The position numbers and the translations under genes are program-made. From Leucobacter rhizosphaerae (GTDB lineage: Bacteria; Actinomycetota; Actinomycetes; Actinomycetales; Microbacteriaceae): a stretch of 64,000 nt of DNA. Location: positions 1,426,001 to 1,490,000 of the forward strand of contig NZ_CP095043.1 of assembly GCF_022919175.1 (NCBI RefSeq), in the 5' to 3' direction. How positions within the stretch are numbered: the stretch's first letter is position 1; each line of letters opens with the position of its first letter. Below the pieces are notes generated by a model. That model made no database searches and was not told the DNA's origin. It was given only the letters and a program-made list of their open reading frames with translations. Shown here piece after piece: positions 1-64,000 of this stretch.

Positions 1-210
1 GCCCTCGGAGAGTTCGCGCGCGATCTCCTCCTGCACCTCCGCGCGGTACGCGTTGCGGCGAAGGCGCGAGACGAGGTTGAAGCCCAGCACGATGATCGCG
101 ACCGCGATCAGACCGGTGAAGACGAAGCCCTCCCAGCCCGGTGTGACCTGATTCGGGTCGAACTCCGCCTGCTCCTCGGCGAACCGACCCACAACACCCA
201 ACAGATTCAC
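1..210 (-). CDS. small single-pass membrane protein, 3' end outside window
   Basis: Seventy codons are visible, reading from a GTG at 208-210 leftwards off the window edge. After a short acidic N-terminus (AEEQAEFDPNQ) comes one hydrophobic helix of about 20 residues (around residues 29-49, GFVFTGLIAVAIIVLGFNLV), then a basic stretch with RLRRNAYR. This suggests a single-span inner membrane protein with a cytoplasmic C-terminus. Its GTG overlaps the mca stop (GTGA), and a GAGGAGG Shine-Dalgarno sequence lies inside the end of mca, so the two are translationally coupled. I do not recognise a family and assign no function. Confidence 0.6.
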   Translation of the reverse strand, partial: MNLLGVVGRFAEEQAEFDPNQVTPGWEGFVFTGLIAVAIIVLGFNLVSRLRRNAYRAEVQEEIARELSEG

Positions 211-1079
211 GCGGTTTCCTCCTCAGTGATGCCCTGGAACAGGTCGGCCTCGAACTCGCTCGTCGCCACCCGCGACGCCGCGAGCCGGTAGTCCTCGAAC
301 GGCCACGCCTCGCGCTGCAGCTCGTTCGGCCAGAAGAAGAACGGGCTGTCGGGCGGCACCTGGCTCGCGTGCGCCCGCAGCGCCTCGTCGCGCTGGTCGA
401 AGAACCGGCCGACGTCGATCTTCGCCGTGCCCCGGTACGCCCGCCGCGACATCCACTCGCGCATCTCGGCGAACTGCTCGATCAGCGGCGAGTTCGGCTC
501 GTGGTCGAGCAGCCACTGGTAGACCGTGCCCACGCGCTCGGCGTTGAAGATCTCCTCGTAGTACATCTTCTTCATGGCCCACGGCTGCCCCGCATCGGGA
601 TAGCTCTCGGCATCGCCCGAGCGCTCCCACGCGATGCGGCTGATCTCGTGGCAGCGGATGTGATCGGGGTGCGGGTAGCCGCCCTGCTCGTTGTAGGTGA
701 TCATGACGTGCGGGCGGAACTCGCGGATGAGCCGCACGAGCGGCTCCGCGGAGACCTCGGCCGGGATCGCGGCGAAGGATCCCTCCGGCACCGGATCGCC
801 CTCGTCGGGCAGCCCCGAGTCCTGGTAGCCCAGCCAGCGGTGCTCGAACCCGATGATGTCGCGGGCTCGGCTCATCTCATCGCGCCGCAGCCCGGCGAGA
901 TCCCGCCGGCTCTTCGGATTCCGCGCGACCAGCTCGTTGAGCACGTCGCCGCGCTCGCCGCCGGTGCAGCTCACGATCATGACCTCCGCACCCCGGTCGA
1001 GGTAGTGGGCGTACGTCGCAGCACCCTTGCTGGACTCGTCGTCGGGGTGGGCATGCACCGCGATCAGCCTGAGCGTCAT
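207..1079 (-). CDS. mca: mycothiol S-conjugate amidase (Mca)
   Basis: Mca is a zinc-dependent cytosolic amidase of the MshB/PIG-L deacetylase family. It cleaves mycothiol S-conjugates into a mercapturic acid for export plus GlcN-Ins, and so detoxifies electrophiles. The 290-residue product starts MTLRLIAVHAHPDDESSKG. The AHPDDE motif (residues 9-14) and a later HPDH supply the zinc ligands and catalytic acid. An upstream ATG would add 16 residues, but the ATG at 1077-1079 has an AAAGGA ribosome site and matches the family start. The divergent DUF4307 gene and greA give the same neighbourhood as in mycobacteria. It is evidence that the organism makes mycothiol. Confidence 0.93.
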   Translation of the reverse strand: MTLRLIAVHAHPDDESSKGAATYAHYLDRGAEVMIVSCTGGERGDVLNELVARNPKSRRDLAGLRRDEMSRARDIIGFEHRWLGYQDSGLPDEGDPVPEGSFAAIPAEVSAEPLVRLIREFRPHVMITYNEQGGYPHPDHIRCHEISRIAWERSGDAESYPDAGQPWAMKKMYYEEIFNAERVGTVYQWLLDHEPNSPLIEQFAEMREWMSRRAYRGTAKIDVGRFFDQRDEALRAHASQVPPDSPFFFWPNELQREAWPFEDYRLAASRVATSEFEADLFQGITEEETA

Positions 1080-1164
1080 CCGCGTCCTTTCACAAGTGCC
1101 TCCCGGAAGATCCCGATACGCTGGCACAGGCCACTAGTTTAGCCAGTTCACATCGGAGGTTCCC

Positions 1165-1620
1165 GTGTCGGAGGACACCCCCTCGGCATCGCCGGTCGCG
1201 GCGCCCGCGGACCGCGCGGCGGCCCCGCCGGCGCAGACCCTCGAGGATCGGTACCGCACCGGGAGCAAGCGCCGCTTCGACCGCACGTTCGCGTGGAGCG
1301 CCGTCGGAGTGCTCGTGCTGGCGGGCATCGGGTTCCTGGTGTTCAGCGGGTGGCAGACCACCAATCAGGTGTCGGCGCAGGACATCGGCTACACGAAGAC
1401 GGGCGAGCTCACCCTCGACATGAAGTTCGAGGTGACCGCCCCGGCGCAGACCCCGGTCGCGTGCGCCATCGAAGCGCTCAACACGTCGAAGGCGACCGTC
1501 GGCTGGACGATCGTCGAGCTGCCGGTGACCGACGAGCGCACGACCGTCGTGACGACCCCGCTGCACACGACCACCCCGGCGACCGCCGTCACGGCGAAGG
1601 AGTGCTGGATCCTGGAGTGA
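1165..1620 (+). CDS. DUF4307 domain membrane protein
   Basis: A 151-residue protein with a 38-residue Ala/Pro-rich cytoplasmic N-terminus containing the DRYRTG motif typical of DUF4307. One transmembrane helix follows (about residues 46-68), then a roughly 85-residue extracytoplasmic domain with two cysteines (in VACAIEALN and the C-terminal ECWILE). The GTG start has a GGAGG at 1155-1159. It is divergent from mca and precedes greA, as in Mycobacterium (Rv1081c). The function of DUF4307 is unknown; the context only suggests a conserved envelope protein. Confidence 0.85.
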   Translation: MSEDTPSASPVAAPADRAAAPPAQTLEDRYRTGSKRRFDRTFAWSAVGVLVLAGIGFLVFSGWQTTNQVSAQDIGYTKTGELTLDMKFEVTAPAQTPVACAIEALNTSKATVGWTIVELPVTDERTTVVTTPLHTTTPATAVTAKECWILE

Positions 1621-1777
1621 GCGGGTCGGGATCCGGCCCGGGCCCCGACATGCGCGCCCGAATGCGGGCGTCTCAGCGTGTCGCTGGTATCCTGAAACTC
1701 AGCGCCCTGACTTGGTTGGGGCGTTGCGCTTATCCCCCGCGCGACCCGTCGCGCACACGCCGAAACGAGGATCGACC

Positions 1778-2263
1778 ATGGCCGAGCCGACACAGACCTG
1801 GCTGACGCAGGACGCTTACGACCGCCTCAAGGGCGAGCTCGACGAGCTCACCGGGGCCGGACGCAAGGACATCGCCGCGCGCATCGAGGCCGCCCGCGAA
1901 GAGGGCGACCTCAAGGAGAACGGCGGCTATCACGCGGCCAAGGACGAGCAGGGCAAGATGGAGGCGCGCATCCGCGACCTGGAGTCGCTGCTCAAGCACG
2001 CGGTCATCGGCGAGGTGCCCGAGGCTCACGGTGTGGTCGAGATCGGCACGGTCATCACGGCGGAGCTCTTCGGCGACGAGGAGCGCTTCCTGCTCGGGAG
2101 CCGCGAGCTGGCCGACGGCTCCGACCTCGACGTCTACAGCGCGGAGAGCCCGCTCGGCGCCGCGATCCTCGGCCTCAACGTCGGTGACGAGGCCAGCTAC
2201 CTCGCGCCCAACGGCAACGAGATCGCCGTCAAGATTCTCGCCGTCGACACCTACGCGCGCTGA
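1778..2263 (+). CDS. greA: transcription elongation factor GreA
   Basis: GreA binds the RNA polymerase secondary channel and stimulates cleavage of backtracked transcripts. The 161-residue protein has the two expected parts. The N-terminal coiled coil carries the acidic tip EEGDLKENGGYHAAK, with the conserved D/E pair, and the C-terminal FKBP-like domain ends in GNEIAVKILAV. The ATG at 1778 has ACGAGG 7 nt upstream; an in-frame ATG at 1712 lacks a ribosome site and would add residues unlike the family. The 157-nt upstream region contains TATCCT at about 1687, a possible -10 element. Confidence 0.94.
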   Translation: MAEPTQTWLTQDAYDRLKGELDELTGAGRKDIAARIEAAREEGDLKENGGYHAAKDEQGKMEARIRDLESLLKHAVIGEVPEAHGVVEIGTVITAELFGDEERFLLGSRELADGSDLDVYSAESPLGAAILGLNVGDEASYLAPNGNEIAVKILAVDTYAR

Positions 2264-2272
2264 GGCACGGCG

Positions 2273-3133
2273 TCAGGCCGTCGCCTCGACCCAGATGTCG
2301 ACGCCGAGCTTGACGATCAGCACGCCCACCACGCAGAGGAAGAGCACGCGGACGAACCGGGATCCTCGCGCGATCGCCATGCGCGAGCCGAGCAGGCTGC
2401 CGAGGATGTTCGCCGCGCCCATCACGAGCCCGAGCGGCCAGATCACGGCGCCGATCGGAATGAAGAACAGCAGCGCGCCGACGTTCGTGGCGAAGTTCAC
2501 GATCTTCGCCTTCGCGCTGGCGCGCAGAAAATCGTAGCCGAGCAGCCCCACGAGCGAGATCACGAGGAACGTGCCGGTGCCGGGGCCGAGCAGCCCGTCG
2601 TAGAACCCGATCACGGCGCCGATGGCCGCGGCGATCACGAGGTGACGTCTGCCCCGGAACCGCAGGCTCGTCACGGCGCCGAGCGACGGCCGCACCAGCG
2701 TGATGATCGCGACGGTGAGCAGCGCCACCACGATGATCGGTTTGAAGACCGCGGCCGGGAGGAACGCCGCGAGCGACGCGCCGCCGAACGAGCCGAGCAG
2801 CGCGATCGCGGCCATGGGTATGACCGTGCGCAGACTCGGCCGCACCCGGCGGGCGAACGTGACGCTGCTCGTGGCGGTGCCGAACACGGAGGCGAGTTTG
2901 TTGGTCGCAAGGGCCTGCAGCGGGGTCATCCCGGGCACGAGCAGGAGGGACGGGAGCTGCAGCAGGCCGCCGCCGCCGACCACCGCGTCGATCCACCCCG
3001 CGGCGAAGGCCGCGAGCAACAGGAGCCCGAGCACTCCCCAGTCCATGTCGTGCGGCAGCAGTTCCATCGCTCCGACGGTATCCATCGGCGCGACTGCGTG
3101 CAACACGGCGGCCGAGCCGGCGCCCATCAGCAC
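2273..3133 (-). CDS. TauE/SafE family sulfite/anion exporter-like permease
   Basis: An integral membrane protein with about eight hydrophobic segments. The family signature appears early (AGWIDAVVGGGGLLQLPSLL), followed by ATNKLASVFGT and the second-half repeat GFYDGLLGPGTGTF. TauE/SafE proteins are thought to export sulfite, sulfoacetate or related anions; the substrate here cannot be read. Start choice is uncertain. GTG at 3131-3133 has the best ribosome site (GAGGGGG), whereas ATG at 3065-3067 (MELLPHDMDW) fits the usual family length. It lies 59 bp downstream of gluD on the same strand, so read-through from the glu operon is possible. Confidence 0.8.
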   Translation of the reverse strand: MLMGAGSAAVLHAVAPMDTVGAMELLPHDMDWGVLGLLLLAAFAAGWIDAVVGGGGLLQLPSLLLVPGMTPLQALATNKLASVFGTATSSVTFARRVRPSLRTVIPMAAIALLGSFGGASLAAFLPAAVFKPIIVVALLTVAIITLVRPSLGAVTSLRFRGRRHLVIAAAIGAVIGFYDGLLGPGTGTFLVISLVGLLGYDFLRASAKAKIVNFATNVGALLFFIPIGAVIWPLGLVMGAANILGSLLGSRMAIARGSRFVRVLFLCVVGVLIVKLGVDIWVEATA

Positions 3134-3192
3134 CGAAACCCCCTCGCCGACGACGTGTCGAGGAGGGGGTCCGGGTGCAGACGATCGAGCAT

Positions 3193-4131
3193 CTAGCGGT
3201 CGGCTCGCGGCCCGTCGCCCTGCGTCGCGATGACCTCCGTGACGGTGCCCTGCTCGTGCAGGCGGGGGTCGCCCGGCTGCACGGGAACCGTCGTGGTGGT
3301 GGTCACGGCGCCGCCGCCCTTGGCGCGCGGGTTCTTCCGCATGCGGATGTCGAGCCACTTCGCGATCCCCGAGAGGATCAGGCACATGACGATGTAGATG
3401 CCGCCGATGACAAACGCCGACTGCAGGAGCGGCCGCCCGAACTCGACGTTGCTGCTGAGCTGCTTCGCCAAGTACAGCAGCTCGGGGTAGGTGATGATGA
3501 AGCCGAGCGCGGTGTCCTTCATCGTGACCACGAGCTGGGCCACGATCACGGGGAGCATCGCCCGAATCGCCTGCGGCAGCAGGATGAGCCGCATCACGCC
3601 GCTCTTGCGGAGGCCGATCGCGTACCCGGCTTCCTTCTGGCCGCGTGGCAGGGACTCGATGCCGGCGCGGAGCGCCTCGGCGAGCACCGATCCGTTGTAC
3701 ACGACGAGCGCGATGACGACGGCCCAGTAGGGCTCCATCTTCACGCCGATCGACGGCAGACCGTAGTACAGGAGCATCATCATGACGAGCACGGGGACCG
3801 CGCGGAAGATCTCGGTGACCCCCATGAACGGGACGCGGACCGCCCGATGGTCGGAGAGCCGCCCGATCGCGAGCACGAACCCGAGCACGATGCTGAGCAC
3901 ACCCGCGACGGCGAACGCGGCGAGCGTCTTGCCGAGCGCCTGAAGGATCTGCACCCAGATCGTGGAGTAGGTGAACAGTCCCCACTTCTGCGCGGAGAAC
4001 TGGCCGGAGAGGGAGAGTCGGTAGACCAGGAACCCCACGACTGCAGCCACCACCGCGACGGTGAGCACCGCGATGATGCGGTTGCGGGCGATCGCTCTCG
4101 GTCCGGGAACGTCGTACAGCACGGAAGTCAT
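3193..4131 (-). CDS. gluD: glutamate-type ABC transporter permease (GluD-like)
   Basis: Second membrane subunit of a polar amino-acid (HAAT) importer. The 312-residue protein has an extended N-terminus with one helix, then a loop, then the permease core. The core carries the EAA-type coupling motif (EALRAGIESLPRGQKEAG), which docks on the ATPase, and the family pattern IFRAVPVLV. The start is set by an ATGA overlap with gluC (4128-4131). The Lys/Thr-rich C-terminal tail after residue about 270 is cytoplasmic and non-conserved. Order A-B-C-D and subunit sizes match the glutamate uptake system of Corynebacterium. Specificity for glutamate is inferred from homology and gene order. Confidence 0.88.
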   Translation of the reverse strand: MTSVLYDVPGPRAIARNRIIAVLTVAVVAAVVGFLVYRLSLSGQFSAQKWGLFTYSTIWVQILQALGKTLAAFAVAGVLSIVLGFVLAIGRLSDHRAVRVPFMGVTEIFRAVPVLVMMMLLYYGLPSIGVKMEPYWAVVIALVVYNGSVLAEALRAGIESLPRGQKEAGYAIGLRKSGVMRLILLPQAIRAMLPVIVAQLVVTMKDTALGFIITYPELLYLAKQLSSNVEFGRPLLQSAFVIGGIYIVMCLILSGIAKWLDIRMRKNPRAKGGGAVTTTTTVPVQPGDPRLHEQGTVTEVIATQGDGPRADR

Positions 4132-4784
4132 CGGACGATCCTCCACTTCTTCTCAAGGCGGTTCTGGATGAAACTCAGGATCAGGACGAGCACCACGAAC
4201 ACCGCGGCGACCCAGAGCAGGACCTCCATCGGGCTGCCCGGGCGGCCCGCCGCATCGTTGATCGTCGCACGCAGAGCGGCCAGTTCGGCGACCGAGAAGC
4301 CCGCGGCCACCGTCGTGTTCTTGAGCAGTGCGATGAACACGCTCATCATCGGCGGCACGACCGAGCGGAAGGCCTGCGGCAGCACCACGAGCCCCATGAC
4401 CTGGCCGAACGGCAGCCCGATGGCGCGCGCGGCCTCGGCCTGCCCCACCGGCACGGTGTTGATGCCCGCACGGAGCACCTCGGCGACGTAGGTCGCCGTG
4501 TAGATCCCGATCGCGAGAATGCCGAGGAGGAGTGTGCTCACCTTCGGCAGCCCGAGCGCGGGGTACCCCAGCACGAAGAAGAAGAAGACGAGCGTCAGCG
4601 GGGTGTTCCGGATGATGTTCACGTAGACGGTGCCGACACCGCGTGCGATCGGCACCGGCGAGACGCGCATGGCGCCCACGATGATGCCGAGCACCAGCGC
4701 GATCGCGCCGCCCCCGAAGAACACCAGCAGGGTGTTCTTGATAGCGGTTCCCCAGAGATCGAGGTTCCCGAAGATGACGTCCAT
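4128..4784 (-). CDS. gluC: glutamate-type ABC transporter permease (GluC-like)
   Basis: First membrane subunit of the importer, 218 residues. The N-terminal half carries the HAAT family pattern (GTAIKNTLLVFFGGG and YVNIIRNTPLTLVFFF). The coupling loop is EVLRAGINTVPVGQAEAARAIG, shared with GluD. Roughly five membrane spans are visible. The ribosome site GGAGAGGA lies 7 nt before the ATG. It is separated from gluB by a strong hairpin (4810-4846) and overlaps gluD by 4 nt, so permease subunits are made together and probably at a lower level than the binding protein. Confidence 0.9.
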   Translation of the reverse strand: MDVIFGNLDLWGTAIKNTLLVFFGGGAIALVLGIIVGAMRVSPVPIARGVGTVYVNIIRNTPLTLVFFFFVLGYPALGLPKVSTLLLGILAIGIYTATYVAEVLRAGINTVPVGQAEAARAIGLPFGQVMGLVVLPQAFRSVVPPMMSVFIALLKNTTVAAGFSVAELAALRATINDAAGRPGSPMEVLLWVAAVFVVLVLILSFIQNRLEKKWRIVR

Positions 4785-4809
4785 ACGTCATTCCTCTCCT
4801 GTGTGAGAG

Positions 4810-4846
4810 CTCCGGGGCGGGCCGCGTGGGCGGCGCCGCCCCGGAG
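4810..4846 (-). terminator. intra-operon hairpin between gluB and gluC
   Basis: Perfect 11-bp inverted repeat: CTCCGGGGCGG at 4810-4820 and CCGCCCCGGAG at 4836-4846, with a GC-rich 15-nt loop. It begins just after the gluB stop on the transcribed strand. No T-tract follows. It may act as partial terminator or as a 3' stabiliser of the gluAB message, giving more binding protein than permease. Confidence 0.7.
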
Positions 4847-4857
4847 ATCGTCAGCGA

Positions 4858-5751
4858 TTAGTAAGCATCCACCTCGGGCTGCTCGATCGTGATGCCGGAG
4901 TTGCCGAGGTTCTCATCGAAGATCGCCTGCCACTCGTCACCACCATCGGTGAACAGATCGTTGATGTGGGTGCGGAGCACGTCATCGCCCTTCGGCAGAC
5001 CGACGCCGTAGAGCTCCTCGGTGAGCAGCGGGCCCGTGGTGACCATCAGGTTGTCCGGATCCTGCGCGGCGTAGCCGATGAGGATCGCCTGGTCGGTCGT
5101 GACCGCGTCCACCTGGCCGTTGACGAGGCTCTCGACGCATGCCGAGTAGAGATCGAACTCCTGGGTCTTGATGCCCGGGAAGTTCTCCTTGATGTTCTGG
5201 ATCGGCGTCGAGCCGGTCGCCGAGCACACGGTCTTGCCCTCGAGCTCCTCGAGCGACTGGTAGTCCTCGCCGCCGTTCTTCACGAGCAGACCCTGGCCGG
5301 TCACGAAGTACGGCCCTGCGAAGTCGATGTCCGCCTTCCGCTTGTCGTTGATGGAGTAGGTGCCGACGTAGTAGTCGATGTCGCCGTTCACGATCGCCTG
5401 CTCGCGGTTCGCGGAGGCGATCGCCTTGTACTCGATGTTCTCCTCGTCGAAGCCGAGGGAGCCGGCGATCCAGCGGGCGACGTCGACGTCGAAGCCGCTG
5501 CGCTCGTTGGTGACGTTGTCGAGGTAGCCGAGGCCGGGCTGATCTTCCTTGACGCCGATGACGACCTTGCCGCGCTCCTGCATCTTGTCGAACGTGGGGC
5601 TGCCCTCGAGCGCCACACCCTCGGCGACCTCAGCGGTGACGGGCTCGCCGCCGCCCTCGGGGTCGGAGGGGCTGCCGCTGTTGCACCCCGTCAGTGTCAG
5701 CGCGGCGGCGGCGAGGAAGCCGACCGCGGCGAGGGATTTCGTGAAACGCAT
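4858..5751 (-). CDS. gluB: glutamate-binding lipoprotein of ABC transporter (GluB-like)
   Basis: Extracellular solute-binding protein of family 3, 297 residues. The N-terminus is a lipoprotein signal (MRFTKSLAAVGFLAAAALTL) with lipobox LTGC, so Cys23 would be lipidated. The family-3 signature follows at the ligand-binding cleft (GFDVDVARWIAGSLG), with later motifs YVGTYSINDKRKADIDFAGPY and TDQAILIGY typical of glutamate/aspartate binding. The start has AAGGGA 8 nt upstream. Two cysteines in the mature domain (VCSATGST and SACVESL) probably form a disulfide, as in related binding proteins. It delivers substrate to GluCD. Confidence 0.9.
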   Translation of the reverse strand: MRFTKSLAAVGFLAAAALTLTGCNSGSPSDPEGGGEPVTAEVAEGVALEGSPTFDKMQERGKVVIGVKEDQPGLGYLDNVTNERSGFDVDVARWIAGSLGFDEENIEYKAIASANREQAIVNGDIDYYVGTYSINDKRKADIDFAGPYFVTGQGLLVKNGGEDYQSLEELEGKTVCSATGSTPIQNIKENFPGIKTQEFDLYSACVESLVNGQVDAVTTDQAILIGYAAQDPDNLMVTTGPLLTEELYGVGLPKGDDVLRTHINDLFTDGGDEWQAIFDENLGNSGITIEQPEVDAY

Positions 5752-5819
5752 GATGTGTCCCTTTCGGTGTTCGGAAGCTCGGACGGTGGGGGCACCGGCC
5801 GAACGGTGGTGGAACTGGA

Positions 5820-6566
<747 letters not shown>

Positions 6567-6761
6567 GATCTCTCCACCTCTGGGTCATGGCCCGGAATGC
6601 GAACGGTGCATCACGGGATCTGGGGCTGTCTGCAACGATCCACGCTGCGCGGAGCCACCTGCGAGGCGACGTTCAACGCTGAATCGATCTGCCCCATGGT
6701 AGGAACGGGAGTGCCACCCTGTCGCGCGTCTTGAGCGTTTCTTGAGACTCGGATCGGGCAC
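6567..6761. promoter_or_regulatory. leader/promoter region of the glu operon
   Basis: 195 bp between the gluA start and the end of the TAXI gene, both on the minus strand. CTTGAG occurs twice at 6733-6752, and a TACCAT hexamer on the minus strand (about 6697-6702) could be a -10 element. No convincing -35 or operator was found, and there is no clear terminator for the TAXI operon. Confidence 0.3.
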
Positions 6762-7751
6762 TCAGCGGCGGGCGTCGCGGTAGTACTGCACCGCTCCGTC
6801 GTGCAGATCCATCGGCCCGGTGAAGATCGCCTGCCGTCGATCGAGCAGCTCCGCGGCGGCGACCTGCCGCGCGATCGTCGGGCGCTGCTCGAAGAGCGTC
6901 CGCGTGATGTCGGTGACGAGATCCTTCGGGGTGTCCCGCGCCACGATCAGGTAGTTCGGCACGGTCATGGTGGCCGTCGGGATCTCGACCCCGTAGGTGC
7001 CGACGGGGAAGTCGGCGATCCGGTACACCCCGGCGTGCCCCGCATTGACGCGCTCGACCGTGTCCACGCCGATGGGGAGGAGGCGGATCGGCATCTCCTC
7101 CCCCAGCTCGACGATGCCCGGCGTCGGGAGGCCGCCGACCCAGAAGAAGCCGTCGATCTCGCCGCTCTGCAGCGCCTCGATCGAGTCGCCGAGCCCGAGC
7201 TCCGGATTGTCCAGCCGATCCAGCGGGACGTCCGACGAGGCGAGCACGCGGGTCGCGATGACCTGGACGCCCGAGTCCGGGGCCCCGAGCGAGACGCGAT
7301 GGTCCGCCAGGTCGGAGATGTCGCGGATGTCGGAGTCCGCCGGCACCACGATGTGGACGTACTCGTCGTACACCCGCGCGATCGCCTCCACCGGGAGCGG
7401 ATCGGCGAACTCGCCCCGGCCGGCCACCGCATCTGCCGCCGTGTCGCCCTGGGCGAAGCCGACGAGTGCCCGACCGTCGCCGACGCGGTTCAGGTTGTCG
7501 ACCGAGCCGTGGGTCTCGGCGACGGAGATGTCGAGACCCAGCTGCGCGTGCAGCACCGACGCGAGCTCGCCGCCGTAGCTGTAGTAGACGCCCGTCGTGC
7601 CGCCGCCCGCGATCTGGCGCCGTGCGTCCCCCGGGGCGGACGGCCCGGCGCAGGCGCCGAGGCCCACCGCCGCGGCCAGGAGGAGCGCTGCGGCGGCCAC
7701 GGCACGCGATCGGCCGCGCACGCGTCGGCGTTCGCGGCACGCGGCGCTCAC
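6762..7751 (-). CDS. TAXI family TRAP-type solute-binding lipoprotein
   Basis: A 329-residue secreted receptor of the TAXI (TRAP-associated extracytoplasmic immunogenic) family. The family opening is GGGTTGVYYSYGG directly after a lipoprotein signal with lipobox LGAC (Cys34). Other family features are ETHGSVDNLNRVGDG, GFAQGDTAADAV and a late LYNYLI-like segment (VPNYLIVA). The GTG start overlaps the kinase stop (GTGA), giving one operon of response regulator, kinase, receptor. No TRAP permease (DctM/DctQM) lies in the window. It may serve a distant permease, or act as the ligand sensor for the adjacent kinase; the second idea is inference from gene order. Confidence 0.85.
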   Translation of the reverse strand: MSAACRERRRVRGRSRAVAAAALLLAAAVGLGACAGPSAPGDARRQIAGGGTTGVYYSYGGELASVLHAQLGLDISVAETHGSVDNLNRVGDGRALVGFAQGDTAADAVAGRGEFADPLPVEAIARVYDEYVHIVVPADSDIRDISDLADHRVSLGAPDSGVQVIATRVLASSDVPLDRLDNPELGLGDSIEALQSGEIDGFFWVGGLPTPGIVELGEEMPIRLLPIGVDTVERVNAGHAGVYRIADFPVGTYGVEIPTATMTVPNYLIVARDTPKDLVTDITRTLFEQRPTIARQVAAAELLDRRQAIFTGPMDLHDGAVQYYRDARR

Positions 7752-9121
7752 GGCGTGCCCCCCGGCAGGTGGAGCGCGACGCGGAGACCGCCGTCGCCCG
7801 GATCGGAGATGCGCAGCGCCCCGTTCAGGGTTTCGAGGAGATCGTGCGCGATGGCGAGACCGAGCCCCGACCCCGGCACGTTCTGATCCCGCGTGCTGCG
7901 CCAGAATCTGCTCGTCACCCGCTCGAACTCCTCGGGGTCGAGTCCGGGGCCGCGATCCCGAACCGCGATCACCCGTTCCTCGCCGTCGTGTCGCACCGTC
8001 ACCTCGACCGTCGTGCCGGCCGGGGCGAACTTCACGGCGTTGTCGATCACCGCGTCGAGCGCGCTCTCGACGGAGGTGCGGTCGGTGAGCGAGTGCACGC
8101 CCGCGTCGCGATGCACCGCGAGCTCGATGCCGGCCCGGGCGGCGACGTCTTCCCACGCGCCCACCCGATCCGCGGCGAGCTCTCCGAGGTCGACCACCGC
8201 AAATGCGGAGTCCGTCTGCCCGGTCCGTGCCACGTTGAGGAGCGTCTCGAGGATCCGCGACATCCGCCGCCCCTCCTCGCGCGTCTTCTCGACCTCGTCG
8301 TCCCACGTGGGGTCGAGCCCGGTCGACAGGTACTCCACGCGCATGAGCAGCGCCCCGAGCGGGTTGCGCAGCTCGTGCGACGCGTTCATCGCGAACTCCT
8401 GCTGGCGGGACATGGTCCGCTCGATCTCCTCGGCCATCTGGTTGAAGACGCGGATCATGCGCTGCATCTCGGGCGGACCGGTGTCGTCGGCGATCCGCGC
8501 GTCCATCTCCCCGTGCTCGATCGCCTCCATCGCGCGGTCGACTCGCAGCATGGGCCGGAGCACCCAGTTCGCGAGTCGCGTCACCGCGACGAAGAGCAGC
8601 CCGATGATGAGCGCGAACACCGCGACGAGCGACGACCAGTGCGCGAAGATCTCGCCACGCGGGGTATCGGCGCTCGCGGAGATCGAGACCGCACCGATCA
8701 CGTTGCCGTCGTCGAAGACCGGCTCCACCGTCAGCGTTTTCCCGTACGACCAGGGCAGCACCGGTGACACGGGATCGCTCCGGCGCCCCGACAGCGCGAG
8801 GCCGACCAGCTCGGCCATCTCCTCATCCGCGGCCTCGGGATTCGACTCGCCCGAGGCCCAGAGCGCACCCGAGCGGTCGAACACCGAGATGCGGGTGCCG
8901 TAGAGCTCGCTATAGCGGCGCATCTCGTCCTCCACCACCTCCGGGCTTCCGACCCGCAGCGCCTGGCGCGCGCCGGTGAGGAAGTAGCCGAGATCCCCGA
9001 GCTGCTGCGTCGCCACCTCCTGCTGGATGCTGCGGGCGACGCTCCAGGCGTACGCCCCGCCGAGTGCGAGCAGGATCACGGTCATCGGCACCAGAAAGAC
9101 GATGATGAGCCGGGTGCGCAC
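7748..9121 (-). CDS. membrane sensor histidine kinase
   Basis: A 457-residue kinase. Helix 1 is at residues 5-27, an extracytoplasmic sensor domain runs about 30-160 (with FDRSGALWASGES, PAS/dCACHE-like), helix 2 is at 164-183, then a HAMP. The H-box is NASHELRNPLG with phospho-acceptor His249. N, D, G1 and G2 boxes follow (VIDNAVKFAP, DRGPGLD, GSGLGLAIAHD). GTG start 3 bp after the regulator gene. It phosphorylates the OmpR-type regulator encoded upstream. Coupling to the TAXI lipoprotein suggests sensing of the same carboxylate or amino-acid-like ligand, but the signal is unknown. Confidence 0.88.
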   Translation of the reverse strand: MRTRLIIVFLVPMTVILLALGGAYAWSVARSIQQEVATQQLGDLGYFLTGARQALRVGSPEVVEDEMRRYSELYGTRISVFDRSGALWASGESNPEAADEEMAELVGLALSGRRSDPVSPVLPWSYGKTLTVEPVFDDGNVIGAVSISASADTPRGEIFAHWSSLVAVFALIIGLLFVAVTRLANWVLRPMLRVDRAMEAIEHGEMDARIADDTGPPEMQRMIRVFNQMAEEIERTMSRQQEFAMNASHELRNPLGALLMRVEYLSTGLDPTWDDEVEKTREEGRRMSRILETLLNVARTGQTDSAFAVVDLGELAADRVGAWEDVAARAGIELAVHRDAGVHSLTDRTSVESALDAVIDNAVKFAPAGTTVEVTVRHDGEERVIAVRDRGPGLDPEEFERVTSRFWRSTRDQNVPGSGLGLAIAHDLLETLNGALRISDPGDGGLRVALHLPGGTP

Positions 9122-9124
9122 GGG

Positions 9125-9796
9125 TCAGGATCCCGTCAATCGGTACCCGACTCCGCGCAGCGTCTCGATGAGCTCCGGACGCGCGAGCTTGCGCCGGATC
9201 GACCCGACGTGCACCTCGAGGGAGCGGCTGAAGCCGTTCCAGTCCGTGCCCCACACCTCCCGGATGATGCGGTCGCGCGGCACCACCACACCGGGGTAGC
9301 GCGCCAGGACCGCGAGGATGTCGTACTCCTTCGGCGTGAGGTCGGCGGGCTGATCCTCGACCAGCACCCGGCGGCTCGCGACGTCGATGACGATGCCGTC
9401 GAGGGTGATGCCGACCGCCGTCTGCGGATCGACCGGCAGCGCGCGCGTTCGCCGGGTCACCGCCTCGATGCGGGCGAGCAGCTCGCGCAGATCGTACGGT
9501 TTCACCACGAAGTCGTCGGCGCCGGCGTGCAGGCCGCGGATGCGCTCCTCGACCTGGCTGCGCGCCGTCGCGATGATGATGGGCACTCCGGAGATCCCGC
9601 GGATGCGCCGGCAGACGTCGATGCCGTCCATGTCGGGGAGGCCGAGGTCGAGGAGCACGGCCTCGGTGTCGGATCCCAGCGCCTCGAGCGCGGCGGCGCC
9701 GGAGGCCACGCACACGGTGGTGTACCCGGCCTGGCGCACGTAGGCGCTGAGCACGTCGGACACCCGCTCGTCGTCTTCAACAATGAGGATCTTCAT
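9125..9796 (-). CDS. OmpR/PhoB-type response regulator
   Basis: A 223-residue two-domain regulator. The receiver domain has the acidic pocket ED (residues 7-8), phospho-acceptor Asp50 (LLDLGLPDMDG), switch Thr in ATARS and Lys in VVKPYD. The C-terminal winged helix contains LTPKEYDILAVLA and ends RGVGYRLTGS. It is the first gene of the regulator-kinase-TAXI operon. A TAGTCT hexamer on the minus strand near 9830 would make a leadered promoter; GGAAGAG serves as ribosome site. Confidence 0.9.
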   Translation of the reverse strand: MKILIVEDDERVSDVLSAYVRQAGYTTVCVASGAAALEALGSDTEAVLLDLGLPDMDGIDVCRRIRGISGVPIIIATARSQVEERIRGLHAGADDFVVKPYDLRELLARIEAVTRRTRALPVDPQTAVGITLDGIVIDVASRRVLVEDQPADLTPKEYDILAVLARYPGVVVPRDRIIREVWGTDWNGFSRSLEVHVGSIRRKLARPELIETLRGVGYRLTGS

Positions 9797-9944
9797 CTCG
9801 GCTCTTCCGCCCGATCTGCGGGCACCCCCAGACTAGGCCATCGCGCGGCTGCGCCGCACGGTGGCCACCCCGCGCAACCACGGCCACGCGCGCCCACGGC
9901 TCCCTCACCCCCGGCTCCGTCGCCCACGGTCATCTCCCGCGAAA

Positions 9945-10017
9945 CCCTCCGTTCTCGCCGAATGCCTCTGATCTGCGCGCTCACTTCAGAGGCGTTCGGC
10001 GAGAACGCAGGCGTTCG
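9945..10017. repeat. dispersed 73-bp hairpin repeat, copy 1
   Basis: Inverted arms at 9950-9971 and 9986-10007 are 22 nt long and complementary except for one T-G wobble; the loop is 14 nt. The same 73 bp, with three substitutions and in the same orientation, lies at 55797-55869. It looks like a REP-type or small non-autonomous mobile element. Confidence 0.85.
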
Positions 10018-10028
10018 GCTCAGGTACC

Positions 10029-10060
10029 GTCGATCTCCAGGATCGTCGATCTCCAGGATC
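10029..10060. repeat. two tandem copies of a 16-nt unit
   Basis: GTCGATCTCCAGGATC occurs at 10029-10044 and again immediately at 10045-10060 without mismatch. Each unit contains the near-palindrome GATC..GGATC. Role unknown; replication slippage is the simplest explanation. Confidence 0.75.
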
Positions 10061-10097
10061 GATGGCCGTCATGCCGCCGCCGCGCGGCCGCCCCACG

Positions 10098-11510
10098 CTA
10101 CTCGTACATCGAGACGTTGATCGGCCCGGTGAGGTCCGGTGCCGGGGCGCGGAAGCCGCGCGTCTTCACGAGGAGGTACACGATCCCGGCCGCGAGCCAG
10201 ATCCCGCCGATGATCATGGAGATCGTGTCGAGGCTCGACCACAACCAGAGGTTGATCAGCACACCGATGGCGGGCACCACCACGAAGCCGATCCAGGCGC
10301 CCGCAGTCCGACGCTTCAGGAACCGGAAGAAGACGAAGATCACCGAGAGGTTCACGAAGGTGAAGGCGATGAACGCGCCGAAGTTGATCATCGAGGCGGC
10401 CTGATCCAGATCGACGAAGAGCGCGGTGAGCGCGATCGCCGCGACGATCAGCACATTCGCCACCGGCACGCCGGTGCGCGGATTCACCCCGCCGAACAGC
10501 CGCTTCGGCAACGCGCCGTCACGTCCCATCGCGTAGAGCAGTCGGGCCGCGCTCATCTGCTGCGTGATCCCGCAACCGAGCACCGCCATCATGTAGCCGC
10601 CGACGAAGATCGCCTGGAACGCGGCCCCGCCGATGTACTTCGCGATCTCGGGCGAGGCCCCGACGATGTCGGCGAGCAGCGTCACGTCCGGGAAGAGCGT
10701 CTGCATGACGTACGTGACGGTGATGAAGAACGCCCCCGCGACGCCGATGATGATGAAGATCGCACGCGGGATATCGCGCTCGGGCTTCTCGGCCTCTTCG
10801 GCCAGCGTCGAGACGGCGTCGAAGCCCAGGAACGAGAGCGCGAGGATCGCGGCGCCGGCGGCGATCGACGCGACCTGCACGTCGCTCGAGAAGAACGGCG
10901 TCGCCGTGAACGTCGCGCCGTTCGCACCGTTCGCGATGTTGACGATCGTGAGCACCACGAAGATCACGGCGACGACCAGCTGGATCGACACGAGCAGCAC
11001 GTTCATGCTCGCCGCGAGCTTGACCCCGACGAGGTTCAGCGCCGTGCAGATCCCGATCGTCAGGAGCACCCACACCCAGAAGGGCACGTCGGGGAACACC
11101 GCCCCCATGTAGATCGCGGACAGGATCGCGTTGATCATCGGGAGCAGCAGGTAGTCGAGTGTCGCGACCCACCCGACGAGGAACCCGAGGTGCGCGTTGA
11201 TCGCCTCCTTGGCGTAGGTGTAGGCCGATCCTGCGATCGGGAAGAACCGCACCATGCGCGAGTAGCTGAACGCCGTGAAGAGCACCGCGACCATCACGAC
11301 GAGGTAGGCGAGCGGCACGTGGCCGTCGGTCTCCTCGGCCACGATCCCGAACATGTCGAACACCGCGAGCGGCGCCATGTAGGCGAGACCGATGAAGACG
11401 AGGTGCCGGAGCTTGAGCGTGCGCTTCAGGCGGCCGGGCTCGTGGGTGATCGCGTGGGCGAGCTGGTCGTCGCCCGCGGCGACCGCGGAGTGGGAGGGGA
11501 GGGTGGTCAT
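10098..11510 (-). CDS. APC superfamily amino-acid/amine permease
   Basis: A 470-residue permease with about 12 hydrophobic spans. The first helix has the APC substrate-binding glycine region (GLAYMAPLAVFDMFG), and helix 6 contains LSFLGFDAVSTLAEEAEKP, the family hallmark. Helix 3 shows PIAGSAYTYAKEAI. The ATG at 11510 has GAAGGA. It follows the amidohydrolase by 59 bp on the same strand, so a two-gene operon for uptake and hydrolysis of an amino acid, amine or amide is likely. The YfnA/PuuP-like subgroup is possible, but the substrate is not readable. Confidence 0.85.
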   Translation of the reverse strand: MTTLPSHSAVAAGDDQLAHAITHEPGRLKRTLKLRHLVFIGLAYMAPLAVFDMFGIVAEETDGHVPLAYLVVMVAVLFTAFSYSRMVRFFPIAGSAYTYAKEAINAHLGFLVGWVATLDYLLLPMINAILSAIYMGAVFPDVPFWVWVLLTIGICTALNLVGVKLAASMNVLLVSIQLVVAVIFVVLTIVNIANGANGATFTATPFFSSDVQVASIAAGAAILALSFLGFDAVSTLAEEAEKPERDIPRAIFIIIGVAGAFFITVTYVMQTLFPDVTLLADIVGASPEIAKYIGGAAFQAIFVGGYMMAVLGCGITQQMSAARLLYAMGRDGALPKRLFGGVNPRTGVPVANVLIVAAIALTALFVDLDQAASMINFGAFIAFTFVNLSVIFVFFRFLKRRTAGAWIGFVVVPAIGVLINLWLWSSLDTISMIIGGIWLAAGIVYLLVKTRGFRAPAPDLTGPINVSMYE

Positions 11511-11569
11511 GGGAGGTCCTTCACGTCGTCGTGGCGGTCGATGGGTTCGAGGTCGAGGCGGGATCGGGG

Positions 11570-13288
11570 CTATCCGTGGCTGTGGCAGTGGTGGTCGGCG
11601 GCCGGCTCGGCGCAGGTCTGGCCGTCGCCCGCGGGATCCTGCACGGCGACCGCGGCGGCCGCGCCACCGAGCTCCCCGCGAGCATCGTGGATCGGGCTGC
11701 CGCCCACGAGGGTGAGGTCGGCGCGCTGCTCCAGGATCTCGGCGGGCTCCATGGCGTACAGGTCGCCCGACCAGAGCACGGCGTCCGCCAGGTAGCCGAC
11801 CTTGAGCATGCCGAGGTCGCCCTCGCGGTGGAAGGCCTCGGCGCCGCCCTTCGTGTAGGCCTCGAGGGTTCGGTCGAGGCCGAGTCGCTCGCCGAGCGTC
11901 CAGGCGTCCTGCTCGTCGAGGCGGGCCCGCGTCATGGCGCTGTAGACGCCGACGAGCGGGTCCATCTCGCCGACCTGCCAGTCGCTCGAGAACGTCACCC
12001 GGGCACCCGAGTCGATCATGGAGCGGAAGCGCCATGCGCGGTCCCAGCGGGCCTCCCCCACGTTCTCCATCCACGTGCCCGCTACGAGGTCGGGCGAGGC
12101 GTGCCGCGGCTGCATCGCCGCGACCACCCCGAGCTCTCGGAAGCGGGGCAGATCCTCCGGGGCGAGGCACTCGACGTGCACGATCCCGTGCCGCGCATCG
12201 CGCGCACCGTTTGCCCGCTGCGCCGCCTCGATCGAGTCGAGCGTGAGGCGGATCCCCCAGTCGCCCGTGGCGTGCGTGTGCACCTGGTAGCCCAGGCGGT
12301 CGAGCTCGACGAACAGCTTCGTGAACTCGGTGGGCTCGAGGCTCGTGTGGCCGCGGTGCCCGGGGCGGTTCGCATAGTCCTCGAGCATGGCGGCGGTGTG
12401 CGGTTCGATGACGTCGTCGGCGTAGAGCTTCACGGGCCCGAGCGAGAAGCGCTCGTGCTGCGGCGTCTCGCGGATCGCCTCCGTGATCCGCGCGCGGAAA
12501 TCGCCGTCGGCGCCCACCGCGTGGTAGATCGCCGCGATCGTGCGGGAGGTGAGCTTGCCCTCGCGCTCGGCGCGGGCGAACAGGTCGAGCTCGGCGAGCG
12601 GCACCTGCGGTTCCACGACGGTGGTGATGCCGACGCTCGCGGCCATCTCCAGGCTGTTGGTGATCTTGCGATAGCGGCGATCCGGCGAGTACATCGGAAT
12701 GTCGCGCTGCAGCTCGGCGAGACCCGCGATCGTCATAGCGCTCGTGTAGAAATCGGTGACCCAGCCGGTCGGCTCCCCGGTCGTGGCATCGATCTCGGGG
12801 TTGCCCCACGCGATGTCGCCGCCGTGCAGGATCCCGAGCTTCGCGAGAGCGGGGCGGTTGAGCCACACCGAGTGCTGGTCGTAGGTCGTGATGAAGACGG
12901 GCTTGTCGGTGACACCGACGAGATCCTCGGCGCGCGGGCGGCGGCCCTCGACCACGGAATACAGCGCGTTCTCGGCGCAGATCCAGTCGAGCTCGGGGTG
13001 CGATTCGGCGAACGCCGCGATGCGCGCGCGCACCACGTCGAGGCTCTGCACCTGGTCGAGGCTCACCGCGAGGTCGTCGAAGCCGAGCAGCAGGTGGTTG
13101 TGCGTGTCGGCGACGCCGGGGGTGAGCAGGCGGCCCTCGAGCTGCACGGTGCGCCGGGCCGCCGGGGCGTCGGCGGCCGATCCCACGTAGCTGATGCGGT
13201 CACCGGTGACGCCGAGGGCCTCGGCCCAGGGCTGCTCGGGATCGAAGGTGCGGATCCTGCCGCCGGTGAAGAGGGTGTCGACGGCCAT
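11570..13288 (-). CDS. YtcJ-like metal-dependent amidohydrolase
   Basis: A 572-residue amidohydrolase-superfamily protein of the YtcJ/exoenzyme-regulatory AepA type. After a small beta domain comes the metal motif ADTHNHLLLG (HxH). Further ligands lie in VKLYADDVIEP, HTHATGD, HVECLAP and the aspartate in FSSDWQVGEMDP. YtcJ-like enzymes hydrolyse N-formyl or N-acyl amines, but this one is uncharacterised. The start at 13288 has AGGAG. The C-terminus is odd: an Ala-rich stretch ending AEPAADHHCHSHG, a His/Cys tail that could bind metal. Co-transcribed with the permease and controlled by the divergent TetR gene. Confidence 0.85.
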   Translation of the reverse strand: MAVDTLFTGGRIRTFDPEQPWAEALGVTGDRISYVGSAADAPAARRTVQLEGRLLTPGVADTHNHLLLGFDDLAVSLDQVQSLDVVRARIAAFAESHPELDWICAENALYSVVEGRRPRAEDLVGVTDKPVFITTYDQHSVWLNRPALAKLGILHGGDIAWGNPEIDATTGEPTGWVTDFYTSAMTIAGLAELQRDIPMYSPDRRYRKITNSLEMAASVGITTVVEPQVPLAELDLFARAEREGKLTSRTIAAIYHAVGADGDFRARITEAIRETPQHERFSLGPVKLYADDVIEPHTAAMLEDYANRPGHRGHTSLEPTEFTKLFVELDRLGYQVHTHATGDWGIRLTLDSIEAAQRANGARDARHGIVHVECLAPEDLPRFRELGVVAAMQPRHASPDLVAGTWMENVGEARWDRAWRFRSMIDSGARVTFSSDWQVGEMDPLVGVYSAMTRARLDEQDAWTLGERLGLDRTLEAYTKGGAEAFHREGDLGMLKVGYLADAVLWSGDLYAMEPAEILEQRADLTLVGGSPIHDARGELGGAAAAVAVQDPAGDGQTCAEPAADHHCHSHG

Positions 13289-13318
13289 GTCAGCTCCTGG
13301 GGTCGTGAGGCGAGTTCT

Positions 13319-13345
13319 TTTACTCAAGAGTAAATTAATTTACTC
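13319..13345. promoter_or_regulatory. palindromic operator for the TetR regulator
   Basis: A perfect 18-bp palindrome GAGTAAATTAATTTACTC (13328-13345) sits in a strikingly AT-rich patch between the divergent amidohydrolase and TetR genes. A third half-site TTTACTC (13319-13325) faces the left arm at 2-bp spacing. So three half-sites give two overlapping operators. Position and symmetry fit TetR autoregulation and control of the permease operon. Confidence 0.85.
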
Positions 13346-13407
13346 ATTTGTCAAGAAACCCGTCGAGGGGGGCCAGTGGGCCGCGGGCGCCTGGCATACT
13401 GGCAGGC

Positions 13408-14025
13408 ATGGCACGCCCCAGCACGCAGAAGCAACGCCGCTCCGAGGTGATCGACGCGGCCCTCGCGGCCGCGGCCGAGCACGGACTGCGGAACCTCTCC
13501 CTCACCGACGTCGCGAACCAGGCGGGGGTCACCCGCGGCGCACTGCTGTACTACTACGAGGATCTCGAGGCGATCCTCGTCGAAGCGCACGCGGCGGGCA
13601 TGGCGCGGGTCGGGGCCGAACGCGCCGCGCTCGTGGAGCGGCACCGCGGATCGGCGGAGCAGCTCGCCACCGCGATCGCAGCCGGGCTGCCGAGCGGGCC
13701 CGACGACGCGCTCATGCGGCTGCTCTACGAGTTCGACGTGCTCGCGGGCAAGTCGCCGCTGCACGACGAGCTGGTGCAGCAGCTCTACGGCGAGCAGCTG
13801 GGGCTGTATCGCCGCATCCTCACCGAGGGTGTCGCGAGCGGGGAGTTCGCACTCACGGGGCCGCTCGACGACATCGCGATGAACTTCGTCGCCCTCGAGG
13901 ACGCGTACGGGCTGCACATCGTCGCGGGCGGCAGCATCACGGTCGCGGATGCGCTGCGTGCGATCCGACTCTACGCGGCGCAGTCCGGCGCCCCGCTCCC
14001 CGCGGCTGCCTCCCCCGGAGCGTGA
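13408..14025 (+). CDS. TetR/AcrR family transcriptional regulator
   Basis: A 205-residue repressor. The N-terminal helix-turn-helix spans about residues 10-55 (SLTDVANQAGVTRGALLYYY), close to the BetI branch. The ligand-binding domain is divergent. A CATACT hexamer at 13395-13400 lies 7 nt before the ATG, so the mRNA is probably leaderless; a farther in-frame ATG at 13348 would place the start in the operator region and lacks support. It probably senses the substrate of the amidohydrolase/permease pair and binds the palindrome at 13319-13345. Confidence 0.88.
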   Translation: MARPSTQKQRRSEVIDAALAAAAEHGLRNLSLTDVANQAGVTRGALLYYYEDLEAILVEAHAAGMARVGAERAALVERHRGSAEQLATAIAAGLPSGPDDALMRLLYEFDVLAGKSPLHDELVQQLYGEQLGLYRRILTEGVASGEFALTGPLDDIAMNFVALEDAYGLHIVAGGSITVADALRAIRLYAAQSGAPLPAAASPGA

Positions 14026-14028
14026 GCG

Positions 14029-15273
14029 TCAGTACTTCTCGCCCACGCGCACCGAGTAGCCCGCATCGCGCAGCGCCTGCGTCACGGCCTCCCCGTGGTC
14101 GTGCCCGCGGGTCTCGATGTGCAGCTCCAGCTCGACCTCGCTGATCGGCAGCTCGGTGGCGTGGCGGGTGTGGATCACCTCGACCACGTTCGCGTTGTGC
14201 TCGGCCACGATGCTCGCCGTGCGCACCAGCTGCCCGGGCATGTCGGGGAGCAGGATCCGGAGCTTCAAGTATCGCGCCGACGCGGCGAGGCCGTGGCCGA
14301 TCACACGCTGGAGCAGCAGCGGGTCGATGTTGCCGCCCGACAGGATCGTGGCCGTCGTGCCCGACGCCTGGATCTTGCCCGCCAGCATCGCCGCGACCCC
14401 CGCCGCACCCGCCGGCTCGACCACGAGCTTCGCGCGCTCGAGGAGCAGCACGATCGCCCGCGCAAGATCGTCGTCGCTCACGGTCACGACCTCGTCGACG
14501 TACTCGCGGATGATGTCGAAGTTCAGGCTTCCGGGGCGCGCGACCGCGATGCCGTCGGCGATCGTCGGCCGCGTCGTGATCGTGACGGGCTCCCCCATCG
14601 CGAGCGACTCGGGGTACGCCGACGCGTTCTCCGCCTGCACGCCGATGATCCGCATGGGCCGCCCTTCGCGCGCGGCGATCTGCTTGGCCGCCGCCGCGAC
14701 ACCGGCGACCAACCCGCCCCCGCCGATGGGCACGACGATCGTCTCGATGTCGGGCGCGACGTCGAGCATCTCCAGTGCCACGGTCCCCTGTCCCTCGATC
14801 ACGGCCATGTCGTCGAACGGCGGCACGAAGTGCGCCCCCGTCTCCCGCACGAACTCCTGCGCGGCGACGTTCGTCTCGTTGAACGTGTCGCCCACGAGCA
14901 CCACCTCGGCCCCGTAGTTGCGGGTGGCCTGGAGCTTCGGCAGGGCCACGCCGAGCGGCGTGAAGATCGTCGCCTTGATCCCGAGCTCCCGCGCGGCGAA
15001 CGCCACGCCCTGCGCGTGGTTGCCGGCCGAGGCCGCCACGACCCCGCGCGCCTTCTGCTCATCGCTCAGGCGCGACAGGTGGTTGTAGGCGCCGCGCAGC
15101 TTGTACGCGCCGGTGCGCTGCAGGTTCTCGCACTTCAGGTACACCTGCGGCACGCCGAGCACGTCGGCCAGGAACCGCGACGATTCGAGCGGCGTGTGCT
15201 GCGTGATCTTGTGGACGTTGGCGAGCGCGGTCTCGAAGGCGTCCAGCGTGGGGGCGCATGCGGTCTGAGTCAT
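14029..15273 (-). CDS. ilvA: threonine ammonia-lyase with ACT domain
   Basis: PLP enzyme converting threonine to 2-oxobutanoate and ammonia. The PLP lysine is Lys58 in TGAYKLRGA; the glycine loop IGGGGLVAG and the ASAGNHAQG motif bind the cofactor phosphate and substrate. A C-terminal ACT domain (about residues 335-410, LRILLPDMPGQLVRTASI) marks the 400-residue type. With a single ACT domain it may be either biosynthetic or AMP-controlled catabolic; isoleucine biosynthesis is the usual annotation. The start overlaps the upstream transporter stop by ATGA (15270-15273). Confidence 0.9.
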   Translation of the reverse strand: MTQTACAPTLDAFETALANVHKITQHTPLESSRFLADVLGVPQVYLKCENLQRTGAYKLRGAYNHLSRLSDEQKARGVVAASAGNHAQGVAFAARELGIKATIFTPLGVALPKLQATRNYGAEVVLVGDTFNETNVAAQEFVRETGAHFVPPFDDMAVIEGQGTVALEMLDVAPDIETIVVPIGGGGLVAGVAAAAKQIAAREGRPMRIIGVQAENASAYPESLAMGEPVTITTRPTIADGIAVARPGSLNFDIIREYVDEVVTVSDDDLARAIVLLLERAKLVVEPAGAAGVAAMLAGKIQASGTTATILSGGNIDPLLLQRVIGHGLAASARYLKLRILLPDMPGQLVRTASIVAEHNANVVEVIHTRHATELPISEVELELHIETRGHDHGEAVTQALRDAGYSVRVGEKY

Positions 15274-16484
15274 GAGTGGCCTTCCTTGCGTCGCAGGCGC
15301 GACACGTTCCGAGCTCGGTGTCGCGCTTCATTGGAGATCTTCTCGCGGCGGTGATACACCGCGACGGGGTTCGTACTCGCGTCCCATTCCTTCCGGACGA
15401 TCGTGTTGACGATCGAGTTGGCCGAGGCGGCGAGCGGTACCGCGAACAGGGCCCCCGGGATCCCGGCGACGAGCGCGCCGGTCGATACGGCGAGCACCAC
15501 GCCCAGCGGGTGGACCCGCACGGCGCTGCCCATGACGAGCGGCTGGAGCACGTGCCCCTCGATCTGGTTGACGAGGATCACGACACCCAGCATCATCAGG
15601 GCGTTGATCGGTCCGTTGTAGACGAGCGCGATGAACGCCGCGAGCGTGCCGGTGGTGATCGCGCCGAGGAACGGGATGAACGATCCGAGGAACACGAGCA
15701 CGGCGATCGGGATCGGGAGCGGCACCCCGAGCAGGGCCGCACCGACGCCGATGCCCACCGCGTCCACGAACGCGACGAAGATCTGGACCCGGACGTACTG
15801 CCCGACCGACACCCACCCCGCACGGCCCGCAGCATCGACGGGCGCGTGCGCCTTCGCGGGCAGGAAGCCGACGACCCAGAACCAGATGCGCTTGCCGTCG
15901 ATCAGCATGAAGATCAGGGAGAACAGGGTCAGCAGCAGCCCGGCGACCACCTGGCCGGCCGTCGTCGCGACGCCGAGCGCGCCGTTCCAGATCTCGCCCT
16001 GGTGCCCCTCGATCGTCTTCATGATCTGCGCGACGAAGCTGTCAACCTGGTCCGCGGTGAGCCCGAGCTGGTTGTCCTCGATCCAGTGCAGCAGATCCCA
16101 CCACACGTCCTCGGAGCGCTTCGCGAGATCCTCGAATCCGCTGCGCAGCTGGGTGATGATCAGGGTGACGAGGATCCAGACCGACGCCGCGAACACCGCG
16201 AGCGCCGTGATGACCCCGAGCCAGCGCGGGGCGCCCTGCCGCTCGAACCACTGCACGATCGGGGCGAGCAGCGCGGTCAGCAGGATCGCGATGAGGAGCG
16301 GGATCACGATGATCCGCACCTGCACGATCAGCCACAGGAAGCCCGCGAACGCGAGCCCGATCATCGTCAGCCGCCACGACCACGCCGCGGCGACGCGCAC
16401 GCCGAGCGGCAGCTCGTGCGCGGCGTTGTCGACGGTCACGGGCGGGGTCTCGACCGCGTCGGATTCGCTCTGGTGCTCTTCCAC
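15270..16484 (-). CDS. AI-2E family transporter
   Basis: A 404-residue membrane protein of the AI-2E (TqsA/YdiK/PerM) family. About eight spans are visible: two N-terminal (MIGLAFAGFLWLIVQVRIIVIPLL start the first pair), a soluble helical insert between residues 110 and 180, and a C-terminal block with FLGSFIPFLGAITTGTLAA, the family core. The GTG start has a TAGGAT hexamer (16491-16496) ending 6 nt upstream, so a leaderless transcript is likely. Family members export autoinducer-2 or exchange Na+/H+; function here is open. Translationally coupled to ilvA, with no obvious functional link. Confidence 0.85.
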   Translation of the reverse strand: MEEHQSESDAVETPPVTVDNAAHELPLGVRVAAAWSWRLTMIGLAFAGFLWLIVQVRIIVIPLLIAILLTALLAPIVQWFERQGAPRWLGVITALAVFAASVWILVTLIITQLRSGFEDLAKRSEDVWWDLLHWIEDNQLGLTADQVDSFVAQIMKTIEGHQGEIWNGALGVATTAGQVVAGLLLTLFSLIFMLIDGKRIWFWVVGFLPAKAHAPVDAAGRAGWVSVGQYVRVQIFVAFVDAVGIGVGAALLGVPLPIPIAVLVFLGSFIPFLGAITTGTLAAFIALVYNGPINALMMLGVVILVNQIEGHVLQPLVMGSAVRVHPLGVVLAVSTGALVAGIPGALFAVPLAASANSIVNTIVRKEWDASTNPVAVYHRREKISNEARHRARNVSRLRRKEGHS

Positions 16485-16528
16485 GGCACAATCCTACCGA
16501 TCAGCCGATGCCGGAGCTGGTACGGACC

Positions 16529-17935
16529 TCACGACAGCAGCTTGCGCAGCCACCGGCGCACGAGCGCGTCCTTGGCGGCCGTGTAGGGCGGCATGATGGT
16601 CGCGGCGAGGGTGTCGGGCACGAGCGGCTTCGAGAGCACGGCCTTCTCGTGGCTGAAGACGGTGAAGGATCGCTCGCCGTGGTAGGCGCCCATGCCGCTC
16701 GGACCGACGCCGCCGAACGGCAGATCCGGGACGATGAGGTGCAGCACCGGCGCCCCAAAGGTCAGCGCGCCGGAGCTCGTCTCCCGCTCCCACCGTCGAC
16801 GCACGGCCGGTCGATCGGAGAAGACGTAGGCTGCCAGGGGCTTGTCCCGCGAGGTGACGAACCCGAGCGCGTCGTCGAGGTCCGCCACCTCGACGAGCGG
16901 CAGGATCGGGCCGAAGATCTCATCGCGCATGATCGCGGCATCGCGAGAGACCCCCGCCAGCACCGTCGGTTCGATGAAGCGGTCCGCGGCAACGTGCCCA
17001 CCGCCGGTGACCAGCTCACCGTCGTCGAGATAGCCGACGAGCCTGGAGAACTGCGCGTCGTTCACGATCCGACCGTAATCGGGGTTGCGATGCGTCGCGG
17101 TGCCGTAGAGCTCGTGGATCGCCTCGCGCAGGAGCGGAGCGAGCTCGCGGAGCAGCTCGGCGGAGCCGAGCACGTAGTCGGGGGCGACGCAGGTCTGCCC
17201 GGCGTTCATGAACTTGCCCCAGGCGATGCGCCGCGCGGTCTCGGCGAGCGGCACGCTGTCGTCCACGTACACGGGCGACTTGCCCCCGAGCTCAAGGGTG
17301 ATCGGGGTGAGGTGCTCGGCCGCCGCACGGGCGACCACACGCCCGACCCGACCGCTGCCGGTGTAGAAGATGTGATCGAAGCGTTCGTCGAGCAGTGCCG
17401 TCGTCTCGGGCACCGCGCCCTCGACCACGGTCACCGCGCGGGGATCCAGCGATTCGGCGAGTGTCCGGGCGAGCAGGGCAGACGTCGCCGGCGCGAGCTC
17501 ACTCGGTTTCACGACCACCGCGTTGCCCGCCGCGATGGCGCCGATCAGCGGCGACAGCGCGAGCATGAGCGGGTAGTTCCAGGGCGCGATGATGAGGACG
17601 ACGCCCAGCGGCTCCGGGATCACCCGCGCGGAGGCCGGAAGGGCCGCGAGCGGAACGGCCACTCGGCGGGTCCGCATCCACCTCGAGAGATGCGCCAGGG
17701 TGTGGTCGATCTCCGAGACCAGGAACCCGATCTCCGCGAGCTGCGACTCGGTGCCGGACTTGCCGAGATCGGCGTGGAGGGCGGCTTCGAACTCGGAGCC
17801 GCGCTCGGTCAGGAGTGCTCGGAGACGCCCGAGCTGAGCGCGACGCCAGGCCTCCGGCCGGGTGATCCCGGTGTCGAAGGTGTGCCGCAGGCCGGAGACG
17901 AGGCCGGGGATACGGGAGATCGAGGTCGCACTCAT
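16529..17935 (-). CDS. aldehyde dehydrogenase (class 3-like)
   Basis: NAD(P)-dependent aldehyde dehydrogenase, 468 residues. The cofactor motif is APWNYP (residues 117-122), the general base is Glu215 in LELGGKSP, and the nucleophile is Cys249 in GQTCVAPDYVL. The APDY pattern and short length are typical of the class 3/fatty or benzaldehyde subgroup (coniferyl-aldehyde-type). The ATG has TAGCCT (complement of 17942-17947) 6 nt upstream, suggesting leaderless expression. It is likely monocistronic, oxidising unspecified aldehydes. Confidence 0.9.
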   Translation of the reverse strand: MSATSISRIPGLVSGLRHTFDTGITRPEAWRRAQLGRLRALLTERGSEFEAALHADLGKSGTESQLAEIGFLVSEIDHTLAHLSRWMRTRRVAVPLAALPASARVIPEPLGVVLIIAPWNYPLMLALSPLIGAIAAGNAVVVKPSELAPATSALLARTLAESLDPRAVTVVEGAVPETTALLDERFDHIFYTGSGRVGRVVARAAAEHLTPITLELGGKSPVYVDDSVPLAETARRIAWGKFMNAGQTCVAPDYVLGSAELLRELAPLLREAIHELYGTATHRNPDYGRIVNDAQFSRLVGYLDDGELVTGGGHVAADRFIEPTVLAGVSRDAAIMRDEIFGPILPLVEVADLDDALGFVTSRDKPLAAYVFSDRPAVRRRWERETSSGALTFGAPVLHLIVPDLPFGGVGPSGMGAYHGERSFTVFSHEKAVLSKPLVPDTLAATIMPPYTAAKDALVRRWLRKLLS

Positions 17936-18005
17936 GCGCCCAGGCTACTCCGCCCGGCTGCGTACCGGTGCGTGATGAGGCTCCAGATGGAGCGCCATCA
18001 GAATG

Positions 18006-18045
18006 GTCTGCGTTTCGCGGCCTCAGCCGAGGCCGTGAAGCGCAG
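18006..18045. repeat. 40-bp hairpin repeat, copy 1
   Basis: Forty bases identical to 18118-18157. Each copy is itself an inverted repeat: CTGCGTTTCGCGGCCTC faces GAGGCCGTGAAGCGCAG with two mismatches around a 4-nt loop. Located upstream of the aldehyde dehydrogenase on the minus strand. Confidence 0.85.
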
Positions 18046-18107
18046 CACCCGGCCGGAGAAGGGCATCGCGCTTCGCTCGCCGGGTGAACACGCCGTCCAC
18101 GACGGCG
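18046..18107. repeat. two further inverted repeats between the 40-bp copies
   Basis: CACCCGGC (18046-18053) pairs with GCCGGGTG (18079-18086), and CGCCGTC/GACGGCG (18091-18107) forms a compact 7-bp hairpin. With the two 40-bp copies, the 150-bp interval is an almost continuous chain of hairpins. No gene is seen. Confidence 0.75.
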
Positions 18108-18117
18108 TACCAGCGGA

Positions 18118-18157
18118 GTCTGCGTTTCGCGGCCTCAGCCGAGGCCGTGAAGCGCAG
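18118..18157. repeat. 40-bp hairpin repeat, copy 2
   Basis: Identical to 18006-18045. It overlaps the last codons and stop of the small membrane gene at 18135-18437, so on the minus strand it would form the 3' end hairpin of the phosphate-transporter transcript. Confidence 0.85.
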
Positions 18158-18437
18158 GCACAATCAAGTAGATCCCGACCAGCACCGCGATGATCGAGAG
18201 CCCGAAGCACACGTTCGCCGCCACGGTCGCCCAGCGCGGACGGCCGAGGTGCTCGACGTCGTCATCCTCATCGTCGCGCGACGGCCCGTTCGGCTCGAGG
18301 CTGCCGTCGGCGCGGCGCACCGGCGGCGCCGGGGTCGCGAGGAACCGGATCCCGAGCGAATAGAGCGCCACGACGAACACCGACGCCGTGAGCGCCGAGG
18401 CGAACACGATCAGAAACGCCACCCATTCCACGTTCAT
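18135..18437 (-). CDS. small two-helix membrane protein downstream of PiT
   Basis: A 100-residue protein with one hydrophobic helix near the N-terminus (about residues 5-33), a hydrophilic acidic linker (SRDDEDDDVEHLGRP) and a second helix at about 73-97. Its start overlaps the transporter stop by ATGA, so the two are co-translated. A small conserved partner gene next to actinobacterial PiT transporters is common, but I know of no assigned role. Its 3' end is inside the second 40-bp hairpin repeat. Confidence 0.7.
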   Translation of the reverse strand: MNVEWVAFLIVFASALTASVFVVALYSLGIRFLATPAPPVRRADGSLEPNGPSRDDEDDDVEHLGRPRWATVAANVCFGLSIIAVLVGIYLIVPALHGLG

Positions 18438-19798
18438 CGCCGACCTCCCGTCGTGTCGCCGTCCACGTCGGCATCGTCAGCGCTCGCTTTCGCATCCCGG
18501 CTCTCTGCCCGGCGCTCCTCGCGCGCGATCCGCTCGGCCTCGCGCTCGGCCTCCCGGGCCGCGACGTCGTCGCGCACGGCGCTCTGCGCCACCGCGGTGA
18601 GCGGCGGCAGCGTACCGGTCTCGGTCTTCACGGGCTTGATCTTGCGCTTCCGGATCCGCACGGCGTACCCGGACTCGGCGACATCGGGCACGGCGATCGC
18701 GTTCGACGCGTCGACCTTGTTGCGGCGGGAGCGCCAGAAGATGAAGAGGATGAACCCGAACCCGAGTACGGCGTCGATGATGACGCCGACCATGCCCAGG
18801 TGGGCGATGAGCGCGGCGACCGCACCCACGGCTCCGGCGGCGGGCAACGTGAAGAGCCAACCCGACGCGATCCGTCCGACGGTGCGCCAGCGCACGCTCG
18901 AACCCCGGCGTCCGAGGCCCGACCCGATGACGGAGCCCGACGCGACCTGCGTCGTGGACAGGGCGAAGCCGAGGTGACTCGAGGCGAGGATGGTCGCCGC
19001 AGTGCTCGTCTCCGCGGCGAAGCCCTGCGCGGGCTTGACCTGCGTGAGGCCGGCGCCGAGGGTCCGGATGATGCGCCAGCCGCCGGAGTACGTGCCGATC
19101 GCGATCGCGAGCGCGCAGCTGACGATCACCCAGAGGTGAGGACCGGTACCCGGATCCTGTAGGTTCGCGGCGACGAGCGTGAGCGTGATCACCCCCATCG
19201 TCTTCTGCGCGTCGTTGGTGCCGTGCGCGAGGGCGATGAGCGAGGAGGAGGCGATCTGGGCGTAGCGGAAGCGACCCCGGCCGTCCTTCTTGCCGTCGTG
19301 CCGCCGGGTGATCGCGTAGGCGACCTTCGTCGCGGTGAATGCGACGAGACCGGCGGTGAGCGGCGCGGCCAGTGCCGGGATGATGATCTTGGAGAGGAAG
19401 ACGCCGCCGTTGATCGCCGAGAACCCGGCACCCACGATCGCGGCCCCGATGAGCCCGCCGAACAGCGCGTGGGAGGAGCTCGACGGCAGCCCGTAGAGCC
19501 AGGTCAGGAGGTTCCAGACGATGGCGCCGATGAGCCCGGCGAAGATCATCTCCGGGGTGATGAGCACACCGCCATCGCCCTCGTTGATGAGGCCACCCGA
19601 GATGGTCTTGGCGACCTCCGTGGAGAGGAACGCTCCGATGAGGTTCAGGATCGCCGCGAGCAGCACCGCGGTCTTGGGCTTCAGCGCGCCCGTCGCGATG
19701 GGGGTCGCCATCGCGTTGGCCGTGTCGTGGAAGCCGTTCGTGAAATCGAAGAAGAGAGCCAGCACGATGACCAGCAGCACGATGATGGTGAGTTCCAC
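18434..19798 (-). CDS. pitA: PiT family inorganic phosphate transporter
   Basis: Low-affinity, proton-coupled phosphate (metal-phosphate) transporter, 454 residues and about ten spans. Both PiT signature repeats are present: DFTNGFHDTANAMATPIATGAL near the N-terminus (quoted partly as FHDTANAM) and ALAHGTNDAQKTMGV in the second half. A charged cytoplasmic tail of about 100 residues, rich in Glu/Arg, ends the protein. Start is taken at GTG 19798, the usual family position; an ATG at 19849 would add 17 residues. Tandem PHO-box-like repeats at 19946-19967 suggest control by the PhoP/RegX3-type regulator. Confidence 0.88.
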   Translation of the reverse strand: MELTIIVLLVIVLALFFDFTNGFHDTANAMATPIATGALKPKTAVLLAAILNLIGAFLSTEVAKTISGGLINEGDGGVLITPEMIFAGLIGAIVWNLLTWLYGLPSSSSHALFGGLIGAAIVGAGFSAINGGVFLSKIIIPALAAPLTAGLVAFTATKVAYAITRRHDGKKDGRGRFRYAQIASSSLIALAHGTNDAQKTMGVITLTLVAANLQDPGTGPHLWVIVSCALAIAIGTYSGGWRIIRTLGAGLTQVKPAQGFAAETSTAATILASSHLGFALSTTQVASGSVIGSGLGRRGSSVRWRTVGRIASGWLFTLPAAGAVGAVAALIAHLGMVGVIIDAVLGFGFILFIFWRSRRNKVDASNAIAVPDVAESGYAVRIRKRKIKPVKTETGTLPPLTAVAQSAVRDDVAAREAEREAERIAREERRAESRDAKASADDADVDGDTTGGRR

Positions 19799-19945
19799 CC
19801 GACGTCTTTCGTTCGGAGACAGAGGTCTGGGAACGCACTCTTTGGTCATCAGAACTTCACCGAATGTTCGGCTGGATTTCGTTGACAATCGCGCGTCACA
19901 CTCATGGTTCCACCTCGCTGTGAGCAGGTCAAGCTGAGATCCGGT

Positions 19946-19967
19946 GTTCACCTCCCGTTCACCTAAA
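19946..19967. promoter_or_regulatory. PHO box (two 11-nt direct repeats)
   Basis: GTTCACCTCCC (19946-19956) is followed immediately by GTTCACCTAAA (19957-19967). Two 11-nt units with GTTCACC at the left of each is the pattern of PhoP binding sites in Streptomyces. It sits between the divergent PiT and mycoredoxin genes, so it could govern either; the PiT gene is the more likely target. Confidence 0.75.
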
Positions 19968-20044
19968 ACCCGGGTCCGGTCCTCCGGATCGCAGGCCCAG
20001 ACGAAGGGCGTATGCTGGCGGAGCACCGACCCCCGGGAGGGACC

Positions 20045-20320
20045 ATGACGACCGCACCGCTCACCGATTTCATCCCCGCCGAGGGCAGCATCACGATGTT
20101 CTCGACCGAGTGGTGCGGCTACTGCAAGCGGCTCAAGCTGATGCTCGACACGTCCGGGATCGGGTACACCGAGGTCAACATCGAGACGACGCCGGGCACC
20201 CCCGAGCTCGTCGAGCAGATCAACGGCGGCAATCAGACCGTGCCCACCGTGGTCTACCCCGACGGCAGCGTCGCCACCAACCCGTCGCTCCGCGACGTGC
20301 AGGCGAGCCTGGCGCGCTAG
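20045..20320 (+). CDS. mrx1: mycoredoxin (glutaredoxin-like protein)
   Basis: A 91-residue thioredoxin-fold protein with redox motif WCGYCKRLK (Cys24 and Cys27) and cis-Pro in TVPTVVYPDG. Mycoredoxins reduce mycothiol-protein mixed disulfides, which fits the mca gene in the same window. The ATG at 20045 has GGGAGG; TATGCT at 20011-20016 is a likely -10 box. Its stop codon overlaps the pfkA stop on the other strand within CTAG (20317-20320). Confidence 0.88.
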   Translation: MTTAPLTDFIPAEGSITMFSTEWCGYCKRLKLMLDTSGIGYTEVNIETTPGTPELVEQINGGNQTVPTVVYPDGSVATNPSLRDVQASLAR

Positions 20321-21354
20321 CCGAAGTTCAGGCGCACCGCGGCGTAGCGGTCGGCGGGCACTGTCTTCAAACGATCCACCGCGTCCCCGAAGGGCACCAT
20401 CTCGACCTGATCGCCGCGGAGCGCCGCCATCGTGCCCCAGGTTCCCGCGAGCGCCGCATCCGCCGCCGCCATTCCCGTGCGGGTGGCGAGCACCCGATCG
20501 AACGCGGTCGGCGAACCGCCCCGCTGCACGTGGCCGAGCACCGTCGCCCGGGTCTCGATCCCGGTCCCGGCCTCGATGAGCGGCGCGAGCACCTCGGCGA
20601 CTCCCCCGAGCCGCGGCCGGCCGAAGCCGTCGAGCCCGTCGCGGGTCACCGCCTGCTCGGCTCCATCGAGCCGGAACCCCTCGGCGACCACCACGAGTGA
20701 GGAGCGGCCGCGATCCCGCACGCTCGTCACCCAGTCGCACACCTGCGCCAGCGACTCCGGGTACTCCGGCAGCAGCATCACCTGCGCGCCGCCCGCCATG
20801 CCCGCGTGCAGCGCGATCCAGCCGGCATCGCGCCCCATGACCTCGAGCACCATGCAGCGCCGGTGCGACTCGCCCGTCGTGCGCAGGCGGTCGATCGCCT
20901 CGGCGGCGATGGAGACCGCGGTGTCGAAGCCGAACGTGTAGTCGGTGCCGCCGAGGTCGTTGTCGATGGTCTTCGGGAGCCCGATGGCCGGGATCCCGGC
21001 GTCGGTGAGCAGGCTCGACACCGTCTGCGTGCCGTTGCCGCCGATGAGCAGGAACCCGTCGAGGCCGTACTCGGCGAAGCGAGCGCGGAACGCGGTGAGA
21101 TCGATGTCCTCGCCGCGACCGCCCGCGAACGGAGGCACGCGGCTGGTGCCGAGGATCACGCCGCCGAGCGGCGACAGTCCGCGCACGGCGGAACGGTCGA
21201 GCGGGATCCAGTCCCCCTCGTGGAAGCCGCGCCAGCCGTCCATGAAACCGATCATCTCGAACCCGTGCACGTCGACCGCCCGCAGCACGGCACCCCTGAT
21301 CGCGGCGTTCATCCCCGGGCTGTCACCACCCGAGCACAGCACTCCGAGCTTCAT
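20317..21354 (-). CDS. pfkA: 6-phosphofructokinase
   Basis: Phosphorylates fructose 6-phosphate in glycolysis. The 345-residue length and motifs place it in the actinobacterial group III: phosphate-binding SGGDSPGMNAAIRG, catalytic PKTIDND (residues 127-133) and MGRDAGW. Lys128 is shared with PPi-dependent enzymes, while Gly108 in IGGNGT is the ATP-type residue, so ATP is the probable donor. Asn107 replaces the usual Asp/Glu that helps hold Mg; this is unusual and could alter donor use. ATG start with GAGGGGG close upstream. Confidence 0.88.
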   Translation of the reverse strand: MKLGVLCSGGDSPGMNAAIRGAVLRAVDVHGFEMIGFMDGWRGFHEGDWIPLDRSAVRGLSPLGGVILGTSRVPPFAGGRGEDIDLTAFRARFAEYGLDGFLLIGGNGTQTVSSLLTDAGIPAIGLPKTIDNDLGGTDYTFGFDTAVSIAAEAIDRLRTTGESHRRCMVLEVMGRDAGWIALHAGMAGGAQVMLLPEYPESLAQVCDWVTSVRDRGRSSLVVVAEGFRLDGAEQAVTRDGLDGFGRPRLGGVAEVLAPLIEAGTGIETRATVLGHVQRGGSPTAFDRVLATRTGMAAADAALAGTWGTMAALRGDQVEMVPFGDAVDRLKTVPADRYAAVRLNFG

Positions 21355-21387
21355 CCATCCCCCTCACACGGCGTCAGGATGCCCAGA

Positions 21388-23541
21388 CTATCGTCCCCCG
21401 TGCTCCTGCACAGCCCTGCGCAGCACGTGCATGAGCGACTCGAGCTGCACGGAGTCGGCGTCCTCGGTCCTCGCCTCGGCGCCGTCGAGCGCACGGGCGG
21501 CGAGGCCGGCCTTGCCGTCGATCAGCTCCGCGATCTTCGCGTCGATGGTCTGCGCGGCGATGATGCGCCACGCGGTGACCGGCTCGTCCTGGCCGATCCG
21601 GTGCACCCGGTCGATGGCCTGGGTCTGCTCGGCGTCGGTCCAGCTGAGCTCGGCGAGCACCACGTTGGAGGAGGCCTGGAGGTTCACGCCGACGCCCGCC
21701 GCGGTCAGCGAGCACACGGCGACGGCGACCTCGGGGTCCTGGTTGAACGCGTCGATCTGCTCCTGGCGGAACGTCGAGGTCTGATCGCCGCGCACCGACA
21801 CCGTCTTCAGGCCGCGCTCGGCGAAGAGCGCCTCGGCCCGGTCCATGACGTCAATGTGCTTCGCGAAGAACACGACCTTGCCCACGGAGTGCGCGAGCTG
21901 GGCGGTGTAGTCCGCCGCGAGCCCGGCCTTCGCCTGGCCGATCTGGCGCACCATCGTGAATACGTTGAGGCCATCGGCGGAGGCGTGGGACTCCTCGAGC
22001 TCCTGCATGCACACCATGCGCACGATCGCGTCGTCGCTGAGCTTCTCCCCGAGCTTGCCGTGCTTGACGGCCGTGAAGCGGTCGAGGAGCTTGCGGGCGA
22101 GCTGCGCCTCCGCCTCGCGGATCCCGCGGCCGAGCTCGTCGTCCAGTTCCACCGGCAGATCCACGACACGCTTGGCGGGGAGATCCGCCGCGACGTCGAT
22201 CTTCCGACGCCGTACGATACCCATGTCGATCACACTCTGGCGCGCTTCGGGGTAGAACGCCGGGTCGGCCGGGGTCCAGCCGTTGTTCTCGAGCCGGGCC
22301 ATCAGCTCGGGACCGGGCTTCTCGGCGTCCGTCCAGCCGAGGAACCGCCAGATCGCGCGGAAGTCATCGATGTCGTTGATGAGCGGGGTGCCCGTGAGCG
22401 CGATGAGCAGCGGCGAGACGCCGGGCGTGCGCTTGCGGATGCTCTCCGCGATCGCGAGCACGTTGCGCGAGCGCTGCGACTGCACGTTCTTGATCATGTG
22501 CGCCTCGTCGACGACCATGCCCTTGAAGCCGAAGCGCGAGATCCAGCTCAGGTGGCGATCGAGGATCTCGTAGTTGACGACGAAGACGTCGGCGAAGGGA
22601 TCGATGTCGGCACCGTCGCCGTGGATCACGGTGACCCGACGCTGCGGAGTCCAGCGCTCTGCCTCGCGCGCCCAGTTCATCTTGACGACGTTCGGCACCA
22701 CCACGAGCAGCGGGTAGTCGCCCGAGACGCTCGCGGCGAGCACCGACTGCGCGGTCTTGCCGAGGCCCGGCTCGTCGGCGAGCAGGAAGCTGCGGTGGCC
22801 GTCGCGCACACTGGCGAGGAATCGGGCCTGGTGGTGCATCAGCTCGAGCCCGGCGGGCGCGAGCCGATCCGGCACCGGAGCCTCGGGGAGCTCCATGCAC
22901 GCGGAGCCGCCGCCGCCCTGCTCGAACGACTTCAGGAGCGGCCCGAGCAGCTCCCAGTTCGCGAGGCGCACGACGGGGGTCGGCGACTTCGGCGCGGTGA
23001 GGTCGGGGGCGAGGAACGGGTTCGCGAGCCGGCGCGCCTCGATGCCCGCGGGCTCCACCTGGCGCTCGGCGAGCTCCGGCGGCACATAGGTCTGCACGGG
23101 AGCCGGGGCTGCCTTCTCCTCCTCCGGCACCTCGATGCCGGCCTGCATGAGCATCTTGCGCTTCAGCTGGCGCGTCGCGTCCGTGATCGGAGCGGCGGGC
23201 TCGAGCAGGGTGATCAGGCTGGTGTCGCGCGCCGCGGTCTTCGCGAGGATCGAGGCCACACCGTCGAGCCGCTTCAGGGTCTCGGCCCGCTCCGCGTCGC
23301 TCACGCCCTCTGCGGTCTTCACCCGTGCGCGCTCTTCGCGCATCAGCAGCGCGATGACGTGGAACTTGGTGCGATTCGCGGGGGTGGCCTTGCCGCGCTG
23401 AGCGGAGGCCTCCACCTCACGCACGGCGCGTGCAAGCAGCGGGATGATGCCTTCGTTGTGCGTGTGCTTGCGTCGACCGTTCGCGCGCGACGACGCGCCG
23501 TTGGATGGTGCGGTCTGACGGGTGGCAGTGGTGATTGCCAA
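21388..23541 (-). CDS. SNF2-family DEAD/DEAH ATPase (SMARCAL1-like core)
   Basis: A 717-residue stand-alone Swi2/Snf2 motor. The N-terminal 200 residues are helical and basic, of unknown fold. Motif I is DEPGLGKTAQS, motif II DEAH, motif III ALTGTPL, and the second RecA lobe has SLTAAGVGVNL and the motif VI RVHRIGQ. It presumably translocates on duplex DNA; a bacterial role in remodelling or fork repair is inference. No nuclease or methylase neighbour is present, so it is not obviously part of a defence island. Start is TTG at 23541, supported by AGGAG. Confidence 0.85.
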   Translation of the reverse strand: MAITTATRQTAPSNGASSRANGRRKHTHNEGIIPLLARAVREVEASAQRGKATPANRTKFHVIALLMREERARVKTAEGVSDAERAETLKRLDGVASILAKTAARDTSLITLLEPAAPITDATRQLKRKMLMQAGIEVPEEEKAAPAPVQTYVPPELAERQVEPAGIEARRLANPFLAPDLTAPKSPTPVVRLANWELLGPLLKSFEQGGGGSACMELPEAPVPDRLAPAGLELMHHQARFLASVRDGHRSFLLADEPGLGKTAQSVLAASVSGDYPLLVVVPNVVKMNWAREAERWTPQRRVTVIHGDGADIDPFADVFVVNYEILDRHLSWISRFGFKGMVVDEAHMIKNVQSQRSRNVLAIAESIRKRTPGVSPLLIALTGTPLINDIDDFRAIWRFLGWTDAEKPGPELMARLENNGWTPADPAFYPEARQSVIDMGIVRRRKIDVAADLPAKRVVDLPVELDDELGRGIREAEAQLARKLLDRFTAVKHGKLGEKLSDDAIVRMVCMQELEESHASADGLNVFTMVRQIGQAKAGLAADYTAQLAHSVGKVVFFAKHIDVMDRAEALFAERGLKTVSVRGDQTSTFRQEQIDAFNQDPEVAVAVCSLTAAGVGVNLQASSNVVLAELSWTDAEQTQAIDRVHRIGQDEPVTAWRIIAAQTIDAKIAELIDGKAGLAARALDGAEARTEDADSVQLESLMHVLRRAVQEHGGR

Positions 23542-23832
23542 TGGATCTCCTGATCAGCGTGGTGCGTTCCCGGATCGAGTACCGGGGCGCAGGTCGTTCC
23601 CCGGTTCGGAGTCTGACACCATGCGCAGCATGGGACTCCAGAGTTGCTCCCGAATCACGACCTTGCGGTCAATGCTAGCACCTCGGGCTGCAAGCGCGGT
23701 GGGCTCGCAGCCCGTGCGAGCACATATTGCAGAGATCTGCGTTCCCGCTGACCCCATCGGCCGAATCACTCAGCGGGAGTGCAGATCTCTGCAGCTGGGT
23801 GACGGCGTGGAACGAACGTCCGGAACGCGACG
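23542..23832. other. intergenic region rich in inverted repeats
   Basis: 291 bp between ribF and the SNF2 gene, both minus strand. Besides the long inverted repeat at 23728-23793 it contains CGGGCTGC/GCAGCCCG (about 23685-23714). No coding region or clear promoter is visible. Confidence 0.5.
23728..23793. repeat. long inverted repeat with 24-nt arms
   Basis: Arms at 23728-23751 and 23770-23793 match at 22 of 24 positions around an 18-nt loop. Each arm carries the palindrome AGATCT. No poly-T follows either side, so a REP-like element or a protein-binding site is as plausible as a ribF terminator. Confidence 0.8.
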
Positions 23833-24786
23833 CTAGGCCCGCGGTGCCGGACCGGCCGTGAGCTCACGGGCGCGCACCACATCGGCCTGCATCTGCACGA
23901 TCAGCGCGTCGAGCGAGTCGAAGCGCTCGGTCGCGCGGAGGCGATGGGTGAACCGGACCTCCATCGGCCGGCCGTAGAGGTCGCCTTCGAAATCCAGGAG
24001 GAACGCCTCGACCCGGGACTGCTCGTTCGGCGTGAAGGTGGGGTTGTTGCCGACGGAGATCGCGGCGGGGCGGCGCACGCCGTCGATCACGGCGTATCCA
24101 GCGTAGACGCCGTCGGCCGGCACGAGGCCCTCGATGCGGCCGCCGAGATTCGCCGTCGGGAAGCCGAGCTCGCGGCCGCGCGCGTCGCCGTGCACGATCT
24201 CGCCCCGCACGGCGACGGCCCGTCCGATCATGCGCGACGCCGATTCGACATCCCCCGACACGATGGCGTCGCGGATCTGCGTGGAGGAGACCCGCCCCCG
24301 CCGGGCATCGACCACCCCGGCGACGACCTCGACCGTGAACCCCAGTCGCTCGCCGAGCGCGCGCAGCAGCGTCGCGTCGCCCAGCCCGCGGTGCCCGAAG
24401 CGGAAGTCGGAGCCCATGATCACGTGGCGCGCGTGCAACCGCCCCACGAGCACCTGCTCGACGAAGTCCTCGGCGGAGATCCGGGAGAACTCGGCGTCGA
24501 ACTCGACCATCACGCAGGCGTCGACGCCCGTGTCTGCGATGGTCTCGAGCCGCTGGTCCCGGCTCATGAGCGGCAGCGGGCAGATGTCGGGTCGCAGGTA
24601 CCCGAGCGGGTTGCTCGCGAACGTGAAGACGACCGCGTGCGTTTCGCTCGCGCGGGCGGAGTCGAGCAGTCGGCCGATGATCGCCTGGTGGCCGAGGTGC
24701 ACGCCGTCGAACTTGCCGATGGCGACGGTGCTGCCCGAGGCGAAGTCCGCCGGGTCGATCGCCGCGAGCGATTCGAGCACGCGCAT
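23833..24786 (-). CDS. ribF: bifunctional riboflavin kinase/FAD synthetase
   Basis: Converts riboflavin to FMN and then FAD. The 317-residue protein has the N-terminal nucleotidyltransferase domain (GKFDGVHLGHQ, HxGH-type) and the C-terminal riboflavin kinase domain (GRELGFPTANL and GVYAGYAVIDG). The ATG overlaps the preceding stop in TGATG. In the conserved order ribF follows truB; here two small membrane genes sit between them on the same strand. Confidence 0.93.
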   Translation of the reverse strand: MRVLESLAAIDPADFASGSTVAIGKFDGVHLGHQAIIGRLLDSARASETHAVVFTFASNPLGYLRPDICPLPLMSRDQRLETIADTGVDACVMVEFDAEFSRISAEDFVEQVLVGRLHARHVIMGSDFRFGHRGLGDATLLRALGERLGFTVEVVAGVVDARRGRVSSTQIRDAIVSGDVESASRMIGRAVAVRGEIVHGDARGRELGFPTANLGGRIEGLVPADGVYAGYAVIDGVRRPAAISVGNNPTFTPNEQSRVEAFLLDFEGDLYGRPMEVRFTHRLRATERFDSLDALIVQMQADVVRARELTAGPAPRA

Positions 24787-25244
24787 CAGGCGGCCTCGCC
24801 GGACGCGACCGGCGCACCGGTCCGCGACAGCCACAGCAGCCCCAGGATCGGGAGCACGAGCGGAATGAACAGGTACCCGCTGCCGAAGAACGACCACACG
24901 GAGGGGTGTCCGAAGAGCTGCGGCACGGTGATGCTGAGCACGCCGACGATCACGACCCCGCACAGCTCGAAGATCAGCGCTGCCCAAGCGATCGTGCGCC
25001 ACACCCCGCGGCGCTTGATGAGGGCGACGGACGCGACGATGTAGACGACCCCCGCGAGGGCCGAGAGCGCGTACGCGAGCGGCGCCTCATCGAACTTCGT
25101 GATGATCTGGTACACCGAGCGGAACGTCGCCGCGATCGCGAGGACGAGATACACGGCGATGAGGACCCGGCCGAGTCCGCCGAGGCGGTCGCCCCGGGTT
25201 GCGATGTGCGCGGATCCCGCATCTCGAAGTTCGCCCTGTGCCAC
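24786..25244 (-). CDS. four-helix membrane protein of unknown function
   Basis: A 152-residue protein with four hydrophobic helices (about residues 26-46, 56-77, 86-108, 115-142). No conserved polar motif was recognised. The GTG start is preceded by TAAGCT on the minus strand (complement of 25252-25257), 7 nt before it, consistent with its own leaderless promoter. It is coupled to ribF by TGATG overlap. A flavin-related role has no sequence support. Confidence 0.65.
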   Translation of the reverse strand: MAQGELRDAGSAHIATRGDRLGGLGRVLIAVYLVLAIAATFRSVYQIITKFDEAPLAYALSALAGVVYIVASVALIKRRGVWRTIAWAALIFELCGVVIVGVLSITVPQLFGHPSVWSFFGSGYLFIPLVLPILGLLWLSRTGAPVASGEAA

Positions 25245-25281
25245 GCCCTCCAGCTTACCGCTCCCCGGCTGCCGGTTCGGC

Positions 25282-25638
25282 TCAGCCCCAGATGACGAGC
25301 ATGCGGTACACCATCACCGCGACCGCGAAGTGCACCACCGCGAGCACGATGTTGGCCCAGCGCGTGCGATCGACGAGCGCCCAAAACCCCGCGCCCGGCG
25401 GGAGCGCGAACGCGACGATCAGGTACATCCAGAACTCGAGCGGGTCGCCGGTGGCCGGATTGCCCGCGAGCGGCGCCACGATCGACACGATGATCTGCGC
25501 GAGCAGCAAGAGGGCCACGAGCAGCGTCGCACCCATGGTGTAATCGTTTGGGGGGAGCTTGCGCGCGCCCACGACGAGGCACACCACCGCCGACACCAGG
25601 GCGACCGCGATGATCGCGATCCCGAACCACAGGATCAT
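25282..25638 (-). CDS. four-helix membrane protein of unknown function
   Basis: A 118-residue hydrophobic protein with four likely helices. Sequence features include GARKLPPNDYTMGATLLVA near the end of helix 1 and a conserved-looking DRTRWANIVLA before helix 4. The start overlaps the truB stop by ATGA, so it is co-translated with truB. Such small membrane genes are common beside truB in Microbacteriaceae; function unknown. Confidence 0.65.
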   Translation of the reverse strand: MILWFGIAIIAVALVSAVVCLVVGARKLPPNDYTMGATLLVALLLLAQIIVSIVAPLAGNPATGDPLEFWMYLIVAFALPPGAGFWALVDRTRWANIVLAVVHFAVAVMVYRMLVIWG

Positions 25639-26591
25639 GCGCCGGCTCCTCCGTCAGGGGTCGGGAAGTTCGTGACGATGCGGGTGCGGCCGCCCGTAAT
25701 CTTCACGAGGCCCACCAGGCGGCCGTCGGGGGCGACCGCGGCCACGAGGTCCGCATCGGCGGCGGCACCGACGTCGACCCGCTTGCCGTGCCCGAGATCG
25801 ATGGTCTGCTGCTCGGTCAGCGCGAGCACCGGGAACAGGCGCTCGGCCACGGCGGTCGGCGTCAGGAGCGGGCCGGGCGACCCCGCGACGAGGTCGTCCA
25901 TGCTGGTCGCGTCCGCCACGTCGAACGGGCCGACCGTGGTGCGACGGAGCGCGGTGAGGTGCCCGCCGACGCCGAGGAGCTCGCCGAGATCCCGCGCGAG
26001 CGCTCGGACGTACGTGCCGGTCGAGCAGCGCACGGTGGCGTCGAGGTCGATCACCGGGGTGCCGTCCTCCGCCGTCGCGGATCGCGGCTCGCCGATCTCG
26101 AAGGCGTGGATCGTCACGGGGCGGCGTTTCAGCTCGACCTGCTCCCCCGCCCGCACCCGGTCGTACGCGCGTCGGCCGTCGACCTTGATCGCGCTCACAG
26201 CGCTCGGCGCCTGGTCGATGTCGCCCGTGAGCTCGGCGACCGCGGCGGCGATGCGCGCAGGGTCGGCCAGCACTGCGGCGAGCGCGGCGGGATCCGCGAC
26301 GGCCACACGATCGCCCTCGCGGTCGTCCGTCACCGTGGTGATCCCGAGCCGGATCGTCGTGAGGTAGGTCTTGTCGAGGCCGACGAGGTGGGTGAGCAGG
26401 CGCGTGGCCGGCCCCGCACCGAGCACCAGGAGCCCGGTGGCCATCGGATCGAGCGTACCGGCGTGGCCCACCTTGCGGGTGCCGAGGGCCCGCCGGGACT
26501 TCGCGACGACATCGTGACTCGTCCAGTCGCCGGCCTTGTCGATCAGGAGGATCCCGCCCTGCGGGGGCAGTGTCGTCGGCTCGTTCGTCAC
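25635..26591 (-). CDS. truB: tRNA pseudouridine(55) synthase TruB
   Basis: Isomerises U55 in the T-loop of tRNA. The 318-residue protein carries the family opening GILLIDKAGDWTSHDVV and motif GHAGTLDPMATG, with catalytic Asp48. The actinobacterial C-terminal extension (PUA-like) is present after residue about 240. The GTG start has TAGAGT on the minus strand 6 nt upstream (complement of 26598-26603). This suggests truB has its own leaderless promoter, in keeping with its separation from rbfA by opposite-strand genes. Confidence 0.93.
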   Translation of the reverse strand: MTNEPTTLPPQGGILLIDKAGDWTSHDVVAKSRRALGTRKVGHAGTLDPMATGLLVLGAGPATRLLTHLVGLDKTYLTTIRLGITTVTDDREGDRVAVADPAALAAVLADPARIAAAVAELTGDIDQAPSAVSAIKVDGRRAYDRVRAGEQVELKRRPVTIHAFEIGEPRSATAEDGTPVIDLDATVRCSTGTYVRALARDLGELLGVGGHLTALRRTTVGPFDVADATSMDDLVAGSPGPLLTPTAVAERLFPVLALTEQQTIDLGHGKRVDVGAAADADLVAAVAPDGRLVGLVKITGGRTRIVTNFPTPDGGAGA

Positions 26592-26611
26592 CCCTTCACT
26601 CTACCGGCGGG

Positions 26612-27238
26612 TCAGCTGAGCATCCCGCGGTCCCGCGCGACGGCAGCGGCCCGCGAGCGGGAGTCCACCCGCAGTTTCGCCAGCACGTGGGCCACGTGCG
26701 TTTTGACGGTGGCCTCCGAGACGAAGAGATGCCGGGCGATCTCGCGGTTCGACCGCCCCTCGGCGACGAGCAGGAGCACCGCGCGTTCGCGCTCCGTGAG
26801 GCGAGGAACCGCGTTCTCGCGCTGCGCCTGAACCCGTAGGGCCACCTCGGCGTCGAACACCGTGCGCCCCTCCGCGGCATTCTGGATCCCGGCGAGGATC
26901 GCCTCGGTCGGGGCGTCCTTCAGGAGGTACCCGGTGGCGCCCGCTTCGACCGCCCGGAGGATATCGCCGTCGCGGTCGAAGGTCGTGAGCATGAGCACGG
27001 CGGGCGCGGGATCGAGCCGTCGGAGCGCGAGGGTCGTCGCGATCCCGTCGATGCCGTCCCCGAGACGCAGGTCGCACAGCACGACGTCCGGCTGAAGCAC
27101 AGCGGCTGCGGGAACGGCTTCCTCGCCGCTGCCGGCCTCGCCGACCACACGGATTCCCGCCCGGCTCTCCAAGACCGAGCGAAGCCCCGCGCGCACGATC
27201 GGATGATCGTCCACGAGCAGCACGGTCCGGGTCACCAC
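26612..27238 (-). CDS. NarL/LuxR-type response regulator
   Basis: A 208-residue regulator. The receiver domain has DD at residues 10-11, phospho-acceptor Asp56 (LCDLRLGDG) and Lys in YLLKDAP. The LuxR helix-turn-helix is LTERERAVLLLVAEGRSNREIA to the end. Start is GTG 27238, or GTG 27235, which forms GTGA with the kinase stop. Partner of the kinase encoded directly upstream. Confidence 0.88.
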   Translation of the reverse strand: MVTRTVLLVDDHPIVRAGLRSVLESRAGIRVVGEAGSGEEAVPAAAVLQPDVVLCDLRLGDGIDGIATTLALRRLDPAPAVLMLTTFDRDGDILRAVEAGATGYLLKDAPTEAILAGIQNAAEGRTVFDAEVALRVQAQRENAVPRLTERERAVLLLVAEGRSNREIARHLFVSEATVKTHVAHVLAKLRVDSRSRAAAVARDRGMLS

Positions 27239-28491
27239 GGATCACTCCCTCCGCGCTGCCCGGTCTCGTCGCTCCCTGCCGGCAGCCAGGCCGAGAGCGC
27301 TGTGCCGTCCCCCGGTGCCCCTTCGATGTCGAGCCCGCCGCCGCACTCCCGCAACCGTTCCCGCGCCTCGCGGAGCCCCACCGACTGCGCACCCGATCGA
27401 GGCGCACGCCCCGACCCCCACGATGCGACGTCGAAGCCGATCCCGTCGTCCACGATGTCGAGACGCACCATCGCACCGATCTCCCGCAGCTCGACCCCCA
27501 CCCGGGTCGCGTGGGCGTGCGCGCGCACATTTGCGAGCGCCGTCTGCAGGGTGCGGAGCAGCGCGACCTCCGCCGCAGTGCCGATCGGGCGCGTCGGCTC
27601 CGCCTGCCAGGTCGCGGCGATCCCGCTCTCCTCGGAGAAGCCGGCGACCACTCGGGCGAGCGCGTCCGGCAGCTCCGTCGATTCGAGTTCCGCGGGGAGG
27701 AGCGCCGCGACGATGCGTCGAGCGTCCTCGGCACCTCGGCGGGCGATCGAGGCGATCCGGTCGAGGGCGGGATCATCGTCTGCGCCGAGGACCGCGGGGT
27801 CCCGTGCCGCGCCGGCGCGAGATTCGCCCGCGCGTGCCAGCAGCGCGATCGATGCGAACTCCTGCGCGATCGTGTCGTGGATATCTCGGGCAAGGCGCGT
27901 GCGCTCAGCCAGCGCCCCCTCAGCGCGCTGCGCGCGGGCCAGTGCGGCCTGCAGATCTTCGGCTTCCCGCTGCGCCGCGAGCAGTGAGGCGTTGAGGCGG
28001 CGGTGCTCCGCAGCGTCCGCGAGCACCGACGTATAGCCCCGAGCCATCCCCACCGCAACGGCGCCACCGATCACCGGCCCCAGCACCTCGGCGAGGGTCA
28101 CCGATCCTCTCGTCAGCCAGGGAACGCCGATCGCGACAGCCACGATCCCGACACCGACCAGCACCCCGCGCACGCCGCCGAAGAGATGCCCGCCGACCAG
28201 CAGGAGCGGGAACGACACCCAGACGAACTCCGGGGACGCCCACAGTGCCGCGAGCCACACGCCCCCGAGCAGCACGAACCACAGCGACGCGGCCCGCGGT
28301 CCGCCGGCCGCCGCCCATCGACCCGCGAGATAGACGCCGGTGAGCGCGACACCCGCCGCGAGCGCAAGACGGAGATCGAGGCCCCGATCCCAGGCCCGCA
28401 GTGCCGAGACGCCCACGAGCAGGATGAACACCAGGTGCACCCCCGCGCGGGCAGCGCGGAGCGCACGCGTCTGCTCGTCGGGTCCGCTCAT
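27232..28491 (-). CDS. NarL-type sensor histidine kinase
   Basis: A 419-residue kinase. The first half holds about six hydrophobic helices (residues 15-155) with little extracytoplasmic loop, so it senses within the membrane or through small loops. A coiled coil leads to the HisKA_3 box LARDIHDTIAQEF, with His205. The HATPase lobe shows VDDGIGFD and GLREARERL. It is divergent from the DUF2871 gene, which is its most likely target. Signal unknown. Confidence 0.85.
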   Translation of the reverse strand: MSGPDEQTRALRAARAGVHLVFILLVGVSALRAWDRGLDLRLALAAGVALTGVYLAGRWAAAGGPRAASLWFVLLGGVWLAALWASPEFVWVSFPLLLVGGHLFGGVRGVLVGVGIVAVAIGVPWLTRGSVTLAEVLGPVIGGAVAVGMARGYTSVLADAAEHRRLNASLLAAQREAEDLQAALARAQRAEGALAERTRLARDIHDTIAQEFASIALLARAGESRAGAARDPAVLGADDDPALDRIASIARRGAEDARRIVAALLPAELESTELPDALARVVAGFSEESGIAATWQAEPTRPIGTAAEVALLRTLQTALANVRAHAHATRVGVELREIGAMVRLDIVDDGIGFDVASWGSGRAPRSGAQSVGLREARERLRECGGGLDIEGAPGDGTALSAWLPAGSDETGQRGGSDPW

Positions 28492-28592
28492 GCCTCGATT
28501 CTGCTCCACCCGGCACGGATCTGCGATCTCGTGACTCGGATCTCATCATTTCGGGCGATGCCCGCCGCTCCGTCGCCGTTCAGTCTGGAAGC

Positions 28593-29108
28593 ATGCAGAA
28601 ACCGCTTACCTATCTCCTCGTATCCGCGTTCGCCTATGCCGCTCTCGGAGTGGCCTCGGGGCTCTTCTACCGAGAGTTCACCAAGCTCAACGGTTTCCCC
28701 GAAGGGGCCTTCACTCAGCTCGGTCTCGCCCACACCCACCTGCTCGCGCTGGGGTTCCTCCCGTTTCTCATCCTGCTCGGTCTCGAGCGCGTGTTCCAGT
28801 TCTCGCTCGCCCGAAAACGATTCGGGTGGTTCCTCTGGCTCTACCACGCGGGCGTCATCCTCACCTCCGCCATGCTCATCGTGCACGGCTCATTGACCGT
28901 ACTCGGACTCGAGTCTTCGAAGATGATCGCCGGACTCGCGGGGCTCGGACACATGAGCATCACCGCCGCCATCGTGCTGCTGTTCTTCGCGTTGCGTGCG
29001 AGTCTGCGACGCATCGATCCGTCGACTGGCACGGCCCTCCCGGCGCAGGTCCCCACGACCGAGCAGCCCGCGGCGACCGATCGCACCGCTCGGCCGGCAA
29101 TACACTGA
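28593..29108 (+). CDS. DUF2871 family membrane protein
   Basis: A 171-residue protein with four spans. Conserved-looking histidines occur in helix 2 (GLAHTHLLALGF), at LYHAG and in GLGHMS, a layout reminiscent of heme- or metal-binding four-helix membrane proteins; this is inference. CAGTCT at 28581-28586 ends 6 nt before the ATG. It lies head-to-head with the two-component kinase and 4 bp before mutY, so mutY is probably co-transcribed. Confidence 0.8.
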   Translation: MQKPLTYLLVSAFAYAALGVASGLFYREFTKLNGFPEGAFTQLGLAHTHLLALGFLPFLILLGLERVFQFSLARKRFGWFLWLYHAGVILTSAMLIVHGSLTVLGLESSKMIAGLAGLGHMSITAAIVLLFFALRASLRRIDPSTGTALPAQVPTTEQPAATDRTARPAIH

Positions 29109-29112
29109 GTCT

Positions 29113-30063
29113 GTGCCCGCCGATCCCGTCCCCCCGCACCCCCACCGGGACGAACTGACCTCGGCGCTCAACGCCTGGTTCGTCGAAGCGGCGCGGGACC
29201 TGCCCTGGCGCGACCCCGCGATCTCCCCGTGGGCGGTGCTGGTCTCGGAGTTCATGCTCCAGCAGACGCAGGTCGAGCGGGTGATCCCGCGCTGGACCGC
29301 GTGGCTCGAGCGCTGGCCGACGCCGTCGGCGCTCGCCGCCGACGAGCCGGGCGAGGCCGTGCGGGCGTGGGATCGCCTCGGCTACCCGCGACGGGCGCTC
29401 TGGCTGCACCGTGCTGCCGTCGAGATCGCGACGCGGCACGGGGACGAGGTCCCCTCCGACGTCGACCAGCTCCTCGCCCTCACCGGCGTCGGGCCGTACA
29501 CGGCGCGGGCGATCTCGACGTTCGCGTTCGGCGAGCGCCACCCCGTCGTGGACACGAACACCCGGCGGGTCATCGCCCGAGCGGTGCACGGTCGCGCGGC
29601 AGCCGGGATGCCGTCACCCGCGGACCTCACCGACATGGGCGCGCTGCTGCCCGATGTGCTCCCCGAGGCGGCCGTCTTCAACGCCGCGGCCATGGAGCTC
29701 GGCGCCGTCGTCTGCACGGCGCGCGCGCCGCGCTGCGACGCCTGCCCCATCGCGGCCTGGTGCGAGTGGCGAGGAGCGGGGTACCCGGACAATGCGCCGG
29801 TGAAGCGGCCGAAGCAGGCGAAGTTCGAGGGGTCCGACCGTCAGGCCCGGGGCCGGATCATGGCGCTGCTGCGCCGGTCGACCGAGGCGCTGCCCCGTGC
29901 GGAGGCGGTCGCCGCGGCGGCGGAGCCGTCGACCACGCCGCGGGATCCCGCGCAGCCGCAGCGCGCCTTCGACTCGCTGCTCGCCGACGGCCTCGTGGTC
30001 GAGATCGACGGGCTGGTGCGGCTGCCGGTGTCGGACGTCAGTCGCGATCCTCGTCGCGACTGA
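29113..30063 (+). CDS. mutY: A/G-specific adenine glycosylase MutY
   Basis: Removes adenine mispaired with 8-oxoguanine. The 316-residue protein has catalytic Glu in [10 protein letters not shown], the helix-hairpin-helix [11 protein letters not shown], catalytic Asp in VVDTNTRRV, and the FeS cluster cysteines spaced C-x6-C-x2-C-x5-C (from [10 protein letters not shown] onward). The long C-terminal NUDIX-like reader of E. coli MutY is shortened, as in many actinobacteria. GTG start chosen at 29113; upstream in-frame codons overlap DUF2871. Its last 26 bp overlap the 3' end of rbfA. Confidence 0.9.
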
Positions 30064-30520
30064 GCTCGCTCTCGGTGAGGCCGTCCTCGTCCTCGTCACC
30101 GAGATCGCGAGGCTTCACGTACGGGTCCGCCTCGCCCGCGTAGCTCGCGGAGGCGGCGAGCGCCTGCGCGGCCTCGTCGCGCTGCTTCGCCTCGGCGAGC
30201 AGGTCGTTGAGGTGCTGCGCGCTCTCGGGCAGCTCGTCATGGATGAACTCGAGCGTCGGGGTGAGGCGCGTGCCGAGCTGCTTGCCGACCTCGCTGCGCA
30301 GCATGCCGGTCGCGGCCTTCAGCGCCGCCGCCGAGTCGGCCTGCTCCTCCTCGCTGCCGTACACCGTGTAGAAGACGCTCGCGTGCTGCAGATCGCCCGT
30401 GACGCGCACATCGGTGATGGTCACGAAGCCGAGTCGCGGATCCCGCAGCCCCTTCTCCAACCGCCTCGCGATGATCTGCTGGATTCGTTCGGATACCTTG
30501 CCAGCGCGTGGATTGCTCAT
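30038..30520 (-). CDS. rbfA: 30S ribosome-binding factor RbfA
   Basis: Cold-shock maturation factor of the 30S subunit. The 160-residue protein shows the KH-like fold signature [19 protein letters not shown] and [15 protein letters not shown], then an acidic C-terminal tail ([15 protein letters not shown]). TACACT on the minus strand (complement of 30528-30533) ends 7 nt before the ATG, so it seems to have its own leaderless promoter. In most relatives it directly follows infB; here four plus-strand genes intervene. Confidence 0.92.
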
Positions 30521-30644
30521 GCGATTCAGTGTAGCGTCGCGCTCCGACACCCGGTGCCGCTCGGCGGCCATCGCACCGAGTGCCGCTCGTGCCGAGCGCC
30601 TACGATGAATACCGGACCCCGATCGCGACGCACAGGAGGCACCC

Positions 30645-31286
30645 GTGAGCCACCTCGGTACCCCAGGACCCCCGCCGTACCCGTACGCGCCGCCATCGAT
30701 CCCGCCTCCCTTCGTCGGCTTCCCGGCGCCCGGGCCGGGGGAACCCTTCAACGGCGCGGCGCACCCGTTCGATACGATTCGGCCCCTCTATGGTGCGACG
30801 TTCGTCCAGTCGATCCGGCGATTCTTCGTCTCCTACGCCCGCTTCAGCGGCCGCGCCTCGCGCAGCGAGTTCTGGTGGTCGTTCCTCCTCTGCGGACTCC
30901 TCCGGGTGATCCCGTTTCTGCTGCTGGGCGTGTTCGCCATCGTCTCGGAGTCGCTCCCGACGTCGTCGGTCAACGCGAGCGCGGAACGATCCCTCGCGCT
31001 CGCGGGCGGACTCGTGGTTCTCGCGGTGCACCTCGGCCTCCTGCTTCCGCAGCTCGCGGTCGCAGCGCGCCGACTCCACGACGGCGACTTCTCGGCGCTG
31101 CTGCTCCTGCTCCTCCTCATCCCGTGGATCGGCGTGATCATCATCGGCGTGTTCATGCTGCTCGAGCCGAAGCCGTCCGGTCGCCGATTCGACCGGGATC
31201 CGATGCCCGCACCCGGGACCGTGTGGTCGCCGCCCTTGGGCCAGCCCGGGGGATGGAACGGAGCAGCCTCCGATGCCCGCCGCTGA
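30645..31286 (+). CDS. DUF805 membrane protein, paralogue 1
   Basis: A 213-residue protein. A Pro-rich N-terminus ends in [20 protein letters not shown], which is shared nearly word for word with the gene at 32262. The DUF805 core follows ([12 protein letters not shown], then three to four helices, and [15 protein letters not shown]). GTG start with an AGGAGG ribosome site; TACGAT at 30601-30606 is the probable -10. DUF805 proteins are small inner membrane proteins of unknown function. Confidence 0.82.
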
Positions 31287-31716
31287 GGCCGACCCGCAGC
31301 GGCTCCGCGATCTCGCGGCGCTCCGCCGGGTCCGGGATCGGATCGACCGGGAGTACGCGAGCCCGCTCGACGTGTCCTCACTCGCACAGGGCGCCCACGT
31401 ATCCGCCGGGCATCTCAGCCGGGAATTCCGCGCGGCCTACGGCGAATCGCCCTACAGCTATCTGATGACGCGACGGATCGAACGGGCCATGACGCTGCTC
31501 CGGCGCGGCGACCTCAGTGTGACCGAGGTGTGCTTCGCCGTCGGGTACGGCTCGCTCGGCACCTTCAGCACCCGATTCAGCGAGCTCGTCGGCATGTCGC
31601 CGCGCGCGTACCGGCAGGCCGCCGAGGCAGGGATCGATGCGCTGCCGAGCTGCGTCGTGGCGCGCGCGACCAAACCAGTCAGGAATCGAGAAGTTCCACC
31701 CGCCACGCCGGAGTAG
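31273..31716 (+). CDS. AraC-family DNA-binding protein (single-domain)
   Basis: A 147-residue AraC/XylS-type regulator made almost only of the double helix-turn-helix (residues about 15-115: LSREFRAAYGESPYSYL and VCFAVGYGSLGTFSTRF, MSPRAYR). There is no ligand domain, so it may act constitutively or through redox/partner control. It overlaps the DUF805 gene by 14 bp and lies 10 bp before a VOC gene. AraC and VOC genes are often paired, suggesting control of the VOC protein. Confidence 0.85.
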   Translation: MPAAEADPQRLRDLAALRRVRDRIDREYASPLDVSSLAQGAHVSAGHLSREFRAAYGESPYSYLMTRRIERAMTLLRRGDLSVTEVCFAVGYGSLGTFSTRFSELVGMSPRAYRQAAEAGIDALPSCVVARATKPVRNREVPPATPE

Positions 31717-31726
31717 CTTGGCTGGC

Positions 31727-32137
31727 ATGAAGATCAACATTCACGTCACCTTTCTGCCCCACACCGATCCCGAGGCCTCACTGGCCTTCTACCGCGATGT
31801 CCTCGGCTTCGACGTGCGCAACGACGTCGGCTACGAAGACATGCGGTGGATCACCGTCGGTCCCGCGAACCAGCCCGACACCTCGATCGTGCTTACCCCA
31901 CCGGCCGTCGATCCCGGACTCACGGACGAGGAGCGGCGGGTGATCGGAGAGCTCATCGCGAAGGGGTCGTACGCCTCGGTGGTGTTCGCGACGGACGCGC
32001 TCGACGAGCTCTTCGAGCGGGTCGAGGGGTCGGGCGCCGACGTGCTCCAGGAGCCGATGGAGCAGGACTGGGGATCCCGCGACTTCGCCTTCCGCGACCC
32101 GGCCGGCAACACGGTCCGGGTGCAGCAGCTCGCGTAG
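31727..32137 (+). CDS. VOC (glyoxalase/bleomycin resistance) family protein
   Basis: A 136-residue protein with two beta-alpha-beta-beta-beta units. Motifs include ASLAFYRDVLGF at the first unit and the terminal FRDPAGNTVRV at the second. Metal-ligand positions are only partly readable (His6 region and a Glu near VLQEP), so it may be an enzyme or a binder. TAGCTT at 31714-31719 lies 7 nt before the ATG, suggesting a separate leaderless start site besides read-through from the AraC gene. Confidence 0.82.
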   Translation: MKINIHVTFLPHTDPEASLAFYRDVLGFDVRNDVGYEDMRWITVGPANQPDTSIVLTPPAVDPGLTDEERRVIGELIAKGSYASVVFATDALDELFERVEGSGADVLQEPMEQDWGSRDFAFRDPAGNTVRVQQLA

Positions 32138-32156
32138 ATCCCCGATCCCCCGCCTT

Positions 32157-32190
32157 CGCCGCACGGCGCGTCACACCCGGCCGTGCGGCG
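32157..32190 (+). terminator. intrinsic terminator after the VOC gene
   Basis: Perfect 11-bp stem CGCCGCACGGC (32157-32167) with GCCGTGCGGCG (32180-32190), followed by TTGCGCTGTTTT. TAGACT at 32202-32207 right after it is a candidate -10 for the next DUF805 gene. Confidence 0.75.
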
Positions 32191-32261
32191 TTGCGCTGTT
32201 TTAGACTGGGCGCACACGCAGAATGGCGTGACGTGTCCACCGACAGCAGAAAGCAGCGATT

Positions 32262-33155
32262 GTGACGAACCCGCCAAACCCCGAGGACTCCAACCCGGGC
32301 GGCACCCCGCCCGTGCCGCCGCAGGCACCCCAGGCGTCCGAGAACGCCCAGCCGGTGCCGCCGCAGCCGTCCGAGCCCTCGACTCCCTCCGCGCCGCAGT
32401 ACGCGCCGCCGGTGCAGCAGCCCCAGCAGCCGCAGCAGCCCTACGGTCAGCAGCAGCCCCCGCAGGCCACCGGCCAGCAGCCGCCCGCGCCGCAGTACGG
32501 CCAGCAGCCGCAGCAGCCCTACGGCCAGCCGCAGCAACCCTACGGCCAGCCGCAGTACGCGCAGCAGGCGCCCTACGGCGCACCGCAGCAGGGTGCTCCC
32601 TACGGCGGCGCCGCGCCGCAGCAGCCGTACTACCCGCCGGCCGTCGGCGTTCCCGGCCCCGGTGAGCCGTTCAACGGCGCCGCCCACCCGGATGACCTCA
32701 CCCGCCCCCTCTACGGTGCGTCCCCGACGCAGGCCGTCAAGCGGTTCTTCAAGAACTACGCGAACTTCTCGGGCCGCGCCTCGCGCAGTGAGTACTGGTG
32801 GGTCGCGCTCTTCTTCGCCGTGGTCTCGATCGTGCCGATGTTCCTCTACATCTTCGGCCTCGTAACCCTCGGCGTGAGCGCCTCCTCCTACGACTCGTAC
32901 TCGGGCTACTCGAGCGGGTCGCAGGCCGGCACGGGTGTGGGCGCGGTGATGCTGATCATCGCGGGCATCATCTTCCTCGCCATCGGCCTCGGCACCATCG
33001 TTCCGTCGCTGGCGATCTCCTGGCGTCGTCTGCACGACGCGAACTTCGCGGGTCCGCTCTACTTCCTGACGTTCATCCCCTACGTCGGCGGACTGGTCGT
33101 GCTCGTGTTCATGATCATCTCCTCCAACCCCGCAGGGCGGCGCTTCGATCGCTAG
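32262..33155 (+). CDS. DUF805 membrane protein, paralogue 2, with Pro/Gln-rich N-terminus
   Basis: A 297-residue protein. Residues 1-130 are a disordered Pro/Gln/Tyr tract with repeated QQPYGQPQ units, then the shared block [18 protein letters not shown] and the DUF805 core ([12 protein letters not shown], membrane helices, RRLHDANFAGPLY). A Ser/Tyr-rich loop (SYDSYSGYSSGS) lies between helices. GTG start; the ribosome site is weak. The tract may be a low-complexity cytoplasmic tether; function unknown. Confidence 0.82.
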   Translation: MTNPPNPEDSNPGGTPPVPPQAPQASENAQPVPPQPSEPSTPSAPQYAPPVQQPQQPQQPYGQQQPPQATGQQPPAPQYGQQPQQPYGQPQQPYGQPQYAQQAPYGAPQQGAPYGGAAPQQPYYPPAVGVPGPGEPFNGAAHPDDLTRPLYGASPTQAVKRFFKNYANFSGRASRSEYWWVALFFAVVSIVPMFLYIFGLVTLGVSASSYDSYSGYSSGSQAGTGVGAVMLIIAGIIFLAIGLGTIVPSLAISWRRLHDANFAGPLYFLTFIPYVGGLVVLVFMIISSNPAGRRFDR

Positions 33156-33171
33156 TCGCCGCACCGCACAC

Positions 33172-33212
33172 ACGAAGGGCCCGGACAGTCGAACTGTCCG
33201 GGCCCTTCGTGT
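33172..33212. terminator. bidirectional terminator between DUF805 and infB
   Basis: Perfect 19-bp stem: 33172-33190 pairs with 33194-33212 around a CGA loop. It lies between two convergent genes and can serve both. It is one of the strongest hairpins in the window. Confidence 0.9.
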
Positions 33213-33230
33213 TGGGGTGGTCGGTCTCCG

Positions 33231-35975
33231 CTAGTCGCGGACCTTCTCCACCATCTCGGTCGTCTCGATCTCGTCGCCGATCTGGATGTCGTTGTACTTG
33301 CCCAGTCCGATACCGGCCTCGAAGTCGGTCTTGACCTCGGTGACGTCGTCCTTGAAGCGGCGCAGCGAGTCGATGGCCAGGCCGTCGGCGATCACCACAC
33401 CCTCACGGATGACGCGCGCCTTGGCGTTGCGCGTGATCGTACCGCTGCGCACGACCACACCGGCGATGTTGCCGAACTTCGAGGAGCGGAACACCTCGCG
33501 GATCTCGGCAACACCCGACTGCTTCTCCTCGTACTCCGGCTTGAGCATGCCCTTGAGCGAGCTCTCGATGTCGTCGAGTGCGTTGTAGATGACGTTGTAG
33601 AAGCGGATGTCGATGCCCTCGCGCGCGGCGCGCTCGCGAGCCTTGACGTCGGGACGCACGTTGAAGCCGATGACGATCGCGTTGTCGATCGTCGCCAGGT
33701 CCACGTCGCTCTCCGTGATCGCGCCCACCCCGCGGTGCAGGATGCGCAGCTGCACGGAATCGTCGACCTCGATCTTCATGAGCGACTCCTCGAGCGCCTC
33801 CACGGCACCCGACACGTCTCCCTTGATGATGAGGTTGAGCGACTCGACCTTGCCCTCTTCCAGCGCCTTCGTGAACTCCTCGAGGCTGATGCGCTTGCGG
33901 GCCTTCGCCAGCATTGCGTTGCGCTCCGCGGCCTCACGCTTCTCAGCGATCTGGCGGGCGGTGCGATCCTCTGAGGTGACGATGAAGGTGTCGCCTGCGC
34001 GGGGCACGGTCGACAGACCCTGCACCTGCACCGGACGCGACGGCAGTGCCTCGACGACCGGATCGCCGTTCTCGTCGCTCATGGCGCGCACGCGGCCGTA
34101 GGCGGTACCCGCCACGATCGCGTCGCCGACCCGCAGCGTACCCGACTGGATGAGGACAGTCGCCACGGCGCCGCGCCCCTTGTCGAGACGCGCCTCGATG
34201 GCGACGCCTCGCGCGTCCTTGTCGGGGTTGGCGCGCAGATCGAGCCCGGCGTCGGCGGTCAGCAGGACCGCGTCGAGCAGCTCGGTGATGCCGACGTTGT
34301 TCTTCGCCGAGACGTCGACGAACATGACGTCGCCGCCGTACTCCTCGGAGACGAGACCGAACTCGGTGAGCTGCTGGCGCACCTTGGCGGGGTTCGCCCC
34401 CTCCTTATCGATCTTGTTGACCGCGACCACGATCGGCACACCGGCTGACTGGGCGTGGTTCAACGCCTCGATCGTCTGGGGCATGATGCCGTCGTCGGCC
34501 GCGACCACGAGGATCGCGATGTCGGTGACCTGCGCACCACGCGCACGCATGGCGGTGAACGCCTCGTGACCCGGGGTATCGATGAAGGTCAGTGCGCGGT
34601 CGATGCCCTCGTGCTCGGTGTGCACCTGGTAGGCACCGATGTGCTGCGTGATGCCGCCGGCCTCGCCGCCGCCCACGTTCGCCTTGCGGATCGCGTCGAG
34701 CAGTCGGGTCTTACCGTGATCGACGTGGCCCATCACGGTGACGACCGGCGGACGCGCCTGCAGCACGTCGTCGCCCTCGTCCTCGAGCTCGCCCTCGATA
34801 TCGATGTCGAAGCCCTCGAGCAGCTCACGATCCTCGTCCTCGGGGGACACGATCTGGATCCGGTAGCCGAGCTCCTCGCCGAGCACCTCGAACGTGGCCT
34901 CGTCGAGCGACTCCGTCGCCGTTGCCATCTCACCGAGGTGGAACAGCACCGTCACGAGGTTCGATGCACTCGTGTTGATCTTATCGGCGAAGTCCGAGAG
35001 CGACGCGCCGCGCCGCAGACGGACCGGGGTCGATCCGTCGCCGCGGGGAACGCTCACGCCGCCGAGCGACGGCGCCTCCCGCATCTCGAATTCGGCCCGC
35101 TTCGCCCGCTTCGACTTGCGCGCCTTGCTCTTGGAGCCTCCGCGACCGAACGCACCGGCGGTACCAGCACCACGGCCACCACGGCCACGGCCGGCGAACC
35201 CACCGCCCGGACGTGGCGCACCGAAGCCGCCCGCGCCGGGAGCACCACCGGCGCCGGGAGCGCCGCCGGGACGGTTGAAGCCGCCGCCACCGCCAGGACG
35301 ACCTCCCGGACGACCGGGACCGCCGGGACGGCCTGCGCCACCGGCTGCGCCGCCCTGAGGACGGGGCGTCGGACGCGGGATGTTGCCGGGGGTCGGACGA
35401 CCGCCGGCGGAACGGCCCATGCCCTGGTTGGGGGCGAAGGGGTTGTTGCCGGGACGCGGCGGGCGAGGGATGCCCATGCCCTGGCTCGAGGCGAACGGGT
35501 TGTTGCCGGGACGGGGACCGCCCGGCTTGGCACCGGGCTTCGCAGCGCCGGGCTTCGCCGGGGATGCCTTCGGAGCACCCGGCTTGGCGCTGTCGGCAGC
35601 GGGTGCGTCAGCACGCGGCGCGTCAGCAGCGGGTGCCGGCGCCGGTGTCGCGGGCGCGGCCGGTGCCGGGGTCGGAGCCTCGGCGGGTGCCGGAGTCTCG
35701 GCCTTGGCCGCGGGCTTCGGGCCGGGGCGCGGACCGGTGGTCCGCTTCGCCGCGGGCTTCGCAGCCTCGGCGGCGGGAGCGCCAGCGGGCTGATCGCCCT
35801 TCGCCTGGGTCACTCCGTCTGCCTCGAGGGCAGCCTTGACTTTGCGCGCCACCGGGGGGGCAACGCTGGACGAGGACGCCTTAACGAACTCGCCCATATC
35901 TTTCAGCTTGGCCAGGACGACCTTGCTATCGACACCGATCTCCGCAGCGATCTCGTGTACGCGTGGGTTAGCCAC
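33231..35975 (-). CDS. infB: translation initiation factor IF-2
   Basis: GTPase that places fMet-tRNA on the 30S subunit, 914 residues. An N-terminal IF2_N domain ([16 protein letters not shown]) is followed by a long Ala/Pro and then Gly/Arg-rich linker (to residue about 310). The G domain has GHVDHGKT at about residue 413, DTPGHEAF and NKID, then domains II-IV. Start is GTG 35975, with AGGAG 4 nt upstream; the ATG at 35996 would include the ribosome site. The RGG-like linker repeats (e.g. NNPFA..QGMG blocks twice) are typical of actinobacterial IF-2. Confidence 0.95.
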
Positions 35976-36049
35976 TTTTCTCCTGTCTGGGTTCACGCCA
36001 GACAGGCGGGAACCGGAATTAACGGACGGGTCTCATCGTGAGCCGCTCA

Positions 36050-36307
36050 TTAGTTGTCCATACGTGTTTTCAGCCTGTTCTCTAAAGGGCCAGCATCGAG
36101 CTTCCCCGATACTCGCAGCGCACGCGAAAAGACTCCGCGCGCCACTGCTTGGTTCAGACAGTGAGCCGTGGGATGCACCCACGCCCCTCGCCCAGGACGC
36201 ACCGCGCGATCATCAGCCAACAGCTGACCCTCGTGCGCCACAACCCTGAGCAGTGCCGTGCGCGGCGCGCGTTTTCGACACGCCACACAGGTCCGAACCG
36301 CAACCAT
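36050..36307 (-). CDS. ylxR: YlxR family RNA-binding protein (DUF448)
   Basis: An 85-residue protein with the family start RTCVACRKRAPRTALLRVV and central GRGAWVHPTAHC. YlxR sits between nusA and infB in most Gram-positives. It is described as a nucleoid-associated or RNase P-related factor, so its exact role is unsettled. The position here keeps that synteny, which supports the call. Confidence 0.88.
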   Translation of the reverse strand: MVAVRTCVACRKRAPRTALLRVVAHEGQLLADDRAVRPGRGAWVHPTAHCLNQAVARGVFSRALRVSGKLDAGPLENRLKTRMDN

Positions 36308-36359
36308 CTTACCAGCTTCCTCAGTTCCAATCCGTCCCGTTCACAGGGACGGGAGGCAA

Positions 36360-36388
36360 CTGCACCGATGCGCGATCGATCGGTGCAG
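36360..36388 (-). terminator. hairpin between nusA and ylxR
   Basis: CTGCACCGAT (36360-36369) and ATCGGTGCAG (36379-36388) form a 10-bp stem. A second stem CCGTCCC/GGGACGG lies at 36332-36352. No T-tract follows, so processing or partial termination inside the nusA operon is more likely than full termination. Confidence 0.6.
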
Positions 36389-36408
36389 CCGCGGGTCGGG
36401 CGGCCGAT

Positions 36409-37403
36409 TCAATCATTCATGATTGAATCCGGCTGGATATCGATCTTCGCGCCCGTCAGCTTCGCGGCGAGTCGAGCGTTCTGGCCCTCCTTGCCGATGG
36501 CGAGCGAGAGCTGGAAGTCGGGAACCAGCGCCCGGACCTGCTTCAGCGACTCATTGAGCATGAACACGTCGGTGACCTTCGCGGGCGACAGGGCGTTCGC
36601 CACGAACTTCGGCAGCTCGGGCGAGTAGTCAACGATGTCGATCTTCTCCTCGCCGAGCTCGCTCATGACCGCCCGTACACGGCTCCCCATCTCGCCGATG
36701 CAGGTGCCCTTCGCGTTGATCCCGGGCTGCTTCGCGCGCACGGCGACCTTCGTGCGATGCCCCGCCTCGCGGGCGAGCGACACGATCTCGACGAGCCCCT
36801 CGGCGAGCTCGGGCACTTCCCGCTCGAACAGCTTCCGCACGAGGCCCGGGTGCGTGCGCGACACCACGACCTGCGGACCCTTCAGCCCCTTGGAGACACT
36901 GGTCACGTACACGCGGATTCGGGTGCCGTGGGGGTACTTCTCCCCCGCGATCTGCTCCTCGGGGGCAGGATCGCCTCGAGCTCTCCGAGGTCGACGTGCA
37001 CCATGCGCGGGTTCGGTCCCTGCTGCACGACACCGGAGACGATCTGGCCTTCCTTGTCCTTGAAGGCGCCGAGGACCGCGTCATCGGTGAGATCGCGCAG
37101 GCGCTGATTGATGACCTGCTTTGCCGCGCTCGATGCGACCCGCCCGAACTCGTCGGTGGTCACGAAGGCCTCGCCCACGACCTGGCCGTCGTCGTCGAGC
37201 TCCGGCACGCGGACATCGATCTGGCCGGTCTTGCGGTCGAGGGTGACCCGGACCTGGTGCTCGTCGGGCACAGGAATGTTCTGGTTCTCGGCGTGACGCA
37301 GATATGCCGATTGGATCGCCTGCTCGATGATTTCGGCGAGCTCCTCGAAGGGAATCTCCTTCTCGCGCTCAAGCCCACGCAGCATTGCGAGATCGATCTT
37401 CAC
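36409..37403 (-). pseudogene. nusA: transcription factor NusA, split by a frameshift
   Basis: NusA modulates pausing, termination and antitermination. The N-terminal RNAP-binding domain (MKIDLAMLRGLEREKEIPF) and the start of the S1 domain read in one frame to residue 148 (ELEAILPP), then hit nonsense and a stop. The rest ([18 protein letters not shown], then KH1-KH2 ending in IQPDSIMND) reads in another frame. Adding one C to the C5 run (36961-36965 on the plus strand) restores a normal 331-residue NusA. NusA is essential in most bacteria, so a sequencing or assembly error in the homopolymer is the likeliest cause. True mutation or programmed shift is less likely. Confidence 0.9.
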
Positions 37404-37518
37404 GATGGCCTCCTCGTATTGAAATGTCTATTCAGCTGTCCCCGCACGCGCGGGGTGAAGAGCCCAGAGTACTCCACGGAGCGGGGCTCTGCCACCGCGG
37501 CAGGGCCCCGCGGCCGCG

Positions 37519-38010
37519 CTAGTGCTGCGCTTCCTGCGGTTGCGTGAAGGGGTACACGGCGGGCGATCCGGCGCTCGCAGTCTCTTCGGCGTCCTCGGTG
37601 CCCCGGAACTTCGCGAGGTCCCGGACGTTCTTCTGCACGGCGACCGAAGCGAAGAGGCTCATCGCGAACGCGATGCCGTAGAAGCCCTTTTCGCTCAGTG
37701 TCAGGCTGCCCGCGTTCCAGAGCCCGACGGCGAGGAGGGTGAGCGAGATGAGCAGGGCGAACCAGGCGATGCCGGTGTAGAGGTTCGTGACGGGGATCCC
37801 GTCCGCCCGGTCGCGCACCGTCTTCTGGAGTGACACTGCCGCGAACAGACCGAACATGAGCAGCGTGAAGTAGTAACCCTTCTCGTTGAGCTCCATCGTG
37901 GCGTTGTAGAGTCCGATGAGGTAGGTGCCCATTCCGAGGAGCAGGGCGACCCAAGAAGCGCCGATGAACGCAGCGGTGGGCTTCGATGCGGTGTCCTGAT
38001 GTTCGGTCAT
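37519..38010 (-). CDS. YiaA/YiaB family membrane protein
   Basis: A 163-residue protein with two copies of the YiaA/B two-helix unit. Residues 10-60 contain [19 protein letters not shown] and [16 protein letters not shown]; residues 75-125 repeat the pattern with [18 protein letters not shown] and [22 protein letters not shown] ribosome site. Function of the family is unknown. It occupies the place upstream of nusA where rimP is usual; no rimP is visible in this window. Confidence 0.85.
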
Positions 38011-38203
38011 GATGAACTCCTTCGTTCGTGGTACTGCGGTTGTGAATTCGTATTCCGGCTCGGGCATCGGTGTTCGTTGCTCCCGCCGAGCGCCTCCCCC
38101 AACCACCATCTTGTCGGGACCGCATGTCGGGATCCGCATATGCACCCCCTGCGGTCGCCGCGGCGTCCCTGTCGTATGGCAGTCCGTGCATGCGACGCCC
38201 CTG

Positions 38204-41200
38204 TCACGCAGCGAGCGCGCCGTCGATGGGTTCGCCGGTTGCCGCCGTCAGGCGGTGCACCGCGATCAACGCGGGTGTCACCCGACCGGCCTCAATCGCG
38301 AAGCCCCGACCCGGCGCGAAATCGGCGCGACGGGCACGGCCCAGCGGCTCCCGGAACGGGGAGTGCGGCTCGCCGGCGTCCGGCTGCAGCGTGAGACCCC
38401 ACGTGGGTTGCTTGAGGGCGCCGAGCAGTTCCCAGTACTGCGCGGCAGCGCCGGGTTCGAGGTCGAAGAGCACCAGTGCCGCGGAGCGACGCGCCGCGCG
38501 GGCGAGTGCCGCGAGCGCCCGCTGGGCGCCGGGGTCAGCGGCGTCGGCCGCGCGCTCAACGACCACGAGCATCCGCTGCGCGCCCTGGAGTGCGTCGACC
38601 AGTCGAGCGGCTTCGCGCGCGACCGCGTCCTCCCCCGAGGCGACGCGACTCCACGACCGCGCTTGTTCAATGCCTGCCTCCTGAGACACATGGGCCTGGA
38701 GTGTGAGGAGGATCGATTCCACGACCACTCCGTGACGAGCGCCGTGCTCCTCCCACGCCACCGCGCACGTCTCCAGTGCCGTCGTCACCCCCGACCCGGC
38801 GGGACCGAAGACGACACCGAGCCCGCGAGTCGGCATGGTCAGCGCCTCGAGTGTGTCCCTCCGGAGACCGATGGCGATACGGTCCGGCTGGTCCGCCCGA
38901 GTGCGTCGATCAGGCTTCGACCCGCCGTGTTCGCCGCGCCCCGAGGGAGGCAGCTCCTGCAGCGTCTGCAGTACCGGCTCGGTCTGGATCACGGGCGCTG
39001 GTGCGATCCGGCACCGCAACAGGTCCGCGGCCAGCTCGGCGAGGCTGCGGTCCAAACCGGCCCGGTCCGGCGATCCGCCGGGAACCGCGATCTGCACCTC
39101 GGCCCCCTCTCCCACGCGCACGGCTCGCCCCGGCGGCGCATCGGCGAGCAGGTCAGCTGGGAACCCGAAGACGGCACCGTCCCGAGCATCAGACATCCGG
39201 AACGCGTACTGCCTGGGGAGGTGGGCCGTGAGGCCCGTCGGAATCGCCGAGGCGCGATCTGCCGTCATGACCACGTGGACCCCGAGTGCGCGCCCGGCGG
39301 CCATGATCTCAGTGAGTGCGGGCAGCAAGGTGGTCACCGCACCGGCGTCATCCGACGCCTGGCGAAACGCACTGAAGCCGTCGAGGAGCAGGACCACGCG
39401 GGCTTCGCCGTTCCCGGCTGCTGTCACTCGCGTCTCCGAGAGCGTGCCCGCTCGGGCTGCTGAGAATCGCGGACCGCGATCGGAGATCGTGCGCTGCAGA
39501 TGGCGCAGTACGCGGGTGACCCGGCCCAGGTCCGAGAGGGGCACCACGGCCCCCACGGTTGGCAGCTGGACGAGTGCGCCGAGTCCCCCGTTGCCGCCGT
39601 CGATCGCGTAGAGATGCACGGGAAACCGCTCCGCTGCAGCGCTGAGGGCTGCGGCGACGGAGAGCAGCGCCGTGGATTTTCCCGTGCCGCTCGCCCCCAG
39701 GAAGGCGACGTGCCCGACCGCGTCGAAGTCGATCGACTCCGGCCGCTGCGCCTGGGAGTCGGGCAGATCCAGCAGCCCGATCGTGGTGGTGTCGATGTCC
39801 GCACGGAGACCGGCGTTGTACGACAGTGCCGCCGAGTCGATGAGCGGAGGGAGTTCGTCGAGCCATGGCCGTCGGGGGGCGGCAAGAGCGGCCGTGCGCG
39901 CCGCATCGGAAATGCCGCGCGCCAGCACCTCGATGTCGCGGTCGCCGCCGGTTCGCGCGTCGTCCGTCACGGCACGGGGTGACCTTGGGACGTCCCACGG
40001 GACGCGTGCGCCCCACCCGAGGGATGCGATGCGCACCGCGCCGAGGTCGGACGCACCCGAGGCGCGACCACCGACGTAGCAGGTCTGCACGGTGCGGATC
40101 CGCCCGGGCCCGATCTTGATGGCCGCGCGCCCCGGAGTCTCCGCGGCGAAGTGCGCGGCGTCTGGCACCCCCAGGACATCCGAGCTGTCCGCGTCGTCTG
40201 CCATCCGCAGAGCGATCCGGAGATTCGTGTTGGCCCGCAGTTGCTCGGTGATCACCCCGGCCGGCCGCTGCGTGGCGAGGACGAGATGCAATCCCAGCGA
40301 CCGACCGCGCTGCGCGATGTCGACGACCCCCGTGACGAACTCGGGGACGTCGCGCGCCAGCGCGGCGAGGTCCTTCGCCCGGTGGTGGGCGAAGAGCTCT
40401 TCGCGGTGCCGCAGCTCTGCGCGCAGTGACCGCAGTGCCCGTCGCACGAGGCGCGGAGTGAGGTCCGTCAAGAGCCCTACCGTGTGCGGCAGGGCGACAC
40501 ACTCCGCGAACGCGGCGCCGCCCTTGTAGTCGACCAGCAGCAACGTCAGGCGGTCCGGGCTGATCGACGCCGCGAGACTCAGGATCCAGGTCTGCAGGAA
40601 CTCCGACTTTCCGGATCCGGTTGTCCCTGCCACCAGCGCGTGCGGTCCGTGCGTGCGCAGATCGATCGAGACGGGGCCATCGGCGCTCTGTCCCACCACG
40701 GCGACGAGCCGGTCCTCGGTTCGCTCCACCCCCGAGCGCCAGCGGGACGTGAGGGTATCCGAGGCCGCCCACGCGTCCAGGATCGCCGCCCCGCCCCCGA
40801 GCACGTCCGCGCTGTGGAGGTCCCGGAGCTGCACGGTGCGGGGCAGGTCGCTCGCGGCGGCGACGACCTCGCCGGCGTCTTCGACCGCGGCCAGACTGCG
40901 GGCGACCCGCGACGCCATAACTGACTCCGCGCCCTCGATCGAACGCAGCGCCACGACTGACCCCTGCTGCACGAACCCCACCGTCCCCTGCCGCGTATGC
41001 ACCTCGGCAAACGTGCGGCAAGCGGCGGGCAGCTCTCTCCGATGCTCGGCCACCCAGATGCAGTGGATCCCCGCCTCGGGGCCGTGCTCCGCCAGTGCGA
41101 TGAACCTCGGCCGCTCCGCCGATTCCGCGAGCACGAGCACCACGACCACGGGATGGGCGAGGCCGTCGCGCGCCGCCGCACGCTGTCGCTGCAGATCCTC

Positions 41201-42664
41201 CAGCGCGGAGATGAGCGCGCCAGCACTCGCGTCGTCAGCGGCGAGATGCGGGACGGCGACCGGGCTGCGGGGATGGTCCACGTGGGGAAGCCACTTCATC
41301 CAGTCCCACGGGCCGGTTCGGCGCGGGCCGCCCACGCACGCCATCACCAGGTCCGCCGGCGCGCGGAGGGCCACGAGCTGCAGCACGATCGATCGGGCGA
41401 GCGCAGCGGCCGTGCGCGCGTCTCCGGCGATCCCGAGGGCCCCGCAGCGGTCCAGTGCCTCGACGACGGGCACGGGTGCGATGCTCCGCCACTCGTCTGC
41501 AAGCGCGACGAGCGCGGCACGATCCTCGGGCGTCGCGTCGCTGTCGGGAGGCCCCTCGAGTGCGGTGCGGCTCACGAGCTCCCCGGTTCCGATCCGCACC
41601 TCGAGGAACGACGCGTGCTCCGGGCGCCGGGTCCACAGCAGCTCCGAGCGGTCGCGCACGGCATGCAGGATCTCTCGAAGCTCCGGCGCCTCTCTCTCGC
41701 GCACCGCGATCTCCTCGGCGTGCAGCCGCGCGAGCTCGGTGCGCTCCTCGACGAGTCGCGTCGCGAACTGCTCCCGCAGCCTCCGGTGCCGTCGTCGCCC
41801 TCCGAATGCCCCATCGGCCCAGGATCCCAGCAGCATCACGGGGGCCATCGCCACCATGAGCAGACTCATGGGGGCCCGGGTGAGTGCGAACACCGCCCCG
41901 CCCATGAGCATCGGAGACAGCATCGCGATCACCGGCAAGTGCTGCACCGAGGGGATCACGGGCGGCGACGGCAGCGCGCGGGTGCGCGCGGAGAACGCCT
42001 CCACGACCCGCGGCGAGCGCGTGTGCAGCGTTGTGTGCCGGAGCTCCCGTGCCGGCACGACGGGAGGTCCCAGCGTGACCCGGAGCACGACCTCGCCCAG
42101 TTCAACGGTGTGCACGCCAGTGAGGAGGGCGCGTGACGTCGGCGATCCGTCGACGATCACTCCGTTCGCGGATCCGAGATCGTGCAGCGTGACCTCGCGA
42201 CCGACGGAGACGACGGCGTGCCGCCGGGACACACTCGGGTCGGTGAGCGGCACGCGGTGCCGCGGGTCGCGACCGATCAGCTGCTCACCCTGGACAAGGC
42301 TGTGCACGGCGCCGCGGTGCGCTCCAGACAGCACCTCGAGGTGGCCCGCGAGCGGGATGAGCCGAGTGGCGCCGTGCGCCCCGAACTCGAGCACCGGTTC
42401 GATCGTCCACCCGGACTGCAACCCAGAGCCGAGGAGTGGGGTGGAGGGATCGAGCAGCCTTCGCTGCGCGGTGAGAGAATCACGCGCGGCGAGGGTGACG
42501 GAGACGCGAGCCTCGGTCATCTCGGGGTCCCACCGCACGCCGGCCGCCGCACCGGCACGCACCAGAGCGCATGCAGTATCAGCAACCGTGACGGTGGCGT
42601 CACCCTCGAGCGTGATGTCCCGAGGCTCCATGCCCGGGAGCTCCAGCGTCACACGGAACCGCAC
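38204..42664 (-). CDS. eccC: FHA-domain FtsK/SpoIIIE ATPase of a type VII secretion-like system (EccC/EssC-like), first ATPase lacking Walker B
   Basis: A 1486-residue motor. Order: N-terminal beta domain, FHA domain (about residues 110-190, [21 protein letters not shown]), two membrane helices (about 245-285), a helical stalk, then three FtsK-like ATPase domains. Domain 1 has Walker [10 protein letters not shown] (about 680), and DYKGG, but the segment with Walker B (normally ..VVDEF) is missing: [13 protein letters not shown] joins directly at about residue 765. Domain 2 has GASGTGKST and VVLLLDGF. Domain 3 has GPAGSGVTT, with Lys replaced by Val. GTG start with AGGAGG. Last gene of the WXG100 operon; presumed to power export of the small helical substrates. 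Confidence 0.85.
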
Positions 42665-42696
42665 GGGTCCTCCTCTCGGCGCGTGCGCATCGGTGC

Positions 42697-43233
42697 CTAC
42701 CCCTCGGTGAGCTGAGAGCAAGCGGTGGAGACGGAGAGTATGACGGAGTGCTCCGTGGCGTCGAGCGCAAGGATTGCTCCGTCGGATCGGTCAGCTCGGA
42801 AGTAGTCCTCTTGCGTGCCGGTGCTTTCGGGATCCAGGACATCCGAGACGTCCCACCCCTCGTGGGTCCACAACGCACGCACACGAGCCGAGGCGGCGAA
42901 CGGTGCGCCGATCTCCGTGTGCTCGACCGTGAACACTCGGCGTCCGGGCTGCGGGTCAGCACGATTGGGGCGGCACGATTCGGTCTCGATCTGCTCGAGG
43001 AGCACGGCCCGATCCTCGGTCCAGTAGAGCCGCTCCTCGCCGCTCCTCCAGCCGTCGGGTTCTCCCGTCGCCTGGACCACCGCGTCGACCTCCGTCTCGA
43101 TCCAGGCGAGCTGCTCCTCCCGCGTGGCGGATCCGGAGCGCCACTCGTCCGACACGATCGGGTCGGAGGAGCACCCGGCAATGAATGAAACGACGATGAG
43201 TGCCGCGGCGGTCAGCTCGGTGCCTCGCATCAT
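42697..43233 (-). CDS. lipoprotein in the type VII-like operon
   Basis: A 178-residue protein with a lipoprotein signal and lipobox FIAGC (Cys20), then an acidic, tryptophan-containing domain (SDEWRSGSATREEQLAWIE, WTHEGWDVSDVLDPES) and two further cysteines. The start overlaps the DUF1023 stop (ATGATG region), so it belongs to the operon. No known family recognised. It could be an extracytoplasmic partner of the secretion machinery or of the hydrolase; this is inference from position. Confidence 0.75.
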   Translation of the reverse strand: MMRGTELTAAALIVVSFIAGCSSDPIVSDEWRSGSATREEQLAWIETEVDAVVQATGEPDGWRSGEERLYWTEDRAVLLEQIETESCRPNRADPQPGRRVFTVEHTEIGAPFAASARVRALWTHEGWDVSDVLDPESTGTQEDYFRADRSDGAILALDATEHSVILSVSTACSQLTEG

Positions 43234-45191
43234 CGCACCTCCAACGCTGCGGGGACGCGATTCTTGCGTGAATCGGGTGGATCCGCATGATCCACGAATC
43301 CACCGGGGACGCGATCCCACAGTTCGGAAGATATCGCTGCAGCACTCCTGAGCGACTGCGTCTCCCGATCGAGGTACCCGAGCCCGTCGTCCCGGATGAT
43401 CGAGTGCCCTCCGGTGCCGCGCAGATCGCCCACACCCTCCGAGGAGAAGCTCTGCGCCCCCGCGATGGTGAGGCCGGGGAGCGTCGCGGCATCGGCGTTC
43501 GGCTGCATCCGCTGTGCGGCGTTCGATCCGAAGGGTGCAAGCGCGTCAGCGGAGGCCATGGTCGTGTAGATCCGGGGTGCGCCGCGCGCGTCACGATCGA
43601 CGCCGAGCTCGCCGAGGTCGGAGACCGTCCCGGCATCGAGACCAGCGGAGCCGAGCATCGTGAACGATCGCACGGGATGCTCGGTGCGCAGGAGCGCGTT
43701 CGCCGCGGTGGTCGTGCCGTACGAGTGCGCGACGACCGCGACCGACCCGCTCGGGGCCTCGACTATTCGCACCGCGTGCGCGCCGTCGAGTTCCGCGGCG
43801 AGCCGGGCCGCCCCCGTTCTCGCCGCGTGCGGGAGCAGCACACGGTCGACATCAGGGGTGTCGGCCTCCATGAAGACGATGACGGCGGAGGTCTCACTCG
43901 ACCGACCCGACTGCGACAGCACGCGCTGCTGCTCGGCCATGAGATTCCGGCTCGCAGTGTCCCAGCCGGAAAGCCCCTGGTGCGCGTCGTTGCGCATCCC
44001 CGGGACTTCCCACGTCAGATGGTCGGCGCGGTCGGGCTCCCCGTACCCGAGCGCCAACAGTGGCGTCGCGTCGGAGAGGCGCAGCGCGACGACGCGCACC
44101 GGCTCTCCCGCGTGCCCCTCGGCGATGACCGCGAACGCCGCGTCGAGCGCGCTGCGAGACCGAGGACTCAGTTCCTGGCGATGCACGATCCAGTACTCCA
44201 ATAGCCGCCGGTTGGCCTCGTCGCGGGCCTCGTACGGCACCCCCGGCAGGTTCCCGATCACCGCCGGGACCTCGGTGATGAGCCGCTCGCGCTCGTCCGC
44301 GCTGAGCCGCTGCCACGCCTCCGCAACGCGGGTGGGGTCCGGCGGGCTGCTCCACGCGTGCGAGCCCTGCTCCGATCCGAGCAGCGATCGCAGCAGCGGG
44401 TGCTGCTCGGCGAGCTGCGGAGTGTCGACGCGCTGTCCCCGCACCTCTCCGACGAGTGCGGCGGCGAGTGCGTCCGGCCTCGATCCCTCCGCGCCGCCCA
44501 CGACGGTGAGGAGGTGTCCGAGGGAGGTGCGCCCGAGCGCCTGCTGCAGTCGGGTCTCAGCCTGCACGCGGTCACGGTGCACGGCGACCCAGGTGGATCG
44601 AGCGCTGTCGATCTCGCGGAGCGCCCCGTGCCACAGGCTCGCCGCCACGAGCCACTCGGTGTCGAACCGGGACCGCACCGCCTGCACCGCCGCCTCCGTC
44701 TCGACCGCCGTCAGGCCGGCGCCCGCCGGGCCGAGTTGCGGCTCAGGCATCACACCGGGAGCTCCCTCATCCCAGCGGTACTCGCCCGGCACCCCGGCCC
44801 GCGCCGCGATGTCCGCGATGATCCCGCTCTGAAGCCGAATGGTGTGCAGTGCGTCCTCGACGCGGTGCACCGTGCGGTCGGCCTCGCGCACGAGCACCTC
44901 CAGCTCAGCGCCGAAGACGCGCAGGGCCGAGTCGGTTTCGAAAGCGCTCCGGTGCACCGTGAGCGCTCCCGGGACGAGTCGGTCCGAGAGCTTCTCGGTG
45001 AGACTCCGAGTCCCATCGCTCTCGAGCGTGAGCAGCTCCTGCTGCGCGCGCTGTACCGCTGCGACGTACGCCTCCGATTCCGTGACCGCATCACGAACGA
45101 ACGCTGCAACCTCCTCGATCGCCGGCACCTCGACGCACCTGGGCGCCGCACTGAGAAGCACGTCTTCCGCGCCCGCTGCTCCGAGCATCAC
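43230..45191 (-). CDS. DUF1023 alpha/beta hydrolase with helical N-terminus (probable type VII substrate)
   Basis: A 653-residue protein. The first about 330 residues are mainly helical, with long heptad-like stretches such as AAVQRAQQELLTLESDGTRSL, resembling WXG/LXG-type carrier domains. The C-terminal half is an alpha/beta hydrolase of the DUF1023 type: nucleophile Ser490 in VAHSYGTTTA, preceded by an acidic loop and followed by a histidine in GGHSIIRDDG. No signal peptide is present, which fits type VII export. Start is GTG 45191 or ATG 45188, both served by GGAG. It may be the effector of the operon, but substrate and toxicity are unknown. Confidence 0.78.
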   Translation of the reverse strand: MMLGAAGAEDVLLSAAPRCVEVPAIEEVAAFVRDAVTESEAYVAAVQRAQQELLTLESDGTRSLTEKLSDRLVPGALTVHRSAFETDSALRVFGAELEVLVREADRTVHRVEDALHTIRLQSGIIADIAARAGVPGEYRWDEGAPGVMPEPQLGPAGAGLTAVETEAAVQAVRSRFDTEWLVAASLWHGALREIDSARSTWVAVHRDRVQAETRLQQALGRTSLGHLLTVVGGAEGSRPDALAAALVGEVRGQRVDTPQLAEQHPLLRSLLGSEQGSHAWSSPPDPTRVAEAWQRLSADERERLITEVPAVIGNLPGVPYEARDEANRRLLEYWIVHRQELSPRSRSALDAAFAVIAEGHAGEPVRVVALRLSDATPLLALGYGEPDRADHLTWEVPGMRNDAHQGLSGWDTASRNLMAEQQRVLSQSGRSSETSAVIVFMEADTPDVDRVLLPHAARTGAARLAAELDGAHAVRIVEAPSGSVAVVAHSYGTTTAANALLRTEHPVRSFTMLGSAGLDAGTVSDLGELGVDRDARGAPRIYTTMASADALAPFGSNAAQRMQPNADAATLPGLTIAGAQSFSSEGVGDLRGTGGHSIIRDDGLGYLDRETQSLRSAAAISSELWDRVPGGFVDHADPPDSRKNRVPAALEVR

Positions 45192-45225
45192 CGCGACTCC
45201 ATTCGGTATCGACCCGCAGTCATCG

Positions 45226-45525
45226 TCAGGACTCCGGCAGGGCGAACCCGACTCGCACTGCCGCAGTGATGCGAGCGTCGAGCTCCAGCGTCCGCTCGAC
45301 CAGGTCCACGGCGGTGATCGCTCCCGTCACCGCGGCATCGGCCAGGGCGGCGCACCCGGTCACCAGATCGTCGATGAACGTGCTGAGATCGGCACCGACG
45401 ACGGCCAGTGCCGAGAGGTCGACCGCGGGCGCCGCAGTCAGTTCCGAGACCCCCTCGGCGGCGCTGATGAGTTCGGTTCCGACGTCTGCCAACGTCGAAT
45501 CCCGGAGGTCGAGATGGTGCGGCAT
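45226..45525 (-). CDS. EspC/ESX-1 secretion-associated-like small helical protein
   Basis: A 99-residue, all-helical acidic protein rich in Ala, Val and Leu. Two long helices are likely (residues 10-45 and 48-95), without signal peptide. Composition, length and position between a WXG100 gene and a DUF1023 gene match the EspC-like substrates common in actinobacterial type VII loci. Ribosome site AAGGAA. There is no clear YxxxD/E export tag, so the assignment is by context. Confidence 0.65.
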   Translation of the reverse strand: MPHHLDLRDSTLADVGTELISAAEGVSELTAAPAVDLSALAVVGADLSTFIDDLVTGCAALADAAVTGAITAVDLVERTLELDARITAAVRVGFALPES

Positions 45526-45587
45526 CGTGTTCCTTCCGTCGCCGTATGCGATCGTGAGTGTGCTGCCTCGCGCCCGTTGCAGGTCCG

Positions 45588-45881
45588 CTAGGAGATCCTC
45601 GCGGCGATCTGGCTGTCGGTGTCTCGCAGCAGAGCGGCAGTGCTCGTGATGAAGCGTTGGATCTCGGTCAGTTGATCGATCACCCCGTTCGCGTGCGCTG
45701 TGTAGCTGCCGAAGGCCTCGTCGAACTTGCCGGAGGCCTGATCGGTCACGAAGCCGGACGTGACGAGCCGCCCGATCAGGGCTTTCATCCGCAGCAGGAT
45801 GTGGGTGATCTCCTCCCGCCCGGATCCGATGTCTGACGCCGCCGATTCCATTTCTCCGTATGAGACAGTGATGTTCGCCAC
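45588..45881 (-). CDS. WXG100 family type VII secretion target
   Basis: A 97-residue two-helix protein. The turn that normally holds WxG reads TSGFVTDQASGKF, so Phe takes the Trp position while the rest fits the actinobacterial EsxA/B-like family. Helices 1 (about 8-40) and 2 (50-92) are amphipathic. GTG start with AAAGGAA. First gene of the five-gene type VII-like operon; it would pair with itself or the EspC-like protein and be exported by the EccC-like ATPase. Confidence 0.82.
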   Translation of the reverse strand: MANITVSYGEMESAASDIGSGREEITHILLRMKALIGRLVTSGFVTDQASGKFDEAFGSYTAHANGVIDQLTEIQRFITSTAALLRDTDSQIAARIS

Positions 45882-46035
45882 GGTGCGTTCCTTTCAATCG
45901 ATCACCCGGGCCCCCGAGCGAGGAGTTCGCCGCAGATCCGCAGCGATGGAGCCCACTGTAGGGATGCAGAACACGCACCAGGAGGTGCGGAACGAATCTG
46001 TGGATAACCGGGTCGCCGACGCACCACCGGCCGCC

Positions 46036-46118
46036 CGGGTGAGCGAAGTCCGGCTCGGGTGAGCGCAGATCGACACCCGGTGAGCGAAGACCGGCACACC
46101 AGAAGCGGAGATCGGCAC
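46036..46118. repeat. four degenerate tandem 20-21-nt repeats
   Basis: Units at 46036-46055, 46056-46076, 46077-46097 and 46098-46118 share the pattern CGGTGAGCGnAGnnCGGCAC. The first three are close, the fourth more diverged. Could be binding iterons or remnants of slippage; they lie upstream of the WXG100 operon. Confidence 0.65.
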
Positions 46119-46133
46119 GACCCCCGAACGCAC

Positions 46134-46173
46134 GACACCCGGGAGACCGCCGACAGGCGATCCCCCGGGTGTC
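46134..46173 (-). terminator. terminator hairpin after proS
   Basis: GACACCCGGG (46134-46143) pairs perfectly with CCCGGGTGTC (46164-46173), and the inner CGCC-GACA-GGCG extends the stem. It begins 16 bp past the proS stop in the direction of transcription. Confidence 0.8.
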
Positions 46174-46188
46174 AGGGCAGTGCGGGTG

Positions 46189-47955
46189 CTACACGCCGAA
46201 CAGCGCGGGCACCTCCGAGAGCGCGACCTTCTCCTTGGCACCGGTCGAGCGGTCCCAGACCTCGGCGAAGCCGTCGGCGGCATCGCGCCCGACGACCACC
46301 ACACGCGGCACCCCGAGCAGCTCGGCGTCGCCGAACTTCACCCCGGGCGACACCTTCGGACGGTCGTCGAACAGCACCTCGACGCCGGCGGCGTCGAGTT
46401 CGGTCGCCAGGGTGTCCGCGATCGCCGCGACCGCCGGATCCTTCCCCGTCGCCACGACGTGCACGTCGAACGGCGCGACGGCGGCGGGCCAGATCAGTCC
46501 ACGATCATCGTGGTGCAGCTCCGCGAGGATCGCCATGATCCGGGTCACCCCGATGCCGTACGAGCCCATCGTGACCGTGACGAGCTTGCCGTTCTCGTCG
46601 AGCACCTTGAGCCCCAACGCCTCGGCGTACTTGCGTCCGAGCTGGAAGATGTGCCCGATCTCCATGCCGCGTGCGGTCTCGATCGGACCCGAACCGTCGG
46701 GGGCGGGGTCCCCGTCGCGCACCGAAGCGATGTCGGCGATGCCGTCAGCCGTGAAGTCGCGACCCGCCACGAGGTGGGCGACGTGCTTCTCGTCCTCGTT
46801 CGCGCCGGTCACCCACGCGGTGCCGGTCACGATCCGGGGATCCAGGAGGTAGCGGATGCCGGTGGTGCCCTCGAGCCCGAGCACCGGGGCGCCGGCGGCA
46901 CCGGGTCCGATGTAGCCGCGCACGAGTCCCGGGTGCTTCGCGAAGTCCGCCGCCGTCGCGGGTTCGACCTCGCAGCCCGGGAACGCGACCTCGGCCCGCT
47001 TCATGTCGGCGTCGCGGTCGCCGGGGATCCCCACGACGACGATCTCGCGAGTCCCGTCGACGGCGGTCACGGCGAGCACGATGTTCTTCAGGGTGTCGGC
47101 AGCGTTCCACGCCCGACCGTCCTCCCGCGGCAGCACGGCGTTGGTGTGGGCGACCAGGGTGTCGATCGTCGGGGTGTCGGGCGAGTCGTAGACGACGGCC
47201 GCGGGCAGCCCGTCGATCGACCGAGCCTCGGGGGCGGGGGTCGCGTACGCCTCGACGTTCGCGGCGTAGCCGCCGGCCGAGCGCACGAACGTGTCCTCGC
47301 CGATCGGCGTCGGGAGCAGGAACTCCTCGCTGCGCGATCCGCCCATCGCACCCGCGTCGGCCGACACGATCACGTACTCGAGCCCGAGGCGGGAGAAGAT
47401 CCGCTCGTAGGCGGCGCGCTGGCGCTCGTAGCTCTCGGCCAGGGCCTCATCGCTGATGTCGAAGGAGTAGGCGTCCTTCATCGTGAACTCGCGTCCGCGC
47501 AGCAGACCGGCGCGCGGCCGCGCCTCGTCGCGGTACTTGTCCTGGATCTGGTAGAGCGCGAGCGGCAGGTCCTTGTACGAGGTCACGATGTCCTTCACCA
47601 TGAGGGTGAAGGCCTCCTCGTGGGTCGGCGCGAGCAGGTAGTCGGCGCCGTGCCGATCCTGCAACCGGAACAGCGCGTCGCCGTACTCCTCCCAGCGCCC
47701 GGTGGCCTCGTACGGCTCGCGGGGCAGCAGGGCCGGGAAGTGCACCTCGTGCGCGCCCGCCGCCTGCATTTCCTCGCGGATGATCTGCTCGAGCTTGCCC
47801 TTCACCCGGAGGCCCAGCGGCATCCACCCGAACACTCCCGGCGCCTGGCGGCGGATGTAACCCGCGCGCACGAGCAGCCGGTGGCTCGCCACCTCGGCGT
47901 CTGAGGGGTCCTCGCGGAGAGTCTTCAAGAAGTAGTTGCTGAGGCGCGTAATCAC
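46189..47955 (-). CDS. proS: prolyl-tRNA synthetase (bacterial type)
   Basis: Class II synthetase, 588 residues. Motif 1 contains [19 protein letters not shown], motif 2 contains the PTHEEAFT and [20 protein letters not shown] segments, and an INS editing domain fills about residues 230-400. Motif 3 ([13 protein letters not shown]) and an anticodon-binding domain ([24 protein letters not shown]) follow. Start is GTG 47955; TACGAT on the minus strand (complement of 47962-47967) ends 6 nt before it, so the transcript is probably leaderless. Divergent from the mannosyltransferase gene. Confidence 0.94.
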
Positions 47956-48006
47956 CCCACCATCGTAGCCGCGTGCCGCCCCGCGTGCTCCACATAGGCT
48001 GGAGCC
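47956..48006. promoter_or_regulatory. divergent leaderless promoters of proS and the mannosyltransferase
   Basis: Only 51 bp separate the two start codons. TACGAT (complement of 47962-47967) ends 6 nt before the proS GTG and TAGGCT (47995-48000) ends 6 nt before the opposite ATG. The -35 regions of the two promoters must overlap. Confidence 0.7.
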
Positions 48007-49518
48007 ATGCTCGCCGTCCGCCACCACCTGCGCTGGCTCGCTCCGCTGCTCGTGCTCGCGGTCGCCGCGGTCGTGCGGTTCTGGGCGCTCAGCAGCCCCG
48101 GCAGTCTGGTGTTCGACGAGCTCTACTACGTGCGCGACGCGATCAGCCAGCTCGCCCACGGCGCCCCCACCGTGTGGTCCGACGACGACGCGGCCTTCGG
48201 TGATCCCGCAGCCTTCACCGACGAGGCCTCCTACGCCGTGCACCCGCCGCTCGGGAAGTGGCTCATCGGGCTCGGGGTGCTCGTCTTCGGCCCTGACACC
48301 GGCTGGGGCTGGCGCAGCGCCGTGGCCCTCGCGGGGGTCGCAACGGTCGGGATCACGATGCGCCTCGGCTGGCTGCTCTCGCGCAGTCTGGTCATCGCCT
48401 GCACGGCGGGCCTGCTGCTCGCGCTCGACGGAGTGCACGTGGTGCTCACCCGGGTCGCGCTGCTCGACGGGTTCCTCGCCCTCGCGGTGGCGCTCGGAGC
48501 GCTGCTCATGTGGCGGGATGTGCAGTGGCTCGAGGATCGCGACGCGCGAGCCGAGCCGGGGCCGTCCGGGCGGACCGCTGTGCGCTGGTGGCGCCCCTGG
48601 CTGCTCGCCGCGGGGCTGGTCTTCGGTGCGGCCGCGGGGATCAAGTGGTCGGGCCTGTATCCGCTGGCGGCGTTCCTCGTCTTTCTTGCGATTCGGGATC
48701 TGCTGCGCCGCCGGAACGCCGGCGCACCGTGGGGCGCAGCCTCCCTTCGTTCGCTCCTTCAGGCCGGGGCGACCGCGATCATCGCGCTGCCCGCGGCTGT
48801 GCTCGCGTATCTCACGACCTGGGTCGGCTGGATCGTGACGCCGGACGGCTGGGGCCGCGATCCCGCCACCCCCTGGCTCTCGAGCCTCGCCCGGTATCAC
48901 GCCGAGATGCTCGGGTGGCACAGCACGCTGACCGCTCCGCACCCCTATCAGGCGCACCCGATCACGTGGCCGCTCGGGCTGCGGCCGACCGCGATGTACG
49001 AGGTGCGCTGGGACGGCTGCGGCGGAGAGTGCGTCGCGGGCATCTCGCCGATCCCGAATCTGCTGATCACCTGGGGCGGCGCGGCCGCGCTGCTCGTGCT
49101 CGCGTGGCTCGTGGTCCGAGCGCTCGTGCGCCCCGATGCGCTCTCCCGCGGGCCGGTGCTGACAGTGAGCGCGTTTGTGCTGACCGGCTACCTGTCGGGT
49201 TGGCTGCCCTGGCTGCTCACGGTCTCGCGCTCGGCCGTCTTCCAGTTCTACGCGGTGGTACTCACGCCGTTCTCGGCGCTCGCGCTCGCACTGGTGCTCG
49301 GCATGCTGTGCGGGATCCCCCTCGCCACCGCGCGGGCGAGTGCCCCGGGGCTGCGGCTCGATCCCGATCCCGCCGCACTGCAGGGCCGGCGGCTCGCCGT
49401 CGCCGTGTTCCTCATCGCCGCAGTGGCCGTCTCGATCCTCTTCGCACCGCTCTGGACGGGAGGCCCGGTCGCGGAGTGGTTCTGGAACGCCCACATGTGG
49501 CTCCCGGGCTGGGACTGA
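48007..49518 (+). CDS. pmt: dolichyl/polyprenyl-phosphate-mannose protein mannosyltransferase (PMT, GT39)
   Basis: Transfers mannose from polyprenyl-phosphate mannose to Ser/Thr of exported proteins. The 503-residue membrane protein has about ten helices. The first extracellular loop carries the catalytic acidic motif [11 protein letters not shown], and later come [12 protein letters not shown] and the [17 protein letters not shown] helix, all PMT hallmarks. The large loop with [13 protein letters not shown] is present. It indicates that this organism O-mannosylates secreted proteins. Likely monocistronic. Confidence 0.92.
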
Positions 49519-49521
49519 CGT

Positions 49522-49544
49522 GCTCCCGCAGCCGCGGGCCGAGC
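49522..49544. terminator. short hairpin between convergent genes
   Basis: CCCGC (49525-49529) and GCGGG (49534-49538), extended by flanking GCTC/GAGC with a bulge, lie in the 27-bp gap between the mannosyltransferase and the regulator gene. Weak but well placed. Confidence 0.45.
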
Positions 49545-49545
49545 C

Positions 49546-50259
49546 CTACAGCAGGCGGCGGGTGAGCGCCCAGGCAGTGAGCTCGTGCCGGTTCGAGAGC
49601 TGCAGCTTGCGGAGCACGTTCGAGACGTGGGTCTCCACCGTCTTCACCGACAGGAAGAGCTCGGCGGCCACCTCCTTGTAGGCGTACCCGCGGGCGATCA
49701 TCCGCATGACCTCCTGCTCGCGGGCCGACAGCCGATCGAGCTCATCGTCCGCCGCCGCCGTCTCCCCCGACCCAGTGCCGAACGCGTCGAGCACAAAGCC
49801 CGCGAGCCGCGGCGAGAAGACCGCGTCGCCGTCGCGCACCCGCTCGACGGCGGCGGTGACCTCGCTCCCCGACGCGGTCTTCGTGAGGTAACCGCGCGCA
49901 CCGGCTCGGATCACACTCACCACGTCGTCGGCGGCGTCGGACACGCTGAGTGCCAGGAAGCGCGTGTCGCGCACCTCCGGCCGGGTGGCCAGCTGACGGA
50001 GCACCTCGGCGCCGCCGCCGCCCGCGCCGCCGGGCAGGTGGACGTCGAGCAGCACCACGTCCGGGCGCAGTGCCGGGATCAGCGCGACGGCCTCGTCCAC
50101 GGTCGCGGCCTCGCCGACGACGTCGAGCACCGAGCCGAGTTCGGCACGCAGACCGGTGCGGAAGATCTGGTGGTCGTCGACGATGACGACGCGCACGGGG
50201 GCCGCCTCGTTCGACGAGCCGGGGTCGAGTGAGGCGGGCGGGGTGGGCGACTCGGTCAT
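49546..50259 (-). CDS. LuxR-type response regulator (LiaR/VraR-like)
   Basis: A 237-residue regulator. The receiver domain has DDH at residues 28-30, phospho-acceptor Asp72 (LLDVHLPGG) and Lys in YLTKTAS; the LuxR helix-turn-helix is at the C-terminus (LSAREQEVMRMIARGYAYKEVA). A 20-residue Pro/Ser N-terminal extension is unusual. The start overlaps the kinase stop by ATGA. It probably controls the PspC-domain gene on the opposite strand. Confidence 0.9.
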   Translation of the reverse strand: MTESPTPPASLDPGSSNEAAPVRVVIVDDHQIFRTGLRAELGSVLDVVGEAATVDEAVALIPALRPDVVLLDVHLPGGAGGGGAEVLRQLATRPEVRDTRFLALSVSDAADDVVSVIRAGARGYLTKTASGSEVTAAVERVRDGDAVFSPRLAGFVLDAFGTGSGETAAADDELDRLSAREQEVMRMIARGYAYKEVAAELFLSVKTVETHVSNVLRKLQLSNRHELTAWALTRRLL

Positions 50260-51776
50260 GGGGTCTCCGTTCGGGGCTCGGGAGCCGGGGCTGGTGCGCC
50301 GGGCGCTGCGGTGGCGGGATCAACGGGCGCGGTCGACGGTGCGGGCGCGGGATCAGCGGGCGTTTCACGCGGGATCGAGAGGCGGACGGCCGTGCCGCCG
50401 CCGCCCGGGCCGGCCAGGATCCGCGCGCTCCCGCCCGCGCGTTCCATACGACCGAGGATCGACTCGCGGACGCCCATGCGCCCCTCGGGCAGGTCCTCGG
50501 GATCGAGACCCGGCCCGCGGTCCGTGACGTCGATCGAGATGCGCTCAGCCGTCACCTCGACGTACACCGTGACGTCGCCCCCCGCGTGGCGGGCGGCGTT
50601 CAGCATTGCCTCGCGTGCGGCCGCGACGAGGGGCGCGGGCGCCACCACACCGTCGTTGGCGCCGACCACCACGATCTCGAAGCGCACGGGGTGATCCGCC
50701 TCGAGCGCGGCGGCGTGGGCCCGCAACTCCGCATCGACCGCCTCGAGGGACGCGGCCGGTGCGCCATCGCCGGTGCGGAAGAGCCAGTCCCGCAGCTCCC
50801 GCTCCTGACGCCGGGCGATCCGCGCCACCTCGCTGCTCGGCTCCGAGCGCTGCTGGATCAGCGCAAGCGTCTGCAGCACCGAGTCGTGCAGGTGCGCCGC
50901 GATCTCGGCCCGCTCGGACTCCCGCGCGCGCCCGGCCCGCTCCGCCATGAGCTCGCGATTGAGCCGGAGCAACCACGGGGCGATGGCGAGCGCCACGCCC
51001 GCGAGCACCGCGACCGCCGCCGCGATCACGGTCCAGGCGCTGGGCTCGCGCGACGTGACGAAGAACATGAGCACCCCGACGGCGACGAGCGCGAGCGCGC
51101 CGAGCACGCGCGGCACCTGATTGCGGTCCGGTCGATCCCGATCCGCGATCTGCCACCAGGTGAGTCCGACACCGACGAGCACGGCCATCGCGGGCAGGAT
51201 CAGTTCGAGGTTGAGGTGCACCCCGAGGCGCTCGAGCACGAGGCCGGTTCCGGCGACGAGCAGGCACGCCCCCAGCAGGAACTCGGCGATCGGCCAGCGC
51301 GTGCGAGAGACGGGCGGGCGGTCCGGCTGGCCCGGGTCGGCGTTCGGTCCCGGAGCGGGCGAGGTCGGGGGGCTCGAGGCCGTGCGTGACTGGGCTTTCG
51401 AGGCCGTGTTGACCGACGGGCTCGAGGCATGGTGCACCGGCGCGCTCGGGGCCGTGCTGGCCTGCGTGCTCGATGCCGGGCTCGGCGGCGAACTCGGACC
51501 GCCGGGGGCCGCGGCATCGGTCCGTGCGCTCGATTCCGCTGATGCCGGGCGGGTGAGTGCACGACGAAGCGGCACGAGACCGTCGGTCTCCCCGTCGAGC
51601 GGCACGGTCGCCCACAGCCACAGGTACAGGAGTGCTCCGGCACCGCCGAACGCGGTGAGGATCAGCATCGCGATACGCACGGCACCGACCGACAGACCGA
51701 GGTGCGCTCCCAGGCCCGCGCACACGCCGGCGACGACGCGGTCATCGCGCGAGCGGGAGAGGGGAACTGCGGCCAT
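50256..51776 (-). CDS. sensor histidine kinase with N-terminal PspC domain
   Basis: A 506-residue kinase fusing a PspC domain (residues 5-60, DDRVVAGVCAGLGAHLG) to a long Ala/Ser/Pro linker (75-155), four hydrophobic helices (165-270), and a HisKA_3 box (HLHDSVLQTLALIQQ, His297). The HATPase domain includes REAMLNAARHAGG and DRGPGLDPEDLPEGRMGV. The Pro/Ala-rich tail has no known role. It resembles LiaS/PspC-type envelope-stress sensors, where the PspC part could sense membrane damage directly. Confidence 0.88.
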   Translation of the reverse strand: MAAVPLSRSRDDRVVAGVCAGLGAHLGLSVGAVRIAMLILTAFGGAGALLYLWLWATVPLDGETDGLVPLRRALTRPASAESSARTDAAAPGGPSSPPSPASSTQASTAPSAPVHHASSPSVNTASKAQSRTASSPPTSPAPGPNADPGQPDRPPVSRTRWPIAEFLLGACLLVAGTGLVLERLGVHLNLELILPAMAVLVGVGLTWWQIADRDRPDRNQVPRVLGALALVAVGVLMFFVTSREPSAWTVIAAAVAVLAGVALAIAPWLLRLNRELMAERAGRARESERAEIAAHLHDSVLQTLALIQQRSEPSSEVARIARRQERELRDWLFRTGDGAPAASLEAVDAELRAHAAALEADHPVRFEIVVVGANDGVVAPAPLVAAAREAMLNAARHAGGDVTVYVEVTAERISIDVTDRGPGLDPEDLPEGRMGVRESILGRMERAGGSARILAGPGGGGTAVRLSIPRETPADPAPAPSTAPVDPATAAPGAPAPAPEPRTETP

Positions 51777-51890
51777 GCCCCTATCCAAGCAGCTTCCGGC
51801 CGTCACCCGGGGTCTCCGGGGCGAGTCTCAGGGGCGAATCAGGGTGAACCCCGATGGCACCGGATCGCGACCCCGGCCAGACTCGAAGAC

Positions 51891-53693
51891 ATGAACACGA
51901 CTCCCGACTCAGACACCACCGTCCCGCCGCCGCCCCCGGCCGGCGGGTTCTTCGCCTGGATCCGCAACCTCGGCATCGTGCGGAGCGATGACCGATGGTT
52001 CACCGGCGTCGCGTCCGGCATCGCGGCCAAAGCGAACATCGATCCCCTCATCGTGCGGGGCGTGTTCGTCGTACTCGCACTGCTCGGCGGACCCGGCATC
52101 CTGCTCTACCTCGTCGGCTGGCTCCTCCTACCCGACACCCTGGGACGCATCCACGTGGAGGAGATCATCCGGGGGCGAGCGCAGACCGGGGTGCTAATCA
52201 CCGCGATCGCGATTGCCGCGATCGTCTGCATCCCGGTACTCATCGGCATGTTCTTCGCCCCGCCGTTCACCCTCTGGGGCTGGGACGCGTGGAGCGCGAT
52301 CGGCATGCCCGACTGGTTGTCGGCGACCATCGCCTGGGTGTGCTGGATCGCGATCCTCGTGTTCGCGGGGATCTGGCTGCGGCGCGCCTTGCTCAACCGC
52401 GGCCGCGCACAGGCCGACGCAACGTCGGACACGGCCTCCGCGGCGACGGGGTCCACCGGGACGGGGTCCACCGCGGCGGGGACTGCCGCGACGGGATCCA
52501 CCGAGGCAGACGGCTCCGCCCCGCCCGCGGCGAGTGCGGCGTACGACGGGGCGCCGGGGTCGGCGCCCGGGGCGACTCCCGGTGCGGCCGCACCCGGTGC
52601 ATCGGCGCACGATGCACCCTCCGACGAGTGGAGCCGGAAGTTCGCCGAGACCGCCGACGACTGGGGTGCTCGCGCCGGCCAGTGGGGCGAGCAGGCGGGT
52701 GCGGCCGCGGGCCGCTGGGGCGAGAACGTCGGCCGGCAGGCCGACGAGTGGAGTGCGCGCTACGCGGAGCACCACGACGCGCATAAACTCGGCGCCGCGC
52801 ACACGATCATCACCATCGCGCTCGCCTTGCTGGCGGGCGGGCTGACCGCGCTCTGGGTACCCTCGACGGGAGCCTTCGCCGACGTCACGGCGACCGCGGA
52901 GTCGGCGACGCCGATCGCGGTCATCGCGGCGCTGGTCGCTGCGCTCGGTGTACTCGCCGTGTCGCTGATCGTTGCCGGGATCCGCGGTCGCCACACCGGC
53001 TTCGTCGGCTTCCTGGCCGCGTGCGCGGTGGTGGCCCTGCTCTTCACGGCGGTGCTGCCCTGGGGCACCCGCTTCCAGCCCTTCGGCACCCTGCAGGTGG
53101 ATGGGCTGCACGAGCCCGGAGCCGTGCTCCTGGCCGGCAACGCCCGGGTCGACCTCGAGGACCTCGACGACACCGGGATCCCGGCCGAGTCCGGCACCGG
53201 AGCCGACCTCGTGGTCTGGCAACTCACCGGCAACGCGACCGTCACCCTGCCCGCCGAGCATCCGACCGTCGTGTCGGTGTACCTGCTCGCCGGCAATGTC
53301 GGAGAGCAGTGGGGAGAGGACGCCCGCAACACCGCCGGACCGTTCCTCAGCAAGCGCATCACCGCCAACCTCGACGGTGTCGCTGCCGACGACCCCGAGG
53401 TCGCGCACGTCGAGGTGTACATGCTCGCCGGCAACGTTCGGGTGGTCGGCAGCACGTCCGACTCGGCGCTCTCCGAGGAGGCGCAGCGGAACATCGAGGC
53501 CGATACGAGGAGTTCCCGCACGGCGGACGCGGACACGCTGCGCGAGCAGCGGGAGCTCGAGGATGAACTCGATCGCCTCGAGTGGCAGCTCGACGAACCC
53601 GGCCTGACCTCCTCGGAACGCGAAGACCTCGAGGCGGATCGCACACGCCTCGAACGCGACCTCGAACGACTGGAACTGGAGGTGTCGCGATGA
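51891..53693 (+). CDS. PspC-domain membrane protein with LiaF-like C-terminal domain
   Basis: A 600-residue protein. The PspC domain is at residues 30-90 (DDRWFTGVASGIAAKANID), followed by helices, an Ala/Thr/Gly-rich linker, and a tryptophan-glycine repeat (WGARAGQWGEQAG, RWGENVG) near 250-290. More helices come next, then a beta-rich LiaF/toastrack-like domain (VLLAGNARVDLEDLDD, VYLLAGNV, VYMLAGNVRVVG), and a C-terminal charged coiled coil. CAGACT at 51878-51883 lies 7 nt before the ATG. Divergent from the two-component operon; probably the membrane anchor or inhibitor of that kinase, by analogy to LiaF. Confidence 0.85.
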   Translation: MNTTPDSDTTVPPPPPAGGFFAWIRNLGIVRSDDRWFTGVASGIAAKANIDPLIVRGVFVVLALLGGPGILLYLVGWLLLPDTLGRIHVEEIIRGRAQTGVLITAIAIAAIVCIPVLIGMFFAPPFTLWGWDAWSAIGMPDWLSATIAWVCWIAILVFAGIWLRRALLNRGRAQADATSDTASAATGSTGTGSTAAGTAATGSTEADGSAPPAASAAYDGAPGSAPGATPGAAAPGASAHDAPSDEWSRKFAETADDWGARAGQWGEQAGAAAGRWGENVGRQADEWSARYAEHHDAHKLGAAHTIITIALALLAGGLTALWVPSTGAFADVTATAESATPIAVIAALVAALGVLAVSLIVAGIRGRHTGFVGFLAACAVVALLFTAVLPWGTRFQPFGTLQVDGLHEPGAVLLAGNARVDLEDLDDTGIPAESGTGADLVVWQLTGNATVTLPAEHPTVVSVYLLAGNVGEQWGEDARNTAGPFLSKRITANLDGVAADDPEVAHVEVYMLAGNVRVVGSTSDSALSEEAQRNIEADTRSSRTADADTLREQRELEDELDRLEWQLDEPGLTSSEREDLEADRTRLERDLERLELEVSR

Positions 53694-54136
53694 TCCCCGA
53701 ACCGAACACGGACTCCCCGAGCACGGGGCCCGAGTCGACCGCCTCGGAGTCGACCGCACCGCAGTCGACCGCTCCGGAACCGACCGCACCGCAAACGATC
53801 TCGCAGCCTGCCGCAACGCAGTCAGCCCCCTCGCGGCCCGCGGCGCCGCAGGCCGCAGCAGCGGCTCCAGGTCCGGTCTACACCCCCGCACCGGCACCGG
53901 CACCAACAGAGCCGAGCGGACCCCGCACGGGCCCGATCGTCTGGGGCGCGCTGATCCTCGGGTTCTGCGGCTACGTCTTGCAGCGAACCCTCGCCCCCGG
54001 CGACCTCGACACGACGACCTGGATCACCGCCGTGACGATCGGTCTCGGCCTGCTGCTCCTCGGGGTCGGAGCGGCCGTGCTGATCCGGAACCACCGACGC
54101 GCCAACCGCCTCGCAAATCGCCGGACCACACGGTAA
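53690..54136 (+). CDS. small membrane protein with Thr/Pro-rich N-terminus
   Basis: A 148-residue protein. Residues 1-78 are a low-complexity Ser/Thr/Pro/Ala tract with repeats of the type STAPE/PTAPQ, then two hydrophobic helices (about 82-100 and 112-133) and a basic end (RNHRRANRLANRRTTR). Its start overlaps the PspC gene stop by ATGA, so it is part of the same envelope-stress unit. No recognised family. Confidence 0.7.
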   Translation: MIPEPNTDSPSTGPESTASESTAPQSTAPEPTAPQTISQPAATQSAPSRPAAPQAAAAAPGPVYTPAPAPAPTEPSGPRTGPIVWGALILGFCGYVLQRTLAPGDLDTTTWITAVTIGLGLLLLGVGAAVLIRNHRRANRLANRRTTR

Positions 54137-54137
54137 G

Positions 54138-54179
54138 TCCGGGCTCCGCCGGTCCCGCACGGGATCGGCGGAGCCCGGA
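54138..54179. terminator. bidirectional terminator between convergent operons
   Basis: Perfect 14-bp stem: TCCGGGCTCCGCCG (54138-54151) with CGGCGGAGCCCGGA (54166-54179). It lies directly behind the stop of the plus-strand gene and 15 bp from the stop of the PdtaS-like gene. Confidence 0.85.
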
Positions 54180-54193
54180 GCCGCCCTCAGTCG

Positions 54194-55705
54194 TCAGTTC
54201 GAGACGCGGGGCATCTCTCGGGTCTGCGTCGAGATCCAGTGCAGCGGGATCTGGATCGCGACGCGGGTGCCTCCCCGCTCGTCCGGCCCCCACGTGATGG
54301 AACCGCCGAGCTCTCCCTCGATCAGCGTGCGCACGATCTGCGTGCCGAGGCCGTCACCCACGGTGCCGCCCGGGAGGCCGGTGCCGGTGTCGATCACCTC
54401 GACCGCCAGACGCTCATCACTCCGGTCGGCGCGGATGATGACCTCGCCCTCGCGACCGGCGAGACCGTGCTCGACCGCGTTCGTCACGATCTCCGTGAGT
54501 GCGAGCGCGAGCGGCGTCGCGTACTCCGAGGGGAGCTCGCCGAACTCGCCCTCCTTGTGGGGATGCACCGTGGTGTTGTGCAGGCTCGCCACCTCTGCCG
54601 CGAGCCCGAGCACCCGGTCGAAGACGACGTCGAAGTCCACGATCTGCGACAGTCCGCTCGACAGGGTGTCGTGGACGACCGCGATGGCGGCGACCCGGCG
54701 CATGGCCTGGCCGAGCACTTCCTTCGCCTCCTCGCTCCGCGCGCGACGCGCTTGGACGCGGAGGAGCGACGCCACGGTCTGCAGGTTGTTCTTCACCCGG
54801 TGATGGATCTCGCGGATCGTCGCGTCCTTGGTCACGAGCTCCTGCGCCTGCTCGCGCAACTCGGTGATCTCCCGGGTGAGCACCACTCCGCCGACCCGCA
54901 CTCCGTCGCGGATCACGGGGATCGAACGGAGCGTGACGGTGCGCCCGCGCGCTTCGATCTCGGCGCGCTTCGCGATCTTGGCCTGCGCGATGAGCGGCAG
55001 CGACTCGTTCGTGTCGAACTGGCCCTTGACCACGTCGGCGATGACCTCGGCGAAGTTCTCGCCCTCGATCTCGTCGCGGAATCCGAGCGAGTTGAAGGTG
55101 GTCTGCGTGTTCGGACTCGCGAACGTGGCGACCCCGTCGAGGTTGATGCGCACGAGGCCGTCCGAGGCGCGGGGCGCGCCCTGCTCGCCTCCGCGGGTGT
55201 TGCCGGGCGCCGGGAAGAGGCCGCTCTGGATCATGCCGAAGAGATCCTCCGAGACCTCTCGGAAGGCCGCGGCGATACGAGACGCCTGCTGCGTGTCGGC
55301 CACGCTCGTGTGGACGGTGATGACCGCGAACGGTCCAAGACGATTGCCCTCGCCGTCGCAGCGATTCACGGAGTATGCCGCGAGCCGCATGGGATTCTCC
55401 TCGTACCACGCGGGCGAGGTCGAGACCACGGGGAGCCCCGTCTCCATCGCCTCATCGACGAGCCCCCGCCAGTCCGAACGCAGGAGGTCACCGATGACGT
55501 CGCGGTAGAAGAGCGTGACCGAGCCGGCCGGGCGGCTGTGTGCGACGGCGAGATAGCCGTCATCGGTGGTCGGCACCCACAGCACGACGTCGCTCAGGGC
55601 GAGGTCCGCGAGCAGTTGCCAGTCGAGCGTGAGCAGCTCGAGCCACTCGATCTCCGCTTCGCTGAGGGTCGAATACTTGGTCGCGAGATTGCGCAATGTG
55701 GCCAC
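54194..55705 (-). CDS. pdtaS: PdtaS-like soluble histidine kinase (GAF-PAS-HisKA_2)
   Basis: A 503-residue cytosolic kinase. An N-terminal GAF-like domain (residues 20-150) and a PAS domain (about 185-285) precede the HisKA_2 dimerisation box (IREIHHRVKNNLQTVASLL, His301/302) and HATPase (LTEIVTNAVEHG, DTGTGLPGG). This matches PdtaS, whose partner PdtaR is an ANTAR antiterminator; PdtaR is not in the window. GTG start with TAGGGT on the minus strand (complement of 55712-55717) 6 nt upstream: probably leaderless. Confidence 0.88.
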   Translation of the reverse strand: MATLRNLATKYSTLSEAEIEWLELLTLDWQLLADLALSDVVLWVPTTDDGYLAVAHSRPAGSVTLFYRDVIGDLLRSDWRGLVDEAMETGLPVVSTSPAWYEENPMRLAAYSVNRCDGEGNRLGPFAVITVHTSVADTQQASRIAAAFREVSEDLFGMIQSGLFPAPGNTRGGEQGAPRASDGLVRINLDGVATFASPNTQTTFNSLGFRDEIEGENFAEVIADVVKGQFDTNESLPLIAQAKIAKRAEIEARGRTVTLRSIPVIRDGVRVGGVVLTREITELREQAQELVTKDATIREIHHRVKNNLQTVASLLRVQARRARSEEAKEVLGQAMRRVAAIAVVHDTLSSGLSQIVDFDVVFDRVLGLAAEVASLHNTTVHPHKEGEFGELPSEYATPLALALTEIVTNAVEHGLAGREGEVIIRADRSDERLAVEVIDTGTGLPGGTVGDGLGTQIVRTLIEGELGGSITWGPDERGGTRVAIQIPLHWISTQTREMPRVSN

Positions 55706-56048
55706 CTCTCCACCCTAGATGATCGGCCCCTGATGATTTGGTGGTCGTGCGGGGTTGGCGACCGGAGGTGCTAGGCGCCGCATATCGCCACCGACCCCCT
55801 CCGTTCTTGCCGAATGCCTCTCATCTGCACGCTCACTTCAGAGGCGTTCGGCGAGAACGCAGGCGTTCGATTGGCGTCGTCCCCAGGAGCGTCCCCGGGC
55901 ACGCCACAAACGCCCCGTGCGTTCGGGATGTTGACCCCGCTCACAGCGGTGACTTTATGGTGGGGGCACAGCACCGTCCGACACACTTCATACGGATTGC
56001 GGGGAGCAATCGGGACCTCTGTGAAGACACCAGAACAAAGGATCCCCC
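55706..56048. other. intergenic region with promoters and the second 73-bp repeat
   Basis: 343 bp without a supported gene. From left: the pdtaS promoter, repeat copy 2 (55797-55869), then a likely promoter for the next gene with TTGACC at 55931-55936 and TATGGT at 55956-55961 (19-bp spacing), and its leader. Confidence 0.6.
55797..55869. repeat. dispersed 73-bp hairpin repeat, copy 2
   Basis: Three substitutions from 9945-10017, in the same orientation. Arms are at 55802-55823 and 55838-55859. Both copies lie directly upstream of a two-component gene promoter on the minus strand. Confidence 0.85.
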
Positions 56049-56672
56049 ATGGCTTCTCTCCCCGCCCGCCTCGCACCGGTCCCGACGGTGCTCGCAACGT
56101 CCGCGCGCGCACCGTCCATGGTCGCCAAGTCCGCGCCCGCGGAATCGCTGACCGCGGAGGCACAGCCCGCGGATTCGCAGCCCGACACGTCCCCCGCCGT
56201 GCGCGCTGTCCCGCGCCGTCACCTGCACGCGGTCCCACCCCCGGGTCCCGCGCGAATCTCCACCGTGCCGCGTCCCGCCGCACCGGTCCCCCTCGCACCA
56301 GTCCCCGCGCCGCTCCCCGCCGCGGCGCTGGACATCCCGCCGCCGGACCTCTCGGTGGTCCGACTCCTCGCGGTCTACAGCTACGAGATCCTCGACGGAT
56401 CGCGCGCGGTCGGACAGCTCGGCGGGTGGATCACCCGCGAGGTCGCCGAGCACCTCACGGCCCGTCGCGCGGCGCGCACCGAGCGGCGCACGCTCACCCG
56501 GGATACGCGACGATCGGTCCCGGTGCCGGGCCCCGTGCACCTGAGCCGGCCGTCGCCACTCGTGACCGAGGTGACGATCATCCTCACGACTCCGGCACGG
56601 TCGACCGCCGTCGCAATGCGACTCGAATACCTGCGTCAGCGCTGGCGGGCGACGACGCTCACCGTGCTGTGA
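56049..56672 (+). CDS. Rv3235-family protein
   Basis: A 207-residue protein. The first 110 residues are a Pro/Ala-rich, low-complexity region. The conserved C-terminal part resembles the Rv3235 family (VYSYEILDGSRAVGQLGGW, then an Arg-rich AEHLTARRAARTERRTL and a short beta-rich end). Rv3235-like genes usually lie near secA and lpqB in actinobacteria; that context is not visible here. Function unknown. The start has AAAGGA 6 nt upstream. Confidence 0.65.
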   Translation: MASLPARLAPVPTVLATSARAPSMVAKSAPAESLTAEAQPADSQPDTSPAVRAVPRRHLHAVPPPGPARISTVPRPAAPVPLAPVPAPLPAAALDIPPPDLSVVRLLAVYSYEILDGSRAVGQLGGWITREVAEHLTARRAARTERRTLTRDTRRSVPVPGPVHLSRPSPLVTEVTIILTTPARSTAVAMRLEYLRQRWRATTLTVL

Positions 56673-56692
56673 CGCCGCAGCGTGGAGCGGCG

Positions 56693-57691
56693 TCAGTCAC
56701 CGGTCGAGTCGCGGAGCTTCGAGATCTCGTACAGCGCGACACTCGCCGCGATGCCCGCGTTCAGTGACTCCGTCGCCGAGGAGATCGGAATCGACACGAT
56801 CGCGTCGCAGGTCTCCGTGACGAGGCGCGAGAGCCCCTTGCCCTCGCTCCCGATGACCACTACGAGCGGGCGGTCCGCGAGCTCGAGCCCGGGCAGCGAG
56901 ACGTCGCCGTCGCCGTCGAGGCCGACGATGAAGACGCCGCGCTTCTTCAGCTCCTTGAGCGTCTGCGTGAGGTTGGAGGCCATCGCGACTGGGATCCGCG
57001 CAGCAGCACCCGCCGACGTCTTCCAGGCGGCGGAGTTCAGCCCCGCCGACCGGCGCTGGGGCACGATGACCCCTTGGCCGCCGAACGCGGCGACCGAGCG
57101 GATGATCGCGCCGAGGTTGCGCGGGTCGGTGACGCCGTCGAGCGCCACCAGCAGCGGCAGGCCGTCACGATCCAGCACGTCGTCGAGCACGTCCATCGGG
57201 TGCGCGTACTCCATCGGCGGCACCTTGAGCACCACGCCCTGGTGCACGGTGTCCCGGTCCGTCATCCGGTCCATCTCGGGCCGCATGATCTCGAGCACCG
57301 GCACCCCGCGCTGGGTGGCGAGGCGCAGGATCTCGCGCATCCGGTCGTCCATCTCGACGCGCGCGGCGACATAGAGGGTGGTTGCGGGAATCTTAGTGCG
57401 CAGCGCCTCGACGACCGCGTTGCGGCCGGTCACGAGCTCGGACTCGTCGCTCTTCTTCCCGCCGCCGCGCTGCCCGCCACGGTCGGATCCGCCCGCCATG
57501 TGACGCTTCTTCGCCGCCTCGTAGCGCTCCTTCGCGGCCTTCGCCTTGCCCGCGGGGTGGTACGGACGGTCCTCCGCCTTCGGCGTGGGCTTGCGGCCCT
57601 CGAGCGCCTGCCGGCCCTGTCCGCCCGATCCGACGCCCTTGCCGAGGCCCTTCTTGCGCACGGCTCCCGTGCGATTGCTCTTGTTACTCAT
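56693..57691 (-). CDS. rlmB: 23S rRNA (guanosine-2'-O-)-methyltransferase RlmB
   Basis: SpoU-type methylase, 332 residues. A basic, Gly/Lys-rich N-terminal extension of about 85 residues precedes the substrate-binding domain (LVTGRNAVVEALR) and the trefoil-knot catalytic domain with motifs NLGAIIRS, IGSEGKGLS and PISSATESLNAGIAASV. The start overlaps the cysS stop by ATGA, the common cysS-rlmB pair of actinobacteria. Target 2'-O of G2251 (E. coli numbering) is from family knowledge. Confidence 0.92.
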   Translation of the reverse strand: MSNKSNRTGAVRKKGLGKGVGSGGQGRQALEGRKPTPKAEDRPYHPAGKAKAAKERYEAAKKRHMAGGSDRGGQRGGGKKSDESELVTGRNAVVEALRTKIPATTLYVAARVEMDDRMREILRLATQRGVPVLEIMRPEMDRMTDRDTVHQGVVLKVPPMEYAHPMDVLDDVLDRDGLPLLVALDGVTDPRNLGAIIRSVAAFGGQGVIVPQRRSAGLNSAAWKTSAGAAARIPVAMASNLTQTLKELKKRGVFIVGLDGDGDVSLPGLELADRPLVVVIGSEGKGLSRLVTETCDAIVSIPISSATESLNAGIAASVALYEISKLRDSTGD

Positions 57692-59178
57692 GTCAGGCTC
57701 CAGCGTGTTCCGTCGGTGTGGTCTTCCAGGGAGATCCCGGCCGCCAGCAGACGGTCCCGGATCGCGTCGCTCGTGGCGAAGTCTCGGTCGACGCGGGCCT
57801 GGGCGCGCTGTGCGATCAGCGCCTCCACGAGGTCGCCCAGTGCGGCGGTCTCGGCCGAGGTGCCCGCGTGGGCCTCGGCGCTCCACACCGCGTCCCGGGG
57901 ATCGAGCCCCAGCACGTCGAGCATGGCGACGACCTCACCCGCTCGGGCCTGCACCTCATCGGTGCGGCCCTCGTCGATCGCCGTATTGCCGGCGCGCACG
58001 GCGCCGTGGAGCGCTGCGAGCGCTTGCGGTACGCCGAAGTCGTCAAGCATAGCCGCGACGAACTCATCTGGCAACGCGTCCGCGGTGGCGGCGCCGCGAC
58101 GTGGCCCCATGACACGCTCCGCCCGGGCCTCGCCGGCGGCGGGATCCGGCTCGGCGGCCGCGACAACCCGCCAGGCGCGCTCGAGGAAGCTCTCGATGCG
58201 CGCAAAGGCGGCGCCCGCCTCGACGAGCGACTCGCTCGAGTACTCGAGCACCGAGCGGTAGTGGGCGGAGCCGAGGAAGTAGCGCAGCACGATCGGGCGC
58301 GCGGCGGCGAGCAGCTCACCCGCGAAGAGCGAGTTGCCGAGCGACTTCGACATCTTCTGCCCGCCGGTGTTGACGAGGCCGTTGTGGATCCAGTACCGCG
58401 CGAACCCGTGACCGGCGGCGCGGGATTGCGCCATCTCGTTCTCGTGGTGCGGGAAGCGGAGATCCAGGCCGCCGCCGTGGATGTCGAACTCCTCGCCGAG
58501 GTACCGCGTCGCCATGGCGGAGCACTCGATGTGCCATCCCGGACGGCCCGGACCCCAGGGCGAAGGCCACGAGGCCGTCTCAGGTTCCCCGGCGCGGTGC
58601 GCCTTCCAGAGGGCGAAGTCCCGCGGATCCCGCTTGCCCACCGGCTCCGAGTCCGCGGCGTCCTCCATCTGGTCGCGCTGCTGGCGCGTGAGCGAGCCGT
58701 ACTCGGGCCAGCTGGCCGTATCGAAGTACACGCTCGCGGAGCCGTCCGCCGCCGGGTACGCGTGGCCGCGCTCGATCAGGAGCTCGATGAGGTCGACCAT
58801 GTCGCGAATGCTCGCGGTCGCACGGGGCTCGTAGCTCGGGGGCAGCACCCCGATCGCGTCGTACGCGGCCGTGAACTCCCGCTCGATCCGGTACGCGAGG
58901 GCCCACCACTCCTCGGCGCCCCCCGCCTCCTGCGCGATGCGCGCGTTGTCGAGGATCTTGTCGTCGATGTCCGTGACGTTGCGGATCAGGGTCACACGGT
59001 GCCCGGTGGCCGTCAGCCAGCGGCGCATCTGGTCGTACACCAGCGCGCTCCGCAGATGTCCGATGTGCGGGGACGACTGCACCGTGGGCCCGCAGACGTA
59101 GAGTCCGACCTCTCCGGCCGCTCGGGGAGAGAAGTCGACGACCTCCTGCGCGCGGGAGTCGTAGATGCGTTGAGTCAC
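57688..59178 (-). CDS. cysS: cysteinyl-tRNA synthetase
   Basis: Class I synthetase, 496 residues. Zinc ligands Cys29, Cys219 and His244, HIGH motif at 38-41 and KMSKS at 275-279 are all present. A DALR-like anticodon domain ends the protein. The sequence is CysS, not the MshC ligase, since it keeps the full anticodon-binding region and sits next to rlmB. GTG start with TAGGCT on the minus strand (complement of 59185-59190) 6 nt upstream. Confidence 0.93.
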   Translation of the reverse strand: MTQRIYDSRAQEVVDFSPRAAGEVGLYVCGPTVQSSPHIGHLRSALVYDQMRRWLTATGHRVTLIRNVTDIDDKILDNARIAQEAGGAEEWWALAYRIEREFTAAYDAIGVLPPSYEPRATASIRDMVDLIELLIERGHAYPAADGSASVYFDTASWPEYGSLTRQQRDQMEDAADSEPVGKRDPRDFALWKAHRAGEPETASWPSPWGPGRPGWHIECSAMATRYLGEEFDIHGGGLDLRFPHHENEMAQSRAAGHGFARYWIHNGLVNTGGQKMSKSLGNSLFAGELLAAARPIVLRYFLGSAHYRSVLEYSSESLVEAGAAFARIESFLERAWRVVAAAEPDPAAGEARAERVMGPRRGAATADALPDEFVAAMLDDFGVPQALAALHGAVRAGNTAIDEGRTDEVQARAGEVVAMLDVLGLDPRDAVWSAEAHAGTSAETAALGDLVEALIAQRAQARVDRDFATSDAIRDRLLAAGISLEDHTDGTRWSLT

Positions 59179-59262
59179 GCTGACAGCCTACCGTCCGAGC
59201 GGACCCGGAGCCCTCGGATCGCCCAGGGCGACGGAGGGGCGGGACCGCCCGGACGAGGCGAG

Positions 59263-59904
59263 CTAGTCGGTCGAGCCGCTGAGGAAGAACTGCATCTGCT
59301 TGGCGACGCTCACCGCGTGATCGCCGAAGCGCTCGTGGTAGCGGCTCGCGAGTGTTGCATCGACCACCCCGGTCGGGTCGTTCGCCAGCTTGTCACTGAG
59401 CACCTTCTCGAACACCTTCGCGTGCAGCTCGTCGAGATCGTCGTCGAGGTTGCGCACCTCGTCGATGACGGTCGCCTCCTGCGTGCGGAGCAGCTCGACG
59501 ATCTTGCCGGCCATCTCCACGTCCAGCGCACCCATGCGCGCGAACGTCTTCTTGAGCCCGCGCGGGATCGCGCTTTCGGGGTAGCGGTACCGGGCCAACT
59601 GCGCGATGTGCTGCGAGAGGTCCGCCATCCGCTCGAGCGACGCGCTCATCCGGAGCGCCCCCACGACCAGCCGGAGGTCCGATGCAACCGGCTGCTGGCG
59701 TGCGAGAATATCGATGGCGAGCTCGTCGAGCGTCGCGACCATCTCCTCGATGGCCTCGGCCTCGTCGATCACCTTCTCCGCCAGCGACACGTCTGAGTCT
59801 CCGAACGCGGTTGTCGCGTCAGAAATCGCTCCCTCGACCAACCCAGCGATTTCGACCAGGCGATCTTGCACCTCGCGGAGCGACTGCTGAAAAACCTCAC
59901 GCAT
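59263..59904 (-). CDS. phoU: phosphate signalling regulator PhoU
   Basis: A 213-residue helical protein with two PhoU repeats; metal-binding acidic motifs are in each (DEAEAIEEMVATLDELAI and the second-half VIDEVRNLDDDLDELHAK). PhoU dampens the kinase under phosphate excess. It faces away from senX3 with PHO-box-like repeats in between, so the phosphate regulon probably controls it. The start at 59904 has GAGGGAA; an in-frame ATG at 60033 would cover the promoter region. Confidence 0.92.
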   Translation of the reverse strand: MREVFQQSLREVQDRLVEIAGLVEGAISDATTAFGDSDVSLAEKVIDEAEAIEEMVATLDELAIDILARQQPVASDLRLVVGALRMSASLERMADLSQHIAQLARYRYPESAIPRGLKKTFARMGALDVEMAGKIVELLRTQEATVIDEVRNLDDDLDELHAKVFEKVLSDKLANDPTGVVDATLASRYHERFGDHAVSVAKQMQFFLSGSTD

Positions 59905-59983
59905 GCGGTTCCCTCTCTCGTGTTTCTCTGCGCCAATGCGCACTGGTCCAAGTCTGAGCGGCCGTCGTGAACCACGCCACACC

Positions 59984-60005
59984 GACAGGTGAACAACAGT
60001 TGAAC
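59984..60005. promoter_or_regulatory. PHO box between phoU and senX3
   Basis: On the minus strand, two 11-nt units, GTTCAACTGTT and GTTCACCTGTC, are contiguous (plus-strand 59995-60005 and 59984-59994). A weaker unit with GTTCAC lies in phase two units away (59962-59972). The box ends 28 nt upstream of the TACGAT -10 of senX3, suitable for activation by phosphorylated RegX3. Confidence 0.75.
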
Positions 60006-60032
60006 TCTGGCGTTCGGCTCCCAGCCTACGCA

Positions 60033-60038
60033 TACGAT
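60033..60038 (+). promoter_or_regulatory. -10 element of senX3, leaderless start
   Basis: TACGAT ends 6 nt before the ATG at 60045, so transcription would begin at or next to the start codon. The PHO box occupies the region just upstream of the expected -35. Confidence 0.65.
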
Positions 60039-60044
60039 GAAGGC

Positions 60045-61274
60045 ATGGATCCGACCGCGCTCGTGCTCTCCTCCGTCGCGCTCGGCATCGTCCTCGGCGC
60101 CGGGCTCACACTCGCCATCGTCAGCGCACGAGCGGCCGGCCGCCGCCGGTCCGCCGAGATGCGCCCCGAACTGCCGGAGATCGCCACCTCGATCCTCGAC
60201 GAGATCGAGATCTTCGCGGTGATCCTGGACGCGTCGCTGACGGCCGTCTACGCCAACCCCACGGCCCGCCACGAGCAGCACGTGAGCGGCGAGCAGATCC
60301 GGGAGCCGGAGTTCTTGCAGCGCGTGCGACGGGTGATGACGACGGGGATCCCGGACACCCACGATCCCGACCCGAGCAACCCGTCGGACACCGTCCGTAT
60401 CCACCTCGTTCGCCTGCAGCGGCGCTTCGTCGTGGTGCTCGCGGAGGACCTCGGCGAGGAACAGCGGGTGAACGCCATGCGTCGCGACTTCATCGCGAAC
60501 GTGAGCCACGAGCTGAAGACGCCGATCGCGGCGATCGGCCTGCTCTCCGAGGCCGTGCAGCAGGCGGCGGACGAGCCCGAGCTCGTGCGCGGGTTCGCGA
60601 AGAGCCTGGTGAAGGAGTCCCGACGGCTCGGCGAGCTGTCGCGCGACGTGATCCAGCTCTCGGAGGCGCAGTCGACGCTGCGCCCGGAGGATCGCGAGGA
60701 GGTATCCCTGCGCGACCTGGTGCGCGGCGAGGTCGAATCGCATCGCGAGTTCGCGACGCAGCACCGCGTGGAGCTCATCGTGACCGACGACGCCGGCGGA
60801 TCGCGCGAGGCCGTGATCCTCGGGCGCCCCACCTCGCTCGGCTCGGCGGTCGCGAACCTGCTCAGCAACGCCATCCGGCACTCCCCCGAGGGCGGCCGGG
60901 TCGGGGTCGGCATGACCGTTGAACGGGGTCGCTTCCTCGTCACCGTCACCGACCAGGGCGAGGGCATGGCCCCCGAGCACCTGTCGCGCATCTTCGAGCG
61001 GTTCTACCGCGTCGACGGTGCCCGCACGCGCGGCGAGGGCGGCACCGGGCTCGGGCTCAGCATCGCCCGGCACACCATGCGCGCCCACGGCGGCGACGTC
61101 GACGTCTGGTCGCAGCCCGGGGTCGGTTCGAGCTTCACCCTGACCTTCCCGCTGCCCGACACGAGCACCGACGGCAAACCGAACAAGCGCATGAAGAAGG
61201 CGCGGCGGATCGTGCGCGAGGCGACGAAACCCGCGGCGCGCACCCCCGACACGTCCGACACACCGAACCCCTGA
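60045..61274 (+). CDS. senX3: phosphate-sensing histidine kinase SenX3
   Basis: A 409-residue kinase with one or two N-terminal helices (residues 5-30), a PAS-like domain (50-135) and H-box ANVSHELKTPIAAIG (His155). N, G1 and G2 boxes follow (NLLSNAIRHSPEGG, DQGEGMAPEH, GEGGTGLGLSIA). Lacks a large extracellular domain, as expected for SenX3, which monitors the Pst transporter through PhoU. A Lys/Arg-rich tail ends the protein. 13 bp before regX3. Confidence 0.92.
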   Translation: MDPTALVLSSVALGIVLGAGLTLAIVSARAAGRRRSAEMRPELPEIATSILDEIEIFAVILDASLTAVYANPTARHEQHVSGEQIREPEFLQRVRRVMTTGIPDTHDPDPSNPSDTVRIHLVRLQRRFVVVLAEDLGEEQRVNAMRRDFIANVSHELKTPIAAIGLLSEAVQQAADEPELVRGFAKSLVKESRRLGELSRDVIQLSEAQSTLRPEDREEVSLRDLVRGEVESHREFATQHRVELIVTDDAGGSREAVILGRPTSLGSAVANLLSNAIRHSPEGGRVGVGMTVERGRFLVTVTDQGEGMAPEHLSRIFERFYRVDGARTRGEGGTGLGLSIARHTMRAHGGDVDVWSQPGVGSSFTLTFPLPDTSTDGKPNKRMKKARRIVREATKPAARTPDTSDTPNP

Positions 61275-61287
61275 AGGGATCCCCCTA

Positions 61288-61983
61288 GTGGCCCAGCACA
61301 TCCTGCTCGTCGAGGACGAGGACTCCATCTCGAAGCCCCTCGCGTTCCTGCTCGAACGCGAGGGCTACCGCGTCACGATCGTCGACGACGGGGCCGAGGC
61401 GGTCCGCACCTTCTCCGAGATCTCCGTCGACCTCGTGCTGCTGGATCTCATGCTGCCGAGTCTGCCCGGCACGGAGGTCTGCCGGGCGATCCGCCAGACC
61501 TCGCAGGTCCCCATCATCATGCTCACCGCGAAGGACAGCGAGATCGACATCGTGGTGGGTCTCGAGCTCGGCGCGGACGACTACATCACCAAGCCGTACT
61601 CGACGCGCGAGCTGCTCGCCCGCCTGCGCGCGGCGCTCCGCCGCTCGGCCTCGCCCGTCGACGACGCCGAGGAGGGGTTCGACTCCCTCGTCATCGACGA
61701 GCTCGGGGTGCGACTCGACTCGGAGCGGCACACGGTCACCGTGCGCGGCGAAGAGATCACGATGCCGCTCCGCGAGTTCGAGCTGCTCGAGATGCTCATG
61801 CGGCACTCGGGCCGGGTGCTCACGCGCGGCCAGCTCATCGACCGGGTCTGGGGCAGCAATTATTACGGCGACACGAAGACCCTCGACGTGCACGTGAAGC
61901 GGATCCGAGCGCGGATTGAGGAGGAGCCGTCGAAGCCGGAGCTCATCTCGACCATCCGCGGCGTCGGATACCGGTTCGGCTGA
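61288..61983 (+). CDS. regX3: phosphate-response regulator RegX3
   Basis: A 231-residue OmpR-type regulator. Phospho-acceptor is Asp53 (LLDLMLPSLPG), with Lys in YITKPYSTREL. The winged helix shows MPLREFELLEMLMRHSGR and RVWGSNYYGDTKTLDVHVKRIR, close to RegX3/PhoP of other actinobacteria. GTG start with AAGGGA. Expected to bind the PHO-box-like repeats found at 19946 and 59984. Confidence 0.93.
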   Translation: MAQHILLVEDEDSISKPLAFLLEREGYRVTIVDDGAEAVRTFSEISVDLVLLDLMLPSLPGTEVCRAIRQTSQVPIIMLTAKDSEIDIVVGLELGADDYITKPYSTRELLARLRAALRRSASPVDDAEEGFDSLVIDELGVRLDSERHTVTVRGEEITMPLREFELLEMLMRHSGRVLTRGQLIDRVWGSNYYGDTKTLDVHVKRIRARIEEEPSKPELISTIRGVGYRFG

Positions 61984-61997
61984 GTTCGGCCCGTGAC

Positions 61998-62033
61998 TCC
62001 GGATCCCGCTGACACTCGCTCACGGGATCCGGA
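61998..62033. terminator. hairpin after regX3
   Basis: TCCGGATCCCG (61998-62008) and CGGGATCCGGA (62023-62033) form an 11-bp stem 15 bp after the regX3 stop. First of two tandem hairpins between convergent genes. Confidence 0.75.
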
Positions 62034-62040
62034 CCCCGAA

Positions 62041-62084
62041 ACGACGAACGCCCACCGCCGCAGAGGCTGGTGGGCGTTCGTCGT
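62041..62084. terminator. second hairpin between regX3 and the lipoprotein gene
   Basis: A perfect 16-bp stem, 62041-62056 with 62069-62084, and a 12-nt loop. It ends 9 bp from the stop of the convergent lipoprotein gene, so it can terminate both transcripts. Confidence 0.85.
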
Positions 62085-62092
62085 CAGGGCGG

Positions 62093-62674
62093 CTACTCGG
62101 CGGTGTCGTCGCCGACCTTCGGCTCGGCCGCGGCCGCGTCCTCGTCTGCGAGCTGCTCGTCTGCGGCGTCGGTGTCGTCACCCGCACCGAAGCCGACCGG
62201 CAGTACGTATTCCTGGTACTCCGCGTGCTCACCGGTGAGCACGGGCACGAAGCGCTGCTCCTCGGAGGCGCCGGGGGTCTGCAGGTAGGCGTCCACGGTC
62301 GCGCCGGGCTTGAGGTTCGGGATCGACACGAGCACGGGGGTCTCGACGCCGTTCGGGTTGCCGAAGCGGGTGTTGCCGGTCGGGATCGCGAACTCGGCGC
62401 GCGCCTGCTGCGTGCCCTCGCCGGTGAAAGTGATGACGAGCTCGAGCTCCTCGCCGGTCAGGTTCACGGAGCTGAAGACGACGTTGAAGTTCTCGCCGCT
62501 CTCATCGGCGATGAGCATGAGGTTGCGCACGCTCACACCCTCGACGTTCACGTCGATGCCGTCGCTCGGCGCGTACGGCACGGTCGTGCCGATGGGCGCG
62601 ATCAGGCTGCAGCCGGTTGCCCCGAGTGCGATGCCCGCCGCGAGAGCGATGGACGAGGCGATCCGAATCTTCAA
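62093..62674 (-). CDS. conserved lipoprotein
   Basis: A 193-residue protein with lipoprotein signal and lipobox GATGC (Cys22). The mature part begins SLIAPIGTTVPYAPSDGIDV, contains a beta-sandwich-like domain (VRNLMLIADESGENFNVVF) and ends in an Asp/Ala/Glu-rich tail. Similar proteins lie beside carD in related actinobacteria and are sometimes mislabelled as a DNA modification methylase; nothing methylase-like is present. Role unknown. Confidence 0.8.
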   Translation of the reverse strand: MKIRIASSIALAAGIALGATGCSLIAPIGTTVPYAPSDGIDVNVEGVSVRNLMLIADESGENFNVVFSSVNLTGEELELVITFTGEGTQQARAEFAIPTGNTRFGNPNGVETPVLVSIPNLKPGATVDAYLQTPGASEEQRFVPVLTGEHAEYQEYVLPVGFGAGDDTDAADEQLADEDAAAAEPKVGDDTAE

Positions 62675-62771
62675 GGTGATCCTCCGAGCCGTAGTGTGAT
62701 GCGTCCTGCGCGCCGCGGAGAGCGACCACAGTTTGAAATCATCTTATCCGGGACCGTGCGGGAGGCGCAGC

Positions 62772-62812
62772 TTAGGCGACCCTAACTCTTCGGTCCCCAG
62801 CTGTGGTATTCT
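62772..62812 (+). promoter_or_regulatory. carD promoter with adjacent inverted repeat
   Basis: TATTCT at 62807-62812 is the likely -10. TTAGG...CCTAA (62772-62785) forms a 5-bp inverted repeat ending near the -35 position. A roughly 20-nt leader carries AAAGGAG at 62827-62833. Confidence 0.55.
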
Positions 62813-62840
62813 AGTGGCTGGACTGTAAAGGAGCCACTCG

Positions 62841-63329
62841 ATGCAATTTGAGGTCGGAGAGACCGTTGTCTACCCCCACCATGGCGCAGCCAAGATCATC
62901 GAGGTGAAGAAGCGGAAGCTCGGAGGAGAAGAAAAACTCTTCCTGAAGCTGCAGGTGAACCAGGGCGATCTGACGATCGAGGTCCCTGCGGAGAACTGTG
63001 ATCTGGTCGGCGTCCGTGACGTCATCGACCAGGAGGGGCTCGAGCGTGTGTTCGAGGTCCTGCGCGCCCCCTTCACCGAAGAGCCGACCAACTGGTCGCG
63101 ACGCTACAAGGCCAATCTGGAGAAGCTGGCCTCGGGCGACGTGATCAAGGTGTCGGAGGTTGTTCGTGATCTGTGGCGCCGCGATCAGGAGGTGCGTTCG
63201 CTCTCCGCTGGTGAGAAGCGCATGCTCGCGAAGGCGCGGCAGATTCTCGTGTCCGAGCTCGCGCTCGCCGAGAAGACTGACGAGGAGAAGGCCGGGGCGG
63301 TGCTCGACAACGTGCTCGCCACCCCGTAG
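62841..63329 (+). CDS. carD: CarD family RNA polymerase-binding transcription regulator
   Basis: A 162-residue regulator. The N-terminal RNAP-interacting Tudor-like domain ([19 protein letters not shown]) contacts the beta subunit. The helical C-terminal DNA-binding domain has the conserved Trp that props open the -10 edge ([17 protein letters not shown] region; WSRRY). It stabilises open complexes at rRNA and other promoters. ATG start with AAGGAG. The following ispD gene is the common neighbour. Confidence 0.94.
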
Positions 63330-63346
63330 CGCTCTGCTGCACGTGC

Positions 63347-63371
63347 AACGCCCCGCCCCGTGCGGGGCGTT
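63347..63371 (+). terminator. intrinsic terminator of carD
   Basis: AACGCCCCG (63347-63355) and CGGGGCGTT (63363-63371) form a 9-bp stem followed by TTCGTGTTTC, a weak U-tract. It lies 18 bp after the carD stop. Confidence 0.8.
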
Positions 63372-63416
63372 TCGTGTTTCTGGGCCACGCGTGCGCCACC
63401 CGAGTACGCTGGGGGC

Positions 63417-64000
63417 ATGACGAACTCGGGCCTCGCGAACGACCAGGCGCTCGGCGGCGCGACACCGCATCCCCTCCCCACGCTCGGCGTGGTGCTCGTC
63501 GCGGCCGGACGCGGAGAACGACTCGGCGCCGACGCCCCCAAGGCGTTCGTCGAGCTCCACGGCCGCGCACTCGTCGAGTTCGGGATCGCCGTCGCTACCT
63601 CGCTCCCGCACGCGGGCTGCCTCGTGGTTGTCGTTCCCGAAGACCGTGCCGCGCAGACCCTCGATCTGGTGGATCGGATCGTGCCCGCGGAGGCCCCGTG
63701 GACCGTCACGGTGGTCCCCGGCGGACGCGAGCGGCACGAGTCGGTGCGCTTCGGGCTCGACGCCCTGCCCGAGTCGATCGACACCGTGCTCGTGCACGAT
63801 GCGGCGCGTCCGTTCGCGAGCGCAAACCTCTTCGAGCGGGTCATCGCCGAGGTGCGCGGCACCGGCGACTCGGTGGTGCCGGCCCTGCCCGTGGTCGACA
63901 CGCTGAAGCGGATCGATGCCGACGGGATCGTGCACGAGACGGTGGATCGCGCCCCGCTCGTTGCGGTGCAGACACCGCAGGGCTTCCCGCGGGAGACCCT
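63417..64000 (+). CDS. ispD: 2-C-methyl-D-erythritol 4-phosphate cytidylyltransferase, 3' end outside window
   Basis: Third step of the MEP isoprenoid pathway, making CDP-ME. The 194 visible codons include the nucleotide-binding motif AAGRGERLGADAPKAF, PGGRERHESVRFGLDALP and VHDAARPF, all IspD hallmarks. TACGCT at 63405-63410 ends 6 nt before the ATG, so the gene appears to have a leaderless promoter just after the carD terminator. The C-terminal part is cut by the window edge. Confidence 0.93.
   Translation, partial: MTNSGLANDQALGGATPHPLPTLGVVLVAAGRGERLGADAPKAFVELHGRALVEFGIAVATSLPHAGCLVVVVPEDRAAQTLDLVDRIVPAEAPWTVTVVPGGRERHESVRFGLDALPESIDTVLVHDAARPFASANLFERVIAEVRGTGDSVVPALPVVDTLKRIDADGIVHETVDRAPLVAVQTPQGFPRET

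What the first reader, a model, noticed from the sequence alone, without database searches (positions are those of the whole stretch)
40340..40390. EccC-like ATPase has lost the Walker B segment of ATPase domain 1
In EccC/EssC proteins the stretch between the KDL-type helix and the ..[12 protein letters not shown] segment holds the hydrophobic beta strand and catalytic Asp-Glu (..VVDEFA). Here [13 protein letters not shown] is continuous and in frame, so about 20-25 residues are absent. The repeated AAL that would flank the missing piece suggests deletion between short direct repeats. Domain 1 is the ATPase considered essential in characterised type VII systems. Either the system is dead, or domain 2, which keeps Walker A and a VVLLLDGF Walker B-like strand, has become the motor.
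Basis: partly seen in the sequence, partly recalled or inferred. Interest (0 to 1): 0.75.

Follow-up and report, generated by a model that had tools for sequence, protein, structure and literature searches.

The report
Secretion ATPase missing its catalytic segment
A motor protein of a small type VII-like secretion cluster in this bacterium lacks a 22-residue piece holding its ATP-cutting residues, which the related proteins examined keep, so it is most likely a recently disabled copy (or, less likely, a sequence error) rather than a new kind of machine.

Summary
The EccC-like gene (38204-42721, minus strand) reads in frame across the site but lacks exactly 22 residues (66 bp) between residues 785 and 786: the Walker B strand and Asp-Glu of ATPase domain 1. 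The spacing is intact in 188 of 188 other homologues examined and the segment present in 28 of 28 readable same-genus loci, so it is not a subfamily trait.

Outside the deletion, domain 1 keeps Walker A and 119 of 123 near-invariant columns, though only 4 of 119 homologues are as divergent there. Domain 2 is an unlikely substitute motor: its Walker B is Asp-Gly in all 118 homologues with residues there. Domain 3 here has Val at the P-loop Lys position; 1 of 118 homologues has Lys, 28 Arg.

The gene lies in a WXG-FtsK cluster beside nusA. No EccB, YukD/EccD or second EccC was found in this genome.

Best reading: a real inactivating deletion. Main rival: an assembly error, since nusA next door changes frame inside a C run. 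Only reads or PCR can decide. Interest is low to moderate.

The parts
38204..42721 (-). EccC/EssC-like FHA-FtsK protein, 1505 codons from TTG; probable start at residue 20 (database copy is 1486 aa)
40364..40369 (-). junction codons L785|A786; 22 residues (66 bp) present in relatives are absent here
40604..40627 (-). domain 1 Walker A (GTTGSGKS), intact
39674..39697 (-). domain 2 Walker A (GASGTGKS)
39377..39397 (-). domain 2 Walker B-like strand ending Asp-Gly; no catalytic Glu, as in the family
38786..38806 (-). domain 3 P-loop remnant, Val at the Lys position
42697..43230 (-). small predicted lipoprotein (lipobox-like start read by eye); matched in 7 of 12 relatives' loci
   Evidence: no Pfam match
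43230..45191 (-). protein with C-terminal Abhydrolase_8 domain, putative substrate (function inferred)
   Evidence: matched in 11 of 12 relatives' loci
45226..45525 (-). small 99-aa protein, possible WXG100-type partner (inferred)
   Evidence: no Pfam match over the cut-off
45588..45881 (-). WXG100 protein, 97 aa
   Evidence: PF06013, E 1.2e-13; matched in 11 of 12 relatives' loci
37519..38010 (-). YiaA/YiaB-type membrane protein, adjacent
   Evidence: PF05360; matched in 5 of 12 relatives' loci

Best explanation
The gene is the EccC-type motor of a small WXG-FtsK (type VII-like) cluster that has undergone an exact 66-bp in-frame deletion, probably recent. Shown: the sequence lacks the Walker B strand and Asp-Glu of domain 1 while keeping Walker A and most other conserved positions. 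Inferred: domain 1 can no longer hydrolyse ATP, and probably folds poorly, because a core strand is gone. Domains 2 and 3 are unlikely to replace it, since across the family they lack the catalytic Glu or, nearly always, the P-loop Lys. The full-length protein may still be made and sit in the membrane, but the cluster most likely no longer secretes its substrates by ATP hydrolysis.
For: Unique absence: spacing kept in 188 of 188 homologues, segment kept in 28 of 28 readable genus loci. Missing columns highly conserved, 0.84 and 0.90. Domain 1 outside the deletion keeps 119 of 123 columns. Domain 2 Asp-Gly in 118 of 119 homologues with one gap row; domain 3 Lys position holds Lys in 1, Arg in 28 and other residues in 89 of 118. 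The window domain 1 model has pLDDT under 50 at its residues 126-140 (the junction) and no strand there; an intact homologue (P0117) models domain 1 at block means 81-95 with the strand at 153-159. On 4nh0 (T. curvata EccC) the window's match stops at chain residue 394 and resumes at 429, whereas intact P0003 aligns through the strand and DEF in between. No second EccC in the genome. The cluster looks dispensable: by my reading, 42 of 54 genus genomes (own included) have a match of at least 40% identity; 4 of the 12 others are under 90% complete. Literature: D1 of EssC needed for secretion (PMC9436818, passages); D1 the active ATPase in TcEccC (PMC11154593, passages).
Against: No reads or second strain were available, so the deletion itself could be an assembly error. 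The neighbouring nusA changes frame inside a C run, so the assembly may hold small indel errors. Domain 1 outside the deletion is itself more divergent than in 115 of 119 homologues, so 'recent' is not firm. eccC and its cluster show no stop, which could mean that something is still selected. AlphaFold does not measure stability or activity, and my control model is a longer protein (901 against 236 residues).
Confidence: 0.62

Rival explanations
1. Assembly or consensus error: the strain carries the segment and the deposited sequence dropped it.
For: nusA beside it changes frame within a C run, although NusA is normally essential (recalled). Domain 1 conservation elsewhere looks like a working protein.
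Against: The nusA lesion is a short homopolymer change, a different kind of event. The deletion is exactly in frame and 66 bp long, and by eye the relatives' DNA shows no tandem repeat there that could collapse. No other conserved in-frame deletion in the 18 of 44 window gene models tested. Runs of six C or G are about as frequent relative to runs of five as in 6 relatives' loci, on small numbers.
Confidence: 0.25
2. The short protein is still functional as a non-hydrolysing EccC: domain 1 binds nucleotide or serves as a scaffold, and the cluster works differently.
For: Walker A and 119 of 123 conserved domain 1 columns remain. The WXG100, hydrolase and lipoprotein frames are open. EssC with D1 Walker A/B substitutions still associates with its partners EsaA and EssB (PMC9436818, passages). 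Two other loops are also unusually short in this protein, which could reflect a lineage-specific reshaping.
Against: The deletion removes a core strand, not just a side chain. 188 of 188 homologues keep it. The TM/stalk region is more divergent at near-invariant columns than in any of 115 homologues, which fits relaxed constraint.
Confidence: 0.1
3. Domain 2 has become the motor.
For: Domain 2 keeps a Walker A and a hydrophobic strand ending in Asp. In S. aureus EssC, D2 Walker motifs matter too, for assembly of the membrane complex (PMC9436818, passages).
Against: Asp-Gly instead of Asp-Glu in 118 of 119 homologues (the other row is a gap), and nothing gained in this protein. D2 and D3 are described as degenerate with poor activity in characterised systems (PMC11154593, passages).
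Confidence: 0.03

Closest known systems
EccC of Thermomonospora curvata (PDB 4nh0) and the EccC/EssC family
   Same: FtsK/SpoIIIE-type ATPase domains in series; 4nh0 is the best Foldseek match of the domain 1 model and best sequence match
   Different: lacks the domain 1 Walker B segment
WXG-FtsK clusters of monoderm bacteria (PMC4791881, passages only)
   Same: EccC-like gene plus WXG100 gene without EccB, EccD or mycosin alongside
   Different: sits beside nusA with an Abhydrolase_8 protein and a lipoprotein; EccC catalytic segment missing in this genome
S. aureus EssC D1 Walker A/B mutant (PMC9436818, passages)
   Same: domain 1 disabled, domains 2 and 3 left
   Different: engineered point substitutions, not a natural 22-residue loss; EssC works in a larger T7SSb complex

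Membership tests
EccC/EssC type VII secretion ATPase | FtsK/SpoIIIE-type ATPase domains in series after a membrane part | tested here: met
   PF01580 E 1.7e-47; TIGR03928, TIGR03924, TIGR03925 match, all below their curated cut-offs; aligns to 4nh0 through domains 1-2; TM segments read by eye only
EccC/EssC type VII secretion ATPase | Domain 1 with complete Walker A and Walker B (DE) | tested here: not met
   Walker A present, Walker B segment absent
EccC/EssC type VII secretion ATPase | Degenerate domains 2 and 3 | tested here: met
   Asp-Gly in domain 2, Val at the Lys position of domain 3
WXG-FtsK cluster | EccC-like gene clustered with a WXG100 gene | tested here: met
   PF06013 at 45588-45881; WXG100 match in 11 of 12 relatives' loci
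ESX-type (T7SSa) system | EccB and EccD (YukD domain) encoded | tested here: not met
   none found in own genome; the same searches found YukD in 12 and EccB in 8 (7 over the cut-off) of 54 genus genomes
ESX-type (T7SSa) system | Mycosin | tested here: inconclusive
   two matches in own genome outside the window, both below the curated cut-off, which no match in the 54 genomes reaches
Any type VII system | ATP-dependent secretion of WXG100 protein | not testable with these tools
   needs experiment

The most novel reading that the evidence does not exclude
A natural EccC that still functions without a hydrolysing ATPase domain 1, so that this WXG-FtsK cluster works with a pseudo-ATPase, for example as a nucleotide-binding scaffold or gate.
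Probability: 0.08. Interest if true: 0.65.

Novelty: new member of a known kind. Interest (0 to 1): 0.27.

Why it matters
If real, it is a natural knock-out of the one complete ATPase domain in a type VII-like cluster, and adds to the signs that this WXG-FtsK cluster can be lost. If a strain with this form still secreted WXG100 protein, the view that domain 1 hydrolysis drives secretion would need revision. The more likely outcome is an ordinary loss-of-function allele.

Tried and rejected
Subfamily trait: rejected; 188 of 188 homologues keep the spacing. A search scored on residues 762-832 alone, which should rank proteins sharing the short form high, showed no other among the 120 listed of 4824 hits; the rest were not inspected. 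Domain 2 as motor: rejected. Close relative of the same species: none found; the best other homologue is 61% identical over residues 560-1060. The database cluster of the window's own protein counts two members, and the second could not be seen. The genome-contig scan returned no relative. General shortening of C/G runs: not seen, on small numbers. nusA as a conserved frame-change signal: not supported. The same short run is in 2 of 54 genus genomes (G000, G017) and, by a wider pattern, in 2 of 398 sampled family genomes (G000, G333, whose sample did not include G017). G017 is the closest of the 10 relatives compared by infB/nusA; G333 is of another genus, where translation confirms that nusA changes frame there. 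So it looks sporadic, but shared ancestry of G000 and G017 is not excluded. Of the frame-change hits, two regions (1-1800, 59200-61500) proved to be gene or strand boundaries by GC3 phase; the others besides nusA were not followed. In one search my proS query was in a wrong frame, so the position of proS in relatives was not properly tested; proS in the window itself is clear. Papers: listings and passages only; Rosenberg et al. 2015 was not read, and is known here through passages of PMC11154593 and PMC6954902.

Full report
WHAT IS THERE. The gene at 38204-42721 on the minus strand encodes a 1505-codon FHA-FtsK protein; the database copy has 1486 residues, as from residue 20. Pfam finds FHA and FtsK_SpoIIIE. 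NCBIfam finds the EccC/EssC models TIGR03928, TIGR03924 and TIGR03925, all below their curated cut-offs. The frame runs without a stop through [14 protein letters not shown].

THE DELETION. Alignment with same-genus loci shows exactly 22 residues missing after L785. Of 29 other loci, 28 carry the segment, with DEFA or DELA, and one (L021) is cut off before it. In the protein database, 189 proteins were examined: the window's own plus 188 others from two searches, each listing only its best 120. The spacing from KGGxAF to GRSLG is 93 residues in 188 of 188 others and 71 in the window (186; the two that missed its pattern, P0037 and P0161). The lost columns are highly conserved (0.84), unlike the protein's other two large gaps after residues 517 and 1380 (0.45 and 0.44), which lie in variable loops. 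As a control, 1 of 119 homologues (P0104) has a conserved internal gap of its own elsewhere. The two other loops of the window protein are also among the shortest seen (2 of 112 and 0 of 112 others as short).

MAPPING. On T. curvata EccC (4nh0) the window protein aligns up to chain residue 394 and again from 429; the intact homologue P0003 aligns through the hydrophobic strand and DEF in between. AlphaFold on domain 1 (236 residues, with 46 relatives) gave mean pLDDT 76, under 50 at residues 126-140 of the fragment, which is the junction, with no strand there. Its best Foldseek match is still 4nh0. An intact homologue, P0117, has the strand at 153-159 and block means of 81-95 across domain 1. 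The control is longer than the test fragment, so the comparison is indicative only.

WHAT REMAINS. In domain 1, 119 of 123 columns conserved at 95% or more are kept outside the deletion, and Walker A is intact. Even so, only 4 of 119 homologues are as divergent there. The TM/stalk region is more divergent than in any of 115 homologues, and in domain 2 only 2 of 118 are as divergent. The protein is thus divergent overall; domain 1 outside the deletion shows no gross decay, which suggests, but does not prove, a recent event. Domain 2 reads Asp-Gly where Asp-Glu would be needed in 118 of 119 homologues (the other, P0103, is partial). At the domain 3 P-loop Lys position, 1 of 118 homologues has Lys (P0058), 28 have Arg and 89 have other residues; the window has Val. 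Domain 1 is therefore the only complete Walker A/B ATPase in nearly all of the family, and was so, presumably, in the ancestor of this protein.

SURROUNDINGS. The window order is proS, WXG100 (45588-45881), a 99-residue small protein, an Abhydrolase_8 protein, a lipoprotein, eccC, a YiaA/B-type membrane protein, nusA, ylxR, infB. In 12 relatives' loci, eccC and nusA lie on the same 20-kb stretch in 10, with a WXG100 match in 11, an Abhydrolase_8-protein match in 11, the lipoprotein in 7 and the YiaA-type gene in 5 (my count); proS was not properly tested there. YukD is found in 12 and EccB in 8 (7 over the cut-off) of 54 genus genomes, neither in this one. Mycosin-like matches here are below the cut-off, as in all 54. 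This fits the WXG-FtsK cluster type (PMC4791881, passages). The own genome has no second EccC, only weak matches at one distant site. By my reading, 42 of 54 genus genomes have a match of 40% identity or more, so the cluster can apparently be absent; 4 of the 12 others are under 90% complete.

REAL OR ARTEFACT. No reads exist here. The neighbouring nusA changes frame inside a C run (GC3 phase); intact copies exist in relatives. The same run state recurs in G017 and G333. This suggests that small homopolymer errors may be present. Against a general problem: among 18 of 44 gene models with at least three relatives, no other conserved in-frame deletion was found, and C/G runs of six are not clearly depleted. 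By eye the relatives' DNA shows no tandem repeat at the site. I put 0.25 on an artefact.

MECHANISM. Most likely a deletion removed the catalytic segment and left a full-length but non-hydrolysing EccC. In S. aureus EssC, variants with Walker A/B substitutions in D1 do not restore secretion and act dominantly, while association with EsaA and EssB persists (PMC9436818, passages); this supports loss of function by analogy only. The same paper reports that D2 motifs matter for complex assembly and that ATP hydrolysis could not be measured with recombinant EssC. A direct-repeat origin is possible: 7 of 188 intact homologues have KDLAA(L/M) on the left and EFAAL on the right, but the ancestral DNA is unknown.

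VERDICT. The likely meaning is ordinary: a disabled member of a known family.

Noticed in passing
window 36409-37403 (-): nusA is split into two overlapping frames by a frame change within a run of C; intact copies exist in relatives. G017 and G333 show the same run state. Probably a homopolymer error, but not proven.
   Followed up: partly
L016 (G021), around 4410-4560: The eccC ortholog of this genome changes frame near residue 950, with stops in the later part: another possible loss in the genus.
   Followed up: no
L040 (G017), 5514-7525: The Abhydrolase_8 gene next to eccC is split across two frames.
   Followed up: partly
window 42697-45881 (-): WXG100 gene, small partner-like gene, Abhydrolase_8 protein and lipoprotein form a set beside eccC that recurs in relatives; substrate and function unknown.
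   Followed up: partly
window 38204-42721 (-), residues 517 and 1380: Two variable loops of this EccC are also unusually short.
   Followed up: partly
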